A stretch of 64,000 bases of DNA. It comes from Neiella marina (GTDB taxonomy: Bacteria > Pseudomonadota > Gammaproteobacteria > Enterobacterales > Neiellaceae). The first letter of the stretch is position 1. Every line of letters begins with the position of its first letter. Positions 1 through 64,000 of the stretch are shown here, piece after piece. The stretch lies in the NCBI RefSeq assembly GCF_002165625.1, contig NZ_NGNS01000006.1, forward strand, positions 124,001-188,000, read 5' to 3'. A model generated the notes under the pieces. It was not told the origin of the DNA. It did not search any database and saw only the letters and a list, made by a program, of their open reading frames with translations. The translations under genes and the position numbers were made by a program.

Positions 1-71
1 GAGATTTGGTCACTTTTTTAGCTTACCGTATACTCCGGCAATGATTTCCCCGTGTTTGCGCAAGGTTCACT

Positions 72-151
72 GCGCATCCATGCGCTTCGCCCTCCGGGCC
101 AGCTAAAGCTGTTCAAATTCGTTCCAGACCAATTTGTGAGCATTCCCAACG
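72..151. repeat. 80-bp intergenic repeat, copy 1
   Basis: This copy matches positions 296-375 in the same orientation with about three substitutions over 80 bases. It is built from short inverted motifs: GCGCAT-CC-ATGCGC, a GCCC/GGGC pair, AGCT-AA-AGCT, and CAAATT...AATTTG. In this copy the last stem is damaged by one base. No open frame is convincing. It looks like a dispersed structured intergenic repeat rather than a gene; genome-wide copy number cannot be judged from one window. Confidence 0.8.
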
Positions 152-175
152 CAACACTCGAACGCTCTAAAAAAG

Positions 176-203
176 CAAAAACCCCGCCAGAGCGAGGTTT
201 TTA
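176..203 (-). terminator. Rho-independent terminator downstream of the eno remnant
   Basis: Arms at 177-187 and 192-202 form a GC-rich stem (CCTCGC with GGCGGGG on the minus strand, one G-U pair) with a long T-run after it in the leftward direction. It lies about 200 bases beyond the stop codon of the broken eno copy. It may be the terminator that once served that copy, separated from it by the second repeat. Confidence 0.7.
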
Positions 204-295
204 ATGAGCTAAATCAGCTAAATAATTTGTTTGGATTGAACTCAGAAGTGTTCAGGACAAGACCGAAACGCGCAGTTTGCTATTGCAAATACTTC

Positions 296-375
296 GCGCA
301 TCCATGCGCTTCGCCCTCTGGGCCAGCTAAAGCTGTTCAAATTCGTTCCAGACGAATTTGTGAGCATTTCCAACG
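296..375. repeat. 80-bp intergenic repeat, copy 2
   Basis: Direct repeat of 72-151. Here the terminal inverted repeat is perfect: CAAATTCG, seven bases, CGAATTTG. The copy sits between the eno remnant (411-532) and the terminator at 176-203, so it may have inserted into the old eno 3' region. The 144 bases between the copies hold that terminator and nothing else recognisable. Confidence 0.8.
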
Positions 376-410
376 AAGTCATGGGCTCTTCTGAGGAGTA
401 ATCCAATAAA

Positions 411-532
411 TTATTGACCTTTAACTTCTTTCAGACCGTTGTACGGTGCTTTTTCGCCCAAAGCTTCTTCGATACGGATCAGCTGGTTGCCCGTAGTTAG
501 ATATGAGCAGCAACACGGTCAGAACGGCTCAT
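411..532 (-). pseudogene. Remnant of the 3' end of a second eno copy
   Basis: Read on the minus strand, this segment encodes a recognisable enolase C-terminus: MSRSDRVA, then a disrupted stretch with an in-frame stop, then [18 protein letters not shown] and the terminal KEVKGQ followed by TAA. It aligns with the last 35 codons of the intact eno at 607-1905 but differs at synonymous sites, carries GEKAPYNG instead of GSKAPYNG, and has about 15 extra bases in the middle. Homology begins abruptly at the MSRSD codons; nothing upstream matches. It is too short and too broken to make enolase. The divergence fits a leftover of an older or foreign allele better than a fresh tandem duplication; that origin is inference. 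Confidence 0.85.
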
Positions 533-548
533 TGAGTTTTCTCAGGGT

Positions 549-577
549 AAAAAAAATCCCCGCCGAAGCGAGGATTT
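549..577 (-). terminator. Rho-independent terminator of eno
   Basis: Arms 554-563 and 568-577 form a 10-bp stem (one G-U pair) closed by a TTCG tetraloop on the minus strand and followed by a run of about eight T. It lies 30 bases after the eno stop codon and so ends the pyrG-eno transcript. The stem resembles the terminator at 176-203. Confidence 0.85.
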
Positions 578-606
578 ATCAACAAGCTAAAAGCTTAAAG
601 CGTCAA

Positions 607-1914
<1,308 letters not shown>

Positions 1915-1991
1915 TCATATCCATTTATTTACGTGTGAAATGAAAGCCGCTGAACTACTTACTCAACGGCCCTGAATTCGGCGTTTAAAGT

Positions 1992-3718
<1,727 letters not shown>

Positions 3719-3862
3719 ACTCAGATCACAGTTTTTCACTGACTCTTGAGCTGATCCACATCAACAACCGGTTTATTTATCCAAATCAATGCAAAACAAT
3801 TTCTTGGCGGCCGTCAACACGACGTCAATTTCGAGCCCAATTAAAATGGCATTTCGATCGCA

Positions 3863-4669
3863 TTAGTTGTCGCTGAGGTGCTTTTTCGCGTCGCGCCAAA
3901 GGGCGTCCATTTCGGCAAGATTGCTGTCTTCAAACGAGCGTCCTTGTTCAGCTAGCGTTTGCTCAATAAAGCCGAAACGACGTTGAAAGCTGCCGTTACT
4001 AATGCGTAGCGCATGCTCCGGGTCAATGTTGTGATGGCGCGCTAAATTGACCACTGCGAACAATAGGTCACCGATTTCTGCTTCAAGACGAGAGTGATCA
4101 ACTTTATCGGCAGCCAGCTCGTCAGCTACTTCATCCAGCTCTTCTTTGATTTTATCGAACACTGGCTCGGGTGTTGGCCAGTCAAAGCCGACCTTTGAGG
4201 CCTTTTTTTGCAATTTATTCGCGCGCATTAAGGCCGGTAAACCAACGGTCACCGCATCAAGTAATCCGGTTTTCACCGCCCCTTTTTGAGCTCGTTCTTT
4301 TTGTTTCTCTGCTTCCCAATTAGCCGATACTGCAGCTTCATCGACGAACTCTTTGTTGGCAAAAACATGAGGATGACGGCGAATAAGCTTGTCATTAATA
4401 CCGGCGACAACATCATCAAAATCAAACAAGGATTGCTCTTTTGCCATCTGGGCATGAAAGACCACCTGCAACAACAAATCACCCAGCTCTAGACGCAGCT
4501 CTTCAAAATCGCGATGTTCGATGGCATCGGCGACCTCATAAGCCTCTTCGATGGTGTATGGCACAATGCTGTCAAAATCTTGTTTGATGTCCCAAGGGCA
4601 ACCACCATTGGGATCGCGTAGCTTGGCCATGATATCGAGCAATTGTTGAATCGAGCTGGATTGGCTCAC
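3863..4669 (-). CDS. mazG: Nucleoside triphosphate pyrophosphohydrolase MazG
   Basis: Hydrolyses NTPs and dNTPs to monophosphates and pyrophosphate, and in E. coli lowers ppGpp under starvation. The 268 residues contain the two tandem MazG domains: the first with EEAYEVADAIE and LELGDLLLQVVFHA, the second near residues 180-220 with ELDEVADE and EIGDLLFAVVNLARH. The start codon is GTG, with GGAG eight bases upstream. It sits between relA and pyrG, the arrangement known from E. coli, which links it to ppGpp metabolism. Length and metal-binding acidic motifs look intact. Confidence 0.95.
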   Translation of the reverse strand: MSQSSSIQQLLDIMAKLRDPNGGCPWDIKQDFDSIVPYTIEEAYEVADAIEHRDFEELRLELGDLLLQVVFHAQMAKEQSLFDFDDVVAGINDKLIRRHPHVFANKEFVDEAAVSANWEAEKQKERAQKGAVKTGLLDAVTVGLPALMRANKLQKKASKVGFDWPTPEPVFDKIKEELDEVADELAADKVDHSRLEAEIGDLLFAVVNLARHHNIDPEHALRISNGSFQRRFGFIEQTLAEQGRSFEDSNLAEMDALWRDAKKHLSDN

Positions 4670-4913
4670 GGAATTCTCCTTTACGATTGAGTCGACAACG
4701 GGTTGTTGGAGCTTGAGGATACAAGCATCGGCCGCATGGACGCGGCCGCTGAGCCAACAGGGATGTTTTCACGACGTCTTGTAGCATTAAGCTGCGACAA
4801 CCCGTCTACTCCAAATACTTGTCCCCTCAAACACCAACAACATGCCCCATTGAGATTGTGCTTGATGACAGGGTTCGGGCATTGAGCTGCAACAGCCAGT
4901 TTGTTCCGGTGAC
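4670..4913. other. relA-mazG spacer with a GC-rich hairpin
   Basis: These 244 bases hold no convincing gene. A perfect 7-bp stem (CGGCCGC at 4729-4735, GCGGCCG at 4742-4748) with a six-base loop lies midway, but no T-run follows in either direction, so it is not an ordinary terminator. Short open frames across the spacer show no family resemblance. Confidence 0.5.
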
Positions 4914-7103
4914 CTAAAGCCTGCGAGTTTCAATCACTCCGTTGAGCTGGCCGATTCGCGTTAGCATTCGAGCAACGGTATCAATATTGTAGATTTCAAC
5001 ATCCATATCGATGGTCGCAGTTTGGTCCGCGGCATTAGAACGCGTCGTCATACCCATGACATTAATTTTTTCATTGGCCAGCAAGGTGGTGATGTCACGT
5101 AGCAAGCCACTGCGATCCATCGACACAACTCGAATGGTAATGGCGTAGCCGCCGGAGTAGTTTTCTCCCCAGCGCACATCAATCACTCGCTCTGGATGGG
5201 CTTCAGCCAGATCATGAAACTGATCGCAGTCCAAACGGTGCACCGATATACCACGACCTTGGGTAATGTAACCACCAATGGCATCGCCAGGCACGGGTTG
5301 GCAGCAGCGGGCTATGTTGGTCATCAAGTTACCAACACCATCAACTACCACTGCATCCTTACTTTTCTTTTTAGCCGAGTGGTTCGTTCGCTTAATCAGA
5401 CGCTCGGCAAGCTCTTCATCACTGGGTTTGTGAAGCTGGCTTTGCAAGTAATTAATCACTTGATTCAAGCGAATATCACCGGCACCAACTGCAGCCTGCA
5501 GATCTTCGACACGATTGACATTAAAGCGCTTGACCGCCAAGCCAATGTGCTTGATATCGATGTTCACTTTGGCCAGTTCGGTTTCAAGTAGATCTTTGCC
5601 TGCTTGCAGGTTGGAGTCCTTATCCTGCAGTTTGAACCAGTGCTGAACTTTGGCTCGTGCTCGTGCCGAGTTGATGTAACCCATATTAGGGTTCAACCAA
5701 TCGCGGCTTGGCTTGCCATTTTTAGCCGTTAGGATTTCAACTCGGTCGCCGCTCTGTAAGGTATAAGTGAACGGCACAATACGGCCGTCGACCTTTGAGC
5801 CAATGCAGCGGTTACCCACTTGAGAATGAACATAGTACGCAAAATCGAGCGGCGTGGAGCCTGCTGGCAAGTCAACCACATCGCCATTTGGAGTGAACAC
5901 ATAGACCCGGTCTTCGACGACCTGATTACGCAACTCTTCTGCTAAATCACCACTTTCAGCGACATCATCTTGCCACGCCAAAATCTTCCGCAGCCAAGCG
6001 ATTTTCTCTTCATACTTGCTGCTCGAGCTGCCACCTTCTTTATACTTCCAGTGCGCCGCAACTCCCAATTCGGAATCTTCGTGCATTTCATGGGTACGAA
6101 TTTGAATCTCAACGTTTTTGCCTTCAGGGCCAATCACCACCGTATGAATCGAGCGATAGCCGTTAGGCTTCGGCGTGGCAACGTAATCATCGAATTCTTT
6201 AGCCAAGTGCTTCCAGTTGGTATGCACTACTCCTAATGCCCCGTAACAGTCTTGCAGTTGTTCAGTTAAGATCCGGACGGCACGGACATCAAACAACTTA
6301 TCGAAAGTGAGGTTCTTACGCTGCATCTTTTTCCAGATGCTGTAAATGTGCTTCGGACGTCCTTGCACATCGGCTTTGATGCCTTCTTTATCCAACGCGG
6401 TTTCAAGAGCAGAAACAAATTCAGTGATGTAGCGCTCGCGGTCTAAGCGCTTCTCTTTCAACTGCTTGGCAATTTGCTTGTAGGTTTCAGGGTGCTGATA
6501 GCGAAATGCGTAATCCTCCAGCTCCCACTTTAATTGGCCGATTCCCAATCTGTTTGCTAACGGCGCATAAATCGTTGACGTCTGACGCGCAACCATCACT
6601 CTGGTGTCTTCATCAGCATTTTTCACCGATCGCAGATAACAAATCTGAGATGCTAATTTGATCACCACGGCGCGGACATCTTCCGCCATTGCCAACAACA
6701 TGCGGCGCAGTTTATCGACCTGTGCAGCAGAAGCGCTTTCGCTTTGGTTATGAAGCGTGCTAATCGCATCCATGGTGTCGACATTTTGAATCAACGTTTG
6801 AATATCAGCACCAAACTGCTGTTCGATATCCTCTCGCTTGATGGCATTGGCTTGCACCAGAGGCACCATGAGCGCTGCCAGCAAAGTATCGATATCCATA
6901 TTCAAGGTCACGAGAATTTCGACCATCTCGCGTCCTTGGCGGAGCAACTCTTGGTTTTCATCGGTTTCGCCAGCAACATCCGCTACGCACTGATACACCT
7001 CGGTAAAACGTTGTGCCTGGGTGTGATTAGCGAGTGGCAGAGCAGCCAACCAATCTGCGGTTGACGTATGATCCTGTTGGTGGGCTTGGCGCACCGAAAC
7101 CAT
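4914..7103 (-). CDS. relA: GTP pyrophosphokinase RelA, (p)ppGpp synthetase I
   Basis: Makes pppGpp/ppGpp on starved ribosomes, the trigger of the stringent response. The 729 residues match the family order: a degenerate hydrolase domain, the synthetase domain, TGS, and a C-terminal ACT/RRM region. Two features mark it as monofunctional RelA rather than SpoT. The hydrolase His-Asp pair is replaced (AALMVPLVQA where SpoT has a His-Asp dyad), and the synthetase carries the EFDD (ExDD) motif followed by YRSIHTVV. The ATG has AAAGGAG seven bases upstream. It follows rlmD by 40 bases and is probably cotranscribed with it. Confidence 0.97.
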   Translation of the reverse strand: MVSVRQAHQQDHTSTADWLAALPLANHTQAQRFTEVYQCVADVAGETDENQELLRQGREMVEILVTLNMDIDTLLAALMVPLVQANAIKREDIEQQFGADIQTLIQNVDTMDAISTLHNQSESASAAQVDKLRRMLLAMAEDVRAVVIKLASQICYLRSVKNADEDTRVMVARQTSTIYAPLANRLGIGQLKWELEDYAFRYQHPETYKQIAKQLKEKRLDRERYITEFVSALETALDKEGIKADVQGRPKHIYSIWKKMQRKNLTFDKLFDVRAVRILTEQLQDCYGALGVVHTNWKHLAKEFDDYVATPKPNGYRSIHTVVIGPEGKNVEIQIRTHEMHEDSELGVAAHWKYKEGGSSSSKYEEKIAWLRKILAWQDDVAESGDLAEELRNQVVEDRVYVFTPNGDVVDLPAGSTPLDFAYYVHSQVGNRCIGSKVDGRIVPFTYTLQSGDRVEILTAKNGKPSRDWLNPNMGYINSARARAKVQHWFKLQDKDSNLQAGKDLLETELAKVNIDIKHIGLAVKRFNVNRVEDLQAAVGAGDIRLNQVINYLQSQLHKPSDEELAERLIKRTNHSAKKKSKDAVVVDGVGNLMTNIARCCQPVPGDAIGGYITQGRGISVHRLDCDQFHDLAEAHPERVIDVRWGENYSGGYAITIRVVSMDRSGLLRDITTLLANEKINVMGMTTRSNAADQTATIDMDVEIYNIDTVARMLTRIGQLNGVIETRRL

Positions 7104-7143
7104 GATAAAACTCCTTTGTCGGCAGGACTAAGACGTGTTGCTG

Positions 7144-8424
7144 TTAATTCTTACTGAACAAGATCATCGATTCAAGATGATGAGTGTGTGGAAACATGTC
7201 CATCACCCCTGCTTTTTCAGCTTGATAGCCATGGCGTTGCAAAATAGCCGAATCTCTGACCAATGTCGTCGGATTGCAGCTGATATAGAGCACTTTACTA
7301 GCTCGACAGTGAGGCAGTTGTTCCACTACGGCCTGCGCACCTGCGCGAGCAGGATCGAGAACAATGATATCGACCGGTTGCCACCAAGGCTGTAAATCCA
7401 GTCGTTGCGACAAATCAGCCTGATAGAACTCGGCATTTGTTAGTTGATTGCGCTCAGCATTCGAGTGAGCTTGCGTCACCATCGCAGCCACGCCCTCAAC
7501 CCCAACGACCTTTTTAGCTTTAGTCGCTAACGGTAGGCTGAAGTTGCCGGCACCACAAAATAGATCCAATACGGTTTCACTGCCTGTCATTTCCAGCCAA
7601 CTAACCGCCTGCGCAACCATCTGTTCATTGACCTGACGATTGCTCTGAATGAAGTGGCTTCGACAATAGTAAATAGTCACATCAAATTGGCCAAGATGAT
7701 AACTGAGCTCAGAATCTTGCGTTAGCAGTCGAACTTCGTGTTGCTGGCACCACTGTTCGATCAATTGCCGCTCGGGTTGCGACCAAGCACCTTGACGATG
7801 CAGCCAAACCGCAGGCTGTTGCCCACTTAGGTGCAATTCAATATGACCAACATCGGATGCTGAAGCCAATTGCTTGAGCAGCTCTTGCAATGGTTTAATC
7901 AGCGGCTGCAGTGGTTCAGCGAGCACTGGGCATTGCTGAATTGGCACAATGGTTTGACGTTCCTGATGGCGAAACCCGAGTTTGACCCGTCCCCTAACAT
8001 CCAACGCTAACCGAGCTTTGCTGCGGTAGCCTAGATCAGATGGTGAATGGATCGCTGAGGCCCAATGGTCAATGGTTACCCCAACTTTAGCCAACATCCG
8101 TTGCAACGCCTGCTGTTTGTATTGAATTTGTTGGTCTGCTTGCAGGTGCTGCAACTGACAACCACCACACTGATGATAGTGCTGACAAGGAGCCACTTGC
8201 CTAAATTCCGAGGCCTTGGAGATATTTTTCAGCTGTGCTTTTATTGGCCCTTTACTCGGCACCATGGCTTGAACTTGGACAGTCTCACCTGGCAAGCCTC
8301 CGGCAACAAACACCGCGCGTTGCTGCCAACGCCCTACGCCTTGACCATGACTATCCAAGTCGTTGAGCTGACATTGGAACACTTGTTTATTTTGTCGTTT
8401 CTTGGGAGTAAAGAAGTTTGCCAT
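7144..8424 (-). CDS. rlmD: 23S rRNA (uracil(1939)-C(5))-methyltransferase RlmD
   Basis: SAM-dependent enzyme that methylates U1939 of 23S rRNA. An N-terminal TRAM domain (about 10-70) is followed by iron-sulfur ligands Cys80, Cys86, Cys89 and Cys165, the SAM-binding motif DLFCGAGNFSLP, and the catalytic Cys383 in SCNP. The 426 residues agree with the E. coli enzyme. The gene is divergent from barA across a 111-base gap and is followed by relA, the classical barA-rlmD-relA arrangement. Confidence 0.96.
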   Translation of the reverse strand: MANFFTPKKRQNKQVFQCQLNDLDSHGQGVGRWQQRAVFVAGGLPGETVQVQAMVPSKGPIKAQLKNISKASEFRQVAPCQHYHQCGGCQLQHLQADQQIQYKQQALQRMLAKVGVTIDHWASAIHSPSDLGYRSKARLALDVRGRVKLGFRHQERQTIVPIQQCPVLAEPLQPLIKPLQELLKQLASASDVGHIELHLSGQQPAVWLHRQGAWSQPERQLIEQWCQQHEVRLLTQDSELSYHLGQFDVTIYYCRSHFIQSNRQVNEQMVAQAVSWLEMTGSETVLDLFCGAGNFSLPLATKAKKVVGVEGVAAMVTQAHSNAERNQLTNAEFYQADLSQRLDLQPWWQPVDIIVLDPARAGAQAVVEQLPHCRASKVLYISCNPTTLVRDSAILQRHGYQAEKAGVMDMFPHTHHLESMILFSKN

Positions 8425-8535
8425 AGTGGTGATGTGTGAGTAATTGCTCTTGCTCAGCGCACAAAGTGTGCAAATGATCGAGGCTGTGTCATTATAGCCC
8501 TTTGTATTTGCCGAATTGTCCCATAATCCATCACC

Positions 8536-11301
8536 ATGACAAAGTACGGTTTGCGCACCTGGGTAATCTTACTGACATTAGCACCAACTGTGCTGGTGAG
8601 CTTGTTGCTGGGCTCGTATTTTACGGTGACAAGATATGAGCAACTCGAGATGCAGTTGGTCAAAGACGGCACCAACATTATTGAGCCACTAACCATTGCT
8701 GCGGAACAGGGCTTAGTGACCAATGATCGCGAAAAATTGATGCGTTTGTTAAGTGTCACCCATCGCAAACATTCCCCGGCCGTTCGCTCAATCACAGTAT
8801 TCACCCCTGATCATGAGGTCTTTGTCAGCTCCAACTTTCATCGCCAGTTTGACTCGTTCCGACTTACTCCGGATGAGCCGATGCCAGACACCACTGACAT
8901 TGAGTATAACTACAGCAACAACTCGATTTTGTTTCGAGCCCCAATCCTAAGCTCGGCAAAGCAGGATGTTGGTTTACCACCGACACCGTTGGGCTATCTG
9001 ACGCTGCAGTTAGACAACTCGCCGACCATGCTCAATCAGCATCGAGCAGCATTCTATACCTTCTTAATTGTGCTGCTTGGGATCTGCGTTTGTATGGTGT
9101 TTACCATTCGCTTAGTCCGTAAAGTGACCAAGCCAATTACCGAGATGGTTCATGCCATCGATAATATTCGCAAAGGTAAGCTTGAGACTCGACTTGGCGG
9201 CCAACACATCGGCGAGCTCGATGACTTGAAAAATGGTCTTAACGCCATGGCGAAATCCATTTCCGAATACCACTTGGAAATGCAGAACAATATTGAGCAA
9301 GCAACCAGCGATTTACGTCAAACCCTAGAACAGATTGAAATTCAAAACGTTGAATTGGACTTAGCCAAACGCAGGGCGCAAGAGGCTGCCCGGGTCAAAA
9401 CTGAGTTCTTGGCCAACATGAGTCACGAGCTACGTACTCCGCTCAATGGGGTCTTGGGTTTCTCCCGTCAACTGTTAAAAACATCACTGACGACGTCACA
9501 ATATGACCAAGTGATGACCATTGATAATTCGGCGAAAAACTTACTGGGTATCATCAATGACATTCTCGACTTATCGAAACTAGAGGCCGGTAAGCTGACA
9601 CTCGAGCAAGTGCCATTTATTTTGCGTGATGCAGTCGATGAGGTGATGCAGTTGCTAGCACCAACGGCACACCATAAAGGTATCGATTTTGCCTTTATCA
9701 TCGATAACAAAGTGCCCGATGATCTGCTCGGCGACGCCCTGCGGATCAAGCAGGTCATCACCAATCTGGTTGGTAATGCGATTAAATTTACCGAGCAGGG
9801 TAGCGTCACTCTGCGGATTAGCGTTGATCAAGTTCGCGGCGACAATGTGTGCCTCAAGCTCGAAGTGAAGGATACCGGTGTTGGTATCTCCAATGAGCAG
9901 CAAGAAGCGCTGTTCCAAGCATTTGCGCAAGCTGACGCAAGCATCTCAAGACGTTTTGGCGGCACCGGCTTGGGTCTGGTGATCACTAAACGACTGCTAG
10001 CAGAAATGGATGGTGATATTGGCCTAGAGAGTGAGTTGCATCAGGGCTCATATTTCTGGTGTACCCTGTGCTGCCGTCTAAGTCCGATTGCGTTAGGCGA
10101 TCACAGCCAGTCAGAAATGTTGGCAGGCAAAACCGCACTGATCTACGAGCCGCAAGCTTACTCGCTGGAAAGCTTGGAAACCCCTATGCATGGCTGGCTG
10201 ATGAACGTTACCCCATGTCGGAGCAAGCAACAATGGCAGTCGCTACTTAAGCGCAGCGTCAAGTACGACTACGTCGTCGTTGCAATTGACGAATTTGATA
10301 GCAATCAGCTGCAAGCTCAGTTGCAGGCTCTCACTTACATTACCCGTCATGCCGTGCTGCTATCGGCAGTATCCAGTCAACATGAACTAGAACACCTTGA
10401 GAATTACCAAGGCATGTTCATTAGTCACTTACGCAAACCTTTGGTTAGCAACCGCTTGCTCAATGCGTTGCAGCGCATGACCCGAACCACCAAAGCATTC
10501 CCTGTCGGTCATCAATCGCTTCAGCGAGCCGAAAAAATGCCAATGAAAGTATTGGCAGTGGACGATAATCCAGCCAACCTGAAGTTGATTGTCACCTTGC
10601 TCAAAGAGAAAGTAACGCAAGTTGCAATGGCTAATAATGGCGAGCAAGCAATTGAAATGGCAGCACAAGAGTCATTTGATATCATTTTCATGGATATTCA
10701 AATGCCCAATGTTGATGGCGTAACCGCGACACAAACCATTCGCCAAGGGGAATACAATCAGCACACCCCGGTGGTCGCCGTTACAGCGCACGCCTTGCCT
10801 GAAGAAAAAGCCAACTTGCTAGCCAGCGGTATGGATGATTATCTGACCAAACCCATCGAAGAAAATTTACTCGATAGTATTCTGCAGCACTGGTATACCT
10901 TCAACCAGCAAAAGCAGCAATCGAAAGAGCTTTGCCACCCCCTAATCGATTGGCAGCAAGCGCTTAATCAAGCCGGAGGCCGAGCCGATTTAGCCAAAGA
11001 AATGCTGCATTTACTGATCGAATCACTGCCCGAATCACGAGATGCAATTGAGCAGGCATGGCAGGCAAAAGACGCCGCAACGCTAAAAGCTCAGGTGCAC
11101 CGTTTGCATGGTGCTTGTTGCTACGCAGGCATCCCAAAGCTGAAGTCAGTAGTTGGCACCCTCGAACGTTTGCTCAAGGAGCAATATGGCCAACAAGACG
11201 TTGAACCAGAATATTTCGAATTGATGGATTTGCTGGAGCAGCTCATTGAATCGCCGCCTCAAGGGCTGACCGATTCTAATACCACAGTCGCCAATGCATA
11301 G
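8536..11301 (+). CDS. barA: Hybrid sensor histidine kinase BarA
   Basis: Tripartite membrane kinase that phosphorylates the response regulator UvrY/GacA, controlling CsrA-antagonist small RNAs and carbon flow. The order is: transmembrane segment (about 10-30), periplasmic region, second segment (about 165-188), HAMP, coiled linker, HisKA with His297 in NMSHELRTP, an ATPase domain with GTGLGL, a degenerate receiver-like stretch, a true receiver with Asp720 in FMDIQMP, and a C-terminal phosphotransfer domain with His858. All three phosphorelay residues are present. The gene lacks an obvious SD. Its 3' end overlaps the convergent acpS by 43 bases. Confidence 0.95.
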   Translation: MTKYGLRTWVILLTLAPTVLVSLLLGSYFTVTRYEQLEMQLVKDGTNIIEPLTIAAEQGLVTNDREKLMRLLSVTHRKHSPAVRSITVFTPDHEVFVSSNFHRQFDSFRLTPDEPMPDTTDIEYNYSNNSILFRAPILSSAKQDVGLPPTPLGYLTLQLDNSPTMLNQHRAAFYTFLIVLLGICVCMVFTIRLVRKVTKPITEMVHAIDNIRKGKLETRLGGQHIGELDDLKNGLNAMAKSISEYHLEMQNNIEQATSDLRQTLEQIEIQNVELDLAKRRAQEAARVKTEFLANMSHELRTPLNGVLGFSRQLLKTSLTTSQYDQVMTIDNSAKNLLGIINDILDLSKLEAGKLTLEQVPFILRDAVDEVMQLLAPTAHHKGIDFAFIIDNKVPDDLLGDALRIKQVITNLVGNAIKFTEQGSVTLRISVDQVRGDNVCLKLEVKDTGVGISNEQQEALFQAFAQADASISRRFGGTGLGLVITKRLLAEMDGDIGLESELHQGSYFWCTLCCRLSPIALGDHSQSEMLAGKTALIYEPQAYSLESLETPMHGWLMNVTPCRSKQQWQSLLKRSVKYDYVVVAIDEFDSNQLQAQLQALTYITRHAVLLSAVSSQHELEHLENYQGMFISHLRKPLVSNRLLNALQRMTRTTKAFPVGHQSLQRAEKMPMKVLAVDDNPANLKLIVTLLKEKVTQVAMANNGEQAIEMAAQESFDIIFMDIQMPNVDGVTATQTIRQGEYNQHTPVVAVTAHALPEEKANLLASGMDDYLTKPIEENLLDSILQHWYTFNQQKQQSKELCHPLIDWQQALNQAGGRADLAKEMLHLLIESLPESRDAIEQAWQAKDAATLKAQVHRLHGACCYAGIPKLKSVVGTLERLLKEQYGQQDVEPEYFELMDLLEQLIESPPQGLTDSNTTVANA

Positions 11302-11648
11302 TGACGCTCATCAGAAAGACTTAACCAGCAATTGGTTATCGCTTGTGCATTGGCCAGCTGCAGCGCTTGACCCGAGAGGGTCAGCAAGGGTCGCCCTGCA
11401 GCATTATTAGACACTTCAAAATCTTGAAAAGTCACACCAGCCGCAATGCCAGTGCCAATCGCCTTGGCGGCAGCTTCTTTCGCTGCAAAGCGCTTAGCCA
11501 GAAAGCGAGCTGGTTGTTTATGCTGCTGAAACTGGCGTAACTCGTTTGGTGTTAGCACTCGCGCGGCAAAGCGATCTGGCGTCCGCTGCAGCACTTGCTC
11601 AATTCGGTCAATCTCCACCAAATCATTGCCAAGTCCAATAATTGCCAT
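11259..11648 (-). CDS. acpS: Holo-[acyl-carrier-protein] synthase
   Basis: Transfers 4'-phosphopantetheine from CoA to apo-ACP, activating fatty acid synthesis. The N-terminal GLGNDLVEIDR motif holds the metal-binding Asp, and RFAAKEAAAKAIGTG carries the second signature. The 129 residues match the usual size. It is the last gene of the rpoE-to-acpS block, 31 bases after pdxJ, and runs 43 bases into the 3' end of barA on the opposite strand. No terminator fits between the two genes. Confidence 0.96.
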   Translation of the reverse strand: MAIIGLGNDLVEIDRIEQVLQRTPDRFAARVLTPNELRQFQQHKQPARFLAKRFAAKEAAAKAIGTGIAAGVTFQDFEVSNNAAGRPLLTLSGQALQLANAQAITNCWLSLSDERHYALATVVLESVSP

Positions 11649-11679
11649 GTCGTCAAATCACTCCACCAGCACAGCTGTT

Positions 11680-12441
11680 TTAGAACACCAGTCCACCGTC
11701 AATGCTGGCTTGTGTGCGCGCTTCAACCATCAGCTTACGCATGGTTGCGACGGCTTCGGGTAAGCCAGAATAAACAGCCCGAGCAACAATCGAATGACCA
11801 ATGTTTAGTTCTTCGATCTGCGGAATAGCAGCGATAGGCGCTACGTTGTGGTAATGCAAGCCGTGGCCAGCATTAACCCGTAACCCCAGACCATCAGCAA
11901 ATTCAGCACCGGCAGCAATCTTTGTTAATTCGAGTTGCTGACTGGCATCATCTTCAGCATCGGCGTAAGCGCCAGTATGAAGTTCAATGTAAGGTGCACC
12001 AGAGGACTTGGCAGCTTCAATTTGATCCGGCTCGGCATCGATAAACAACGACACTTTAATTCCGACTTCAGCCAACTGAGCAACAACGTCGGTAATGCGG
12101 GTAAGATTACCCTGCACATCCAAGCCGCCTTCTGTTGTTAGCTCTTCACGTTTTTCCGGTACTAAGCAAACAAATTCAGGTTTGATACGACGGGCAATAG
12201 CGACCATTTCATCGGTGGCGGCCATCTCTAAGTTCATTCGAGTTTTGATGGTTTGAGCCAATATTTCGACATCGCGATCTTGGATATGACGGCGATCTTC
12301 ACGTAAATGTACGGTGATACCATCAGCACCAGCTTGCTCAGCCAAAGCCGCGGCATGGACCGTATCGGGGTAAACGGCTTTACGAACCTGACGTAAAGTT
12401 GCGACATGATCGATATTGACACCGAGATATATTTGTTTCAC
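11680..12441 (-). CDS. pdxJ: Pyridoxine 5'-phosphate synthase PdxJ
   Basis: Condenses 1-deoxyxylulose 5-phosphate with 3-amino-2-oxopropyl phosphate in vitamin B6 synthesis. Family motifs include [12 protein letters not shown] at the N-terminus, [14 protein letters not shown], and AGHGLHYHN near the C-terminus. The frame is open nine codons further, but a GTG at 12439-12441 with GAGG six bases upstream gives the family N-terminus and 253 residues. That GTG overlaps the recO stop codon (GTGTGA), a four-base overlap typical of translational coupling. The pdxJ-acpS pairing is conserved in gammaproteobacteria. Confidence 0.95.
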
Positions 12442-13130
12442 ACCTTGCCTCGTTTCATTTGTAACCATACTTGACGACTCTGCAATGGTCGCCCTGCCAA
12501 CAATGGCTCAAGCCGTTGCCGGGTTAAAATCTTGGCAGCCCGCAGTACTGCCTCGTCAGCATAATCTGACGATTCGATACATTGTAAATGCCAGCCCTTA
12601 ATAGCACTGTCATACTCACTCGGCACCAGTCCTTGTTGGGGCTCCCAGAGGTAAAAGCCATCATCAACAAGCTGCTGAGTATCACTCAAACCATAGCCGA
12701 GATGATCCAGTAGCGCATGTTCGAACTGCCGCAATACCGGCTCTAACTTGACCGTTGGCTGAGCTAATTGCGCAATGGCAGCACCATAGTGAGCAAACAC
12801 TGCGCCCGCCGATTCCAACGGAGTCAGTAACCGATACAGTAATTCATTGAGGTAAAAACCGGCGAGAGTGTTATCGCCGGTCAGGGCAAAGGCCTGATTG
12901 CCAGCTTCAACCTGTTGTAACTGTCCCAAATCAGACTTGCTTTGCCAGCTAATCAGCAATGGCGCAAAGGGTTGCAGTATCGCGCCTAGCGGCTGCTTTT
13001 TGCGCCTCATGCCTCGGGCAACCAAACGCACCAAGCCATGCTGCTGAGTGAGCAAATCGACTAGCGCTGAATCTTCGCGGTAGGGGCGCCGATTCAACAC
13101 ATAAGCGGGCTCTAATTGGGCCCGTAACAT
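12438..13130 (-). CDS. recO: DNA repair protein RecO
   Basis: RecFOR-pathway mediator that helps load RecA on SSB-coated DNA. The N-terminal OB fold shows [19 protein letters not shown] and [12 protein letters not shown]; the rest is the helical RecO C-terminal region. The 230 residues are in the normal range. The ATG directly follows the era stop codon with no gap, and its 3' end overlaps pdxJ by four bases, so it is translated within the rnc-era-recO-pdxJ unit. Confidence 0.94.
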
Positions 13131-14033
13131 TTAGTCTTCGCCGTAACCCAGGCTACGCAGAGCGCGCTCATCGTCAGCCCAACCACTTTTGGTTTTGACC
13201 CAGATTTGCAGAAACACTTTCTGCTGAAATAACTCTTCCATGTCTAGTCGAGCTTCTCGACCAATGCGTTTAAGCTTTTCGCCCCCCTTGCCAATGATCA
13301 TGCGTTTTTGTGAGTCACGCTCGACCAACACCAAGGCATTAAGTTCAGCAATACCTTTCTCATTGACCGCAAAACGCTCGATTTCAACCGTGACACTGTA
13401 GGGCAGCTCATCACCAGTAAAACGCATCAGTTTCTCGCGCACAATCTCTGCTGCCATAAAACGTTGCGACCGATCGGTAACGTAATCTTCTGGAAAGAAA
13501 TGCTCACACTCAGGCAAGTGATCGAGGACAATTTTCATCAAAGCATCAACGTTGTCACCTTTTTCTGCCGAGATTGGCATCACATCATCAAATGACATGC
13601 GGCCAGATAGCTTTTGCAGAATCGGTAGTAACTGCGCCTTGTCTTTAAACTGATCAACCTTATTGATGGCAGCGATCACCCTTACTCGCTTCGGCAGGCG
13701 CTGCAACTTCTCAATGACCAGATCATCATCAGTGGTCCACTGATCACTGTCGCAAAGAAAGATCACCATCTCAATGTCGGTCAGGCTGGAGGAGGCTGCT
13801 CGATTCATCAATCGATTGATGGCTCGTTTCTCTTCCTTATGCAGACCCGGGGTATCGACAAATACCACCTGATCATTGCCTTCGGTGAAAATGCCAGTGA
13901 TGCGGTGACGAGTGGTTTGCGGCTTTTTCGATGTGATACTGATTTTTTGGCCAAGGATCTGGTTGAGCAAGGTCGATTTACCGACATTCGGGCGGCCAAC
14001 AATAGCCACCATACCTGCGCGTTGTTTAATCAT
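13131..14033 (-). CDS. era: GTPase Era
   Basis: GTPase that binds the 3' end of 16S rRNA and assists 30S maturation and growth control. G-domain motifs: GRPNVGKST (G1), DTPGLH (G3) and NKVD (G4); a C-terminal KH domain follows around residues 200-290 with [13 protein letters not shown]. The frame extends 31 codons upstream, but the ATG at 14033 gives the family start [16 protein letters not shown] and 300 residues. That start overlaps the rnc stop by eight bases, indicating coupling to RNase III. Confidence 0.97.
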
Positions 14034-14712
14034 CGGATAGTAACCCCTGCAATACTTGCTCTGCAGCCGCCTGCTCCGCTTTGCGACGACTTGAGCCTTT
14101 GGCAATAACTGGCTCAGCCCCAGCAATTGAGCAGCTCACAGTAAATGTTTGCTTGTGAGCCTGACCAGAGGTGTCAATTACTTCATAGTCGGGCAACGGT
14201 AATTTGTTCGCTTGCAAGTATTCTTGCAGACGAGTTTTGGGGTCTTTTTGATTAACCCCTGGCGCAATGGTGGCAAGACGGCTTTGATACCATTTCAAGA
14301 CCATGGCTTTGGCGACTTCAATGCCAGCATCCAAGAACACCGCACCGATGATGGCTTCAACTGCATCGGCCAATATCGATTCGCGACGAAATCCGCCGCT
14401 CTTTAGTTCGCCCGGACCAAGCTTGAGGTAGTCGCCTAAACCAAAATCTTGCGCTAATTCTGCCAGCGTTTGCCCTCGTACTAGGGTCGCTCGCATGCGG
14501 CTTAAGTCACCTTCATTTTGCTCTGGAAAAGCATGGTACAAAGCTTCCGCAATGACCACACCCAAAATCGCGTCACCAAGAAATTCGAGGCGTTCGTTAT
14601 GCAATGACGCCGCACTGCGGTGAGTCAACGCTTGTTCGAGCAATTGAGCTTGAGCAAACTGGTGACCCACGATCGTTTGCAAGCGTGCTAAATTGACGGC
14701 GTTTAACGCCAT
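14026..14712 (-). CDS. rnc: Ribonuclease III
   Basis: Double-strand-specific endoribonuclease that processes rRNA precursors and structured mRNAs. The catalytic signature [12 protein letters not shown] lies near residues 38-50, with a further acidic cluster ([16 protein letters not shown]), and a double-stranded RNA-binding domain occupies about residues 155-228. Length 228 is standard. Its ATG overlaps the lepB stop by one base (TAATG), and its end overlaps era by eight. Confidence 0.97.
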
Positions 14713-15626
14713 TATTCAATACTTCCTAAACGTTCAAAACGGATACCGGTTGGTATCCAAGACGGCAACCACGAATCTTCGCTGCGCTCAAATTCAAAGC
14801 TCATCCAGATAAACACGGCTTTACCGACCAAATACTCTTCTGGCACGAATCCCCAGAATCGGCTATCACGAGAATTATCGCGATTGTCGCCAAGCACGAA
14901 GTATGAATCAGCAGGTACTTTCCACTCATCGAGCTGAGTGCCCGGTTGGCTGTAGTATTCGTTAAGACGATCAGGAATGGCTGGGTTTACCAAAATTTGA
15001 TGGTTGGTCTCGCCGTGTTGCTGAGAAGCCTGAATCAAAGGGAACGGCCCCTGTAAATACTGACTTTTAGCTTTATTCGTCATTTCTACCGGTTGGTACC
15101 CGGGACACTCTGTGCCATCACAAGCTGGCTTCACATACAGTTGCTTATCGCGGTAAATGATCGAATCACCCGGCACACCAACAACACGCTTGATGTAATC
15201 AACGTTGGGCGACTCTGGATATTTAAAAACAATAACATCGCCGCGTTGTGGCGCTCCGGTCTCAACTATTTGCTTGCGAAGCAGCGGCTCACGCAAACCA
15301 TAGGCATACTTCTCTACGAGGATAAAATCCCCCTTGAGTAACGTGGGCATCATCGAACCAGAAGGAATTTGAAACGGCTCGTACAAGAACGAGCGCAGAA
15401 TCAAGACAAAAGCCAGCACCGGAAACACCGACACTGCAGTATCAATCCAGCCTGGAATTTCCTGCAGCTTGGCCTTGGCTTCGTCTGGCAGGCCCGACTG
15501 ACTATTGGCTTCGCCGGCAGCCAAAGCTTCAGCTCGCTTTTTGCTCCAGACCAAACGTTCCATGGCGTAGACAAAACCAGTGAACAAGGTCAGAAAAAAT
15601 AAAATCTGAGAAAAATAAGTGGCCAT
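14712..15626 (-). CDS. lepB: Signal peptidase I
   Basis: Inner-membrane protease that removes signal peptides from exported proteins. An N-terminal transmembrane segment and a second hydrophobic segment around residues 60-78 precede the catalytic domain. The nucleophile is the serine in [10 protein letters not shown], and the general base lysine is in [12 protein letters not shown]; the box [11 protein letters not shown] is present. The 304 residues fit the enterobacterial type with two membrane segments. An AGGGA SD precedes the ATG. It follows lepA by eight bases. Confidence 0.97.
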
Positions 15627-15634
15627 TTATATCC

Positions 15635-17434
15635 CTATTTACCATCAACTTTGAGAATGGCCAGAAACGCTTCTTGAGGTACTTCAACGTTACCCACTTG
15701 CTTCATTCGTTTCTTACCTTCTTTCTGTTTTGCCAACAGTTTCTTCTTACGGCTAATATCACCGCCATAACACTTGGCGATTACGTTTTTGCGCATTTGC
15801 TTGACTGTTGAGCGGGCAATCACGTGGTTACCAATAGCGGCCTGAATTGCAACATCAAACATTTGCCGCGGGATGAGCTCGCGCATTTTTTCAACCACGG
15901 CGCGGCCGCGGCTTTGAGCATTATCGGCATGACAAATAATCGCCAATGCATCCACCCGATCACCATTGATCAGAATGTCCACTCTAACCATTTTTGCCGC
16001 TTGGAAGTGTTTAAAATTGTAATCAAGTGATGCATAACCACGACTGGTTGATTTTAGTCGGTCGAAGAAGTCAAGAACCACTTCACCCATTGGAATATCA
16101 TAATTCAGCGATACTTGATTGCCGTGGTAACTCATGTTCGTTTGCACACCACGCTTTTCGACACACAAAGTAATAACATTACCCAAGTGTTCCTGTGGCA
16201 CCAGAATATTGACGTCGGCAATCGGCTCACGAATTTCATCAATGTTGTTGATTGGCGGCAACTTGGCCGGGCTATCGACCATTTCGATAGAGCCGTCGTT
16301 TACTGCCACTTCATAAACTACCGTGGGTGCGGTCGTAATAAGCTCTAGATCGTATTCACGCTCCAAGCGTTCCTGGATGATTTCCATGTGCAGCATGCCC
16401 AAGAAACCACAGCGGAAACCAAAACCCAGTGCAGCTGAGCTTTCAGGCTCATAGAATAGTGATGCGTCATTAAGGCTCAATTTAGCCAGCGCATCTCGGA
16501 ATGCTTCGTAGTCGTCCGAACTAATCGGGAACAAACCGGCATAGACCTGCGGTTTTACTTTTTGAAAGCCCGGTAATGCGGTTTCGCAAGGTTTACGAGC
16601 AAGGGTCAAGGTATCACCCACCGGCGCTCCCAAGATCTCTTTCATACCGCAAACAACCCAACCAACCTCACCGGTTTTTAGCACCCCAGTATCGGTTTGC
16701 TTGGGTGTAAAAATACCAATGCGGTCAATGCCCCAATCTTGGCCAGTACTCATGACCCGAATCTTGTCGCCTTTTTTCAGCTCGCCATTTTTCACTCGAA
16801 CCAGAGAGACAACACCGAGATAGGAGTCAAACCATGAGTCGATGATCAGCGCTTGAGTTTCAGATTCTTCGTTGCCTTCAGGCGCTGGAATCGATTGCAC
16901 AATTCGCTCAAGCACATCCTCAATACCAATACCGGTTTTCGCTGAACAGCGCACCGCATCAACGGCATCAATACCAACGATATCTTCGATCTCTTCAGCC
17001 ACCCTATCAGGGTCGGCCTGTGGCAAATCAATCTTGTTTAAGATCGGCACCACTTCCAAGTCCATTTCAATGGCGGTGTAACAGTTGGCTAAGGTTTGAG
17101 CCTCGACGCCCTGACCGGCATCAACGACCAGCAAAGCCCCTTCACAAGCAGCCAACGAGCGTGATACTTCGTAAGAGAAGTCAACGTGGCCCGGAGTATC
17201 AATAAAATTTAGCTGATAGGTTTCGCCATCTTTAGCGGTGTAATTAAGCGTCACAGACTGCGCTTTAATGGTGATACCACGCTCTCGTTCCAAATCCATG
17301 GAATCCAACACCTGTGCCGCCATTTCCCGATCACTAAGGCCACCACAATGTTGGATCAATCGATCAGATAAGGTCGATTTACCATGGTCGATGTGGGCGA
17401 TAATCGAAAAATTGCGAATGTGCGATTGCTTCAT
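15635..17434 (-). CDS. lepA: Elongation factor 4 (LepA)
   Basis: Ribosome-associated GTPase implicated in translation fidelity and 30S biogenesis. GTPase motifs are [18 protein letters not shown] and NKIDLP; the LepA-specific C-terminal domain is intact and ends with ILKVDGK. The 599 residues match the family exactly. It sits between rseC and lepB, the standard lepA-lepB pairing. Confidence 0.97.
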
Positions 17435-17525
17435 TGGGTTAGAACTGCCTGCTTTGTGTTAATTCCAAGGGCGGAGATTGTACTGAAAATAAACCGCAGA
17501 CACTAGGTCTACAGCATTCAGCGCC

Positions 17526-17996
17526 TTAGCAGTCGACGGTGAGCCCATCCACAGGTTGGTGTCGTCGTTTTATATGCGGCTCAAACCATTGATGTTTTTG
17601 AATTTTACTATGCCACCAGCGGGCCCCAACAAAACCAGCGGCACCAAACAACAAGGCGCTGAGCACCACCATGAGCTCAGTTTGGTTAAGCAGACCGACG
17701 AATAACCAGTTGCCAACGCCCGCGCCAACTAAGATCGCCACCAAAGGAACCACAAACATCAGCCCGGCAGCGGTCAGTAAGCCTTGCTCTGGCAAGGCCA
17801 ATACCACTTGTTCACCCACTTTTAACGGCGCATTGTACGGCAAGGTCAATCGATGGTAACGATTGGATAGCGCTCGGTTAACCTGACCATTACCACAATC
17901 TTTATCGGTACACTGTTCACAGCTGGAGCGCCGCAGCGCTTCAACGGTAACTTGACCGCCATGATAGTCAACGACAGTGGCAATCGTTTCGATCAT
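17526..17996 (-). CDS. rseC: SoxR-reducing/sigma-E regulatory protein RseC
   Basis: Small inner-membrane protein of the rpoE operon, thought to modulate sigma-E and to take part in SoxR reduction. The N-terminal cytoplasmic part has the cysteine cluster CEQCTDKDCG (residues about 26-35), which probably binds an iron-sulfur centre. Two adjacent transmembrane segments follow at about 75-97 and 103-125. The ATG overlaps the rseB stop by four bases (ATGA). Length 156 is typical. Confidence 0.93.
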   Translation of the reverse strand: MIETIATVVDYHGGQVTVEALRRSSCEQCTDKDCGNGQVNRALSNRYHRLTLPYNAPLKVGEQVVLALPEQGLLTAAGLMFVVPLVAILVGAGVGNWLFVGLLNQTELMVVLSALLFGAAGFVGARWWHSKIQKHQWFEPHIKRRHQPVDGLTVDC

Positions 17997-19042
17997 GGAG
18001 CTTTACCAGGCTGAGCGTTTTTCGTCACTACAGGATGAACACTCTCAACAATACGGGTAATCGTTTCTGGCGGCAGTTGACCAACAACAGCGACTTCGAC
18101 ACCATCTTTGGCTACCGTCATCAAATGAGTGGCGCCTTTACTCACTAAAGATTGTCCTGGCTGACCATCAACCGCCGACCCGACATAAACTGACACTGAG
18201 CTAATGCCATCGCTGTACAGTTGATAATCGACCAAACCATTGGTGGCACCAAGTTTGTGGCGATCCCGGCCCACCAGCTCAAACCCGCTTGGCACATAGC
18301 CGGCTACCCATCGAACCCGACCTTGGCCTGATACCTGTTCCGATTCCATCAAAGGCACCGGAGCGGGCAGTGTAACCTGCGACAACTGTTGAACAATCGG
18401 ACTTGGCGACTCACTGTAAGCCATCGAAACAATTTGCACATGCTCCAGCGGCTCGCCATTCGGAGCCACTAAATCTGCCCGCAATAACATGCCATGTTCG
18501 GCATCGAGCCATACCCAAATAGCATAGCGATCGGCCTCCTTTGGCTCGATCCGAATGAGTTGAGCGGCTCGTCCCATGACACGATTGCGGCCACCTAACA
18601 CAAAGCGATAGCTCGTCTTTAAGACATCAATATTGTTAATAAATGCTCGAGGAATGGGGCCAACAGCGCGCTGCCCTGCAACGGAATATGGCGGTTCGTC
18701 GTGCTGAAAGTAGGTCACGGTATCGCCACGATGAAGAATTTCTCGCTCTGGACCATTGAGATAATTGACGTAAACCAAGGGCTCGCCATCGACAATGCCA
18801 TGTTCAATCGCGATCGGCTCAAAGTGCTGTTGGTTGACACGAATTACCGATAATGAGTAATTGGCGGCTTTAAACGTTTGCCCCATGCGCTTGAGCCAAG
18901 ACTCTGCGCTAGCGGAGTTTCCCTGATCTGCTTGCGTCGCAAAAGAGAGAGTGAGGATTAGAAAAGAGAAAGCTGCAGCGGCTAAGCGCTGCAGCGATAT
19001 AGGATTATTGTTGAGGCTGTTCAGTCGTTGAACTATCTGCAT
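17993..19042 (-). CDS. rseB: Sigma-E factor regulatory protein RseB
   Basis: Periplasmic protein that binds RseA and protects it from DegS cleavage until off-pathway lipopolysaccharide or lipoprotein signals arrive. An N-terminal signal peptide ends near ATQADQ (about residue 40), followed by the lipoprotein-binding-like large domain and the small C-terminal MucB/RseB domain. The only ATG is 38 bases inside rseA and has a weak SD, so translation is probably coupled. A perfect 9-bp inverted repeat (18972-18995) lies within the signal-peptide codons. Confidence 0.92.
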   Translation of the reverse strand: MQIVQRLNSLNNNPISLQRLAAAAFSFLILTLSFATQADQGNSASAESWLKRMGQTFKAANYSLSVIRVNQQHFEPIAIEHGIVDGEPLVYVNYLNGPEREILHRGDTVTYFQHDEPPYSVAGQRAVGPIPRAFINNIDVLKTSYRFVLGGRNRVMGRAAQLIRIEPKEADRYAIWVWLDAEHGMLLRADLVAPNGEPLEHVQIVSMAYSESPSPIVQQLSQVTLPAPVPLMESEQVSGQGRVRWVAGYVPSGFELVGRDRHKLGATNGLVDYQLYSDGISSVSVYVGSAVDGQPGQSLVSKGATHLMTVAKDGVEVAVVGQLPPETITRIVESVHPVVTKNAQPGKAP

Positions 19043-19628
19043 CTTGTTGTTTCACAGCTCGAGCAGTGTGCTGAGGCTGCTGAATTCTCATTTGAAGCTC
19101 GTGGTCTTGGAAATATGCATTAATTCGACGTCGTTGTTCAATCAATCTTTGTCGCGCGTCGGCCTGAGATTGAGCACTATTGTTGACAGGTGTCGCATTC
19201 AAACTAACAGGAGAGGCACTAACACCGACAACCGGATTGGTATTTAAGATTGGCAGAGGTTGTTCTTCAACCGACTCTTGACCGGTTTGTTGAACACCGA
19301 CAATCGCAACGGCAGCAACGGTCGCCGCAATGGCATATTGGCCGACTTGGCGGAACATACGAACCACCTTGCCAGGTACCTTAACCGTTGATTTGGTTTT
19401 CGCTGGCTTAGGAGCAAGCACTGTTGGCTCTTGTTCAATAGCCGCAGAAACGCTCGCCGCGAAGTCAGTACTCAATAAGGAAACGTCGTCACCCCGGACA
19501 GCATCGCTCACGGCATGGTGGCGCGCCCACTGATCTTGCAATTCTGGATCATCCAGCAATGCATCGATCATTTTGTCGTCTAGTTGATTATCAACCAGAG
19601 CAGAAACCCGTTCGAACTTGTCAGTCAT
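19005..19628 (-). CDS. rseA: Anti-sigma-E factor RseA
   Basis: Inner-membrane protein whose cytoplasmic N-terminus holds sigma-E inactive until DegS/RseP proteolysis. The RseA N-terminal domain starts MTDKFERVSALVDNQLDD. One transmembrane segment lies around residues 90-112 (IAATVAAVAIVGV), followed by a Gln-rich periplasmic tail. I chose the ATG (207 residues); a GTG three codons upstream, closer to an AAGG motif, is an alternative. It is co-oriented with rpoE, 32 bases after it. Confidence 0.92.
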   Translation of the reverse strand: MTDKFERVSALVDNQLDDKMIDALLDDPELQDQWARHHAVSDAVRGDDVSLLSTDFAASVSAAIEQEPTVLAPKPAKTKSTVKVPGKVVRMFRQVGQYAIAATVAAVAIVGVQQTGQESVEEQPLPILNTNPVVGVSASPVSLNATPVNNSAQSQADARQRLIEQRRRINAYFQDHELQMRIQQPQHTARAVKQQDADSSTTEQPQQ

Positions 19629-19660
19629 ACTAAACACCGTGCCTTAATAGGCTTATTTTA

Positions 19661-20239
19661 TTAGCGCTGAAGAAGCGGTTGCAGCCGCTTATCAATTGTT
19701 TCTCTCGCCCGGAAAATTCGTGAACGCACTGTACCAACAGGACATTCCATCACTCCGGCGATATCTTCGTAACTCATGCCTTCGAGCTCACGCAAGGTAA
19801 TTGCAGTGCGAAGATCATCGGGCAGTGTTTCAATCGCGTCGAACAACACTTGCCTGATTTCATCGGATAAAGCTTCACGCTCTGGTGTTGCCACCTCATG
19901 TAAAACTTCACCACCTTCGTAAAACTCGGCATCCTGCGCATCAACATCAGCCGCGGGCGGACGGCGCCCTTGCGAAACCAGATAGTTTTTTGCGCTGTTT
20001 ACTGCAATGCGATACAGCCAAGTGTAAAAAGCACTTTCGCCGCGAAAATTACCAATTGCCCGATACGCTTTAATGAACGCTTCTTGCGCTACATCTTGAA
20101 CCTCAGCAGGATTCTTTACGTATCTAGCAATTAGATTTGCGACCTTGTGTTGGTATTTATGGACCAACAAATCAAATGCGCGCTTATCACCTTGTTGCAC
20201 TCGCTCGACCAACTTATGGTCGATACTTTGCTCGCTCAT
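19661..20239 (-). CDS. rpoE: RNA polymerase sigma-E factor (sigma-24)
   Basis: Extracytoplasmic-function sigma factor controlling the envelope stress response. Region 2 (QDVAQEAFIKAYRAI and FYTWLYRIAVN) and region 4 (LPDDLRTAITLRELEGMSYEDIA and VGTVRSRIFRARE) are intact in 192 residues. It leads the rseABC operon that encodes its own regulators and continues into lepA-lepB-rnc-era. A sigma-E-type promoter lies 63 bases upstream, so it is predicted to be autoregulated. Confidence 0.98.
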   Translation of the reverse strand: MSEQSIDHKLVERVQQGDKRAFDLLVHKYQHKVANLIARYVKNPAEVQDVAQEAFIKAYRAIGNFRGESAFYTWLYRIAVNSAKNYLVSQGRRPPAADVDAQDAEFYEGGEVLHEVATPEREALSDEIRQVLFDAIETLPDDLRTAITLRELEGMSYEDIAGVMECPVGTVRSRIFRARETIDKRLQPLLQR

Positions 20240-20301
20240 TCGAGCCAGTTCTCCTATGTAATCCGTTTACAACAACTTCGCCGGCTCGTTGGCGATACAA
20301 G

Positions 20302-20328
20302 TGAGACCAACGGGTTCCGGAAAAGTTC
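20302..20328 (-). promoter_or_regulatory. Candidate sigma-E promoter of rpoE
   Basis: On the minus strand, GAACTT (20323-20328) and TCTCA (20302-20306) are separated by 16 bases. This closely fits the known sigma-E pattern (GGAACTT, 15-17 bases, TCTGA-like). It lies 63 bases before the rpoE start in the rpoE-nadB divergent spacer (20240-20432). Confidence 0.65.
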
Positions 20329-20432
20329 GGATAAATTTAAAAAAAATTTGCGACTTCAAATATGGGAGTTATGTAACGAGAAGCCAACTTCCGCTAACAT
20401 AACAAGGACTAATACCTGTAGCCAGTAACTTG

Positions 20433-22061
20433 ATGAAACAACCAGCTGATTATACCTGTGATGTTCTTATTATCGGCAGCGGTGCCGCAGGCCTGACTGC
20501 TGCTCTGCGCCTCGCACACGATGCCAAAGTGCTCGTACTAAGTAAAGGCCCTCTGACCGAAGGTGCAACCTATTATGCCCAAGGCGGCATAGCCGCGGTG
20601 TTTGATGAGACCGACAGTATATCGTCTCATGTCACCGATACCCTTGATGCAGGAGCCGGCCTTTGCGACGAAGAAGCAGTACTTCATACTGCATCTCGAG
20701 CCCGTCAAAGCATTCAATTTTTGATCGAAAAGGGTGTCCCCTTTGATACCGTTCGAGATGAAAATGGTCAGCTACGCTATCACCTAACGCGCGAAGGGGG
20801 TCACAGCCACCGACGCATTTTGCATGCCGCCGATGCGACAGGCAAGGCAGTACAAACAACGTTAGTGGATGCCGTTCGCGAACACCAAAACATTGAGTTA
20901 CTGGAACGCTACAACGCCGTTGACCTGATCACTGGTCACAAACTCGGCTTAGAGCAAAACAAAGTGCACGGTGCATACATATGGAATCGCAACAAGGAAA
21001 AGGTGGAAACGGTCCTCGCCCGTTTTGTGATTCTCGCTACCGGCGGTGCTTCTAAGGTCTATCAGTACACCAGTAACCCGGATGTTGCCTCTGGCGATGG
21101 CATCGCAATGGCTTGGCGAGCAGGTTGCCGGGTCGCCAACATGGAATTCAATCAGTTTCATCCTACTTGTTTATTCCATCCCGAAGCGCGCAATTTCTTA
21201 CTGACCGAAGCGCTTCGCGGCGAGGGAGCTCACCTCAAGCTACCCAATGGTGAACGCTTTATGCAGCGGTTTGATGATCGACTGGAGTTAGCCCCTCGAG
21301 ATATCGTTGCCCGCGCGATCGACTATGAAATGAAACGACTCGGTGCTGATTGTGTCTATCTAGATATTTCTCACAAACCAGCTGATTTTGTTCGCAGTCA
21401 TTTCCCAACGATATACGAAAAACTCAAATCACTAGGCATTGATATCACCACTCAAGCCATCCCTGTGGTACCCGCCGCGCACTATACTTGCGGTGGTGTC
21501 ATTGTTGATTTTGATGGCAAAACCGACTTAGAAGGCTTGTATGCCATTGGCGAAGTTAGCTACACCGGCCTCCATGGTGCCAACCGAATGGCCAGCAACT
21601 CGTTACTCGAATGTGTGGTATTTGCCGAGGCAGCAGCACAACACATTACCGAGCAGCTCGAAAGGCCGTGCGACCTTGTGGACATTCCCCAGTGGGATGA
21701 AAGCCAAGTTTCTTGTTCCGATGAAGAAGTTGTCATTCAACACAACTGGCATGAATTGCGGCTGTTCATGTGGGATTACGTCGGGATTGTAAGAACCGAC
21801 AAACGACTGCAGCGTGCTCTTCGAAGAATCAGATTGCTGCAACAAGAAGTCTTTGAATACTATTCATACTTTAAAGTAAGTAATAACTTACTCGAGTTAA
21901 GAAACTTACTTCAGGTGGCTGAGTTGATCGTTCTTTGTGCCATGCAACGAAAAGAGAGCCGCGGCTTGCACTACACCCTTGATCACCCCGATCAACTCGA
22001 ACATAGCGAACCAACGGTGCTCGTGCCAGATCCCATTAAGCCGGCACCACCGTCACTGTAA
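20433..22061 (+). CDS. nadB: L-aspartate oxidase
   Basis: FAD enzyme oxidising L-aspartate to iminoaspartate, the first step of de novo NAD synthesis. The FAD-binding motif [14 protein letters not shown] is near the N-terminus; [13 protein letters not shown], the [10 protein letters not shown] active-site segment and [15 protein letters not shown] are all present. A TTG lies one codon upstream, but the ATG at 20433 gives the family N-terminus (542 residues). It is divergent from rpoE, a common gammaproteobacterial arrangement, and its 3' end overlaps the convergent ygfX frame by nine bases. nadC of the same pathway lies at 39546. Confidence 0.97.
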
Positions 22062-22490
22062 CGGCCGCTTCAACTGATACAACATGGCGCTGAGCAGGCG
22101 AAAGTCTGTTGGCGCCACTGCATCTTTCATGATCAGGCACCAACGTATTCCCAACTCAGACTCAAAACGCATTAAAATAGCGATGTCAGTAGTGACTATC
22201 GGCAAGCATAAGGCTCCTTGAAGTTGCTGGTCGCCATGCTGGATAGACAACTGACTGGAGTCGAGCAATATCAGCTTCCCATGGTACGAAGCAATTTTGT
22301 CGTTCAGCAGATAAGTGACCCATACCACCAAGGGCATCAACAGAGTCGCCGCAATCGTCTGGCTGAACGCACCGTAGTAGGTGATCAACAGTAAGGACGA
22401 AAGCGCCACCAGCGCACCGAGATAAAGGATGTAGTGCGCCAGCTTTGAGCGAGTAAAATCAGTGGAGCAAACTACGGTTGTAATCGACAA
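22053..22490 (-). CDS. ygfX: YgfX (CptA) family inner-membrane protein
   Basis: Small membrane protein proposed in E. coli to act with SdhE, either as a toxin on FtsZ/MreB or as a membrane partner; its role is not settled. Two adjacent hydrophobic segments (about residues 20-40 and 44-64) are followed by a soluble part ending in a YgfX-like tail. The only workable start is a TTG inside sdhE, giving 145 residues and a 32-base overlap; the residues after it (VVCSTDF) line up with the start of E. coli YgfX. Family assignment rests on position behind sdhE, topology and weak similarity. Confidence 0.75.
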
Positions 22491-22743
22491 TCGTCTTTAC
22501 CATCGCCGCTAAATCTGGGTCGCTACAATCTTCATGGCCCATGATCCACGCAAACAATTCAGGGTCATCGCAGCTGAGCAAGCGTTCGAACACTTGCTGC
22601 TGTGTTTCACTCAGCGACTCGAACTGATTGTCAAAAAATGGCTCCAGAATGACGTCAAGCTCAAGCATTCCCCGACGGCAGCCCCAACGCAGACGAGCTA
22701 GATTGCCGTCTGTTGTTCCATTGGCAGAATCGTTCTGTGCCAT
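22459..22743 (-). CDS. sdhE: FAD assembly factor SdhE (YgfY/CptB)
   Basis: Promotes covalent attachment of FAD to succinate dehydrogenase and fumarate reductase flavoproteins. The hallmark RGxxE motif is present as R24-G25-M-L-E28 in CRRGMLELD, followed by the conserved acidic LLSCDDPELFAWIMG. The 94 residues fit the family. It is followed by overlapping ygfX and divergent from ygfZ, an arrangement also found in E. coli. Confidence 0.95.
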   Translation of the reverse strand: MAQNDSANGTTDGNLARLRWGCRRGMLELDVILEPFFDNQFESLSETQQQVFERLLSCDDPELFAWIMGHEDCSDPDLAAMVKTIVDYNRSLLH

Positions 22744-22870
22744 GATTATCCTCTAACATTTGACTATTGGCTGACTATCATAGCAGTGCCAACAAGATGA
22801 CCCAATAGCTCTTGAAATACACAGTTCACGTCCCCACGATCAATCCAATGACAAGCAACGGACCAGTCCC

Positions 22871-23710
22871 ATGAGCAAACCCTACTTACTTTCTGACTTT
22901 GGCGTGATCCAAGTCAGCGGCAATGATCAAATCAGCTACTTGCAAGGACAGCTAACGTGTGATCTGAGCAAGCTTGATGAACATGGTTGGTTGGCAGGCA
23001 GTCACTGCGACGCCAAAGGCAAGATGTGGAGTAATTTTATAGTGCTCCAATCGAGCCAAGGTATCCTCATGGTGATGGCCAAAAACGTCCTGTCAGCAAG
23101 CTTGGCTGCGTTACAAAAGTTCGGCGTTTTCGCCAAGGTCGAAATCACTGACGCATCAGACCAACTATACGTATACGGCGACTTAGCGCAGTCACAACCG
23201 GCAAGCTCTGTTGCTGGCGCACAACTGCCGTTCGGTCAGTTATGGGTTGCGAATGAACTTGTTGCTCATGAGGCAGATGCAACTGCATGGACAGTACAAC
23301 AAATTAAAGCCGGCTGGCCATTTTTGGCTGATGCCGATCAAGTGAGTGAATTTGTACCACAAATGCTTAATCAAGCTGATGTTGGTGCCATCAGTTTCAA
23401 AAAAGGTTGTTACATCGGCCAAGAGACTGTTGCCCGGATGCAGTATTTGGGCAAGCAAAAACGAGCCACTTTCTATCTAACCGGCGCTGCTAGCGCTGAA
23501 CTTGGTGATATTGAAGTCAATCGCAATGGCAATTGGCGTAAGGCAGGCTCGATTGTCAATACCGCCAATGATGATCAGGGCCAATTACACCTGTTGGCAA
23601 TTCTAGCCAGTGACGCCAGTACAGAGCAACAATACCGCCTGAGTGGCAACCCAAATTCGCAATTGCAACTGCAACAACTGCCCTACACGCCAGCGCAAGC
23701 AGCAGAATAA
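22871..23710 (+). CDS. ygfZ: tRNA-modifying/Fe-S assembly protein YgfZ
   Basis: Folate-binding GcvT-fold protein that supports certain iron-sulfur enzymes, including the tRNA methylthiotransferase MiaB. The family signature KKGCYIGQETVARMQY is present around residues 177-192 with its essential cysteine. Length 279 is slightly short of E. coli YgfZ but covers both domains. It is divergent from sdhE across a 127-base spacer and convergent with the lipoprotein gene that ends at 23742. Confidence 0.94.
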   Translation: MSKPYLLSDFGVIQVSGNDQISYLQGQLTCDLSKLDEHGWLAGSHCDAKGKMWSNFIVLQSSQGILMVMAKNVLSASLAALQKFGVFAKVEITDASDQLYVYGDLAQSQPASSVAGAQLPFGQLWVANELVAHEADATAWTVQQIKAGWPFLADADQVSEFVPQMLNQADVGAISFKKGCYIGQETVARMQYLGKQKRATFYLTGAASAELGDIEVNRNGNWRKAGSIVNTANDDQGQLHLLAILASDASTEQQYRLSGNPNSQLQLQQLPYTPAQAAE

Positions 23711-23741
23711 CTCTACCAGCATCACGCAAAGCAAAGGCCTG

Positions 23742-24731
23742 CTAGTCGCAGGTCTGTTGCTTATCAGAGACGGATATCAGTTCGACTAGCACCAAGGTAT
23801 CAACCAGAGACTCGCCTTCCATTGCCGGACGTTGTTCAATGACGCCATTGACGCTGATTAGCAAGGGCTCCCCAGGTGCTGACCGCCATTGTTGATATTG
23901 CCGTTCTAACTGCAGACGAATTGGATTCTCAGCAACAGGCCAACGACGACCAGTACTGCATTCCATAAATAGCGCAGCATCAGCCATGTAACGAAAATCA
24001 CCGGTTAATCGCTGAGCTGAAACCATTGCTTCTGGGGTGTCTCGGAGCCGCTGGATCGGCTCTACTTCGATGGTTAGCTCGCTCGGTTGAGTCGGTTCAA
24101 CCCCGTAATGACGTGTGCTGCTAAACAATAATTGATTATTGGCGGAAATGGTCGCTCTAACCGAGTAGCGCCGGTTTGGTTCAAATTGCGATTTCATCGC
24201 CCCCAAGGTGAATGCTATCGGCACTTGGGAGTTAATGAGTTGAGTGCTGCTGGCAATGAGCTTGGCAGGAGCATCTGCCAGTGACACATCATTGAGGGTG
24301 ACACGCAACACCGCGTCAGGCGGCAAAGCGATGCGCTGGCGATAATTTACCTCACCAGAGATAACTGTGACCCGCTCATCGGCGCGAATATAGCGGCCAG
24401 AAAACAAGCTTCGTCCCTGCAATTCCAGCGCCGACGCGGACAGTGAACCGACAATGAGTTGCTCAGTCTGAGGTTGAGGGTAACGATCGGTGTTGGTAGA
24501 TAGCAGCAAGCGATTATCTGCGGCACTGAACTGCCACGTTGCACCTTGCATGCTAGCAATGCCCAACAGACTGAGGCGACCATCAGCGTGCAGCAGCAGC
24601 CCTTGCTTATGACCATCTTGAACTTGTAGCCAAGCACCAACAAGCTCATCGGTCGGATGCATTTGCGGTTGACAGCCAAACATCAGAGCCACACCAGCAA
24701 ACAACACAGCATACAACTTCCGACTAACCAT
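23742..24731 (-). CDS. Composite lipoprotein: NlpE-like halves around a YbaY-like domain
   Basis: Predicted outer-membrane lipoprotein of 329 residues, with a lipobox ending at Cys20 (ALMFGC). Residues about 28-115 resemble the small beta-barrel of NlpE (W, DG and L-rich pattern) but lack its CXXC. Residues 124-224 resemble the YbaY/YscW domain (GEVNYRQRIALPPDAVL, then LRVTLNDVSLAD). Residues 243-329 match the NlpE C-terminal domain (FRYMADAALFMECSTGRRW, a LERQY element, LLISVNG), with cysteines at 258 and 328 where E. coli NlpE has its disulfide pair. NlpE reports surface contact and lipoprotein or disulfide defects to the Cpx system. A similar role here is inference. SD GGGAG precedes the ATG. 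Confidence 0.75.
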   Translation of the reverse strand: MVSRKLYAVLFAGVALMFGCQPQMHPTDELVGAWLQVQDGHKQGLLLHADGRLSLLGIASMQGATWQFSAADNRLLLSTNTDRYPQPQTEQLIVGSLSASALELQGRSLFSGRYIRADERVTVISGEVNYRQRIALPPDAVLRVTLNDVSLADAPAKLIASSTQLINSQVPIAFTLGAMKSQFEPNRRYSVRATISANNQLLFSSTRHYGVEPTQPSELTIEVEPIQRLRDTPEAMVSAQRLTGDFRYMADAALFMECSTGRRWPVAENPIRLQLERQYQQWRSAPGEPLLISVNGVIEQRPAMEGESLVDTLVLVELISVSDKQQTCD

Positions 24732-24767
24732 TCATCACTCCCTGAACACTGGTTAGCAACGCCAAAT

Positions 24768-24962
24768 TCATGACTTAGAAGCGGCAGCGTTGCCAAAGAT
24801 ACAATGTTGAGCATAGTCCTGAGAATCAGATTCGGACCATAAAGTTTTATCGATCTTGGCCTGTTTTTCACACCATTGCGGACTGCCAACATCATTACAA
24901 CAAGCTTGAAGCAGCAATAGCAAAACGACCGCCACACCATAACGGATAAATTTCAAAACCAT
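24768..24962 (-). CDS. DUF3012-family small lipoprotein
   Basis: A 64-residue protein with a hydrophobic signal (VAVVLLLLLQAC) ending in a lipobox at about Cys21. After it come the family features I recall for DUF3012: VGSPQWCEKQ, a middle lysine/tryptophan stretch, and DYAQHCIF. Two cysteines in the mature part may pair. Function is unknown. It lies 36 bases upstream of the composite lipoprotein on the same strand and may be cotranscribed. The AGGA upstream is unusually close to the ATG. Confidence 0.75.
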   Translation of the reverse strand: MVLKFIRYGVAVVLLLLLQACCNDVGSPQWCEKQAKIDKTLWSESDSQDYAQHCIFGNAAASKS

Positions 24963-25050
24963 TTCCTAGTTAAGTTTTAAGAGCTTACGAGGTAATCATT
25001 AATTGAATGCAGCAACTTTTACAAGCGCTTGACGCAAGCACATGGTGAAT

Positions 25051-25539
25051 TCACCAGTTTAAGGTAAGAGTTTGTTGCTGATAATTGACGATCCCTTGGT
25101 GCTTGACTAAAAAGTCGGTTCCCAAGATACCAACAATCGGCTGCGGCGAAGAGATGCGGCGAATATGATGTAAATCGGTACTGTAGAAATCGGGAGTTGG
25201 GAATACTGCCATACCAATTTCCAGATCAATGACATCTAAGTCTTTCATGGACTGACGTTTGGTCCCCAAGCCAGCCAGCTTGGTTCGACTTCTATTCGGG
25301 CTGACATCAATCCCGAGTTGTTTGGCGGTGCGCTTGTCGATCAAGGAAATACCGGCCGCAGTGTCAATTAGCATCGCTGTAGGTTGCATACCGTTGAATG
25401 ATACTTCGATAATCAAGTGACCGCTTTCAGCAAGAGAAAACGGAACGACCACCTGCTTTGCTGGCTCGATAGCGTTTACACCAAAAACGGCACCAAGAAA
25501 TGTCAGTGATACCACAAACCGAATGACGACACTGGTCAT
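25051..25539 (-). CDS. Exported retropepsin-like aspartic protease
   Basis: A 162-residue protein with a signal peptide (cleavage probably after VNA near residue 24). The rest is a single-domain pepsin/retropepsin fold: AMLIDTAAGISLID around the catalytic Asp, the later hydrophobic VGILGTDFL element (the ILG box), and a C-terminal beta strand. A single domain implies it would work as a dimer. The active-site triplet is Asp-Thr-Ala where the classical motif is Asp-Thr-Gly. The SD is a perfect AGGAGG six bases before the ATG, much stronger than its neighbours'. Substrate unknown. Confidence 0.8.
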   Translation of the reverse strand: MTSVVIRFVVSLTFLGAVFGVNAIEPAKQVVVPFSLAESGHLIIEVSFNGMQPTAMLIDTAAGISLIDKRTAKQLGIDVSPNRSRTKLAGLGTKRQSMKDLDVIDLEIGMAVFPTPDFYSTDLHHIRRISSPQPIVGILGTDFLVKHQGIVNYQQQTLTLNW

Positions 25540-25566
25540 GGTTCACCTCCTAAAATAGTCGACCAA

Positions 25567-25583
25567 AATTCCCAAAGGGAATT
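25567..25583. promoter_or_regulatory. Palindrome upstream of the retropepsin gene
   Basis: AATTCCC-AAA-GGGAATT, a perfect 7-bp inverted repeat, is 28 bases before the protease start in its 5' region. It could be an operator or an mRNA hairpin. A second inverted repeat lies at 25629-25653. Confidence 0.35.
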
Positions 25584-25628
25584 ATTTAGTAATTATGTCA
25601 CACAGGTGAAATATTGCAGAATGGATGG

Positions 25629-25653
25629 ATTTGATTCTGGATCTGAATCAAAT
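25629..25653. promoter_or_regulatory. 9-bp inverted repeat in the ilvH-retropepsin spacer
   Basis: ATTTGATTC, seven bases, GAATCAAAT. It is AT-rich and lacks a flanking T-run, so it is more likely a protein-binding palindrome than a terminator. It lies about 90 bases upstream of the retropepsin gene and beyond the ilvH terminator. Confidence 0.35.
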
Positions 25654-25692
25654 GAAATGAGATCTGAGGCAGCACTAGGCCGCAAAAACGAC

Positions 25693-25719
25693 AAAAGCCA
25701 GGCTCAAGGCCTGGCTTTT
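25693..25719 (-). terminator. Rho-independent terminator of ilvIH
   Basis: Arms 25693-25703 (AAAAGCCAGGC) and 25709-25719 (GCCTGGCTTTT) form a perfect 11-bp stem with a five-base loop. T-rich sequence follows in the ilvH direction. It lies 20 bases after the ilvH stop codon. Confidence 0.85.
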
Positions 25720-25738
25720 ACTTGAGGGATAGTGGCGA

Positions 25739-26236
25739 CTACTGACGAAGCGCCCTTTCCCCACGGGCGACACCCGCAACGCCGGTGCGAACCACTTCGA
25801 TAATCTCCGTGGTGTCTCTCACTGCAGCAATAAAAGCATCTAATTTGTCGCTTGGACCAGTCAATTGAACTGTGTACAACGAGTTAGTGACATCAACGAT
25901 CTGACCGCGAAATATATCGGCGGTACGTTTTATCTCTTCGCGAGTAGCATTACCATTGGCACGCACTTTGGCGAGCATTAGCTCTCGTTCAACGTGAGCG
26001 CCATCAGATAAATCGGCAACTTTTAACACATCAACTAGCTTATTGACTTGCTTAGTGATCTGCTCAATCACTTGGTCATCACCCATGGTGGTGATGGTGA
26101 TCCGCGAGAGAGTTTCATCGTCTGTCGGTGCTACTGTCAACGACTCGATGTTATAACCCCGCTGAGAAAACAAACCAACAATTCGCGACAACGCACCCGG
26201 CTCATTTTCAAGCAAAATAGAAAGAATACGTCTCAT
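25739..26236 (-). CDS. ilvH: Acetolactate synthase small (regulatory) subunit
   Basis: Regulatory subunit of acetohydroxyacid synthase III-type enzyme, binding valine for feedback inhibition. Tandem ACT domains: RRILSILLENEPGALSRI with RGYNIESLTVAPT at the N-terminus, and a C-terminal domain after about residue 80. The frame opens nine codons earlier, but the ATG at 26236 is the family start (165 residues). It overlaps the ilvI stop by one base (TAATG). Confidence 0.96.
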   Translation of the reverse strand: MRRILSILLENEPGALSRIVGLFSQRGYNIESLTVAPTDDETLSRITITTMGDDQVIEQITKQVNKLVDVLKVADLSDGAHVERELMLAKVRANGNATREEIKRTADIFRGQIVDVTNSLYTVQLTGPSDKLDAFIAAVRDTTEIIEVVRTGVAGVARGERALRQ

Positions 26237-27954
26237 TAGGTGCGCTCCGTTTTCGATAACCACATATCATCCATGCTGCCAAACTTAATCTGCATCGGGT
26301 AGACGTGCTCTGCAGGATCAATGCGGATATCCATAAACACCAGCCGGTCTTTCATCGCAAATGCATCGGTCATGGCCTGCTCAAGATCAGCAGGATCATC
26401 AACCCGCATGCCGACATGACCATAGGCTTCTGCCAACTTGACAAAATCAGGCATTGATTCCATGTAGGAGTGAGAGCGACGTCCGGAGTAGAACATCTCC
26501 TGCCACTGTTTAACCATACCTAACGCAGCATTATTTAACGAAATGATTTTCACTGGAATGTTGTACTGCAAACAAGTCGACAGCTCTTGGATATTCATCT
26601 GAATTGAGCCATCACCGGTGATCACCGCAACATCTGCATCAGGGAATGCAGTTTTAACGCCCATGGCTGCAGGGAAGCCGAAGCCCATGGTGCCTAAACC
26701 ACCAGAGTTAATCCACTGGCGAGTTTTCTTGTATGGGTAATAAAGCGCAGCAAACATTTGATGCTGACCAACATCGGAACAGATGTAAGCGTCACCATTG
26801 GTGACTTTGTGCAGCATTTCGACCGCATACTGCGGCTTAATGACATCAGTTGATTTCTCGTAATTCAGACACTTACGTGCACGCCACTCATTAATCGTTT
26901 GCCACCAATTAGACAGTGCTTCTTGATCCAACTGAGCGTCCGCTTCGTCGAGCTGCTGCATCATTTGTTCAAGCACAGTGTCAATGCTGCCAACAATTGG
27001 AATGTGGGCCGTAACTGTTTTGGAAATACTGGTCGGATCGATGTCGACATGAACAACACGGGCATTGGGGCAGAACTTACTGACATTATTGGTCACCCGG
27101 TCATCAAACCGAGCCCCCAGAGCAAAAATCAGATCCGAATTGTGCATGCTCATGTTGGCTTCATAGGTGCCATGCATGCCTAGCATCCCTAAGAACTGCT
27201 CATGCTCTCCCGAGATAGCTCCGAGTCCCATCAGCGTATTGGTAATGGGTAAGTTCAGCTTTTCGACGAACTGGGTGATCAGTTCCTGTGCCTCGGCTGC
27301 GACAGCACCGCCACCAACATACACTACCGGTTTCTTGGCCGCCAAAATAGCAGCAATGGCCTTTTTGATTTGTCGGGTGTGACCACGTGTTGTCGGGTTG
27401 TACGAACGCATGTTCACTGTTTCAGGAAACTTGTATGGGAACTTAAGTTGTGGGTTTTGCACATCTTTTGGCAAATCAACCACAACCGGGCCCGGCCGGC
27501 CGGTTGACGCAATGTAAAACGCTTTGCGAATCGCCTCAGGGATCTCTTCCGCACTCTTGACCAAGAAACTGTGTTTCACAACTGGTCTTGAGCAGCCGAT
27601 CATATCGGTCTCTTGGAATGCATCCATACCAATCAAGGTAGTTGGCACCTGGCCCGACAGCACGACCATTGGGATAGAGTCCATGTAGGCGGTAGCAATG
27701 CCAGTAATGGTATTGGTCGCGCCAGGTCCCGAAGTCACCAAACAGGCTCCAACTTCACCCGTTGAGCGGGCATAACCATCGGCCATGTGCACCGCGGCTT
27801 GTTCATGACGGACCAGAATATGTTCGATGTCGCTGCTCTGAAACAGTGCATCGTAGATGTCGAGAACGGAACCACCGGGGTAGCCGAACAGATGTTTTAC
27901 GCCGAGATCGGTGAGAGTTCTAACCACCATCTCAGCGCCAGATAATTGTTCCAC
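26236..27954 (-). CDS. ilvI: Acetolactate synthase large (catalytic) subunit
   Basis: ThDP-dependent enzyme joining two pyruvates, or pyruvate and 2-oxobutyrate, in valine/isoleucine/leucine synthesis. Family motifs: [15 protein letters not shown] with the catalytic Glu nearby in [16 protein letters not shown], and the ThDP/Mg motif [12 protein letters not shown] with [12 protein letters not shown]. The start codon is GTG with GAGG nine bases upstream. The 572 residues match IlvI of E. coli. It heads the ilvIH operon. Confidence 0.97.
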
Positions 27955-28001
27955 GCGAGGGCCTCTTGACTATTATTTTTAAAATATTACGCCTTAACCT
28001 T

Positions 28002-28034
28002 TGTCAAGCCTTAAATGGAAATCTTTTCATTTAA
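28002..28034 (-). promoter_or_regulatory. ilvI promoter -35 element and adjacent palindrome
   Basis: A consensus -35 hexamer TTGACA (28002-28007, minus strand) lies about 50 bases upstream of the ilvI start, followed by an AT-rich -10 region whose exact hexamer is uncertain. Directly upstream is an inverted repeat TTAAATG (28011-28017), ten bases, CATTTAA (28028-28034), well placed for an activator or repressor. The remaining gap to 28316 holds the promoter of the divergent gene and no coding sequence. Confidence 0.5.
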
Positions 28035-28239
28035 AGAGGTAAAGCTGACGTTACAGCGCAAGAGTGCAGTAAATAGGGTATTAAAGTCAATCAATTTCCC
28101 CTTTATAGCGGAGAAAACTGACTAAAACGAATTTTAGATTCAAGGCGTTTAAAATGCATCTAAGTCTCATTTCCACTGCCTTAAATCTGTTACCACCAGC
28201 GCTCGGTTGCTGGTCTTATCTGCGGATCATACCTTCCAA

Positions 28240-28248
28240 TGGTATAAA
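28240..28248 (+). promoter_or_regulatory. Extended -10 promoter of the DUF3581 gene
   Basis: TGGTATAAA fits an extended -10 element (TGN plus TATAAT-like), about 70 bases before the DUF3581 start. No good -35 hexamer is visible, as is common for extended -10 promoters. Confidence 0.4.
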
Positions 28249-28316
28249 CTGCCGCAATTTTAATCACAGAGCATTCAAACAGGGCAATTAAGGGCCCTAG
28301 TTGTAGTACAAAAACT

Positions 28317-29030
28317 ATGGTTTTAGAAACTTTCTATCAGCGTCAGCTAGACTCGGTCACCATCTCTGCGGAACAAGCCAGCCGGTTTGCCAAGCGAATT
28401 GCCGGGGACTTCAACCCCATCCACGACGCCGATGCTAAACGTTTTTGTGTGCCCGGTGATTTGTTATTTGCCATTGTGTTGAATGAATACGGCATCCAAG
28501 CTCACATGGATTTCAAATTTGAAGGCATGTTAGGTGCGGGCCGAACCATCGTGCTACCCCAACGTGAGAGCGCGGCGATCGCCATTTGCGATAAAGAATC
28601 CGGTAAAGTTTATTTAAACGTCAATAGTGACGGTGAAAATCGTCCTTACTGCCCTGCCGTAGAAACTTTGATCCGCAACTATGTTGCATTCTCTGGACAA
28701 AACTTCCCATACATCTTAGTGCCACTAATGGAACGCCATGGCGTGATGATTAACCCGGCGCGACCGCTAGTGATGTACGAGAGCATGTCACTGCAACTGA
28801 ACCAGTTGAATTTCACCAACCCAGAGCTCAGCCTCGCCAATACCGAGCTGCAGGTGAACGGTAAGCGTGGCGACGCATTTTTGCATTTCCATATTCACGA
28901 TCAAGGTGAACTCATCGGCACGGGTCGCAAGAAAATGGTGTTAAGCGGCCTACGAGACTTCTGTGCCGATCAGATGGCCGCAATGGAACAAGCTTACCTG
29001 CAACGCAAAGAGGCACTGCCCAACGACTAA
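28317..29030 (+). CDS. DUF3581 family protein, MaoC-like hotdog
   Basis: A 237-residue cytoplasmic protein of the DUF3581 type. Residues 24-39 read FAKRIAGDFNPIHDAD, which fits the hydratase-2/MaoC signature GDxNPxHxD; Asp31 and His36 correspond to the catalytic pair of R-specific enoyl-CoA hydratases. The C-terminal half may be a second hotdog-like part (LHFHIHDQGELIGTG). This suggests a role in acyl-CoA chemistry, but no substrate or pathway is evident. It is divergent from ilvI and ends one base before the convergent gene at 29031. The SD is weak. Confidence 0.75.
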   Translation: MVLETFYQRQLDSVTISAEQASRFAKRIAGDFNPIHDADAKRFCVPGDLLFAIVLNEYGIQAHMDFKFEGMLGAGRTIVLPQRESAAIAICDKESGKVYLNVNSDGENRPYCPAVETLIRNYVAFSGQNFPYILVPLMERHGVMINPARPLVMYESMSLQLNQLNFTNPELSLANTELQVNGKRGDAFLHFHIHDQGELIGTGRKKMVLSGLRDFCADQMAAMEQAYLQRKEALPND

Positions 29031-29882
29031 CTAGAGTTTAGGCGCCATTTGAATTAGCAGCGCAGGCTTGAACAGCATCTGTTCTTGAGTCAGCCAAAGG
29101 TGGCGCTGCTTATCCATACATATCGCTTCAACTTGACCAAAGCCTGTCAAATCCTTGGTTGCTACCACATTGAAACTGTCATCAAGCTGAGCAATGAAAG
29201 GCGTTAGCTTTGGCAATCCTTTGCTGTTGTAACCAACCACCCAATAATTCTTACTTGCGGCATCATAATGAGCACCAGTGATCATTCCTGGTAAGTTATC
29301 GATAGTCGCAATCGGCATCAGCCGTTGTTGGGTTTGATTTGGGTCGATGCGGTAAGCGCGAGCAACGTTAGTTCGCCAACTTTTGCTAAACACAATCAAC
29401 TGCTCTTGATTGAACGCCATTGCCTCGGCATCAACATCATGATGAACACTATCGACTGGAAAGGTGTCGTAGTCGGCAAACTCAAAAGTGGTGGAGGAGA
29501 CTTCAGCGGCAATACCTTTGCGCACCGAATCTAATGTCAGTTGATAAACTACCATGTTCCTACGATTGGCATGATTGTTACCAATATCGGCGATGTATAG
29601 CTGGCCATCGGCGAAGCTCAATGCTTCCCAATCGCGATTGTTGATAGCTGCGGTGACTTCGGTGATAACCTGTCCCTGATCATCGAGTTGATAGATAATC
29701 GCAGGATTGCCAGAGTCATTGATGGTGTATTTGCTATCGCCAACGCAGGCTAACCCTGATGTTTCAGCGACTTGCGCAGATAGTTTGTGTTGGGCGATAA
29801 CCTCATAGCGTGCCAAGTCAGCACTTAGTGCCGAGCTACATACCCCAGACAACATCAGCCAGCTAAGCACTCGCCTTACCAT
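29031..29882 (-). CDS. Exported beta-propeller-like protein of unknown function
   Basis: A 283-residue protein with a signal peptide (WLMLSGVCSSALSA, cleavage near residue 21). The mature part alternates short strands with repeated elements such as TINDSGNPAIIYQLD, LYIADIGNNHANRR and YWVVGYNSKG, resembling SdiA-regulated or esterase-like beta-propeller proteins. That resemblance is from pattern only. I took the ATG at 29882; the frame is open from a GTG three codons earlier. It abuts the DUF3581 gene end to end with no spacer and no terminator between them. Confidence 0.65.
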   Translation of the reverse strand: MVRRVLSWLMLSGVCSSALSADLARYEVIAQHKLSAQVAETSGLACVGDSKYTINDSGNPAIIYQLDDQGQVITEVTAAINNRDWEALSFADGQLYIADIGNNHANRRNMVVYQLTLDSVRKGIAAEVSSTTFEFADYDTFPVDSVHHDVDAEAMAFNQEQLIVFSKSWRTNVARAYRIDPNQTQQRLMPIATIDNLPGMITGAHYDAASKNYWVVGYNSKGLPKLTPFIAQLDDSFNVVATKDLTGFGQVEAICMDKQRHLWLTQEQMLFKPALLIQMAPKL

Positions 29883-29978
29883 CAAAACCACTTACCTCAC
29901 ACAGAGCTACAGAGCGAGCAGACTAGCAAATCTAAAGGCTTAAGTAACGAAAGCTGCAAGCTTGTTTTACATCAATAT

Positions 29979-29998
29979 AACTGTACAGATAACCAGTA
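29979..29998. promoter_or_regulatory. LexA (SOS) box upstream of yebG
   Basis: The 20-base site AACTGTACAGATAACCAGTA matches the CTG-N10-CAG core of the LexA operator, with one departure from CTGT-N8-ACAG. It lies 92 bases before yebG, a known SOS gene in E. coli. Confidence 0.6.
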
Positions 29999-30090
29999 CC
30001 CTGTTAACTTGTAACAAGTCATCGAATGAACACTAGACTGTTGGTGACATAAAAGTGGGCGAATTGGGGATTGGCGAATGAGGAGAAATC

Positions 30091-30372
30091 ATGGCAGTTG
30101 AAACCCGCTATGTCGTTGTGCGCAATGGCGAGGAGGTCAAAACGTTCGTGGATAAGAAGCAAGCAGATGAATATGACCGCATGCTGGATATGGCGGCGGC
30201 AATGGAAGATCTGGTCACTGCATCAGGGATTAAAATTAGCGAAGATGCACTTGAGCAACTCGGCGTTTACTTGGCGGAAAATCGTGAGGAAGTATTGTAT
30301 GCCTTGCAAGCCAAACGTCGTCCTCAGCCAAAGAAGCCAAAGCCTGAAGAAGCAGAATCAGACGCCGCGTAA
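30091..30372 (+). CDS. yebG: YebG family SOS-induced protein
   Basis: Small DNA-damage-inducible protein of unknown molecular role, regulated by LexA in E. coli. The N-terminus MAVETRYVVVRNGEEVKTF and the following FVDKKQADEYDRMLDMA match the family; the C-terminus is a Lys/Pro/Glu-rich tail. It has 93 residues and a good AGGAGAA SD. The LexA-like site upstream supports SOS control. It is convergent with lpdA through a shared terminator. Confidence 0.9.
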   Translation: MAVETRYVVVRNGEEVKTFVDKKQADEYDRMLDMAAAMEDLVTASGIKISEDALEQLGVYLAENREEVLYALQAKRRPQPKKPKPEEAESDAA

Positions 30373-30387
30373 GCGCTTATCAAGCAT

Positions 30388-30414
30388 AAAAAAGCTGGCA
30401 AATGCCAGCTTTTT
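30388..30414. terminator. Bidirectional terminator between yebG and lpdA
   Basis: A stem of AAAAAGCTGGCA with TGCCAGCTTTTT flanked by A- and T-runs on both sides serves both convergent genes. It lies 16 bases after the yebG stop and 17 bases after that of lpdA. Confidence 0.9.
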
Positions 30415-30430
30415 AATGACCGATTCAGAG

Positions 30431-31855
30431 TTACTTTTTCTTCGCCTTTGGATTTGGCAAATCAGTAATTGAACCTTCGTATACCTCTGCTGCTAGACCG
30501 ACAGACTCATGCAAGGTTGGGTGAGCGTGAATAGTCAGCGCGATATCTTCGGCATCACAGCCCATTTCAATCGCCAAGCAGATTTCGCCCAACAATTCTC
30601 CGGCGTTCTTACCAACAACCGCACCACCAAGTAGACGATCTGTTTCTTTATCAAAGATCAGTTTGGTCATACCGCTATCGGCATCCGCAGCAATTGCGCG
30701 ACCAGAAGCAGCCCATGGGAACGTCGCGGTTTCGAACTTGATACCCGCTTCTTTGGCTTCTTTTTCGGTCATACCCGCCCAAGCAACTTCAGGGTGGGTG
30801 TAAGCAATGGATGGGATCAGTTTAGGTTCGAAGAAGTGCTTCTTACCGGCAATGTTTTCAGCCGCAACGTGGCCTTCATGCACACCTTTGTGAGCCAGCA
30901 TAGGCTGACCGACGATGTCACCAATAGCGAAGATGTTTGGCACGTTAGTGCGCATTTGCTTATCAACCGCAATGAAGCCTCGCTCATCAACGGCAATACC
31001 GGCTTTTTCAGCGTCCAGCAGTTTACCGTTTGGCGTACGACCAACGGCAACCAACACGGCGTCATAACGAATCGCAGCATTTGGTGCGTTTTTACCTTCA
31101 AAGCTCACGTAGATACCATCGTCCTTGGCTTCAACCGCAGTCACTTTGGTTTCTAACATCAGCTTGAATTTTTCTTTGATTTCGCGGGTATAAACGCGAA
31201 CCACATCTTTATCGGCGGCCGGGATCAACTGATCCATGAACTCAACCACTTCAACTTGGGCGCCTAATGCATGGTAAACCGTTCCCATTTCCAGGCCGAT
31301 AATACCGCCGCCTAAAATCAACATTTTCTCTGGTACAGTTTCCAGTTTCAGAGCGTCCGTTGAATCCCAAATACGTGGGTCATTGTGTGGAATGAATGGC
31401 AATTGAATTGGACGAGAGCCAGCTGCGACGATGGCATTGTCGAAGTTAACAACGGTCTTACCATCGGCACCTTCAACTTCAATAGTGTTAGCGCCAGTGA
31501 ATTTACCATAGCCGTTGACGACTTTAACTTTACGCATTTTGGCCATACCAGCTAGACCACCGGTCAGCTTAGCAATCACCTTGTCTTTCCAAATACGGAT
31601 CTTGTTGATGTCGGTTTGTGGCTCGCCAAAGACAACACCGTGTTCCGCCATGTTCTTGGAATCTTCAATCACTTCTGCCACGTGCAACAACGCTTTTGAA
31701 GGGATACAACCAACATTCAAACACACACCACCTAAGGTATCGAAACGCTCAATCAATACGGTTTCCATACCTAAATCTGCGCTGCGGAATGCAGCTGAAT
31801 AGCCCGCAGGGCCAGCACCAAGTACCACCACCTGGGTTTTGATTTCGTTACTCAT
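30431..31855 (-). CDS. lpdA: Dihydrolipoyl dehydrogenase (E3)
   Basis: FAD enzyme that reoxidises dihydrolipoamide for pyruvate and 2-oxoglutarate dehydrogenases, making NADH. The FAD motif VVLGAGPAGYSAA, redox pair in GGVCLNVGCIPSK, NAD motif ILGGGIIGLEMG, and the C-terminal interface HAHPTLHES are all intact in 474 residues. SD TGAGG precedes the ATG. It follows aceF by 133 bases that contain a strong hairpin (31955-31977), so it may be both read through from aceEF and separately expressed. Confidence 0.97.
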   Translation of the reverse strand: MSNEIKTQVVVLGAGPAGYSAAFRSADLGMETVLIERFDTLGGVCLNVGCIPSKALLHVAEVIEDSKNMAEHGVVFGEPQTDINKIRIWKDKVIAKLTGGLAGMAKMRKVKVVNGYGKFTGANTIEVEGADGKTVVNFDNAIVAAGSRPIQLPFIPHNDPRIWDSTDALKLETVPEKMLILGGGIIGLEMGTVYHALGAQVEVVEFMDQLIPAADKDVVRVYTREIKEKFKLMLETKVTAVEAKDDGIYVSFEGKNAPNAAIRYDAVLVAVGRTPNGKLLDAEKAGIAVDERGFIAVDKQMRTNVPNIFAIGDIVGQPMLAHKGVHEGHVAAENIAGKKHFFEPKLIPSIAYTHPEVAWAGMTEKEAKEAGIKFETATFPWAASGRAIAADADSGMTKLIFDKETDRLLGGAVVGKNAGELLGEICLAIEMGCDAEDIALTIHAHPTLHESVGLAAEVYEGSITDLPNPKAKKK

Positions 31856-31954
31856 TACGACCTCAAATATAATTCTTTTCTAGTTGTTCGATTATCCGAC
31901 TCGCTCGAGGGTACGAGGTCTCGGCAATATAACTTAGGGTCAGTTAAAACGCCA

Positions 31955-31977
31955 AGAGCCGGGATGAACCCGGCTCT
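31955..31977 (-). terminator. Hairpin between aceF and lpdA, possible attenuator
   Basis: AGAGCCGGG (31955-31963), five bases, CCCGGCTCT (31969-31977): a perfect 9-bp GC-rich stem 12 bases after the aceF stop. Only a short T-stretch (GTTTTAAC) follows a few bases later, so termination is probably partial, or the stem stabilises the aceF mRNA end. Confidence 0.55.
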
Positions 31978-31988
31978 GGTAACTGACT

Positions 31989-33911
31989 TTACATGACGAG
32001 ACGACGGATATCGCTCAACACGTTGTTCAGCTCAGTGATGAAGCGTGCACCATCGGCACCATCAATCACCCGGTGGTCATAAGACAGCGCCAGCGGCACC
32101 ATCAAACGAGGTCCAAATTCTGAACCGTTCCACTTCGGCTTCATATCAGATTTAGACACACCCAAAATCGCGACGTCAGGCGCATTGACGATTGGGGTGA
32201 ACTGAGTACCACCGATACCACCAAGGCTTGAGATAGTGAAGCAGCTGCCTTGCATATCAGCAGCAGTCAACTTACCACCACGGGCTTTCTTGCTAATTTC
32301 GCCCAATTCCTGAGTGATCTCAATAATGCCTTTCTTATCGACATTACGCAGTACTGGTACAACCAAACCGTTAGGTGTATCAACCGCAACACCGATATGA
32401 ATGTACTTCTTCATGATCAGGTGATCGCCATCTGGGTCCAGCGAGCTGTTGAACTTAGGATAAGTTTCCAACGCTTTGGCTGCAGCCTTGATGATAAAGG
32501 CCAACGGCGAAATCTTGTAACCAAGGTCGCGCTTTGCAGCAATTGCATTTTGTTCTTTACGGAACGATTCCAGATCGGTGATATCAGCTTCATCAAACTG
32601 CGTCACATGAGGAATGGTTACCCAATTGCGATGCAGGTTCGGGCCAGAGATCTTCTGAATACGGCTCAGCTCAACCTTCTCGATTTCACCAAACTTGCTG
32701 AAATCAACCCGTGGTTGCGCCAGAACAGAGAGACCACCGCCACTGACGTTGGTGTTACCACTTGCCTTCGGACGTGACAGTTCTTCTTTCACGTAAGCCT
32801 GAACATCTTCTTTCAGGATCCGCCCTTTACGACCAGTGCCTTTGACCTTACTCAGGTCGACACCAAACTCGCGAGCGATGCGGCGTACAGCTGGTGAAGC
32901 ATGACCAACAGCGCTAGCTTTTTGGCTAGAGCCTGGGTGGTCTGAAACTGGTGGCGGCTTAGCGGCAGCGGCAGGCGCAGCTTTTGGTGCTGCCGGAGCA
33001 GCTGGCGCAGGAGCCGCAGCAGGGGCTGGGGCAGCTGCAGGCGCTTCGCTCACTGTTTCTAGAAGAGCAATCAAAGTGCCTTCAGCAACTTTGTCACCAA
33101 CAGCAACTTTGATTTCTTTCACGGTACCAGCAAACGGAGCGGGTACTTCCATCGACGCTTTATCGCCTTCGACTTCAATCAAACCTTGCTCTGCTTCAAC
33201 GGTATCACCAACGGCAACCAAAATTGTCGTTACGTCAACTTCATCACCGCCGATGTCTGGAATTGTTACTTCCTTCAGCTCTGCCGTAGCAGGAGCCGCG
33301 GCTGGAGCAGCTGGAGCTTCTGCAACAGGGGCAGCGGCAGGCGCTGCAGCACCAGTTTCGATGCGAACAATCAGAGTACCTTCGGCAACTTTGTCACCCG
33401 CACTAACGATGATTTCTTTGACGGTACCGGCCACTGGCGAAGGTACTTCCATAGAGGCCTTATCGCCTTCTACTTCAATCAAACCTTGCTCAACTTCAAC
33501 GGTATCGCCAACAGCAACCAGAATAGTGGTGACATCCACTTCATCACCGCCGATATCTGGCACCGCAACGTCTTCTACCGCACCGCCTTCAGCAGGAGCA
33601 GCGGCAGCCGGAGCAGCGGCTGGAGCTTCAGCAGCAGGAGCTGGCGCGGCTTCTTCTGCAGCTGGTGCATCGGCGCCAGTTTCCAGAATCACAATCAAAC
33701 TGTCTTGAGAAACTTGGTCACCAACGGCAACTTTGATTTCTTTCACAGTGCCAGCAAACGGAGCCGGTACTTCCATCGACGCCTTGTCGCCTTCGACTTC
33801 AATCAAACCTTGCTCTGGTTCTACTTTCTCGCCAATCTCAACGAGAATACCAATTACGTCAACGGCATCAGCGCCAACGTCTGGAACCAGAACTTCTTTC
33901 AATTCGGCCAT
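31989..33911 (-). CDS. aceF: Pyruvate dehydrogenase E2, dihydrolipoyl acetyltransferase
   Basis: Core of the pyruvate dehydrogenase complex, transferring acetyl groups to CoA. Three lipoyl domains (about residues 1-77, 113-187, 211-286) each carry the [10 protein letters not shown] site; the lipoyl lysines are 43, 151 and 251. Ala/Pro-rich linkers separate them. A peripheral-subunit-binding domain (338-374) and the catalytic domain with His613 in SYDHRVIDG follow. Length 640. AAGGAG precedes the ATG, 11 bases after aceE. The second and third lipoyl modules share blocks almost identically, suggesting past exchange. Confidence 0.98.
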
Positions 33912-33922
33912 TTGTATTCTCC

Positions 33923-36583
33923 TTAAGCGTACAGTGAGTAGACTTTGTCGACATCCAGACCGAACTTCTCGATCGCTTCTGGAACGACTTTAGCGTCTAC
34001 GTCACCGCTCTTAACCAGTTCACTCAATGCTGCAACGACAACATATGGTGCGCTGACTTCAAAGTGATCACGCAAGTTCTCACGGCTATCAGAGCGACCG
34101 AAACCGTCAGTACCTAGTACTTTGTAAGAAGCAGGGACATATGCACGGATCTGATCAGCGAAGATACGCATGTAGTCAGTGGTAGCAACAACTGGCACAT
34201 CCTTGGCCAACACTTTAGTGACGTACGCTTCTTTTGCGTCAGCACCTGGATGCAGCATGTTGTAACGCTCAACGTCATTACCTTCACGAGCAAGCTCAGT
34301 GAATGAAGTGACCGAGAACACGTCAGCATCAATGCTGTAATCGTTGGCCAAGATTTCCGCCGCTTCACGAACATGACGCAAGATTGAACCACAACCCAAT
34401 AGTTGTATTTGAGCCTTCTTCTTGGCGTGATCCAGCTTGTAGATACCTTTGATGATGCCTTCTTCAACACCTTCTGGCATCGCTGGCTGAACGTAGTTTT
34501 CATTCAACGTGGTGATGTAGTAGAACACGTCTTCCTGACGTTCACCGTACATCCGGTCCATACCTTCTTGCACGATCACGGCAATTTCGTAACCGTAAGC
34601 TGGATCGTAAGAGATACAGTTTGGAATCGTCGCCGATTGCAAGTGGCTGTGGCCATCTTCGTGCTGCAGGCCTTCACCGTTCAGGGTCGTACGACCTGAG
34701 GTACCACCAATCATGAAGCCACGAGCACGCAAGTCACCAGCAGCCCAAGCTTGGTCACCAATACGTTGGAAACCGAACATCGAGTAGTAGATGTAGAACG
34801 GAATGGTTGGCGCATCGTTTACTGAGTAACTGGTAGCCGCAGCCATCCAAGAACTCATCGCACCACCTTCGTTGATACCTTCTTGCAGCACCGCACCGGT
34901 CTTGTCTTCACGGTAGTAAGCAACTTGGTCAGCATCTTGTGGGGTGTATTTCTGGCCGCCGTGAGCATAAATACCGACCTGACGGAACAAGCCTTCCATA
35001 CCAAAGGTACGGGCTTCATCAGGAATAATTGGTACCACGCGCTTACCAACACTCTTGTCTTTCAACAAAGCGGTCAGGACGCGAGACAACGCCATAGTAG
35101 TTGAGATCTCACGGCCGTTTGAGCCATCCAACACTTGTTGGAATGCTTTCAGCTTAGGAATATCCAGCGATTCGCTGAACTTCACCCGGCGCTGTGGCAA
35201 GTAGCCATGCAATGCCGCGCGGCGCTCACGCAGATAGACCATCTCTGGGCTATCTTCTGCTGGCTTGTAGTACGGCAAGTTCTCAATGTCGTTGTCGTTA
35301 ATTGGAATGTTGAAACGATCACGGAAGTGCTTGACCGCATCCATATTCATTTTCTTGACGTTGTGCGCGATGTTTTTACCTTCGCCCGCATCGCCCAAAC
35401 CGTACCCTTTCACGGTCTTAGCCAGAATCACTGTAGGACGACCTTCAGTGGCAACTGCTTTGGCATATGCCGCGTAAACTTTTGCTGGATCGTGACCACC
35501 ACGGTTCAAACGCCAGATGTCTTCATCTGACATGTTGGCAACCATTTCAGCGGTTTCTGGGTACTTACCAAAGAACTTCTCACGGGTGTAAGCGCCGCCT
35601 TTGGCTTTACAGTTCTGGTATTCACCATCAACAGTCTCTTCCATCAACTGCAGTAATTTGCCTGAGGTATCGCGGTTCAGCAGAGCATCCCAATAGCGGC
35701 CCCAAATGACCTTAATCACTTCCCAACCAGCGCCGCGGAAAGTACCTTCCAATTCTTGAATGATCTTGCCGTTACCACGGACCGGACCATCCAAACGTTG
35801 CAGGTTACAGTTAACCACGAAGATCAGGTTGTCGAGATTCTCGCGAGTTGCAAGACCGATAGCACCCAATGATTCTGGCTCATCAATCTCACCGTCTCCC
35901 AAGAAACACCATACTTTCTGATCCGAGCAATCTTTAATACCACGGTCAGTCAGGTACTTCAGATAACGCGCTTGGTAAATGGCTTGCAGCGGTCCTAAGC
36001 CCATCGATACCGTTGGGAATTGCCAGTAGTCCGGCATCAATTTCGGGTGTGGATAAGAAGACAAGCCTTTGCCGTCCACTTCCTGACGGAAGTTATCCAT
36101 TTGCGAATCAGTGAAACGGCCTTCAAGGTATGAACGAGCGTAGATGCCCGGTGCAATGTGACCTTGGAAGTAAATCAGATCGCCGCCGTCTTTTTCATTT
36201 GGCGCGCGCCAGAAATGGTTGAAGCCGACATCATAAAGGGTCGCACTCGAGGCGAAAGAAGAAATGTGACCACCCAAATCCAAGTCTTTCTTAGATGCAC
36301 GCAAAATGGTCATCAAAGCGTTCCAGCGAATATAACCGCGGATCTTACGCTCCAATTCCATGTTGCCAGGCATTTGTGGTTCTTGCGATGGTGGAATGGT
36401 GTTCAGGTAAGCGGTCGTTGCCGTGTATGGCAAGTGCGCACCGCTGCGACGTGCTTTTTCAATCAGTTGCTCAAGCAGGTAGTGAGCGCGTTCTGGCCCT
36501 TCCTGCTGCAAGACACCAGCTAGGGCATCAAGCCATTCCCCAGTTTCTTGGGGATCGACGTCATGCTCGAGATGATCAGACAT
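33923..36583 (-). CDS. aceE: Pyruvate dehydrogenase E1 component
   Basis: ThDP-dependent decarboxylase of the pyruvate dehydrogenase complex, homodimeric type. The 886 residues include the N-terminal E2-binding region, the ThDP motif [13 protein letters not shown] near residues 230-243, and [12 protein letters not shown] and [16 protein letters not shown] in the later domains. It is the first structural gene after pdhR, 68 bases downstream, and is followed by aceF and lpdA, the E. coli order. Confidence 0.98.
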
Positions 36584-36651
36584 GCCGTATTCCTTCTTTC
36601 AGAGTAATTAGTTGCAAAAACAAACTGAGCGAGTTGTCGCTTGGTCTGTCG

Positions 36652-37434
36652 TTATTTCGTCTCACTGCGAACTCGGCGCAGTGAGCGCTCCATTCGCGTT
36701 GTTTGGCGACTTACATCGAGCAGAGTTTCCTCGATATAAGCCAGATGCTCATGGCTGGCTTGTCTTGCCAACTCTGGTTCTCGTTGAACAATCATGCTGA
36801 GCAAATGCTTTCTATGGTTAAACACAGAATGCTGAGCTTCGAGGCTCCGCAACATCTGCCGCAAATTGTCTTCAATATTTTGTTGCAGCAAGGGCTTTAA
36901 ACAGTGCATTACCTGTAATACCACGGCATTGTGGCTGGCTTCCGCCATTTTCAGATAAAAGCCCATCACTGCATCGGCGTGGGTATGTATGGTGGCATCA
37001 GTTAACTTCACACTGGCAATGTCGTCAATGCACTGAGCTAACTGTTCATCATCGGTTTCGGTGCCACGCAAGGCTGCATAATAGGCGCAGATCCCCTCTA
37101 ATGCATGGCGAAACTCTAATAAATCGAACTGCGATTCTGGGTGATTTACCATCAGTTGAAACAAGGGTTCGGCGACATTTTGCCAGCTGTCTTCACTGAC
37201 GAATGTGCCGCCACCTTGCTTACGATTCAGCAAACCTCTGGCTTCGAGCTTTTGAATTGCTTCTCGTACTGATGGTCTAGAGACATTGAACTGGCTAGCC
37301 AGCTCACGCTCCGATGGCAACTTTTGTCCAGGAGCCAACACCCCTTCAATGATCATGCGCTCCAACTGCTCAACAATAGCGTCGGCAAGTCGCGCCTGTT
37401 TCACTGAATTAAATGAAGGTTTGATCTGAGTCAT
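36652..37434 (-). CDS. pdhR: Pyruvate dehydrogenase complex repressor PdhR
   Basis: GntR/FadR-family repressor whose DNA binding is relieved by pyruvate. The winged-helix domain (about 10-75) shows LPSERELASQFNVSRPSVREAIQKLEARGLL, which I split as LPSERELA, FNVSRPSVREAI and EARGLL; the FCD effector domain fills the rest. The frame opens 13 codons earlier, but the ATG at 37434, with AAGGG upstream, gives the family N-terminus and 260 residues. Two PdhR-like operators lie just upstream, indicating autoregulation. Confidence 0.95.
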   Translation of the reverse strand: MTQIKPSFNSVKQARLADAIVEQLERMIIEGVLAPGQKLPSERELASQFNVSRPSVREAIQKLEARGLLNRKQGGGTFVSEDSWQNVAEPLFQLMVNHPESQFDLLEFRHALEGICAYYAALRGTETDDEQLAQCIDDIASVKLTDATIHTHADAVMGFYLKMAEASHNAVVLQVMHCLKPLLQQNIEDNLRQMLRSLEAQHSVFNHRKHLLSMIVQREPELARQASHEHLAYIEETLLDVSRQTTRMERSLRRVRSETK

Positions 37435-37448
37435 GTTGCCCTTGGTTA

Positions 37449-37463
37449 ATTGGTCATACCATT
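37449..37463. promoter_or_regulatory. PdhR operator, proximal
   Basis: ATTGGTCATACCATT fits the known PdhR box ATTGGTNNNACCAAT with one mismatch. It lies 15 bases upstream of the pdhR start codon, placing it in the 5' leader. Confidence 0.7.
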
Positions 37464-37573
37464 TAGCCAGCAAAAATCTATCAGACCAAGGGTGCTGTGT
37501 CTAGCCTTAAACTCAGGGTCTTATCCTGCCTTATTGTTAAGCCCCGTCATACTTGGTTCTAACCGCCCACATA

Positions 37574-37588
37574 TGTGGTCGGACCATT
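37574..37588. promoter_or_regulatory. PdhR operator, distal
   Basis: TGTGGTCGGACCATT keeps the GGT-NNN-ACC core of the PdhR box. It lies 140 bases upstream of pdhR, where the promoter is expected, in the pdhR-ampE spacer. The outer bases are a weaker match than at the proximal site. Confidence 0.5.
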
Positions 37589-37621
37589 TAGACTAATTCT
37601 CATTTCGATTTAATTTGAGAC

Positions 37622-37656
37622 AAAAATAAACCGAGTTTGATAGCAACTCGGTTTAT
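37622..37656 (-). terminator. Rho-independent terminator of ampDE
   Basis: AAACCGAGTT (37628-37637) and AACTCGGTTT (37645-37654) form a perfect 10-bp stem, followed on the minus strand by TATTTTTG. It lies about 30 bases after the ampE stop and insulates ampE from pdhR. Confidence 0.85.
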
Positions 37657-37686
37657 GGGTAGCGGCAATAAGTCGTTAACAAACAG

Positions 37687-38745
37687 CTAGCTGACACTGC
37701 CATATAGGGTCAGGATCGCCACCACACTGAGTACTAACAACACGTTACGCTTAGCAATTTCGACGAACTTGCCAACACTCACCACACAGGTTGGGTTGTC
37801 TGGCTCAGCAATCTCTTCAGCAGCCAAAGAGACTCTCACTAAATGCGCTTTTGGTGACTCTTGAGTATTCACTATGTGCTCAAGCCACACCGGCATGGCT
37901 TTACCAAAGTTACCCACTAAGGTCAGTCCCAAAGAGGCGAGCCGCACAGGTATAAAGTCGAACCAGCGCAATAGCTCTGAAGCAACAGCTAGCTGCGGTT
38001 GCTCGCTAAGTTCATCCAATTGCTGCTCTAAACCCGATACTTCGCCGTCAGCATCGACCTGCAATGCATCGGTATCAATGTCTTGTTGCGGTTCTTTGGC
38101 GGCCATAGTTTCCTTATCGGCCAAGGTTCGTAGAGTGGCATAAAAAGCGACGCCCACAGGACCAAAGATCACCAACCAAATCATCACCGCGATGTAATAG
38201 CGGTAATTCACCCATGCCAGAGTTTGTCCAACGCCCTGCTCCAAATCGGTGTGGGCAGTCTGCTGCGATTGCTCGAGCTGCTCATCATCATCAAGCAGCT
38301 CTGCGGCCAATTCCACATCATTTGGCAATGGCGTCTGCTTATCACCGCCAGTAGCGACTGCCGTCTGCTCTGACAGTGCGCCCAATTCTTTGGCCACCAT
38401 ATAGCAAGCTTGTTCGTCTTCGCGTCGAGCTGCGCGGAGAAACTGCTTGTAAGCTTTGCGCGCTTGTAGGCAGCCCATCGCTACAGTAATGACTAACACT
38501 GTGACGGCCAAACTCAACAAACCAAACAGCGCGCCTTCAACCACTTCCAGCAGCAGCCACACAATTAGCGCTGGGATGGCAGCAATAGCGACAATGCCAA
38601 GCGGTGCATCAAACCAGCTCTGGGTGGTCGAGTTTTTTCGTAATGCAGCAAACAGAGATTCAACATATGTGGTGAATTGCCATTTTGGCGACGGTAGAAC
38701 AATCCGCTCCAAAGCGAGGGCAAAAAGAAGAGCGAGTAACGTCAT
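37687..38745 (-). CDS. ampE: AmpE-like inner-membrane protein
   Basis: Predicted inner-membrane protein of the AmpE family, historically called a beta-lactamase signalling modulator; its biochemical role is unclear. The 352 residues include a first hydrophobic segment (LLALLFALALERI), a pair around 55-90, one near 175-200, and a C-terminal segment (VLLVLSVVAILTLYG). A large Gln/Asp/Glu-rich stretch lies in the middle. It is downstream of ampD by 32 bases on the same strand, the usual pairing. Confidence 0.88.
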   Translation of the reverse strand: MTLLALLFALALERIVLPSPKWQFTTYVESLFAALRKNSTTQSWFDAPLGIVAIAAIPALIVWLLLEVVEGALFGLLSLAVTVLVITVAMGCLQARKAYKQFLRAARREDEQACYMVAKELGALSEQTAVATGGDKQTPLPNDVELAAELLDDDEQLEQSQQTAHTDLEQGVGQTLAWVNYRYYIAVMIWLVIFGPVGVAFYATLRTLADKETMAAKEPQQDIDTDALQVDADGEVSGLEQQLDELSEQPQLAVASELLRWFDFIPVRLASLGLTLVGNFGKAMPVWLEHIVNTQESPKAHLVRVSLAAEEIAEPDNPTCVVSVGKFVEIAKRNVLLVLSVVAILTLYGSVS

Positions 38746-38777
38746 GGCATTATTCCAGCTAGTCAGCGTTGAGTGTT

Positions 38778-39377
38778 TTAAACAGCCGTGTTCGAGCCAA
38801 TTGGCTCGCCACTTGACGACAATTGGGAGCGAAAGTAACCCCAGTCGAAAGCTACCCCAGGATCAGTTTTACGGCCAGGAGCAATGTCGCAATGCCCAAC
38901 AATTTTTCCCAATGAAATAGTAGGATAGCGCATCATCAAAGCTTTTGTGATGGCAATTAAACGCTGGTACTGAGCAGAAGTAAAGCCACTGCTATCGGTT
39001 CCTTCTAATTCTATCCCGATAGCAAAATCATTCACTCGCGCGCGGCCTTGAAAGCTTGACACCCCGGCATGCCAAGCGCGCCGATCAAAGGGCACATATT
39101 GGCTGACGTTGCCTTGTCGGTTGATCACACAATGCGCTGATACCCGAAGACCTTCGAGTTGTTGAAAAAATGGATGGGCAGCACAGTCCAGAGTTCCCAT
39201 AAACAAATCATCAATATAGCGATGTCCAAACTCCCCCGGAGGTAGGGTTATATTGTGGATCACCAAGACACTCGGTAGTTCCCGATTTGGTCGTTCATCA
39301 TAATGAGGGCTAGGTCGCTGCTGAGCATCAACTAAGCAATGGTGTTCATCAATTTCGGCGCACTTAATGACGGGCAT
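38778..39377 (-). CDS. ampD: 1,6-anhydro-N-acetylmuramyl-L-alanine amidase AmpD
   Basis: Cytoplasmic zinc amidase of peptidoglycan recycling that cleaves anhydro-muropeptides; its loss induces ampC-type beta-lactamases where present. Zinc-binding and catalytic segments are visible: LVIHNITLPPGEFG, AWHAGVS and GHCDIAPGRKTDPG. The frame extends to a TTG six codons upstream, but the ATG at 39377 is preferred (199 residues). It pairs with ampE and is divergent from nadC. Confidence 0.94.
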   Translation of the reverse strand: MPVIKCAEIDEHHCLVDAQQRPSPHYDERPNRELPSVLVIHNITLPPGEFGHRYIDDLFMGTLDCAAHPFFQQLEGLRVSAHCVINRQGNVSQYVPFDRRAWHAGVSSFQGRARVNDFAIGIELEGTDSSGFTSAQYQRLIAITKALMMRYPTISLGKIVGHCDIAPGRKTDPGVAFDWGYFRSQLSSSGEPIGSNTAV

Positions 39378-39545
39378 CGTATACGGAGTCCTCAAGACAA
39401 CAGTAAATTAGTTTAATTGTGTCGCAGCCAACGAAAAATCTCAGGCAAAACACCGCGATTGAGTAATAGAAATACTGTGCAGTTGCTCACAGAGAGAGTA
39501 AACTATTGCGCAAATTTTTCCGAGTTCAGAGCCGAAGACCGAAAA

Positions 39546-40403
39546 ATGGCCACCGCAGAAAACGTTCGTCGCTTAGTAAAAGCCTGCCTGTCAGAAGATC
39601 TCAACCGCCTAGCCCCCAGTGAAGGCGATATTACCGCGTCACTCATTCCCCTACACACTATCAGTCAGGCTTACATCATTAGCCGAGAAAAGGCGGTGTT
39701 CTGTGGCAAAGCTTGGGGAGATGAAGTGTTTAAGCAACTCGGTGGCGCCGTGAAGGTGGAATGGCTGATCGAAGATGGCGATGTGATGGAAGAGAACCAA
39801 CGCATCTGCAATCTCGAAGGGCCATCGCGCGATATTTTGACCGGCGAGCGCACCATGCTCAACATTATTCAAACTTTGTCGGGTACCGCCACGGCTACTC
39901 GGGTTTATGTCAACGCCATTGAAGGAACCGGCGTCCGCTTGCTCGACACTCGCAAAACGATCCCAGGTATGCGCAATGCTCAGAAGTATGCGGTGTATTG
40001 CGCCGGTGGCGTCAATCACCGTTGTGGTCTCTATGACGCTTTCCTGATAAAGGAAAACCATATTGCCGCTGCAGGTAGTATTGCTTCAGCGGTTGAGCAA
40101 GCACGCGCCAACTTTCCAGGTAAACCGGTCGAGGTAGAAGTTGAGAACATGAATGAATTCTGCCAAGCACTGGAAGCTGGCGTTGATCGCATCATGTTGG
40201 ATAACTTCTCCACAGCGCTAATGCGTGAAGCAGTGATCATCAATCAGGGTCAAGCTGAATTGGAAGCATCGGGCAACGTAACAATTGAAACCATTCGTCA
40301 AGTGGCCGAAACCGGTGTTGATTTTATTTCCGTTGGCGCATTAACCAAGCACATCCGCGCTGTGGATTTCTCAATGCGAATTGAATCGCCCAATCAATAT
40401 TAA
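39546..40403 (+). CDS. nadC: Nicotinate-nucleotide pyrophosphorylase (carboxylating)
   Basis: Quinolinate phosphoribosyltransferase, forming nicotinate mononucleotide in de novo NAD synthesis. Motifs: GDITASLIP near the N-terminus, LDTRKTIPGMR, and GGVNHRCGLYDAFLIKENH, plus EVEVENMNEF and DFISVGALTKH at the end. The frame is open 43 codons earlier, but the ATG at 39546 matches the family N-terminus and gives 285 residues. nadC divergent from ampD and upstream of pil genes is a known gammaproteobacterial layout. Confidence 0.95.
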   Translation: MATAENVRRLVKACLSEDLNRLAPSEGDITASLIPLHTISQAYIISREKAVFCGKAWGDEVFKQLGGAVKVEWLIEDGDVMEENQRICNLEGPSRDILTGERTMLNIIQTLSGTATATRVYVNAIEGTGVRLLDTRKTIPGMRNAQKYAVYCAGGVNHRCGLYDAFLIKENHIAAAGSIASAVEQARANFPGKPVEVEVENMNEFCQALEAGVDRIMLDNFSTALMREAVIINQGQAELEASGNVTIETIRQVAETGVDFISVGALTKHIRAVDFSMRIESPNQY

Positions 40404-40470
40404 TTGCGCAACAACTTAGCAACACACAGTCCAATAAATGAGCTATACCTTAGTGGTAGCCCCCTCATAA

Positions 40471-40542
40471 AACGCGCCAATTTTTTGTAATGCGTCAAAG
40501 ATTGATTCAAAAAAGCAAGATGAATCAATTTTTTGGCGCGTT
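40471..40542. promoter_or_regulatory. Nested inverted repeats between nadC and pilA
   Basis: Outer arms AACGCGCCAA (40471-40480) and TTGGCGCGTT (40533-40542) are perfect 10-bp complements. Inside them, ATTGATTCA (40501-40509) pairs with TGAATCAAT (40521-40529), and a T6 run follows the inner stem on the plus strand. The inner part could be a weak nadC terminator. The whole ends eight bases before the pilA sigma-54 site. Confidence 0.55.
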
Positions 40543-40549
40543 ATTAAAC

Positions 40550-40565
40550 TGGCACCTGTCTGGCT
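40550..40565 (+). promoter_or_regulatory. Sigma-54 promoter of pilA
   Basis: TGGCACCTGTCTGGCT matches the -24/-12 consensus TGGCAC-N5-TTGCW with one mismatch and correct GG/GC spacing. It is 130 bases before pilA. pilA genes are driven by RpoN with the PilSR system in other gammaproteobacteria. Confidence 0.65.
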
Positions 40566-40694
40566 TTCGACGTTTTCTCTGCCAATTTCAAATTAATTCG
40601 CAAAAGTTGATTATTTGTTATTGAAAACACCAAAAAGCCTACCTAGTATCATTCCAACGCACCCCGACACAGCGTCCTCTACGGAGAATATATT

Positions 40695-41135
40695 ATGAAA
40701 GCGCAACAAGGTTTTACTCTAATTGAATTAATGATCGTAGTAGCGATCATCGGTATTTTGGCAGCCATCGCATTGCCTGCTTATCAAGATTACGTTCGTG
40801 GCTCTCAAGCTTCGAGTGCGATTGCTGAAGCTTCTTCGTACAAGATGGCAATCAGTGTTTGTACTAGTACCGAAGGTACTGGCGGCTCAGTGAAAGCAGA
40901 TTGTGCCAGCGTACCGACGCCACCGACCACTGGTGCAGGCTCTGCAGTAGCAGTTAACAGCACTTCAGGCGTGATTACCGTCAATACCGACATCGATAGT
41001 CAAGGTTCAGCTGTTGCTGGTGTTGGCAGCGTGACGATTACGCCAGCAGTTAGTGCGGGCAACTTGACCTGGACCGTAGCCGGCGGCGCAGATTGCGTGA
41101 AGTTAGTTAAAGGCTGTGTTGCCTCAGGCGGCTAG
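40695..41135 (+). CDS. pilA: Type IV major pilin PilA
   Basis: Structural subunit of type IV pili. A six-residue leader (MKAQQG) precedes the prepilin peptidase site G6/F7, then [24 protein letters not shown], summarised as the class III signal with Glu at mature position 5. Four cysteines occur at 56, 70, 134 and 141; the last two enclose a short C-terminal loop (CVKLVKGC), and the first two may form a second pair. Length 146. SD GGAG precedes the ATG. It is monocistronic, with its own sigma-54 promoter and terminator, upstream of pilBCD. Confidence 0.95.
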
Positions 41136-41155
41136 TAACTCACTATCAATTAGCG

Positions 41156-41183
41156 AAAAAGACCACCTCTGGTGGTCTTTTTT
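41156..41183 (+). terminator. Rho-independent terminator of pilA
   Basis: AAAAAGACCACC (41156-41167), a TCT loop, and GGTGGTCTTTTT (41171-41182), continuing in T. It lies 20 bases after the pilA stop and separates the abundant pilin transcript from pilB. Confidence 0.92.
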
Positions 41184-41264
41184 TATGACTGTGTTATTTT
41201 GAGTCCTACCAGCTAGATAACCTATTCTCAGGCTTAATTGCCTCCGACAACGATAGAGATCTGA

Positions 41265-42971
41265 ATGGATCACGCAGCAAAGATTCAAGGCTTAGCCACC
41301 CTATTGGTTCGCAAGCGCCTGCTTGAAGCCAGCACCGCCGTCGGCTTGATCGAACAAGCCCGCACCGGCAAACAGAACTTTATCAGCTTGCTCATTGAGC
41401 AAAACATCACGACCAGCAAAGCTCTTCAGCAACTGTTAAGTGATGAGTACGGCATTGTTGCTGTCGATTTGGACACCGTCGACGTGAACCAAATTGATGA
41501 AGAATATCGCAACGAATCACTGATTCGAAAACATCACGCGCTACCTTTGTATGTCGAAAAAGGCATGTTGATCGTGGCCGTTGATGATCCAATCAACATC
41601 ACGGCACTGGAAGACTTTCAGTTTAGCTTTGGCAAACGAACCGAGCCGGTACTGGTTGAACACGACAAACTAGCCAAAGCCATCGAAAAAGTGCTTGATG
41701 GCGGTTTCGATGACATTGACTTGGGCGACGTATCAGATGATGAACTCGCCGGCATGGAAGTTCAGGATACTGAGCATCACGAAGACGATGTCGTTGATGG
41801 CGCTGATGATGCCCCCATTGTTGTCTACATTAACAAGCTGCTGATGGACGCTATTCGCAAAGGCGCTTCCGATCTGCACTTTGAGCCCTATGAAAAAAAT
41901 TACCGCGTGCGCTTTCGTATCGACGGTATTTTGCATGAAGTCGCCTCACCACCGATCACTTTATCCTCGCGCTTGGCCGCGCGTCTAAAGGTGATGGCGA
42001 ACCTTGATATCGCCGAACGACGCGTGCCCCAAGACGGTCGTATCAAGATGCGTATCAGTCGGACAAAGTCCATCGATTTTCGAGTTAGCACTCTGCCCAC
42101 TCTGTGGGGCGAGAAAGTAGTAATGCGGATTCTAGATTCCTCAAGTGCACAACTCGGGATTGATATGCTGGGTTATGAGCCGGAGCAAAAAGAACTCTAC
42201 TTGAGCGCTCTCAATCAACCTCAGGGGATGATTCTAGTCACCGGTCCTACCGGTTCGGGTAAAACCGTCTCGCTTTATACCGGCTTGAATATCCTCAATA
42301 CCGCTGAACGAAACATTGCCACCGCAGAAGATCCGGTTGAAATTAATCTCGGTGGCATCAACCAGGTACAGATTAACAATCGAGCAGGACTTGATTTTGC
42401 CTCCGCGCTGCGGGCCTTCCTGCGCCAAGATCCAGATGTCGTCATGGTCGGTGAGATCCGAGATCTTGAAACCGCCGAGATCGCAATCAAAGCGGCACAA
42501 ACGGGTCACCTAGTACTGTCAACACTGCATACCAATTCGAGTGCCGAAACACTCACACGCCTACTAAACATGGGCGTCCCAGCCTATAACATTGCCAGCT
42601 CGGTGAGTTTGATCATCGCCCAGCGCTTGGCTCGACGGCTTTGCAAGAAATGCAAAGCCGCTGATGACGTTCCAGTTGAAGGCTTATTAGCCGAAGGTTT
42701 CAGCCAACAGCAAATCGATCAAGGCATCTCCGTCTACAAAGCGGTTGGCTGTGATGATTGCACCGGTGGATACAAGGGCCGAGTTGGCATTTATGAAGTG
42801 ATGCCAATGACAGATGCAGTCGCCAAACTTATTATGGAAAATGGCAACTCATTACAGATAGCACAACAAACGCAGAAGGAAGGCGTGGCTAACTTACGCC
42901 AATCAGCGTTGACAAAAGTTGCTCAAGGCGTAACGTCTTTGGCGGAAGCCGCCCGCGTTACCAGTTTCTAA
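41265..42971 (+). CDS. pilB: Type IV pilus assembly ATPase PilB
   Basis: Hexameric cytoplasmic ATPase powering pilus extension. An N-terminal GSPII_E domain (about 1-150) is followed by the ATPase core with Walker A GPTGSGKT at residues 327-334, the Asp box and a Walker B ending in VMVGEIRD, the His box ([12 protein letters not shown]), and a tetracysteine zinc motif (CKKCK and CDDC). Length 568. It is the first gene of pilB-pilC-pilD, 18 bases before pilC. Confidence 0.97.
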
Positions 42972-42989
42972 ACCGGCGGAAGTACTCCT

Positions 42990-44222
42990 ATGGCGGCAGT
43001 GGCAAAACCAGCATCAGTAAAACTAAATACCTACCAATGGCAGGGTGTCAATCGTAAGGGCCGACGAGTCGAAGGAGAGACTACCGCAGCGAACGAGCAA
43101 GCAGTAAAAACTCAGCTTCGCAAACAAGCCATTGCTGTCTCGAAGATCAAGAAAAAACCGAAACCGCTTTTTGAGCTCGGCAATAAAGTCAAAGCTGCCG
43201 ACATTTGTATGGTCACCCGCCAAATAGCCACCATGCTCGGTGCCGGCGTGCCACTGGTTCAAGCACTAGAGATTATTGGCAAAGGTAGTGAGAAAGAAGC
43301 GCTGCGCAAACTTCTGGAAGAGGTCCACGCGCAGGTCTCGGCAGGTAACCCGCTGAGCGAAACGCTGAAGAAGCACCCCGCACATTTCGATGATCTTTAC
43401 TGCGATTTGGTTGCCAGCGGCGAGCAATCTGGTGCCCTCGATACGATTTATGATCGAATTGCCACCTACAAGGAAAAAGCCGAAGCGTTAAAAGCAAAAA
43501 TCAAAAAAGCCATGACATACCCAGCAATTGTCGTGTTAGTTGCCATTGTGGTGACAGCTATTTTGCTAATTTTTGTGGTTCCTAGTTTTGAGAACATATT
43601 TGCCAACTTCGGCGCTGAGCTACCAGCATTCACACTATTTGTGATCGGTATTTCCAATTGGCTCACCGGTAACTTATGGGTCGTTATTATTGCCGTTTTT
43701 GCTGCCAGCTTTGCATTTGTCCGTGCCCATCGTTCATCGAAATCGCTTCGAGATAAAACTGATGCATTGATTCTAAAACTGCCGGTTATCGGCGGCATAT
43801 TGCATCAAGCAGCGGTTGCTCGTTATACCCGAACATTATCAACCACCTTTGCTGCAGGTGTGCCACTGATTGATGCCCTAGACTCGGCAGCTGGCGCATC
43901 GGGTAATGCCGTTTATCGTGATGCAATTAGAGCCGTCAGATCCGATGTCGCTTCTGGGATTCAACTGAACAATGCCATGCGTCAAACTCGGCGTTTCCCG
44001 GATATGGTCAATCAAATGGTGATGATTGGTGAAGAAGCGGGCTCCCTTGACGATATGCTCGCTAAAGTGGCAACTATCTATGAACAACAAGTCGATGATG
44101 CCGTTGATAACCTCAGCGCCATGCTTGAGCCGCTGATCATGGTGATTATTGGTACCTTAGTCGGTGGCTTGATTGTTTCCATGTATTTACCGATTTTCCA
44201 GCTCGGCCAAGTCGTCGGCTAA
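42990..44222 (+). CDS. pilC: Type IV pilus inner-membrane platform protein PilC
   Basis: Inner-membrane platform that couples PilB to pilin assembly. Two tandem T2SSF domains (about 75-198 and 278-400) each precede transmembrane segments; AIVVLVAIVVTAILLIFVV and IMVIIGTLVGGLIVSMYLP are the clear ones. The 410 residues match the family. It lies between pilB and pilD with short spacers. Confidence 0.96.
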   Translation: MAAVAKPASVKLNTYQWQGVNRKGRRVEGETTAANEQAVKTQLRKQAIAVSKIKKKPKPLFELGNKVKAADICMVTRQIATMLGAGVPLVQALEIIGKGSEKEALRKLLEEVHAQVSAGNPLSETLKKHPAHFDDLYCDLVASGEQSGALDTIYDRIATYKEKAEALKAKIKKAMTYPAIVVLVAIVVTAILLIFVVPSFENIFANFGAELPAFTLFVIGISNWLTGNLWVVIIAVFAASFAFVRAHRSSKSLRDKTDALILKLPVIGGILHQAAVARYTRTLSTTFAAGVPLIDALDSAAGASGNAVYRDAIRAVRSDVASGIQLNNAMRQTRRFPDMVNQMVMIGEEAGSLDDMLAKVATIYEQQVDDAVDNLSAMLEPLIMVIIGTLVGGLIVSMYLPIFQLGQVVG

Positions 44223-44247
44223 CGATTAATCCAAATGGACTGCGCCA

Positions 44248-45120
44248 ATGATTGACCAATTTACTCAAGCCGCGGCTGCGTCGCCGTTGCTTATTTCCGC
44301 GATTTGCTTTGTCTTTGCCGCCTTAGTGGGCAGCTTTCTCAATGTCGTCATTTACCGCCTACCTGTAATGATCGAACGGCACTGGCAAATAGAATGCGCA
44401 GCATTGAATGATCAACCGGCACCGCAATTCGACCGTTTCAACCTCATTGTTCCCGGCTCTCAATGTGGTAGCTGCGGTACCACCATCAAACCATGGCATA
44501 ACTTGCCGATTGTTGGCTGGTTCATTTTGCGCGGTAAGTGTGCTGCATGTGGGCAACCTTACTCTATTCGTTATCCACTGATTGAGCTATTGACGGCTTG
44601 CCTTTCAGTGCTCGTGCTGCATGTCATTGGCTTCAATGGGTTTGGCTTAGCTGCAGTGGTGTTTACATGGCTACTGATCTGCTTAACCTTTATCGATATC
44701 GATCATTACTTACTGCCTGACCCACTCAACTACGTGCTGCTTTGGTTAGGGTTGTTGGTCCATATTGTCATCACCCCGCATACACTAGCAGATGCAGTTA
44801 TTGGTGCCATTGCCGGTTATTTAACGCTGTGGAGCGTTTACTGGGCGTTCAAGTTACTGACCGGCAAAGAAGGGATGGGTTTTGGCGACTTCAAACTGTT
44901 AGCGGCATTGGGCGCTTGGCTGGGTTGGCAACTATTACCTTTAGTGGTTCTGCTATCAAGCGCGGTTGGCGCAGTATTGGGTATTGCCATGATCGTTCTC
45001 AAGGGTAGGGACCACCAGAAACCAATTCCATTTGGACCATACTTGGCAATCGCCGGTTGGATCGCTCTACTGTGGGGAAATGACATTCTCGATAGCTATT
45101 TCGCCATGCTGGGTTACTAA
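44248..45120 (+). CDS. pilD: Prepilin peptidase/N-methyltransferase PilD
   Basis: Inner-membrane aspartic protease that removes the leader of PilA and related prepilins and methylates the new N-terminus. The cytoplasmic domain has two CxxC pairs (CGSC, CAAC). Catalytic aspartates lie in FIDIDHYLLPD and GMGFGDFKLL. Several transmembrane segments fill the remainder of the 290 residues. It also likely serves any type II secretion pseudopilins in the genome. Confidence 0.96.
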   Translation: MIDQFTQAAAASPLLISAICFVFAALVGSFLNVVIYRLPVMIERHWQIECAALNDQPAPQFDRFNLIVPGSQCGSCGTTIKPWHNLPIVGWFILRGKCAACGQPYSIRYPLIELLTACLSVLVLHVIGFNGFGLAAVVFTWLLICLTFIDIDHYLLPDPLNYVLLWLGLLVHIVITPHTLADAVIGAIAGYLTLWSVYWAFKLLTGKEGMGFGDFKLLAALGAWLGWQLLPLVVLLSSAVGAVLGIAMIVLKGRDHQKPIPFGPYLAIAGWIALLWGNDILDSYFAMLGY

Positions 45121-45122
45121 CC

Positions 45123-45737
45123 ATGGGCCAGCTGGTGGTCGGCCTTACCGGTGGTATTGGCAGTGGCAAAACCACTGTTGCCAATGAGTTCCAACGGTTA
45201 GGCGCTGGGCTTGTTGATGCCGATGTGATTGCTCGCCAAGTCGTTGCCAAAGGCGCTCCTGCCCTAGCTCAAATCGGTGCCCATTTTGGTACTCAGGTGA
45301 TTGACGCGGCAGGCGAATTAGACCGAGCGGCGCTAAGAGCTTTGGTTTTTGACAATGAAGCTGAACGCCAATGGCTAAACCAATTGCTACACCCGATCAT
45401 TCGCCAACAAATGATCGCCGAAAGCCAGAACCAACAAGAGCCTTATACCCTGTTGGTCGTTCCATTGCTGGTGGAAAACCGACTACAAGAACTCTGTCAG
45501 CGGATTGTCGTAGTGGATGTTCCGGTGTCGACTCAGGTGCAACGCACCGTCGCTCGCGACAACGTCAGTGACCAATCCGCTCAGGCCATCGTTAACCGAC
45601 AAGCAAGCCGCTGGCAGCGGCTTCGAGCCGCAGATCACGTCATCTCCAACAACCGACCTTTTGAGTTGGTTGCAAAAGATGTTTTACAGTTGCACCGGCA
45701 TTTCCTAGAATTCGCTACTCAAAGCTATTCAAATTGA
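45123..45737 (+). CDS. coaE: Dephospho-CoA kinase
   Basis: Phosphorylates the 3'-hydroxyl of dephospho-CoA, the last step of CoA synthesis. The P-loop GLTGGIGSGKTT is at the N-terminus and DADVIARQVV follows at about residue 32. Length 204. It starts two bases after the pilD stop codon, the conserved pilD-coaE-zapD arrangement. Confidence 0.96.
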   Translation: MGQLVVGLTGGIGSGKTTVANEFQRLGAGLVDADVIARQVVAKGAPALAQIGAHFGTQVIDAAGELDRAALRALVFDNEAERQWLNQLLHPIIRQQMIAESQNQQEPYTLLVVPLLVENRLQELCQRIVVVDVPVSTQVQRTVARDNVSDQSAQAIVNRQASRWQRLRAADHVISNNRPFELVAKDVLQLHRHFLEFATQSYSN

Positions 45738-45781
45738 TTTGCTGGCCAATAGCGGCTCGGCGCTAACTCGATGGAACCCGC

Positions 45782-46528
45782 ATGGCTGAAGCGTTCACCT
45801 ATCAATTTCCCCTGAATGAAACTTCTCGCGCTTACCTCAGAATTGAACAATTACTGCTACGCTGCCATCAGGCAATGCAGCATATCAATGAACAATCATG
45901 CTTAAGCTACTTCGCAGCTTTGTTCGATTTACTTGAGCTACTGGAGCGCGCAGACGTCCGCCAAGATTTGATCAAAGATCTTGAAGTACAACAAAAAGAG
46001 TTAGCTCGATGGGCGACATATCCAAATGTCGATTTGGAAGCATTGGCTAAACTTGAGGCCGCCAATCAACATTGCCTGACTAATCTTCGCAGTCAGAATC
46101 GACTAGCTAACTGTCTTAAGTCCGATAAGTTTCTATCGGGTATTCGCCAGCGCTTTAGTATTCCTGGAGGCAATTGCTGTTTCGATTTACCACAGCTTTA
46201 TCACTGGATGAACCTACCCGCGGAGAAATGCTTAGGTGATATGAAAAACTGGCTCAGGCAGCTCGACATATTGGCCGGAGCTATCGCCCAGTTGATGCAT
46301 TTAATCAGAGACGGCAAGCCTTTCCAGCGAGTTATTGCGCGCAAGGGATTCTATCAAGCCAGCGCTGAGAACTTGCAGTTGTTGAGGATTTCATGTGCGC
46401 CAGAACAAACTGTTTTTCCCACTGTATCGGGCAATAAACACCGTTTTACCATTCGCTTTATGCAGCACACCGATAGCGGAACAGCTGCGACCGAAAATGA
46501 TATCGAGTTCCTGTTGTCAGCCAGTTAG
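45782..46528 (+). CDS. zapD: Cell division protein ZapD
   Basis: Cytoplasmic FtsZ-binding protein that cross-links FtsZ filaments at the Z-ring. The 248 residues show FTYQFPLNETSRAYLRIE at the N-terminus and the family element CLGDMKNWLRQLD; a mostly helical N-terminal part is followed by a beta-rich C-terminal part. It follows coaE by 44 bases and precedes yacG. Confidence 0.94.
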   Translation: MAEAFTYQFPLNETSRAYLRIEQLLLRCHQAMQHINEQSCLSYFAALFDLLELLERADVRQDLIKDLEVQQKELARWATYPNVDLEALAKLEAANQHCLTNLRSQNRLANCLKSDKFLSGIRQRFSIPGGNCCFDLPQLYHWMNLPAEKCLGDMKNWLRQLDILAGAIAQLMHLIRDGKPFQRVIARKGFYQASAENLQLLRISCAPEQTVFPTVSGNKHRFTIRFMQHTDSGTAATENDIEFLLSAS

Positions 46529-46563
46529 TCGCTGAATATTGACTTAGTCAGAGAGTAGTTTTA

Positions 46564-46788
46564 ATGAAAGTAAGTTGTCCAACGTGCCAAAAACAAGTGG
46601 AATGGAAAGCGGAGAACAAGTTCCGGCCGTTTTGCTCAGAACGTTGTAAGTTGATTGATTTGGGCGAATGGGCCGATGAAAGCCACCGAATCGCAGGACA
46701 GCCCGATCCAAAACAAATGGAACACATGAGTGACGACGAATTGATGGCAATGATGGAGAAATTACAAGCCAAACCCGATGGTGATTAA
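46564..46788 (+). CDS. yacG: DNA gyrase inhibitor YacG
   Basis: Small zinc protein that binds GyrB and blocks DNA binding by gyrase. The zinc site is formed by CPTC near residue 5 and the later [12 protein letters not shown] element. The acidic C-terminal tail is present. Length 74. It ends the pilB-to-yacG run and overlaps the convergent mutT by four bases. Confidence 0.95.
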
Positions 46789-47189
46789 TCAGCGAGTAAC
46801 TGCGCCACTACTTGCTCAACAATCGCCACATTAGCTGCCGGAAAATCATAGTCTGGTAGCACTGACGCCAGAACCCATCGACCCTCTAGCCCCTCTTGGC
46901 TTTGCGGCTCTCCGTCAAAGTCACGCACCCAATGGACATCCAACTTGACCTGTTTGTCACCATAGTCGTGACAAACCACTAACAATGGCGAGCAATCATG
47001 AACCGTGATCGCCAACTCTTCAGATAACTCCCGAGCGAGCGCTTGAGCGACAGTTTCACCGGGCTCACATTTACCGCCGGGAAACTCCCATTTGTTGCCT
47101 TGATGCTGATGTGCTGCCCGTCGGGTCAAAAAAATGTGGCCGTTGCGCTCAATCACGCCAACGGCCACATGGACTTGCTTATCAGTCAT
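46785..47189 (-). CDS. mutT: 8-oxo-dGTP diphosphatase MutT
   Basis: Nudix hydrolase that removes 8-oxo-dGTP from the nucleotide pool and so prevents A-to-C transversions. The Nudix box is [22 protein letters not shown], here given as GGKCEPGE and RELSEEL, in residues about 37-58. Length 134. It is nine bases downstream of secA, the usual secA-mutT pair. Its last four bases overlap yacG. Confidence 0.95.
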
Positions 47190-47198
47190 TGAGCAGCC

Positions 47199-49898
47199 TT
47201 AGTTCAGCTTGCCGTGACATTGTTTGTACTTTTTGCCAGAACCACACGGACATGGCTCATTACGACCGACTTTGGGCACCGCATTCTGTTGGCCTTGTTG
47301 CGCCCCTGCTGATTCTGCTCCCGCAGCGCCTTGATATTGCTTCGGCAAGGCTTGTTGCTGTTGGCGACGTTTTTCTTCAGCAGCATCAACATCTTCTTGT
47401 GACTGAACTCGAACCCGGCTCAAAATCGAAATTACTTCGAGTTTTAGCGCATCTAGCATGTTGCTAAACAATGCAAAGGACTCTCGCTTGTATTCCTGCT
47501 TCGGATTCTTTTGAGCGTAACCACGCAGGTGAATGCCCTGACGTAAATGATCCATCGCCGCTAAGTGATCTTTCCAGTGGGTATCGAGCACTTGCAACAT
47601 GATTTGCTTTTCGAACTGACGCACGATCGGCGCGCCAATCATTTCTTCTTTCTGGCGATATGCGTCAGAGAAGGCGTGCTGAATACGCTCGCGCAAGCTA
47701 TCTTCATGTAATTTGTCATCGTCATCGAGCCACTGTTGTAGTGGCATGACCATGCCAAAATCGCCTTTCAAGCGTTCTTCCAAGCCCGCCACATCCCACA
47801 TTTCTTCCAGTGATTGCGGTGGAATGTATTCACTGATCAGTTGCTCAACGACATCTTCGCGAATATTAGCGACCGAATCTTTGATATCTTCAGCATCCAT
47901 CAGATCATTACGCTGAGCGTAGATCACTTTACGTTGGTCATTGGCAACATCGTCGTACTCAAGTAATTGCTTACGAATATCGAAGTTACGCGCTTCGACT
48001 TTACGCTGAGCATTTTCGATGGCACGCGACAACCAAGGGTGCTCAATGGCTTCACCACGCTCCATACCAAGCTTCTTCATCATGGTTCCCATGCGGTCAG
48101 AAGCAAATATGCGCATTAGCGGATCTTCCAATGATAGATAGAACCGCGATGAACCTGGGTCGCCTTGACGGCCAGAACGACCTCGAAGCTGATTATCGAT
48201 CCGACGAGATTCGTGACGCTCGGTACCGATAATGTGCAAACCACCGGCTTCAATGACGGCATCGTGGCGTTCTTGCCAAGCCGCTTTGATCTCCGCGATT
48301 TGTTCATCAGTAGGGTTATCCAGAGCATCGATCTCTGCTTGCCAGCTACCGCCCAACACAATATCGGTACCACGACCTGCCATGTTGGTAGCAATTGTTA
48401 CCGCTCCGGCTCGACCAGCTTCAGCAACAATTTCTGCTTCTTTTTGGTGGAACTTGGCATTCAAAACGTTGTGCTTGATCTTGGCTTTTTTCAGCAAGCC
48501 AGAGAGCAGCTCAGAGGTTTCAATGGTGATAGTACCGACCAGAATCGGCCGACCTTTAGCTACCTGCTCGTGGATGTCTTTAGCAATGGCCTCGTACTTT
48601 TCTTCCGCAGTCAGGTATACCTGATCGGCGGTATCGTCACGTACCATTGGCTTGTTGGTTGGGATAACCACAGTATCCAAACCATAAATGCTTTGGAATT
48701 CGAATGCTTCAGTATCAGCAGTACCCGTCATACCTGACAATTTTTGATACAACCGGAAGTAATTCTGGAAAGTAATTGAAGCCAGTGTTTGGTTTTCATT
48801 TTGAATCTTGACCCGCTCTTTGGCTTCAACAGCTTGGTGTAAGCCTTCAGACCAGCGGCGGCCCGGCATGGTACGACCGGTGTGTTCATCAACGATAACA
48901 ATCTCGTCATCTTTGACAATGTAATCGACATCGCGCTTGAACAGCACATGAGCGCGGAGTGCGGCATTAACATGGTGAAGCAGTGCAATGTTAGCAGCGT
49001 CATACAATGATGAGCCTTCTTCTAGCAACTTATTGTTCGCCAGTAGCTCTTCAATGCGTTCTTGACCTTGTTCTGTCAGGTGAACTTGCTTGGCTTTTTC
49101 ATCAACCGTGTAATCGCCCTCGGCCGCTTCTTCTTCAGTGTCTTCTTTTTCGGCCTTCACCAACATAGGGATCAGGGTATCGATTTGGCGATACAGGCCA
49201 GAGCTATCCTCGGCTGGACCAGAGATAATCAATGGCGTCCGCGCTTCGTCGATAAGAATGGAGTCAACTTCATCCACTACGGCATAAAACAGCGGTCGCT
49301 GAACTCGATCTTCTGGGCGGAAAGCCATGTTGTCGCGGAGGTAATCGAAGCCAAACTCGTTATTGGTGCCGTAAGTGATGTCTGAACCATAGGCTTCTTT
49401 CTTAGCGTCAGGCGCCATGCCGGCCAAGTTGATACCAACGGTCATACCGAGGAATTCGAACAATGGCTTGTTCCACTCAGCATCACGCTGAGCAAGGTAA
49501 TCATTCACTGTAATGACATGAACACCTTTACCCGTTAAGGCGTTGAGGTAGGCGGCCAAGGTTGCCGTCAGAGTTTTACCTTCACCAGTTCGCATCTCGG
49601 CGATCGAACAGTCATTCAATACCATACCGCCAATCAACTGAACGTCGAAGTGGCGCATGGAGAACACGCGCTTACTCGCTTCGCGAACGGTAGCAAAGGC
49701 TTCAGGCAGCACATCTTGTAAACTTGCGCCGTCACTGACTCGAGCTTTTAGCTCTTCGGTTTTTTGTTTGAGTTGGTCGTCAGAGAGGGCTTCGAAGTCT
49801 GCCTCCATGGCATTAATTGCGTTGACAACTTTACGCAGTTTCTTCAGAGTCCGGTCGTTCTTGCTGCCGAACAAAGAAGTCATCAATTTTACAAACAT
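47199..49898 (-). CDS. secA: Preprotein translocase ATPase SecA
   Basis: ATPase motor of the Sec pathway, moving unfolded proteins through SecYEG. The DEAD motor domains are intact: Walker A MRTGEGKT, Walker [15 protein letters not shown], and the later motif [10 protein letters not shown]. The C-terminal zinc tail reads [17 protein letters not shown], which binds SecB. Length 899. Upstream, an M23 peptidase gene occupies the place of secM of E. coli. Confidence 0.98.
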
Positions 49899-50027
49899 GG
49901 CTTGCCTAGTATTTTTATTTGTTGGTCGCTGGTTATTTATCTAACCAACGCTCATGGACACATTGTTCCGATGACCCCGCATAATGAACGGATCAGTCAA
50001 TCAGGTAAAGTCTATTTATGGGGTCAT

Positions 50028-50972
50028 TTATCGAAAAATAAACGGGCTGGGATCCACTTGCTTACCATTTTTAAGCACTTCGTAGTGCACATGGGGCCCT
50101 GTAGAGCGACCAGTACTGCCCATAGCCGCAATGACGTCGCCTTTGGTAACTACATCACCAACGGCAACATAAATTTTGCTGTTGTGACCATAACGGGTTG
50201 CAAAACCACCGCCATGACTTACCTCAACCAAATAGCCATAACCCCAACGTTTGCCGGCATAAGTCACCACACCGGCTGCCGTGGTATAAACATCGCTGCC
50301 TGCGTGACCAGCAAAATCAACGCCCCAGTGAGACGCCTTTTTACCGGTAAATGGGTCTTTACGTATACCAAAACCAGATGACAACCAGCCTTCACCGATA
50401 GGGCGCCCGGACAACCAACTAGCATCTTCGACGTCTTGTTGTTGCAATAGCACGGACAGCAAATCAAGTTGGCGCTGCTTATCATCGTACTGCTCAATAA
50501 GCTCATCGACCGCCGTCAGCATTTGATGAATTTCATCGCTGTTAGAGGCTGGCGCAGCTGAGAGTGGACCACCTGCAGAATCCATGGACTGCAAACTGGC
50601 CGTGGTCGCAACTTGAAATTCGGATTGCTCAATATCTGATTTTTGCACCAGCACTTGACTGACTCGATCTAACTGCGACGCCTTGGCTTGCAAGGTGCCA
50701 ATGTGCTCAGCCATCAAGCTAATTTGCTCATGCATTTGACTGCGGAGTTTAACCAGCGCATCTCGTTGTTCTTGGTGAGCAAGCTTAGCCGCTGTGATTT
50801 GCTGTTGGTAATGCTGAGCAGAGATTAACTTTGGTGCCAACCACCAAGGCGCGATTACCACCGCCAATAAAGCGAACACAGAGAACAGCAACGCCGTAGG
50901 CGAAGGACTCCAACTGACTGGCTTCCCTGCTACATTAAACGTTAAACTGAAATTCGTTCGACTCATGGTCAT
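50028..50972 (-). CDS. Membrane-anchored M23 family metallopeptidase
   Basis: Predicted periplasmic LytM/M23 endopeptidase or amidase activator. An N-terminal transmembrane anchor (LLFSVFALLAVVIAPWWL, about residues 28-45) is followed by a coiled-coil stretch (about 55-180) and the M23 domain. The zinc ligands are visible: HWGVD, and HVHYE near the C-terminus, with YGHNSKIYV between them. All catalytic residues are kept, so it is probably active. It is divergent from dciA and precedes secA by 129 bases. Likely acts on peptidoglycan cross-links; specificity unknown. Confidence 0.9.
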   Translation of the reverse strand: MTMSRTNFSLTFNVAGKPVSWSPSPTALLFSVFALLAVVIAPWWLAPKLISAQHYQQQITAAKLAHQEQRDALVKLRSQMHEQISLMAEHIGTLQAKASQLDRVSQVLVQKSDIEQSEFQVATTASLQSMDSAGGPLSAAPASNSDEIHQMLTAVDELIEQYDDKQRQLDLLSVLLQQQDVEDASWLSGRPIGEGWLSSGFGIRKDPFTGKKASHWGVDFAGHAGSDVYTTAAGVVTYAGKRWGYGYLVEVSHGGGFATRYGHNSKIYVAVGDVVTKGDVIAAMGSTGRSTGPHVHYEVLKNGKQVDPSPFIFR

Positions 50973-50995
50973 TAATCACTAAATCTCTACTGCAG

Positions 50996-51463
50996 ATGTC
51001 AAAATCAAAACGCCAACCCGTGGCATTCAATCAGATTGTCCAGAATAATCGCTCTGGATTAGCGAATATTGCCCGCCGCAGCCAAGCTTTGCAAAACTTA
51101 CAGCAACAGTTTGCCAAGGTGATCGATGACGACCTTCAAGCCCATTGCCGGGTGACCAGTTATCAGCAGGGAGTACTCTCGCTGACCGTCGACTCACCGG
51201 TTTGGCAATGGCGTCTCAATATGAACAAAGCTGCCATATTGGCTAAACTGCGACAATCTGGATTCACCGCTTTAACCACGGTGGAATCTCAAGTTAAGCC
51301 AACTACCACGTTGACGCAACAGCAGGGCTCAGGCTTCGAGGTCGACCGGAAGATCTCCCACCAAACCGCCAGTGACCTTCGTCAACTCGCAGAATCAACC
51401 CCTGAACCACTTAAATCTCAATTACTTAAGTTGGCAGGGCATGAAAAAACAAAACCAGCGTAA
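50996..51463 (+). CDS. dciA: DUF721 protein, DciA-type replicative helicase loader
   Basis: DciA is the ancestral factor that loads the DnaB helicase in bacteria lacking phage-derived DnaC. The DUF721 KH-like domain is at residues about 15-100 (LQNLQQQFAKVIDDDLQAHC, VLSLTVDSPVWQWRLN). The C-terminal tail is basic and flexible. Length 155. Presence here suggests DciA-type helicase loading; absence of DnaC elsewhere cannot be checked. Its stop codon lies in the loop of the terminator shared with lpxC. Confidence 0.85.
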   Translation: MSKSKRQPVAFNQIVQNNRSGLANIARRSQALQNLQQQFAKVIDDDLQAHCRVTSYQQGVLSLTVDSPVWQWRLNMNKAAILAKLRQSGFTALTTVESQVKPTTTLTQQQGSGFEVDRKISHQTASDLRQLAESTPEPLKSQLLKLAGHEKTKPA

Positions 51464-51484
51464 GCGCTGGTTTTGTGGTTTTAT
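51446..51484. terminator. Bidirectional terminator overlapping the dciA 3' end
   Basis: CAAAACCAGCG (51450-51460) and CGCTGGTTTTG (51465-51475) form a perfect 11-bp stem with a four-base loop. The loop contains the dciA stop codon TAA. T-rich tracts flank it on both sides, so it can stop both dciA and lpxC transcripts. Confidence 0.88.
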
Positions 51485-51497
51485 TTGCAAGTTGTCA

Positions 51498-52406
51498 CTA
51501 TGCCAAACTCGGCACCTGATAGCTGATAGGAGCTTCCTGGTCGTCGAAGCTGACGATCTCCCACGCTTCTGGCTGAGCCAGCATCGCACGAGCCAACATA
51601 TTGTTGAGCGCATGGCCTGACTTGTATGCCTTAACTTCACCAACAATACCAAGACCAGCCATGTACAAATCACCGATGGCATCGAGGATTTTGTGTTTCA
51701 CAAACTCATCGTTGTAACGCAGGCCATCAGTATTCAAAATCTTGAACTCATCCAACACAATGGCATTGTCCAAACTACCGCCGAGAGCCAGGTTATTCGC
51801 TTGCAAGTATTCAATATCGCGCATGAAGCCGAAGGTTCTGGCGCGAGAGATCTCTTGCACAAAGCTGCAAGCCGATAAATCCAACACTTTACGCTGGGTG
51901 TCAGCTTCAATCGCAGGGTGATTAAAATCGATCGCAAAATCGATGCGGAAACCGTTATAGGGTGAGAGTTCGGCCCACTTATCACCATCTTCGACACGAA
52001 TTGCCTGCTTAATGCGGATGAATCGCTTGGCGGCTTGCTGCTCTTCGACACCGGCTTGCTGTAACAAATAAACGAACGGCAAAGCACTACCATCCATAAT
52101 GGGAATTTCTTCGGCGTCCACTTCAACGAAGACGTTATCAATGCCCATTCCGGCCAATGCAGCCATCAGATGCTCTACTGTTGACAGGCGAACACCATCA
52201 TCTGTTACTAATGCCGTGCACAATGTTGTTTCTCGGACTAGCTCAGCACTGGCTGGAATATCAACTACCGGATCAAGATCTGTACGGCGAAATACAATAC
52301 CAGTATTCACCGGCGCAGGACGCAAAACCAGTTGCACTTTGTTGCCAGAATGCAGACCAATCCCTGTCGCTTCAATCGCTTGCTTAAGCGTGCGCTGTCT
52401 CATCAT
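51498..52406 (-). CDS. lpxC: UDP-3-O-acyl-N-acetylglucosamine deacetylase LpxC
   Basis: Zinc deacetylase catalysing the committed step of lipid A synthesis. Family motifs: [18 protein letters not shown] at the N-terminus, [17 protein letters not shown] with a zinc-binding His, [16 protein letters not shown], and [14 protein letters not shown] with zinc ligands, then YKSGHALNN. The frame continues to a TTG four codons upstream, but the ATG at 52406 fits the family (302 residues). It has its own promoter downstream of ftsZ. Confidence 0.97.
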
Positions 52407-52442
52407 ATAGCTTGCCAATTATCCAAATTTATCCGAAAAATG

Positions 52443-52511
52443 TGCGTTGGGTCGCGATTGTACCAGAGAGAACTCCGGAACACAAAAAGCGACCAAAAAT
52501 CAACCAACGCA
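52443..52511 (-). terminator. ftsZ terminator-like structure enclosing the lpxC promoter
   Basis: On the minus strand, TGCGTTGG (from 52504-52511) and GGTCGC (52489-52494) can both pair with GCGACCCAACGCA (52443-52455), leaving a short bulge. The far arm is followed by CATTTTTC. This gives an 8-bp plus 6-bp stem ending in a T-run, with about 33 bases in the loop. The lpxC promoter lies in that loop. Confidence 0.5.
52457..52485 (-). promoter_or_regulatory. Promoter of lpxC
   Basis: TTGTGT (52480-52485) and TACAAT (52457-52462) on the minus strand are 17 bases apart. A TG one base before the -10 hexamer makes an extended -10. The predicted start of transcription falls within the right arm of the inverted repeat at 52443-52455. 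Confidence 0.6.
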
Positions 52512-52516
52512 CTCCG

Positions 52517-53668
52517 TTAGTCTGCTTGCTTCCGCAAAAATGCTGGAATGTCCAAGATGTCGTTATCGCTTTCAGGCAATTCGACTTGAACCGGCTGTTG
52601 GCTACCAACGGCCACTTTGCCAGGCGATTGCGGCGCAGTAACCGGCGCTCTCATCGTTGGCACTTCAGGGCGCTCTAGGGAAGATTCAACCAGAGTGATA
52701 TCTGGTTTACGCTCAGCACCAATACCGGTAGCAACAACTGTTACACGCAGCTCATCACTCATTTCAGGGTCAATCACGGCACCGACAACAACCGTTGCGT
52801 TGTCCGACGCAAACGCTTTGATTGAGTTACCCACGGTATCGAATTCTTCGATAGTGATATCCAGACCCGCAGTAATATTGACCAAAATGCCGCGAGCACC
52901 AGCTAAATCAACATCTTCTAGCAGTGGTGAAGCAATTGCTAATTCAGCTGCTTCTTGAGCTCGGTCGGCTCCGGAAGCAACACCGGTTCCCATCATCGCC
53001 GTGCCCATTTCAGACATCACAGTTTTAACGTCGGCAAAGTCAACGTTGATCAGACCGGGACGAGTAATCAGTTCAGCAATACCCTGAACTGCCCCATAAA
53101 GCACATTGTTAGCTGCTTTGAACGCATCCAGTAGAGATGTGCCAGGGCCCAATACCTTCATCAGCTTTTCGTTTGGAATGGTGATGAGTGAATCGACGTG
53201 TTTCGCCAGCTCATCAATTCCTTGGCCAGCGAAATTCATCCGCTTATTGCCTTCGAACGGGAATGGTTTAGTCACCACAGCAACCGTCAAAATGCCTAAC
53301 TCTCGAGCAATCTCAGCAACAACCGGCGCCGCACCGGTACCTGTACCGCCGCCCATGCCACCGGCGATGAAGATCATATCAGCACCTTCCAATGCTTGTT
53401 GAATGGCTTCGCGATCTTCCATTGCCGACTGACGCCCCACTTCAGGATTGGCACCAGCGCCCAAGCCTTTGGTGATGTTGGCGCCAAGCTGAATCTTGTT
53501 GCCAGCACTCGATTTACGCAGTGCCTGCGCATCAGTATTGGCAGCTAAGAATTCAACACCTTCGATGCTATTTTGCACCATGTGTTCGATGGCGTTGCCG
53601 CCACCGCCGCCAACACCAATTACCTTAATGACAGCCTCGTCAGTATGGCTTTCCATAATTTCAAACAT
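52517..53668 (-). CDS. ftsZ: Cell division GTPase FtsZ
   Basis: Tubulin homologue that forms the cytokinetic Z-ring. The tubulin signature [10 protein letters not shown] lies at about residues 104-113, the T7 loop ([11 protein letters not shown]) near 207, and the conserved C-terminal peptide [10 protein letters not shown], which binds FtsA, ZipA and ZapD, closes the protein. Length 383. It follows ftsA by 37 bases. Confidence 0.98.
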
Positions 53669-53705
53669 GACAGATTCTCCGTCGAATTTTCAGTCTCACC
53701 CTATA

Positions 53706-54941
53706 TTAAAACTCGCCTTTGAACCACCCCAGAATGGTGGACCAAAGGGAAGCAACCTTTTCTGTGCCAGTGCGCTCTCGCGTGTTGCCCAATACATCGT
53801 CCATACCATAATGCAGCAGGCCTACTGCGTTGGCATAACTTGGGTCACTGACATAGTCGTACAAGCCCTTAACTTCTTGCGGCTGTCCCAGCCGTACTGG
53901 CATCTGGAAAATATCTTCGGCCAACTCAATAGCCCCTTCAATTTTCGCTGTTCCGCCAGTGAGAACCACGCCAGCAGCAATTTGATCTGCCAAGCCTGAT
54001 CCTTTCAGTTCTTCATGAATTAGTTCGAACAGTTCGTGATACCTTGGCTCGACCACTTCAGCCAAGGTGTGACGAGACATAGTTCTCGCTTGTCGGCCGC
54101 CAACACTTGCTACTTCAATAGTGTCTTGCATGTTGACGAGCTGACGTTGAGCGCAGGCATACTGCACTTTGATTTCTTCCGCGTGATTCAATGGCGTGCG
54201 AAAGATCTTAGCGATATCACTGGTGACTTGATTACCAGCCACCGGGATCACTGCGGTATGGCGAATTGCGCCATTGGCATAGACCACCATATCAATGGTA
54301 CCGCCGCCCATATCGACCACGCAGACACCAAGCTCTTTCTCGTCCTCGGTCAACGCCGCATCGCTGGCCGCCAAGGCGGAGAAAATCAGCGATTCTACCC
54401 GCAAATCACATCGCTCAACCACTTTTTCTATATTGCGCGCCATATCATTGGCACAAGTGATCAAGTGGACCTTGGCTTCCATGCGCATACCATTCATGCC
54501 AATCGGACTTTTAATATCCTCCTGACAATCGATAGAAAACTCTTGCGGCAACACATGCAACAAACGGCGCTCGTCTGAAATTGGAATCGACTTGGCGGTA
54601 TGAATGACGTTATCAACGTCTTCTTGCGTCACTTCCTCACCATTGATCGACACCATGCCGTTCTCGTTTTGGCATTTAATATGGCGACCGCTGATCCCCA
54701 AATAGACTGAAGCAATTTGGCAGTCCGCCATTAACTCAGCTTCTTGTACCGCTCTTTGAACACAGCGCACGATGGAGTCCAGATCGTTAACGCCGCCTTT
54801 ATCCATACCCCTTGAGGCATGATTACCAACGCCAACAATGCTGAGTTCGCCGTTCGCTAAAATCTCACCAACCAAGGCACAGACTTTGGATGTACCAATG
54901 TCCAATCCAACGATGAGTTTGCGCTCGTTACTCTTTGCCAT
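53706..54941 (-). CDS. ftsA: Cell division protein FtsA
   Basis: Actin-like ATPase that tethers FtsZ to the membrane and recruits later division proteins. The phosphate-binding motifs IVGLDIGTSKVCALVG and VVDMGGGTIDM are present, and the C-terminal amphipathic helix (VASLWSTILGWFKGEF) acts as the membrane anchor. Length 411. Its start overlaps the ftsQ end by 14 bases. Confidence 0.97.
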   Translation of the reverse strand: MAKSNERKLIVGLDIGTSKVCALVGEILANGELSIVGVGNHASRGMDKGGVNDLDSIVRCVQRAVQEAELMADCQIASVYLGISGRHIKCQNENGMVSINGEEVTQEDVDNVIHTAKSIPISDERRLLHVLPQEFSIDCQEDIKSPIGMNGMRMEAKVHLITCANDMARNIEKVVERCDLRVESLIFSALAASDAALTEDEKELGVCVVDMGGGTIDMVVYANGAIRHTAVIPVAGNQVTSDIAKIFRTPLNHAEEIKVQYACAQRQLVNMQDTIEVASVGGRQARTMSRHTLAEVVEPRYHELFELIHEELKGSGLADQIAAGVVLTGGTAKIEGAIELAEDIFQMPVRLGQPQEVKGLYDYVSDPSYANAVGLLHYGMDDVLGNTRERTGTEKVASLWSTILGWFKGEF

Positions 54942-55704
54942 CTTGCTCTGCTAACCCTTTTTCAGATTCATCCGGCCACTTCACAGCAGCGCCGGTGTCA
55001 TACCGCAAATCTACGTATTGCGGCGTACTTCGTTGCGCTTCCAACAGCGTTGGGTACAACGCCAAAAACCGTTCAAAACGCGTCAATGTCTGTTCTCGCC
55101 CGAGCCTCAGCTCAATGCCATTTGCCAACCATAATGTCCAAGCTTGGCGTGACGTCACCTGCATCCGCACCACTTGCAAATCTGCAACCTTGGTCGCTGC
55201 TCTAGTTGCCGCTAGCATCGAGATGGTATCGCCAACCAAATCATCGGTTGCTTCCACCATTGGCAACTCAGCCACCACCGAAGTGTCTGGCACAGTAAAC
55301 AAGTCTCCCTGATCACTGACTAAACGACTCTCGGTCCAGCGCATCACCGGCTCAAACTCAGTGACATGAACACTCAGCTGATCGGGCCATTCTTTTCGTA
55401 CCGCTGCCTTGTATACCCATGGCAACGCAACCATTTGCTGTTGCACCCAATCGACGTCCAATTGGGTCAGACTTGGCAACGGTCCTTGTGCCAACAATTT
55501 CTCAGTGACCATTTGATCGCTGACAAACTGGCGATCGCCATGAAGTCGCAGGTGCTGTACCGGCAACGCCGCTCGATCGCTCCATACATGAGCTGCGCCG
55601 TAGGCCAAATACAAGCCACCAACCAGTGTGACCAAAAAAAATGCCACACCAAACCAAAACTCCCATTCAGGAAGACGCTGAGCTTGCGATGCTCCAACAG
55701 TCAC
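54928..55704 (-). CDS. ftsQ: Cell division protein FtsQ
   Basis: Bitopic membrane protein of the FtsQLB divisome subcomplex. A short cytoplasmic N-terminus is followed by a transmembrane segment (WFGVAFFLVTLVGGLYLAYG, about 17-36), a POTRA domain (about 45-118) and the FtsQ beta domain. The start codon is GTG with GGAG seven bases upstream. Length 258. It follows ddlB by 13 bases and overlaps ftsA by 14. Confidence 0.93.
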   Translation of the reverse strand: MTVGASQAQRLPEWEFWFGVAFFLVTLVGGLYLAYGAAHVWSDRAALPVQHLRLHGDRQFVSDQMVTEKLLAQGPLPSLTQLDVDWVQQQMVALPWVYKAAVRKEWPDQLSVHVTEFEPVMRWTESRLVSDQGDLFTVPDTSVVAELPMVEATDDLVGDTISMLAATRAATKVADLQVVRMQVTSRQAWTLWLANGIELRLGREQTLTRFERFLALYPTLLEAQRSTPQYVDLRYDTGAAVKWPDESEKGLAEQDGKE

Positions 55705-55717
55705 CCTGATGCTCCGC

Positions 55718-56653
55718 TTAGACTTTGGCTTGAGCCAAAATCCGTACCACCAATTCGGAGAAACTTAATCCTTTTGCTTTTGCCGCCATCGGCACCAAAC
55801 TCTTCTCAGTCATGCCGGGCACTGTGTTAACTTCCAGCAAATGCCATTGGCCATGATCATCACGCATTGCATCAACCCGTCCCCAACCTTCAGCACTAAC
55901 CGCATCAAATGCCTCTTTGGCATAGACCTGAAGTGCTTTTTCATCGGCCTCGGACAAACCACAAGGGCAAAAATACTCGGTGCTCTGCGACTGATATTTG
56001 GCATCGTAATCATAAAACTCGTGTGGCGTTCGCATCTGCACCACAGGCAGAGCTTCATCGCCCAAAATCGCCACAGTGAACTCATCACCTTCGATCCAGC
56101 GTTCGACCAACACTTGCGGATCGTATTTCAATGCATCAGCTACAGCGGCAGTTAGCTGAGCAGCGGTTGTCGCTTTAGCCATACCGATACTGGAACCTTC
56201 GCAAGCTGGCTTGACAATAACCGCACCAGACAACGCTGCCAGCACATCAGCAGCTTCAGCTTCATCAAGCGGTTCGGCGATAATTCGATAGCCAGCAGTC
56301 GGCAAGTCCATACTCTGCCAAATCTGCTTGGTGCGAATTTTGTCCATCGCTAAAGCCGACCCCAGTACTCGACTGCCGGTATACGGAATACCAAGCCACT
56401 CCAACGCGCCTTGCATCACACCGTCTTCACCACCACGGCCATGCAATGCAATAAATACCCGATCAAAGCCTTGCGTTTTCAATTCAGCCAACGGTGTCTC
56501 CGCCGGGTCAAAACAATGAGCATCAACCCCTTCATTGACTAATGCCTGATGCACCGCTGTACCGGACTTTAGTGACACAGGCCGCTCCGCAGAGCACCCG
56601 CCCAGCAACACTGCCACTTTGCCAAACTCGGCCACATTGACATCATGCGCCAT
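55718..56653 (-). CDS. ddlB: D-alanine--D-alanine ligase
   Basis: ATP-grasp enzyme making D-Ala-D-Ala for peptidoglycan. Motifs: [19 protein letters not shown], the ATP-grasp loop [11 protein letters not shown], and the metal-binding [13 protein letters not shown]. The frame opens at a GTG two codons upstream, but GGAGG is eight bases before the ATG at 56653, the better start (311 residues). It overlaps the murC stop by 11 bases. Confidence 0.95.
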
Positions 56654-58112
56654 GTTCACATCCTCCGGCGCTCGCCTTCATGGTTTCAATATTCAGTTGA
56701 TAATCGGCCAATCGTTTGGCCAGAGCGCCAACACTGCCTGCGCCTTGAGTCAGCACTAAGTCGCCATCATCAAGCACATCCGCCAGTACCGAAGGCAATT
56801 CTTCTGGGCCACTGACATACACCGGGTCGATCTTGCCGCGTTGCCGAATGGTTCGGCACAATGAGCGGCTATCAGCCCCAGCAATACTCTCTTCGCCAGC
56901 GGAATAAACTTCCAGCAACAACAAGGTATCGGCTTGTGACAGAACATCGACAAAGTCTTCGTATAAATCTCTGGTTCGGGTATAGCGGTGAGGCTGATAC
57001 ACCAAGACCAAACGTTTTTCTGGCCATGCCTGACGCACGGCAGTTAATGTTGCGGCCACTTCGGTTGGGTGATGACCATAATCATCAACCAACAGCGCGT
57101 TGCCTGCGCCAGTGTTAAACTCGCCATACTGTTGCAAGCGGCGGCCAATGCCTTCGAATTTTTGTAACGCCACCAACAAATGTTGATCGGCGACTCCTTC
57201 ATCGGTCGCTACGGCAATCGCCGCCAATGCATTCAAGGCGTTATGCTGGCCGGCCATATTCAGCGTTACTGCCAACGGCTGGTGATTCGGCCGGTGGACA
57301 ACGAATTCGCTGCTGGCACCCGACTGGCGGTAATCAGTGGCTCGGACGTCGGCATCGTCTGAAAATCCATAGGTGATGACTTGACGGCCTCCTTCCTCAG
57401 CCAACTCACGGACCACAGGGCAATCAATGCACATCACCACCAAACCATAAAAAGGCAGATTGTGGATAAATTCGCGGAACGTCGCTTTGAGCTGTTCAAA
57501 GTCGCCGCCATAGGTGTCCATGTGATCCGCTTCGATATTGGTGATCACCGAAATCATTGGCTGCAAGTGCAAGAACGAGGCATCGCTCTCATCGGCTTCA
57601 GCCACTAAGTAACGACTTTTCCCTAAGCGAGCATTGGTGCCAGCACTATTGAGCAAACCACCAATCACAAAGGTCGGATCCAATCCGGCTTCAGCCAAAA
57701 TACTGGCGGTCAAACTGGTTGTGGTGGTTTTGCCGTGGGTGCCCGCGATGGCAATACCGTGGCGGAATCGCATCAGCTCGGCCAACATTTCGGCCCGGCG
57801 TACCACTGGAATACGATTGGCTTGCGCCTCGGCAATCTCTGGGTTAGTCGGGTCGATAGCGGTAGAAACCACCACCACACTTGCACCTTCGATATTCGAC
57901 GCGGCATGGCCAATAAAGACAGTCACTCCCAGACCACGAAGGCGAGAGACCATAGCATTTTCGGCAATGTCGCTGCCGGTTACTTGATAGCCTTCACCAG
58001 CCAACACTTCAGCAATACCGCCCATGCCGGCACCACCGATGCCGACAAAGTGGATTCGCTCAACCCGGCGCATTTCCGGAATTCGCATTGCGGTATTTGG
58101 CTCTAAATTCAC
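56643..58112 (-). CDS. murC: UDP-N-acetylmuramate--L-alanine ligase
   Basis: Adds L-Ala to UDP-MurNAc, the first peptide step of peptidoglycan synthesis. The N-terminal motif [18 protein letters not shown] binds UDP; the P-loop [10 protein letters not shown] is at about residue 124; the Mur-ligase C-terminal domain shows [15 protein letters not shown] placed the start at a GTG with AGAGGA five bases upstream, two bases after the murG stop (489 residues). An ATG nine codons earlier is possible but lies inside murG. Confidence 0.96.
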
Positions 58113-58114
58113 TG

Positions 58115-59188
58115 TTATCCTCTTACTACTCGTTGGCATAACGACGCCATGCGTTCTGCCGCATCTTGCTTGGCAACATCGCGGCCAGCATTGGCCATAT
58201 CCAGCAACCGCTGGGGCTGCTTCGCCAGTTGTTCAATTTGTTGTGCCAGCACCGCAGGTGAAAGCTCACTCTGCGGCATCAGGATGCCTGCGCCTGCTTG
58301 CACCAATACTTGGGCATTTTTAGTTTGATGGTCATCAACTGCATGAGGCAGAGGAACCAAAATAGACGCACGACCAATTGCCGCCAGTTCCGACACGGTT
58401 AGCGCACCAGCGCGACATACTACCAAATCACACCACTGATAGGCTTCATCAATGTTGTGAATAAAGTCATCGGCATGGTAAGGCTCGATACCAAAGTGCT
58501 GATAGCTATTCTTAATGGTTTCACCATTGCCCTTGCCTGCTTGGTGCCATACCTCGATCTGACATTCTTTAATCAGTAATGCCAACGCCTCTGGCACCAC
58601 ATCATTGAGCACCTTGGCGCCAAGGCTGCCACCTACGACTAACAGGCGCAGCGGCCGTTGCTTGGCCAGTTCGGGCAGCGACAAAGCCATTAAACTAGCG
58701 CGTACCGGGTTGCCAACCACTTCGCCGCTATCAAAAGCGCCAGCAAAGGCCATGAGTACCTGATCAGCAAATTTTGCAACATAGCGGTTCGTTAGGCCTG
58801 CCACCGCATTTTGCTCGTGTAGTACCACAGGAATACCGGCGAGCTTGGCGGCCAATGCACCTGGGCCACTGGCATACCCTCCCATACCAATGACCACTTG
58901 GGGTTGGAGTTTCTTCAGCACAGTACGGGCTTGCATCACAGCCTTTAGTATCTTAAACGGCGCCGTCAGCTTGCGCAGCAAGCCATTGCCCCGCACGCCT
59001 TTGATATCAATGAAGTGGATCCGGTAACCATAGCGCGGCACTAAATCTGCTTCCATCCGCTCAGCAGTGCCAAGCCATTCAATGTGCCAGCCGCGTTGAG
59101 CCAGCTGTTCGGCAACAGCTAACCCTGGGAATACATGGCCACCGGTCCCGCCTGCCATGATCAACGCGCGTTGGTTGGGCATCGTCAT
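58115..59188 (-). CDS. murG: Undecaprenyldiphospho-muramoylpentapeptide beta-N-acetylglucosaminyltransferase
   Basis: Transfers GlcNAc to lipid I to make lipid II on the inner face of the membrane. The [17 protein letters not shown] motif starts the N-terminal Rossmann domain; the C-terminal domain has [19 protein letters not shown] and [15 protein letters not shown]. Length 357. The ATG overlaps the ftsW stop by four bases. Confidence 0.97.
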
Positions 59189-60402
59189 TTGCTACGCCCT
59201 CCAACAGCTTGCACATTGGCCATTCGCATTTCATGGTCAATACGGATCAATACCGCAATGGCGATACTCAAAATCACCATCGAGCTGCCGCCGTAACTGA
59301 CCAACGGCAGCGTCAAACCTTTGGTAGGCAATAACCCTGCGCTGGCACCAATATTGACTACGCCTTGGAAGCACAACCAGATACCAATACCGCTGGCCAG
59401 GAAGCCTTCAAAATAACGTTCGTTGTTGAGCGCTTCGCGACCAATAAGTAAGCCGCGGAATACAATCACAGATAGCAGTAGCACAACACCGACGACACCG
59501 ATAAAGCCAAGTTCTTCGGCCAATATGGCGATAACAAAATCAGTGTGCGCTTCGGGCAGATAGGACAATTTTTGAATGCTGTTGCCGAGCCCTTCACCCG
59601 TCCAACTGCCACGCCCAAACGCCATCAAGGATTGGGTCAGCTGATAGCCACTGCCAAATGGATCGGCCCACGGATCCCAGAAACTGGTGACCCGGCGCAA
59701 TCGGTAAGGTGAAAACATGATCAGCAACACCACTGCACCAACACCAGTCATCACCAATGCGGCAAATTGCCACAACTTAGCACCCGCCAAGAACAGCATG
59801 CCCATGGTTGTCACTAACATCACCACCACAGTGCCAAGGTCAGGTTGCATAATGAGCAAACAAGCGAGAAAGAAAAACACCACCAAGGGCTTGAGGAATC
59901 CTTTGACGTTTTCCCTCACTTCATCGTGGCGCCGAACCAAATAACCTGCGAGATACGAGAAGAAAAACAACTTGGCTAGTTCAGCCACTTGGATGTTAAT
60001 TGGCCCCAACGCTAACCATCGAGTACTGCCGTTAACCTTTTTACCAATAATCAGCACCGCAACCAGTAATACAAATGCGATTAACAGCAGCAACGAGTTG
60101 CCTTGCTGCCAGCGATACATGGGGACGTGCAAGATAGCACCAGCAACGGCCAAGGCAATGCACAAGAACACCGCATGACGAATCGCAAAATGATATGGGT
60201 TGCCGAAGATTTTCTGTGCCTCGGGGATTGATGCAGACATCACCATAACGAGGCCAGTGGCCATTAGCGCAAGGGCACAAGTAATCAGAGTGCCATCATA
60301 TAAAGATGGTGCTGCTGGACGACCTTCGGTGCGCGCCAATAACAATTGCGTCCACGCCGGCCATGTCCAGTTACTGCGCCATTGGCTCAGAGTTGCCATC
60401 AT
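59185..60402 (-). CDS. ftsW: SEDS peptidoglycan polymerase FtsW
   Basis: Polytopic glycosyltransferase that polymerises septal peptidoglycan from lipid II with FtsI. Multiple transmembrane segments and SEDS motifs are visible: [29 protein letters not shown], the [15 protein letters not shown] stretch with conserved acidic residues, and a C-terminal SYGGSSM. Length 405. Overlaps murD and murG by four bases each, typical of a coupled operon. Confidence 0.97.
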
Positions 60403-61727
60403 TGCGACACCTCTCTAGCCAGTTGAGCAAACTGTTCTCCGCGAACCATGTAGTTAGGGAACTGATCGATGCTGGCACATGCTGGTGATAACAGCACGAG
60501 GTCGCCATAGCAGCTAATGTCATTGGCTAGTCGAACCGCTTCTTCCAAGTCATTGACCAGTCGCGCCTGACGTCGTTTGTTGGCCAGCTTCACCGCATCT
60601 TTGCCAAAGCAGATTAATTCATCGACCTGCTGGTTCAACACCTTGCACAAACTGCAGAAGTCGGAGCCCTTACCGTCGCCTCCAGCCAACAAGATCAATT
60701 TACCTTGATAACTTCCCGCCAGCCCTTGCAAGGCAGCAAGTGTGGCACCTTCATTTGTCGCTTTTGAGTCGTTGACCCACACCACACCATGTTGATCATA
60801 AACCGTTTGACAACGATGAGGCAGACCACCAAACGACTTAAGTACAGCTAAACAAGGCGTTAGGTCATCAACAAATTCAGTGACACAGGCCAATGCAGCC
60901 AACGCATTGGCTTGATTATGGGAACCCAGCATGGCCATGTCTTCAGCGTGCATGATGGCACGTCGACCAAAGTGCAATTGATTGCCTTGCAACGACCATT
61001 GCTGCTCATCAGAGCCACTATCTAAGCCGAAGCTGACTTGTTGCTGAGTTGGCGTCGCCGGCTTTGTGTTGCGATCTTGACGATTCCAAACCGCCAACTT
61101 TGCGTCATCGTATATAAGGTTTTTCGTTGCTGCGTAATGCTCGAAACTGTCATAGCGATCAAGATGATCAGCGGTGACATTAAGGCAGCAAGCAACATCG
61201 GCACGCAGCGAATGCGTTGTTTCCAACTGGAAGCTCGATAACTCCATAACGAGCACTTGCGCATCACTGCCAATTTCATCCAAAACCGGCACACCGATAT
61301 TGCCGATAGCTGCCGCCTTAACTCCAGCGGCATTGAGCATCTGCGTCACTAACGTAGTGACCGTCGATTTACCGTTCGATCCTGTAATGGCAATCCGAGG
61401 ACGTGAATCTGCCCGGCAGAACAGTTCAACATCACCAATAATCTCTGTTCCTGATTGCGCTGCTTTTTCAATTGCAGGCGTCGCAATAGCGATACCCGGG
61501 CTCACAACCAGCACGTCGCAGCAACTGAGCAATTCATCATCGAATTCACCGAGATGAACAGTCAGTGAGACATCAAACTGAGTTATCAGCTGGCTCGCAT
61601 TCGTGGCCAGTGTGTCGCGACTATCAAACAGCACAGGCTGTTGACCTTGGGCCAACAGCCAGCGAAGTACCGAGCAACCTGTTTGCCCCATACCTACAAT
61701 GCCGATTTTGTCAGTCGCTAAATTCAA
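60399..61727 (-). CDS. murD: UDP-N-acetylmuramoylalanine--D-glutamate ligase
   Basis: Adds D-Glu to UDP-MurNAc-L-Ala. N-terminal [16 protein letters not shown], the ATP-binding [24 protein letters not shown], and [16 protein letters not shown] are all present in 442 residues. The start codon is TTG with GGGGA six bases upstream; no ATG fits the family N-terminus better. It lies 13 bases after mraY and overlaps ftsW by four. Confidence 0.96.
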
Positions 61728-61740
61728 TGTTTGTCCCCTG

Positions 61741-62823
61741 TTAGCGCACTTTCAACGTTGCTAAGCCAATGAGCACCAAGATCAAACTGATAATCCAAAA
61801 ACGAACAATCACCCGTGGCTCGGGCCAGCCTTTGAGCTCATAGTGGTGATGAATCGGTGCCATGCGGAAAATGCGCTGACCACGTAATTTGTATGAGCCC
61901 ACTTGCAGGATTACCGACACGGTTTCCATCACAAACACACCGCCCATGATGAACAGTACCAGTTCCTGGCGTACCAAAATCGCCAAGGTGCCAAGCGCAG
62001 CCCCCAGCGATAACGAACCAACATCACCCATAAAAACTTGTGCCGGATAAGTGTTAAACCACAAGAAGCCGAGCCCAGCACCAACAATGGCGGCGCAGAC
62101 AATCACTAGTTCGGAAGTTTCTGGGATATATGGAATATGCAGATAGCTAGAGAAGTTGACGTTGCCGGTAACATAGGCAAAGAAGCCAAATGCAGCGGCA
62201 ACCATCACCGTCGGCAAGATCGCTAAACCATCTAAGCCATCAGTTAAATTCACCGCATTGCTGGTACCAACAATAACGAAATAACTCAGCAGCAGATACA
62301 TGGCACCGAGTTGCGGCATCACATCTTTAAAGAATGGCACGACGAGCAGGGTTTCGGCTTCCAAGTGTGCTGTTTGATAAAGGAAGAATGCGGTGCCAAT
62401 AGCCACTACTGACTGCCAAAAGTACTTCCACTTGGCAATCAAGCCTTTCGGATCTTTGCGGATCACCTTGCGGTAGTCATCGACCCAACCAATCGCACCA
62501 AAGGCGGCTATGACAAAGATCATCACCCACACATAACGATTACTCAGATCGGCCCACAACAGGGTTGCCAGCAGAATGGCGGCCAGAATTAGCACCCCAC
62601 CCATAGTTGGTGTGCCTGCCTTGCTGAAATGCGACTCTGGACCATCATCGCGAACAGTCTGACCGATCTGCATCGTTTGCAAGAAACGAATGACTTTGGG
62701 GCCAAGTAGCAACGCCACCATTAAGCCGGTCAGGATACTGACAATTACTCGCAACGTCAGATATGAAAAGACGTTAAAACCAGAATAAAACTGCGTCAGC
62801 CAGTCCGCTAGCCAAACTAACAT
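61741..62823 (-). CDS. mraY: Phospho-N-acetylmuramoyl-pentapeptide transferase MraY
   Basis: Integral membrane enzyme that makes lipid I from UDP-MurNAc-pentapeptide and undecaprenyl phosphate. About ten transmembrane segments; motifs [18 protein letters not shown], the aspartates in [20 protein letters not shown], and [15 protein letters not shown], with the histidine motif [15 protein letters not shown]. Length 360 matches E. coli. Its start overlaps the murF end by seven bases, with AGAGGA upstream. Confidence 0.98.
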
Positions 62824-64000
62824 GATATTTCCTCTTTACTGCGCAACCATTGCTGCAGTCGTTCAATTACGCGCTCCATCGCCGCACTGCGTGAGCCTTT
62901 GACCAACATTCGCACCGGTTGCGGTTGTTGACCAATCCACTCAGTCAGAGCAGCCATCAAGGCATCAATCTCGTAAAAGTGTTCGCCGTGCCCTGTTTGG
63001 CTGCCATAGCCATGTTGAGCCACCTCACTTAATGAACCCAAAGTAAACAGCGCATTGACGCCCTTATCCTTGGCATAAGCCCCGGCTTCCTGATGGTGTT
63101 GACGAGCCCAGCCACCGAGTTCACCCATATCGCCCATCACCAATGCAGTTTGTTCATCTCGGCAGGTTGTTAATACATCGACTGCCGCTTTCACTGATGC
63201 CAGATTGGCGTTATAGGTGTCGTCAATGACGGTCAATCCATCTGCCAGTGTTTGGGCGTCAAGACGACCTTTGACAAACACCCCTGCTTCCAAGGCGGTG
63301 GCGATTTCAACAATGCCAATACCCATGGCATAGGCCGCGGCACTGGCAGCCAAGGCATTGTCGATATTGTGTAATCCTGCCATTGGCAAACACATGTCAA
63401 TTGATTCATGACCGATGGATAGCACGAATTGGCTACTGTCTTGTTCAAGCTCAATATGGCTGGCGCGCACTTGCGCTTCTGCGGCACCTTGACGAGACCA
63501 AGTCACCACTTGCTTGTCGCTAAGCTTGCGCTGCCATTGTTGCGCGTACTTGTTGTGGTAATCGAAGATGGCAACACCCTGAGCTGGTAAACCTTGGAAA
63601 ATTTCAGATTTTGCGTTAGCAATGCCTTGCTCTGAGCCAAAGCCTTCAAGATGAGCGCTACCAATATTGGTGATCATCGCTACCTTGGGCTTAACGAGGC
63701 TAGTGGTGTAAGCAATTTCGCCCTGATGATTGGCGCCCAACTCCATCACACCATGGGTGTATTGGTGGGTTAACCGCAGTAGAGTTAGCGGCACGCCAAT
63801 TTCGTTATTGAAGTTACCCGCAGTGGCCAACACTTTGTGATGCTTGCCGATAATTGCCGCGGTCATTTCTTTTACCGTGGTTTTGCCTGCACTGCCGGTA
63901 ATCGCGACGTTTTTGGTTTGACAGCGATCAGCGACCAACGATGCAATAGCACCTAGAGCGAGCTTAGTATCTTCAACAATCAAATGTGGTAAGTCAGACT
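62817..64000 (-). CDS. murF: UDP-N-acetylmuramoyl-tripeptide--D-alanyl-D-alanine ligase (5' end missing)
   Basis: Adds D-Ala-D-Ala to the UDP-MurNAc tripeptide, finishing the cytoplasmic precursor. The window edge cuts the gene: the frame stays open to base 64000, reading [16 protein letters not shown], which corresponds to roughly residue 75 of E. coli MurF. About 393 residues are visible with the ATP loop [25 protein letters not shown], and the C-terminal [13 protein letters not shown]. It overlaps mraY by seven bases. Upstream dcw genes lie beyond the window. Confidence 0.96.

Follow-up and report, generated by a model that had tools for sequence, protein, structure and literature searches.

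A Neiella lipoprotein combining Lipocalin_3-type, YbaY and NlpE C-terminal domains has lost the NlpE_N domain

The lipoprotein gene and its domains

The window (the whole 64,000-nucleotide stretch of the Neiella marina genome that was analysed) carries at positions 23742-24731 of its minus strand a 329-aa open reading frame, which is a real gene; the plus-strand reading of the same interval is full of stops. A signal peptide is followed by the lipobox LMFGC at residues 16-20, with Cys20 as the predicted lipidated residue, and the lipobox cysteine is present in all three aligned orthologues. According to the Lol sorting rule of E. coli, the residue at position +2 after the lipidated cysteine decides the membrane destination of a lipoprotein. 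Because this residue is Gln and not Asp in the window protein, sorting to the outer membrane is expected under the E. coli rule. The search of a plasmid collection with the window protein gave no full-length match.

One flank of the gene consists of ilvIH, an aspartic protease gene and a DUF3012 gene, the opposite flank of ygfZ, sdhE, nadB and rpoE, and all four proteins of this type that we found share this locus. The ilv, nad and rpo neighbours were named by their sequences. The DUF3012 gene ends 36 bp upstream of the lipoprotein gene in a neighbourhood kept in the four genomes, and the two genes are possibly co-transcribed. The aspartic protease gene (window 25051-25539, minus strand) codes for a 162-aa retropepsin-like (clan AA) protein and is conserved beside the lipoprotein pair. 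The features of the locus are collected in Table 1.

Table 1. Coordinates of the lipoprotein features and of the upstream DUF3012 gene in the window
Feature	Position	Strand	Basis
64-aa DUF3012 small lipoprotein	24768..24962	-	PF11216 39.7 bits; synteny
Signal peptide and lipobox, residues 1-20	24672..24731	-	sequence
Lipocalin_3-type domain at the N-terminus (residues 20-118), distinct from NlpE_N	24378..24674	-	PF12702; hhalign vs NlpE_N 0.3%; 3hty E 0.025
YbaY/YscW domain, residues 119-217	24081..24377	-	PF09619; PDB 5wec; hhalign vs E. coli YbaY
Short linker, residues 218-239; site of NlpE_N in the G409/G429 orthologues	24015..24080	-	alignment and Pfam of four-domain orthologues
NlpE C-terminal OB domain, residues 240-329	23745..24014	-	PF17185; PDB 2z4h; hhalign 99.7%
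Cys258 codon, first Cys of the presumed OB-domain disulfide	23958..23960	-	sequence; column conservation
Cys328 codon, second Cys of the presumed OB-domain disulfide	23748..23750	-	sequence; column conservation

The first-pass annotation had described a lipoprotein of three domains with a YbaY/YscW-type domain in the middle, and this was borne out. The middle domain scored 94.7 bits with PF09619 (cut-off 22.6; residues 123-211), it matched 5wec in the PDB (E 5.5e-18), and the comparison with E. coli YbaY gave 99.1% in hhalign, with 44% identity over 85 aligned columns. The likeness of the window protein to YbaY and other PF09619 lipoproteins is that of this domain: E. coli YbaY is a single-domain lipoprotein, whereas in the window protein YbaY is one of three domains. 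A reading of the YscW-type domain as a type III secretion pilotin was rejected, as no type III secretion genes adjoin the gene, whose neighbours are ilvIH, the aspartic protease, DUF3012, ygfZ, sdhE and nadB.

The C-terminal domain was likewise identified as had been proposed. It scored 77.4 bits with PF17185 (NlpE_C, cut-off 22; residues 238-328), its profile matched NlpE_C with 99.7% in hhalign, the FRYMADAA and LERQY elements are present, and Cys258 and Cys328 align with the C-terminal cysteines of E. coli NlpE. The structures of E. coli CutF/NlpE (PDB 2z4h and 2z4i) match this domain only, as does the NCBIfam equivalog model for NlpE (NF007814), which scored 63.4 bits with a cut-off of 243. 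The window protein is the only PF17185 protein of its genome. NlpE_N (PF04170) had no match in the window protein or anywhere in the window genome and the related genome G447, and the CXXC motif is absent from the window protein. Thus, the window protein resembles E. coli NlpE/CutF (PF04170 plus PF17185) in being a lipoprotein that ends in an OB domain, with the cysteine pair as well as the MADAA and LERxY elements, and cpxRA-cpxP also occur in the window genome. It differs in being without the NlpE_N signalling domain and CXXC, and it carries a Lipocalin_3-type domain and YbaY in front instead.

The N-terminal domain had been taken for an NlpE-like barrel that lacks CXXC. The absence of CXXC was confirmed, but the likeness to NlpE was not. 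A profile built from five N-terminal domains, compared with an NlpE_N profile from 32 sequences, gave an hhalign probability of 0.3%, and HMM searches agreed; as a positive control, the third domain of the four-domain orthologues (see below) together with a domain from genome G386 matched NlpE_N with 97.9% (E 5e-13). The domain instead matched Lipocalin_3 (PF12702) weakly, with 21.0 bits at residues 28-81 (cut-off 20.2), and PF12702 scored 16.7 bits, below the cut-off, in the closest relative and 22.0, 20.9 and 30.1 in the other three. The best solved relative in profile searches was the lipocalin-like BT_0869 (PDB 3hty), a single-domain Bacteroides protein, with a weak E value of 0.025. 3hty was also the first structural match of an AlphaFold2 model of the domain alone, which was of low confidence (pLDDT 51, pTM 0.43) and was taken as weak support only; the model of the full protein, made from two sequences, was set aside (pLDDT 38, pTM 0.24). 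Although the structure models are poor, the sequence comparisons thus argue against an NlpE-like barrel in the N-terminal half. NlpE_N itself is a lipocalin-like barrel (PMC6538781), so a distant common fold may be what the first-pass annotation had picked up, and such a remote common fold of the two domains is likely.

Among the 395 genomes of the order, the N-terminal domain was clear in five genomes of the window family, with three further weak matches. The 249-aa protein L039 of G386 has the N-terminal domain and is without NlpE domains. We considered it as a Lipocalin_3-YbaY ancestor and left it out, since its second half matched YbaY with only 1% in hhalign.

Orthologues and the loss of NlpE_N

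The survey of the 395 genomes revealed the N-terminal, YbaY and NlpE_C domains together in one protein in four of them: the window genome, G447, G409 and G429. Of these, G447 was matched to Neiella litorisoli (L008), the protein of which is 67% identical to the window protein, and N. litorisoli was the only match in a contig scan with the single window protein as the query. The three-domain form occurs only in these two genomes. In the orthologues of G409 (L011, 426 aa) and G429 (L010, 430 aa) Pfam found the order Lipocalin_3, YbaY, NlpE_N, NlpE_C, with PF04170 scores of 20.9 bits in G409 and 34.4 bits in G429 (cut-off 22). The CXXC motif of NlpE_N is kept as CADC in G409 and lost in G429. These two orthologues have the locus, the Lipocalin_3-type domain, YbaY and NlpE_C in common with the window protein and, unlike it, carry NlpE_N between YbaY and NlpE_C. 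In the alignment the window protein and its N. litorisoli counterpart are without just the NlpE_N stretch, roughly 100 residues directly upstream of NlpE_C.

These comparisons indicate that the N-terminal domain and NlpE_N are separate domains, which stand side by side in the orthologues. The direction of the change is suggested by the order of the domains, since NlpE_N beside NlpE_C is the native order of NlpE, which argues for a deletion from the four- to the three-domain form. Moreover, the tree of the linked IlvIH proteins, rooted on E. coli, joined the window genome and G447 first, then G409 and then G429, and because of this one deletion suffices. A single fusion, in which a Lipocalin_3-YbaY lipoprotein would have been joined to a whole NlpE, followed by one in-frame deletion of NlpE_N on the branch shared by N. 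litorisoli and the window species, leaving Lipocalin_3 - YbaY - NlpE_C, explains the data. The first-pass annotation had supposed an altered sensor in which the N-terminal cysteines were replaced; CXXC was not replaced within an NlpE barrel, for it is the entire NlpE_N domain that is missing. What remains of the protein is under purifying selection, as pN was 0.19 and pS 0.76 for the mature lipoprotein, with the synonymous sites close to saturation.

The cysteine pair and related mosaic lipoproteins

The first cysteine column was kept in all 48 aligned NlpE_C domains. The second was kept in 43, and the rows of the remaining five (three f192 proteins and the G409 and G429 orthologues) stop short of it; in a separate alignment of the orthologues, G409 and G429 do have the second cysteine. 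The conservation of the cysteines in homologues therefore held. However, the pair is also found in NlpE_C lipoproteins that have neither NlpE_N nor CXXC (f189 genomes and others). Since it is near-universal in the NlpE_C domains examined, including proteins without NlpE_N, its presence is no evidence of a switch; it is a mark of the NlpE_C domain and should not be read, alone, as a sensor signature. Thus, of the proposal that the protein is a sensor keeping its disulfide switch, the cysteines themselves were confirmed, but the switch is weakly supported, the pair being general to NlpE_C and NlpE_C being dispensable in E. coli.

The single domains are already known, and their combined order in the window family is a new architecture. 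The order Lipocalin_3-YbaY-(NlpE_N)-NlpE_C was not found in the titles and abstracts of the literature searched, and among the genomes searched it occurred in the window family only. Related mosaics were detected in other genera, namely YbaY-META, YbaY-MliC, NlpE-META, and NlpE_C alone or with other domains. Four papers mention NlpE as well as YbaY and, by their titles, abstracts and the small number of mentions, were taken to be unrelated surveys. The combination of NlpE with a META domain was also not found in the literature searched. Proteins of 366-393 aa with NlpE and a C-terminal META-like extension (L040 1081-2217; L105 861-1961; L106 141-1322; L107 943-2043) occur in f2 genomes and, within the window family, in G386, the META domain being assigned by Pfam for L040 and by sequence likeness for the rest. 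In addition, f192 genomes have a 508-aa lipoprotein that starts with NlpE_C and likewise has no NlpE_N; it is linked to Cpx genes, a cpxRA-like pair being some 7-8 kb away (L108 1908-3434 and 11021-12382; L113 9990-11516 and 682-2031).

The Cpx system and the probable role of the lipoprotein

The search for cpxRA in the window genome, which the first-pass annotation had recommended, was successful. The CpxA periplasmic domain (PF16527) had no match in the whole window family, and the conclusion that Cpx is absent from the window genome was overturned by a query with full-length E. coli CpxA and by inspection of the neighbouring genes. This query found a best CpxA-like kinase in all five main genomes; the alignment covered nearly the whole length in four genomes, and in G447 it began at residue 107. 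For the kinase of the window genome the best NCBIfam model was CpxA (307 bits, the next 185) and for the adjacent regulator CpxR (229 bits, the next 178); neither score reached its curated cut-off. Next to cpxRA lie fieF and a divergent cpxP-like LTXXQ gene, as in E. coli, and the exact CpxR box GTAAAGATTCGTAAA is present in the cpxR-cpxP interval. The cpxRA-cpxP-fieF locus and the exact box therefore indicate that Cpx is present in the window genome. In L127 (6235-6249 and 4114-5499) an exact CpxR box stands before a cpxP-like gene, though PF16527 misses the periplasmic region of CpxA throughout this family. A 924-aa open frame with a histidine kinase domain, at about 9400-10026 (+) of the window, was matched in the CpxA search as well. 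At the lipoprotein gene there was no CpxR box with up to two mismatches, and the total of such sites in the window equalled that expected by chance.

CpxA does occur without NlpE_C. According to a tally made by hand, 113 of the 148 genomes with a CpxA_peri match have no NlpE_C protein; only this side of the tally is informative, because PF16527 misses diverged CpxA. G463 of the same family (genome 88% complete) has a full-length CpxA-like kinase and no NlpE_C match.

In E. coli, residues 1-101 of NlpE are sufficient for Cpx activation, deletions into NlpE_N abolish it, and NlpE_C is dispensable (PMC6538781). As NlpE_N, the activating domain in E. coli, is missing, the window lipoprotein has most likely lost the ability to activate CpxA in the manner known for NlpE. 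NlpE_C does have some bearing on signalling in E. coli, since Delhaye et al., as summarised in PMC6593411, report that Cpx is activated when the C-terminal disulfide is lost. We favour, with some reserve, an outer-membrane lipoprotein facing the periplasm, the three small beta domains of which would serve as binding or scaffolding modules, with Cys258-Cys328 as a presumed disulfide that would stabilise the fold of the OB domain. The Cpx response of this clade would then be set off by way of CpxA/CpxP, with no involvement of NlpE. Other genomes have NlpE_C proteins that carry these cysteines but no NlpE_N, which is consistent with this reading. Besides the finding of Delhaye et al., further points speak against it. 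The OB domain was retained after the loss of NlpE_N, which shows that it has some role that this reading leaves unspecified; Cpx is present and the window protein is the only NlpE_C protein of the genome; and the N-terminal domain lies beside the lipid anchor, which is where E. coli has NlpE_N, so that it may have assumed the role of NlpE_N.

It is unlikely that the protein is still a Cpx sensor, in which the lipid-proximal Lipocalin_3 domain has replaced NlpE_N and makes the contact with CpxA once the lipoprotein is trapped in the inner membrane, while failure of oxidative folding is still reported by the C-terminal disulfide. The cpxA, cpxR, cpxP-like and fieF genes lying together with an exact CpxR box, the uniqueness of the NlpE_C protein and the retention of both cysteines agree with such a sensor, and the CpxA periplasmic region, too diverged for PF16527, may have evolved along with another partner. 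However, the relatives with the same N-terminal domain kept NlpE_N, so that it was no substitute there, the 249-aa protein of G386 has this domain without NlpE domains, its profile does not match NlpE_N, and no site resembling a CpxR box was found at the gene. A sensor rewired after the loss of NlpE_N, in which Lipocalin_3 contacts the diverged CpxA and the redox input comes from the disulfide of the OB domain, appears quite unlikely. Likewise quite improbable is a modular lipoprotein of the YbaY/META/MliC/NlpE type for general envelope or metal handling, never linked to Cpx, the modules of which bind small ligands, peptidoglycan or misfolded proteins. The combinations of YbaY with META or MliC-like domains and of NlpE_C with META or other domains in related genomes, as well as the missing CpxR box, fit such a protein, but the ancestor had a whole NlpE with CXXC, as in G409, and all these genomes have a CpxA-like kinase, which makes an earlier Cpx link plausible. 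Finally, the model of the first-pass annotation, in which a YbaY insertion interrupts an NlpE that lost its N-terminal CXXC, is highly improbable and is refuted by the four-domain orthologues: like NlpE_N, the N-terminal domain probably forms a lipocalin-like barrel, and the order of barrel, other domain and OB domain would suit it, but this domain belongs to another family (0.3% against 97.9% for true NlpE_N), and in the orthologues NlpE_N is a separate domain alongside it, between YbaY and NlpE_C, from where it was lost in this lineage.

The orthologues form a natural series at one locus: a whole NlpE with CXXC joined behind Lipocalin_3-YbaY in G409, this arrangement without CXXC in G429, and the form without NlpE_N in the window species and N. 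litorisoli. Because the series stands at one locus and all the genomes have a CpxA-like kinase, the contested question of how the NlpE domains share their tasks could be put to the test outside E. coli. Thus, the window gene may be regarded as a natural deletion test of the Cpx alarm, rather than as a new sensor.
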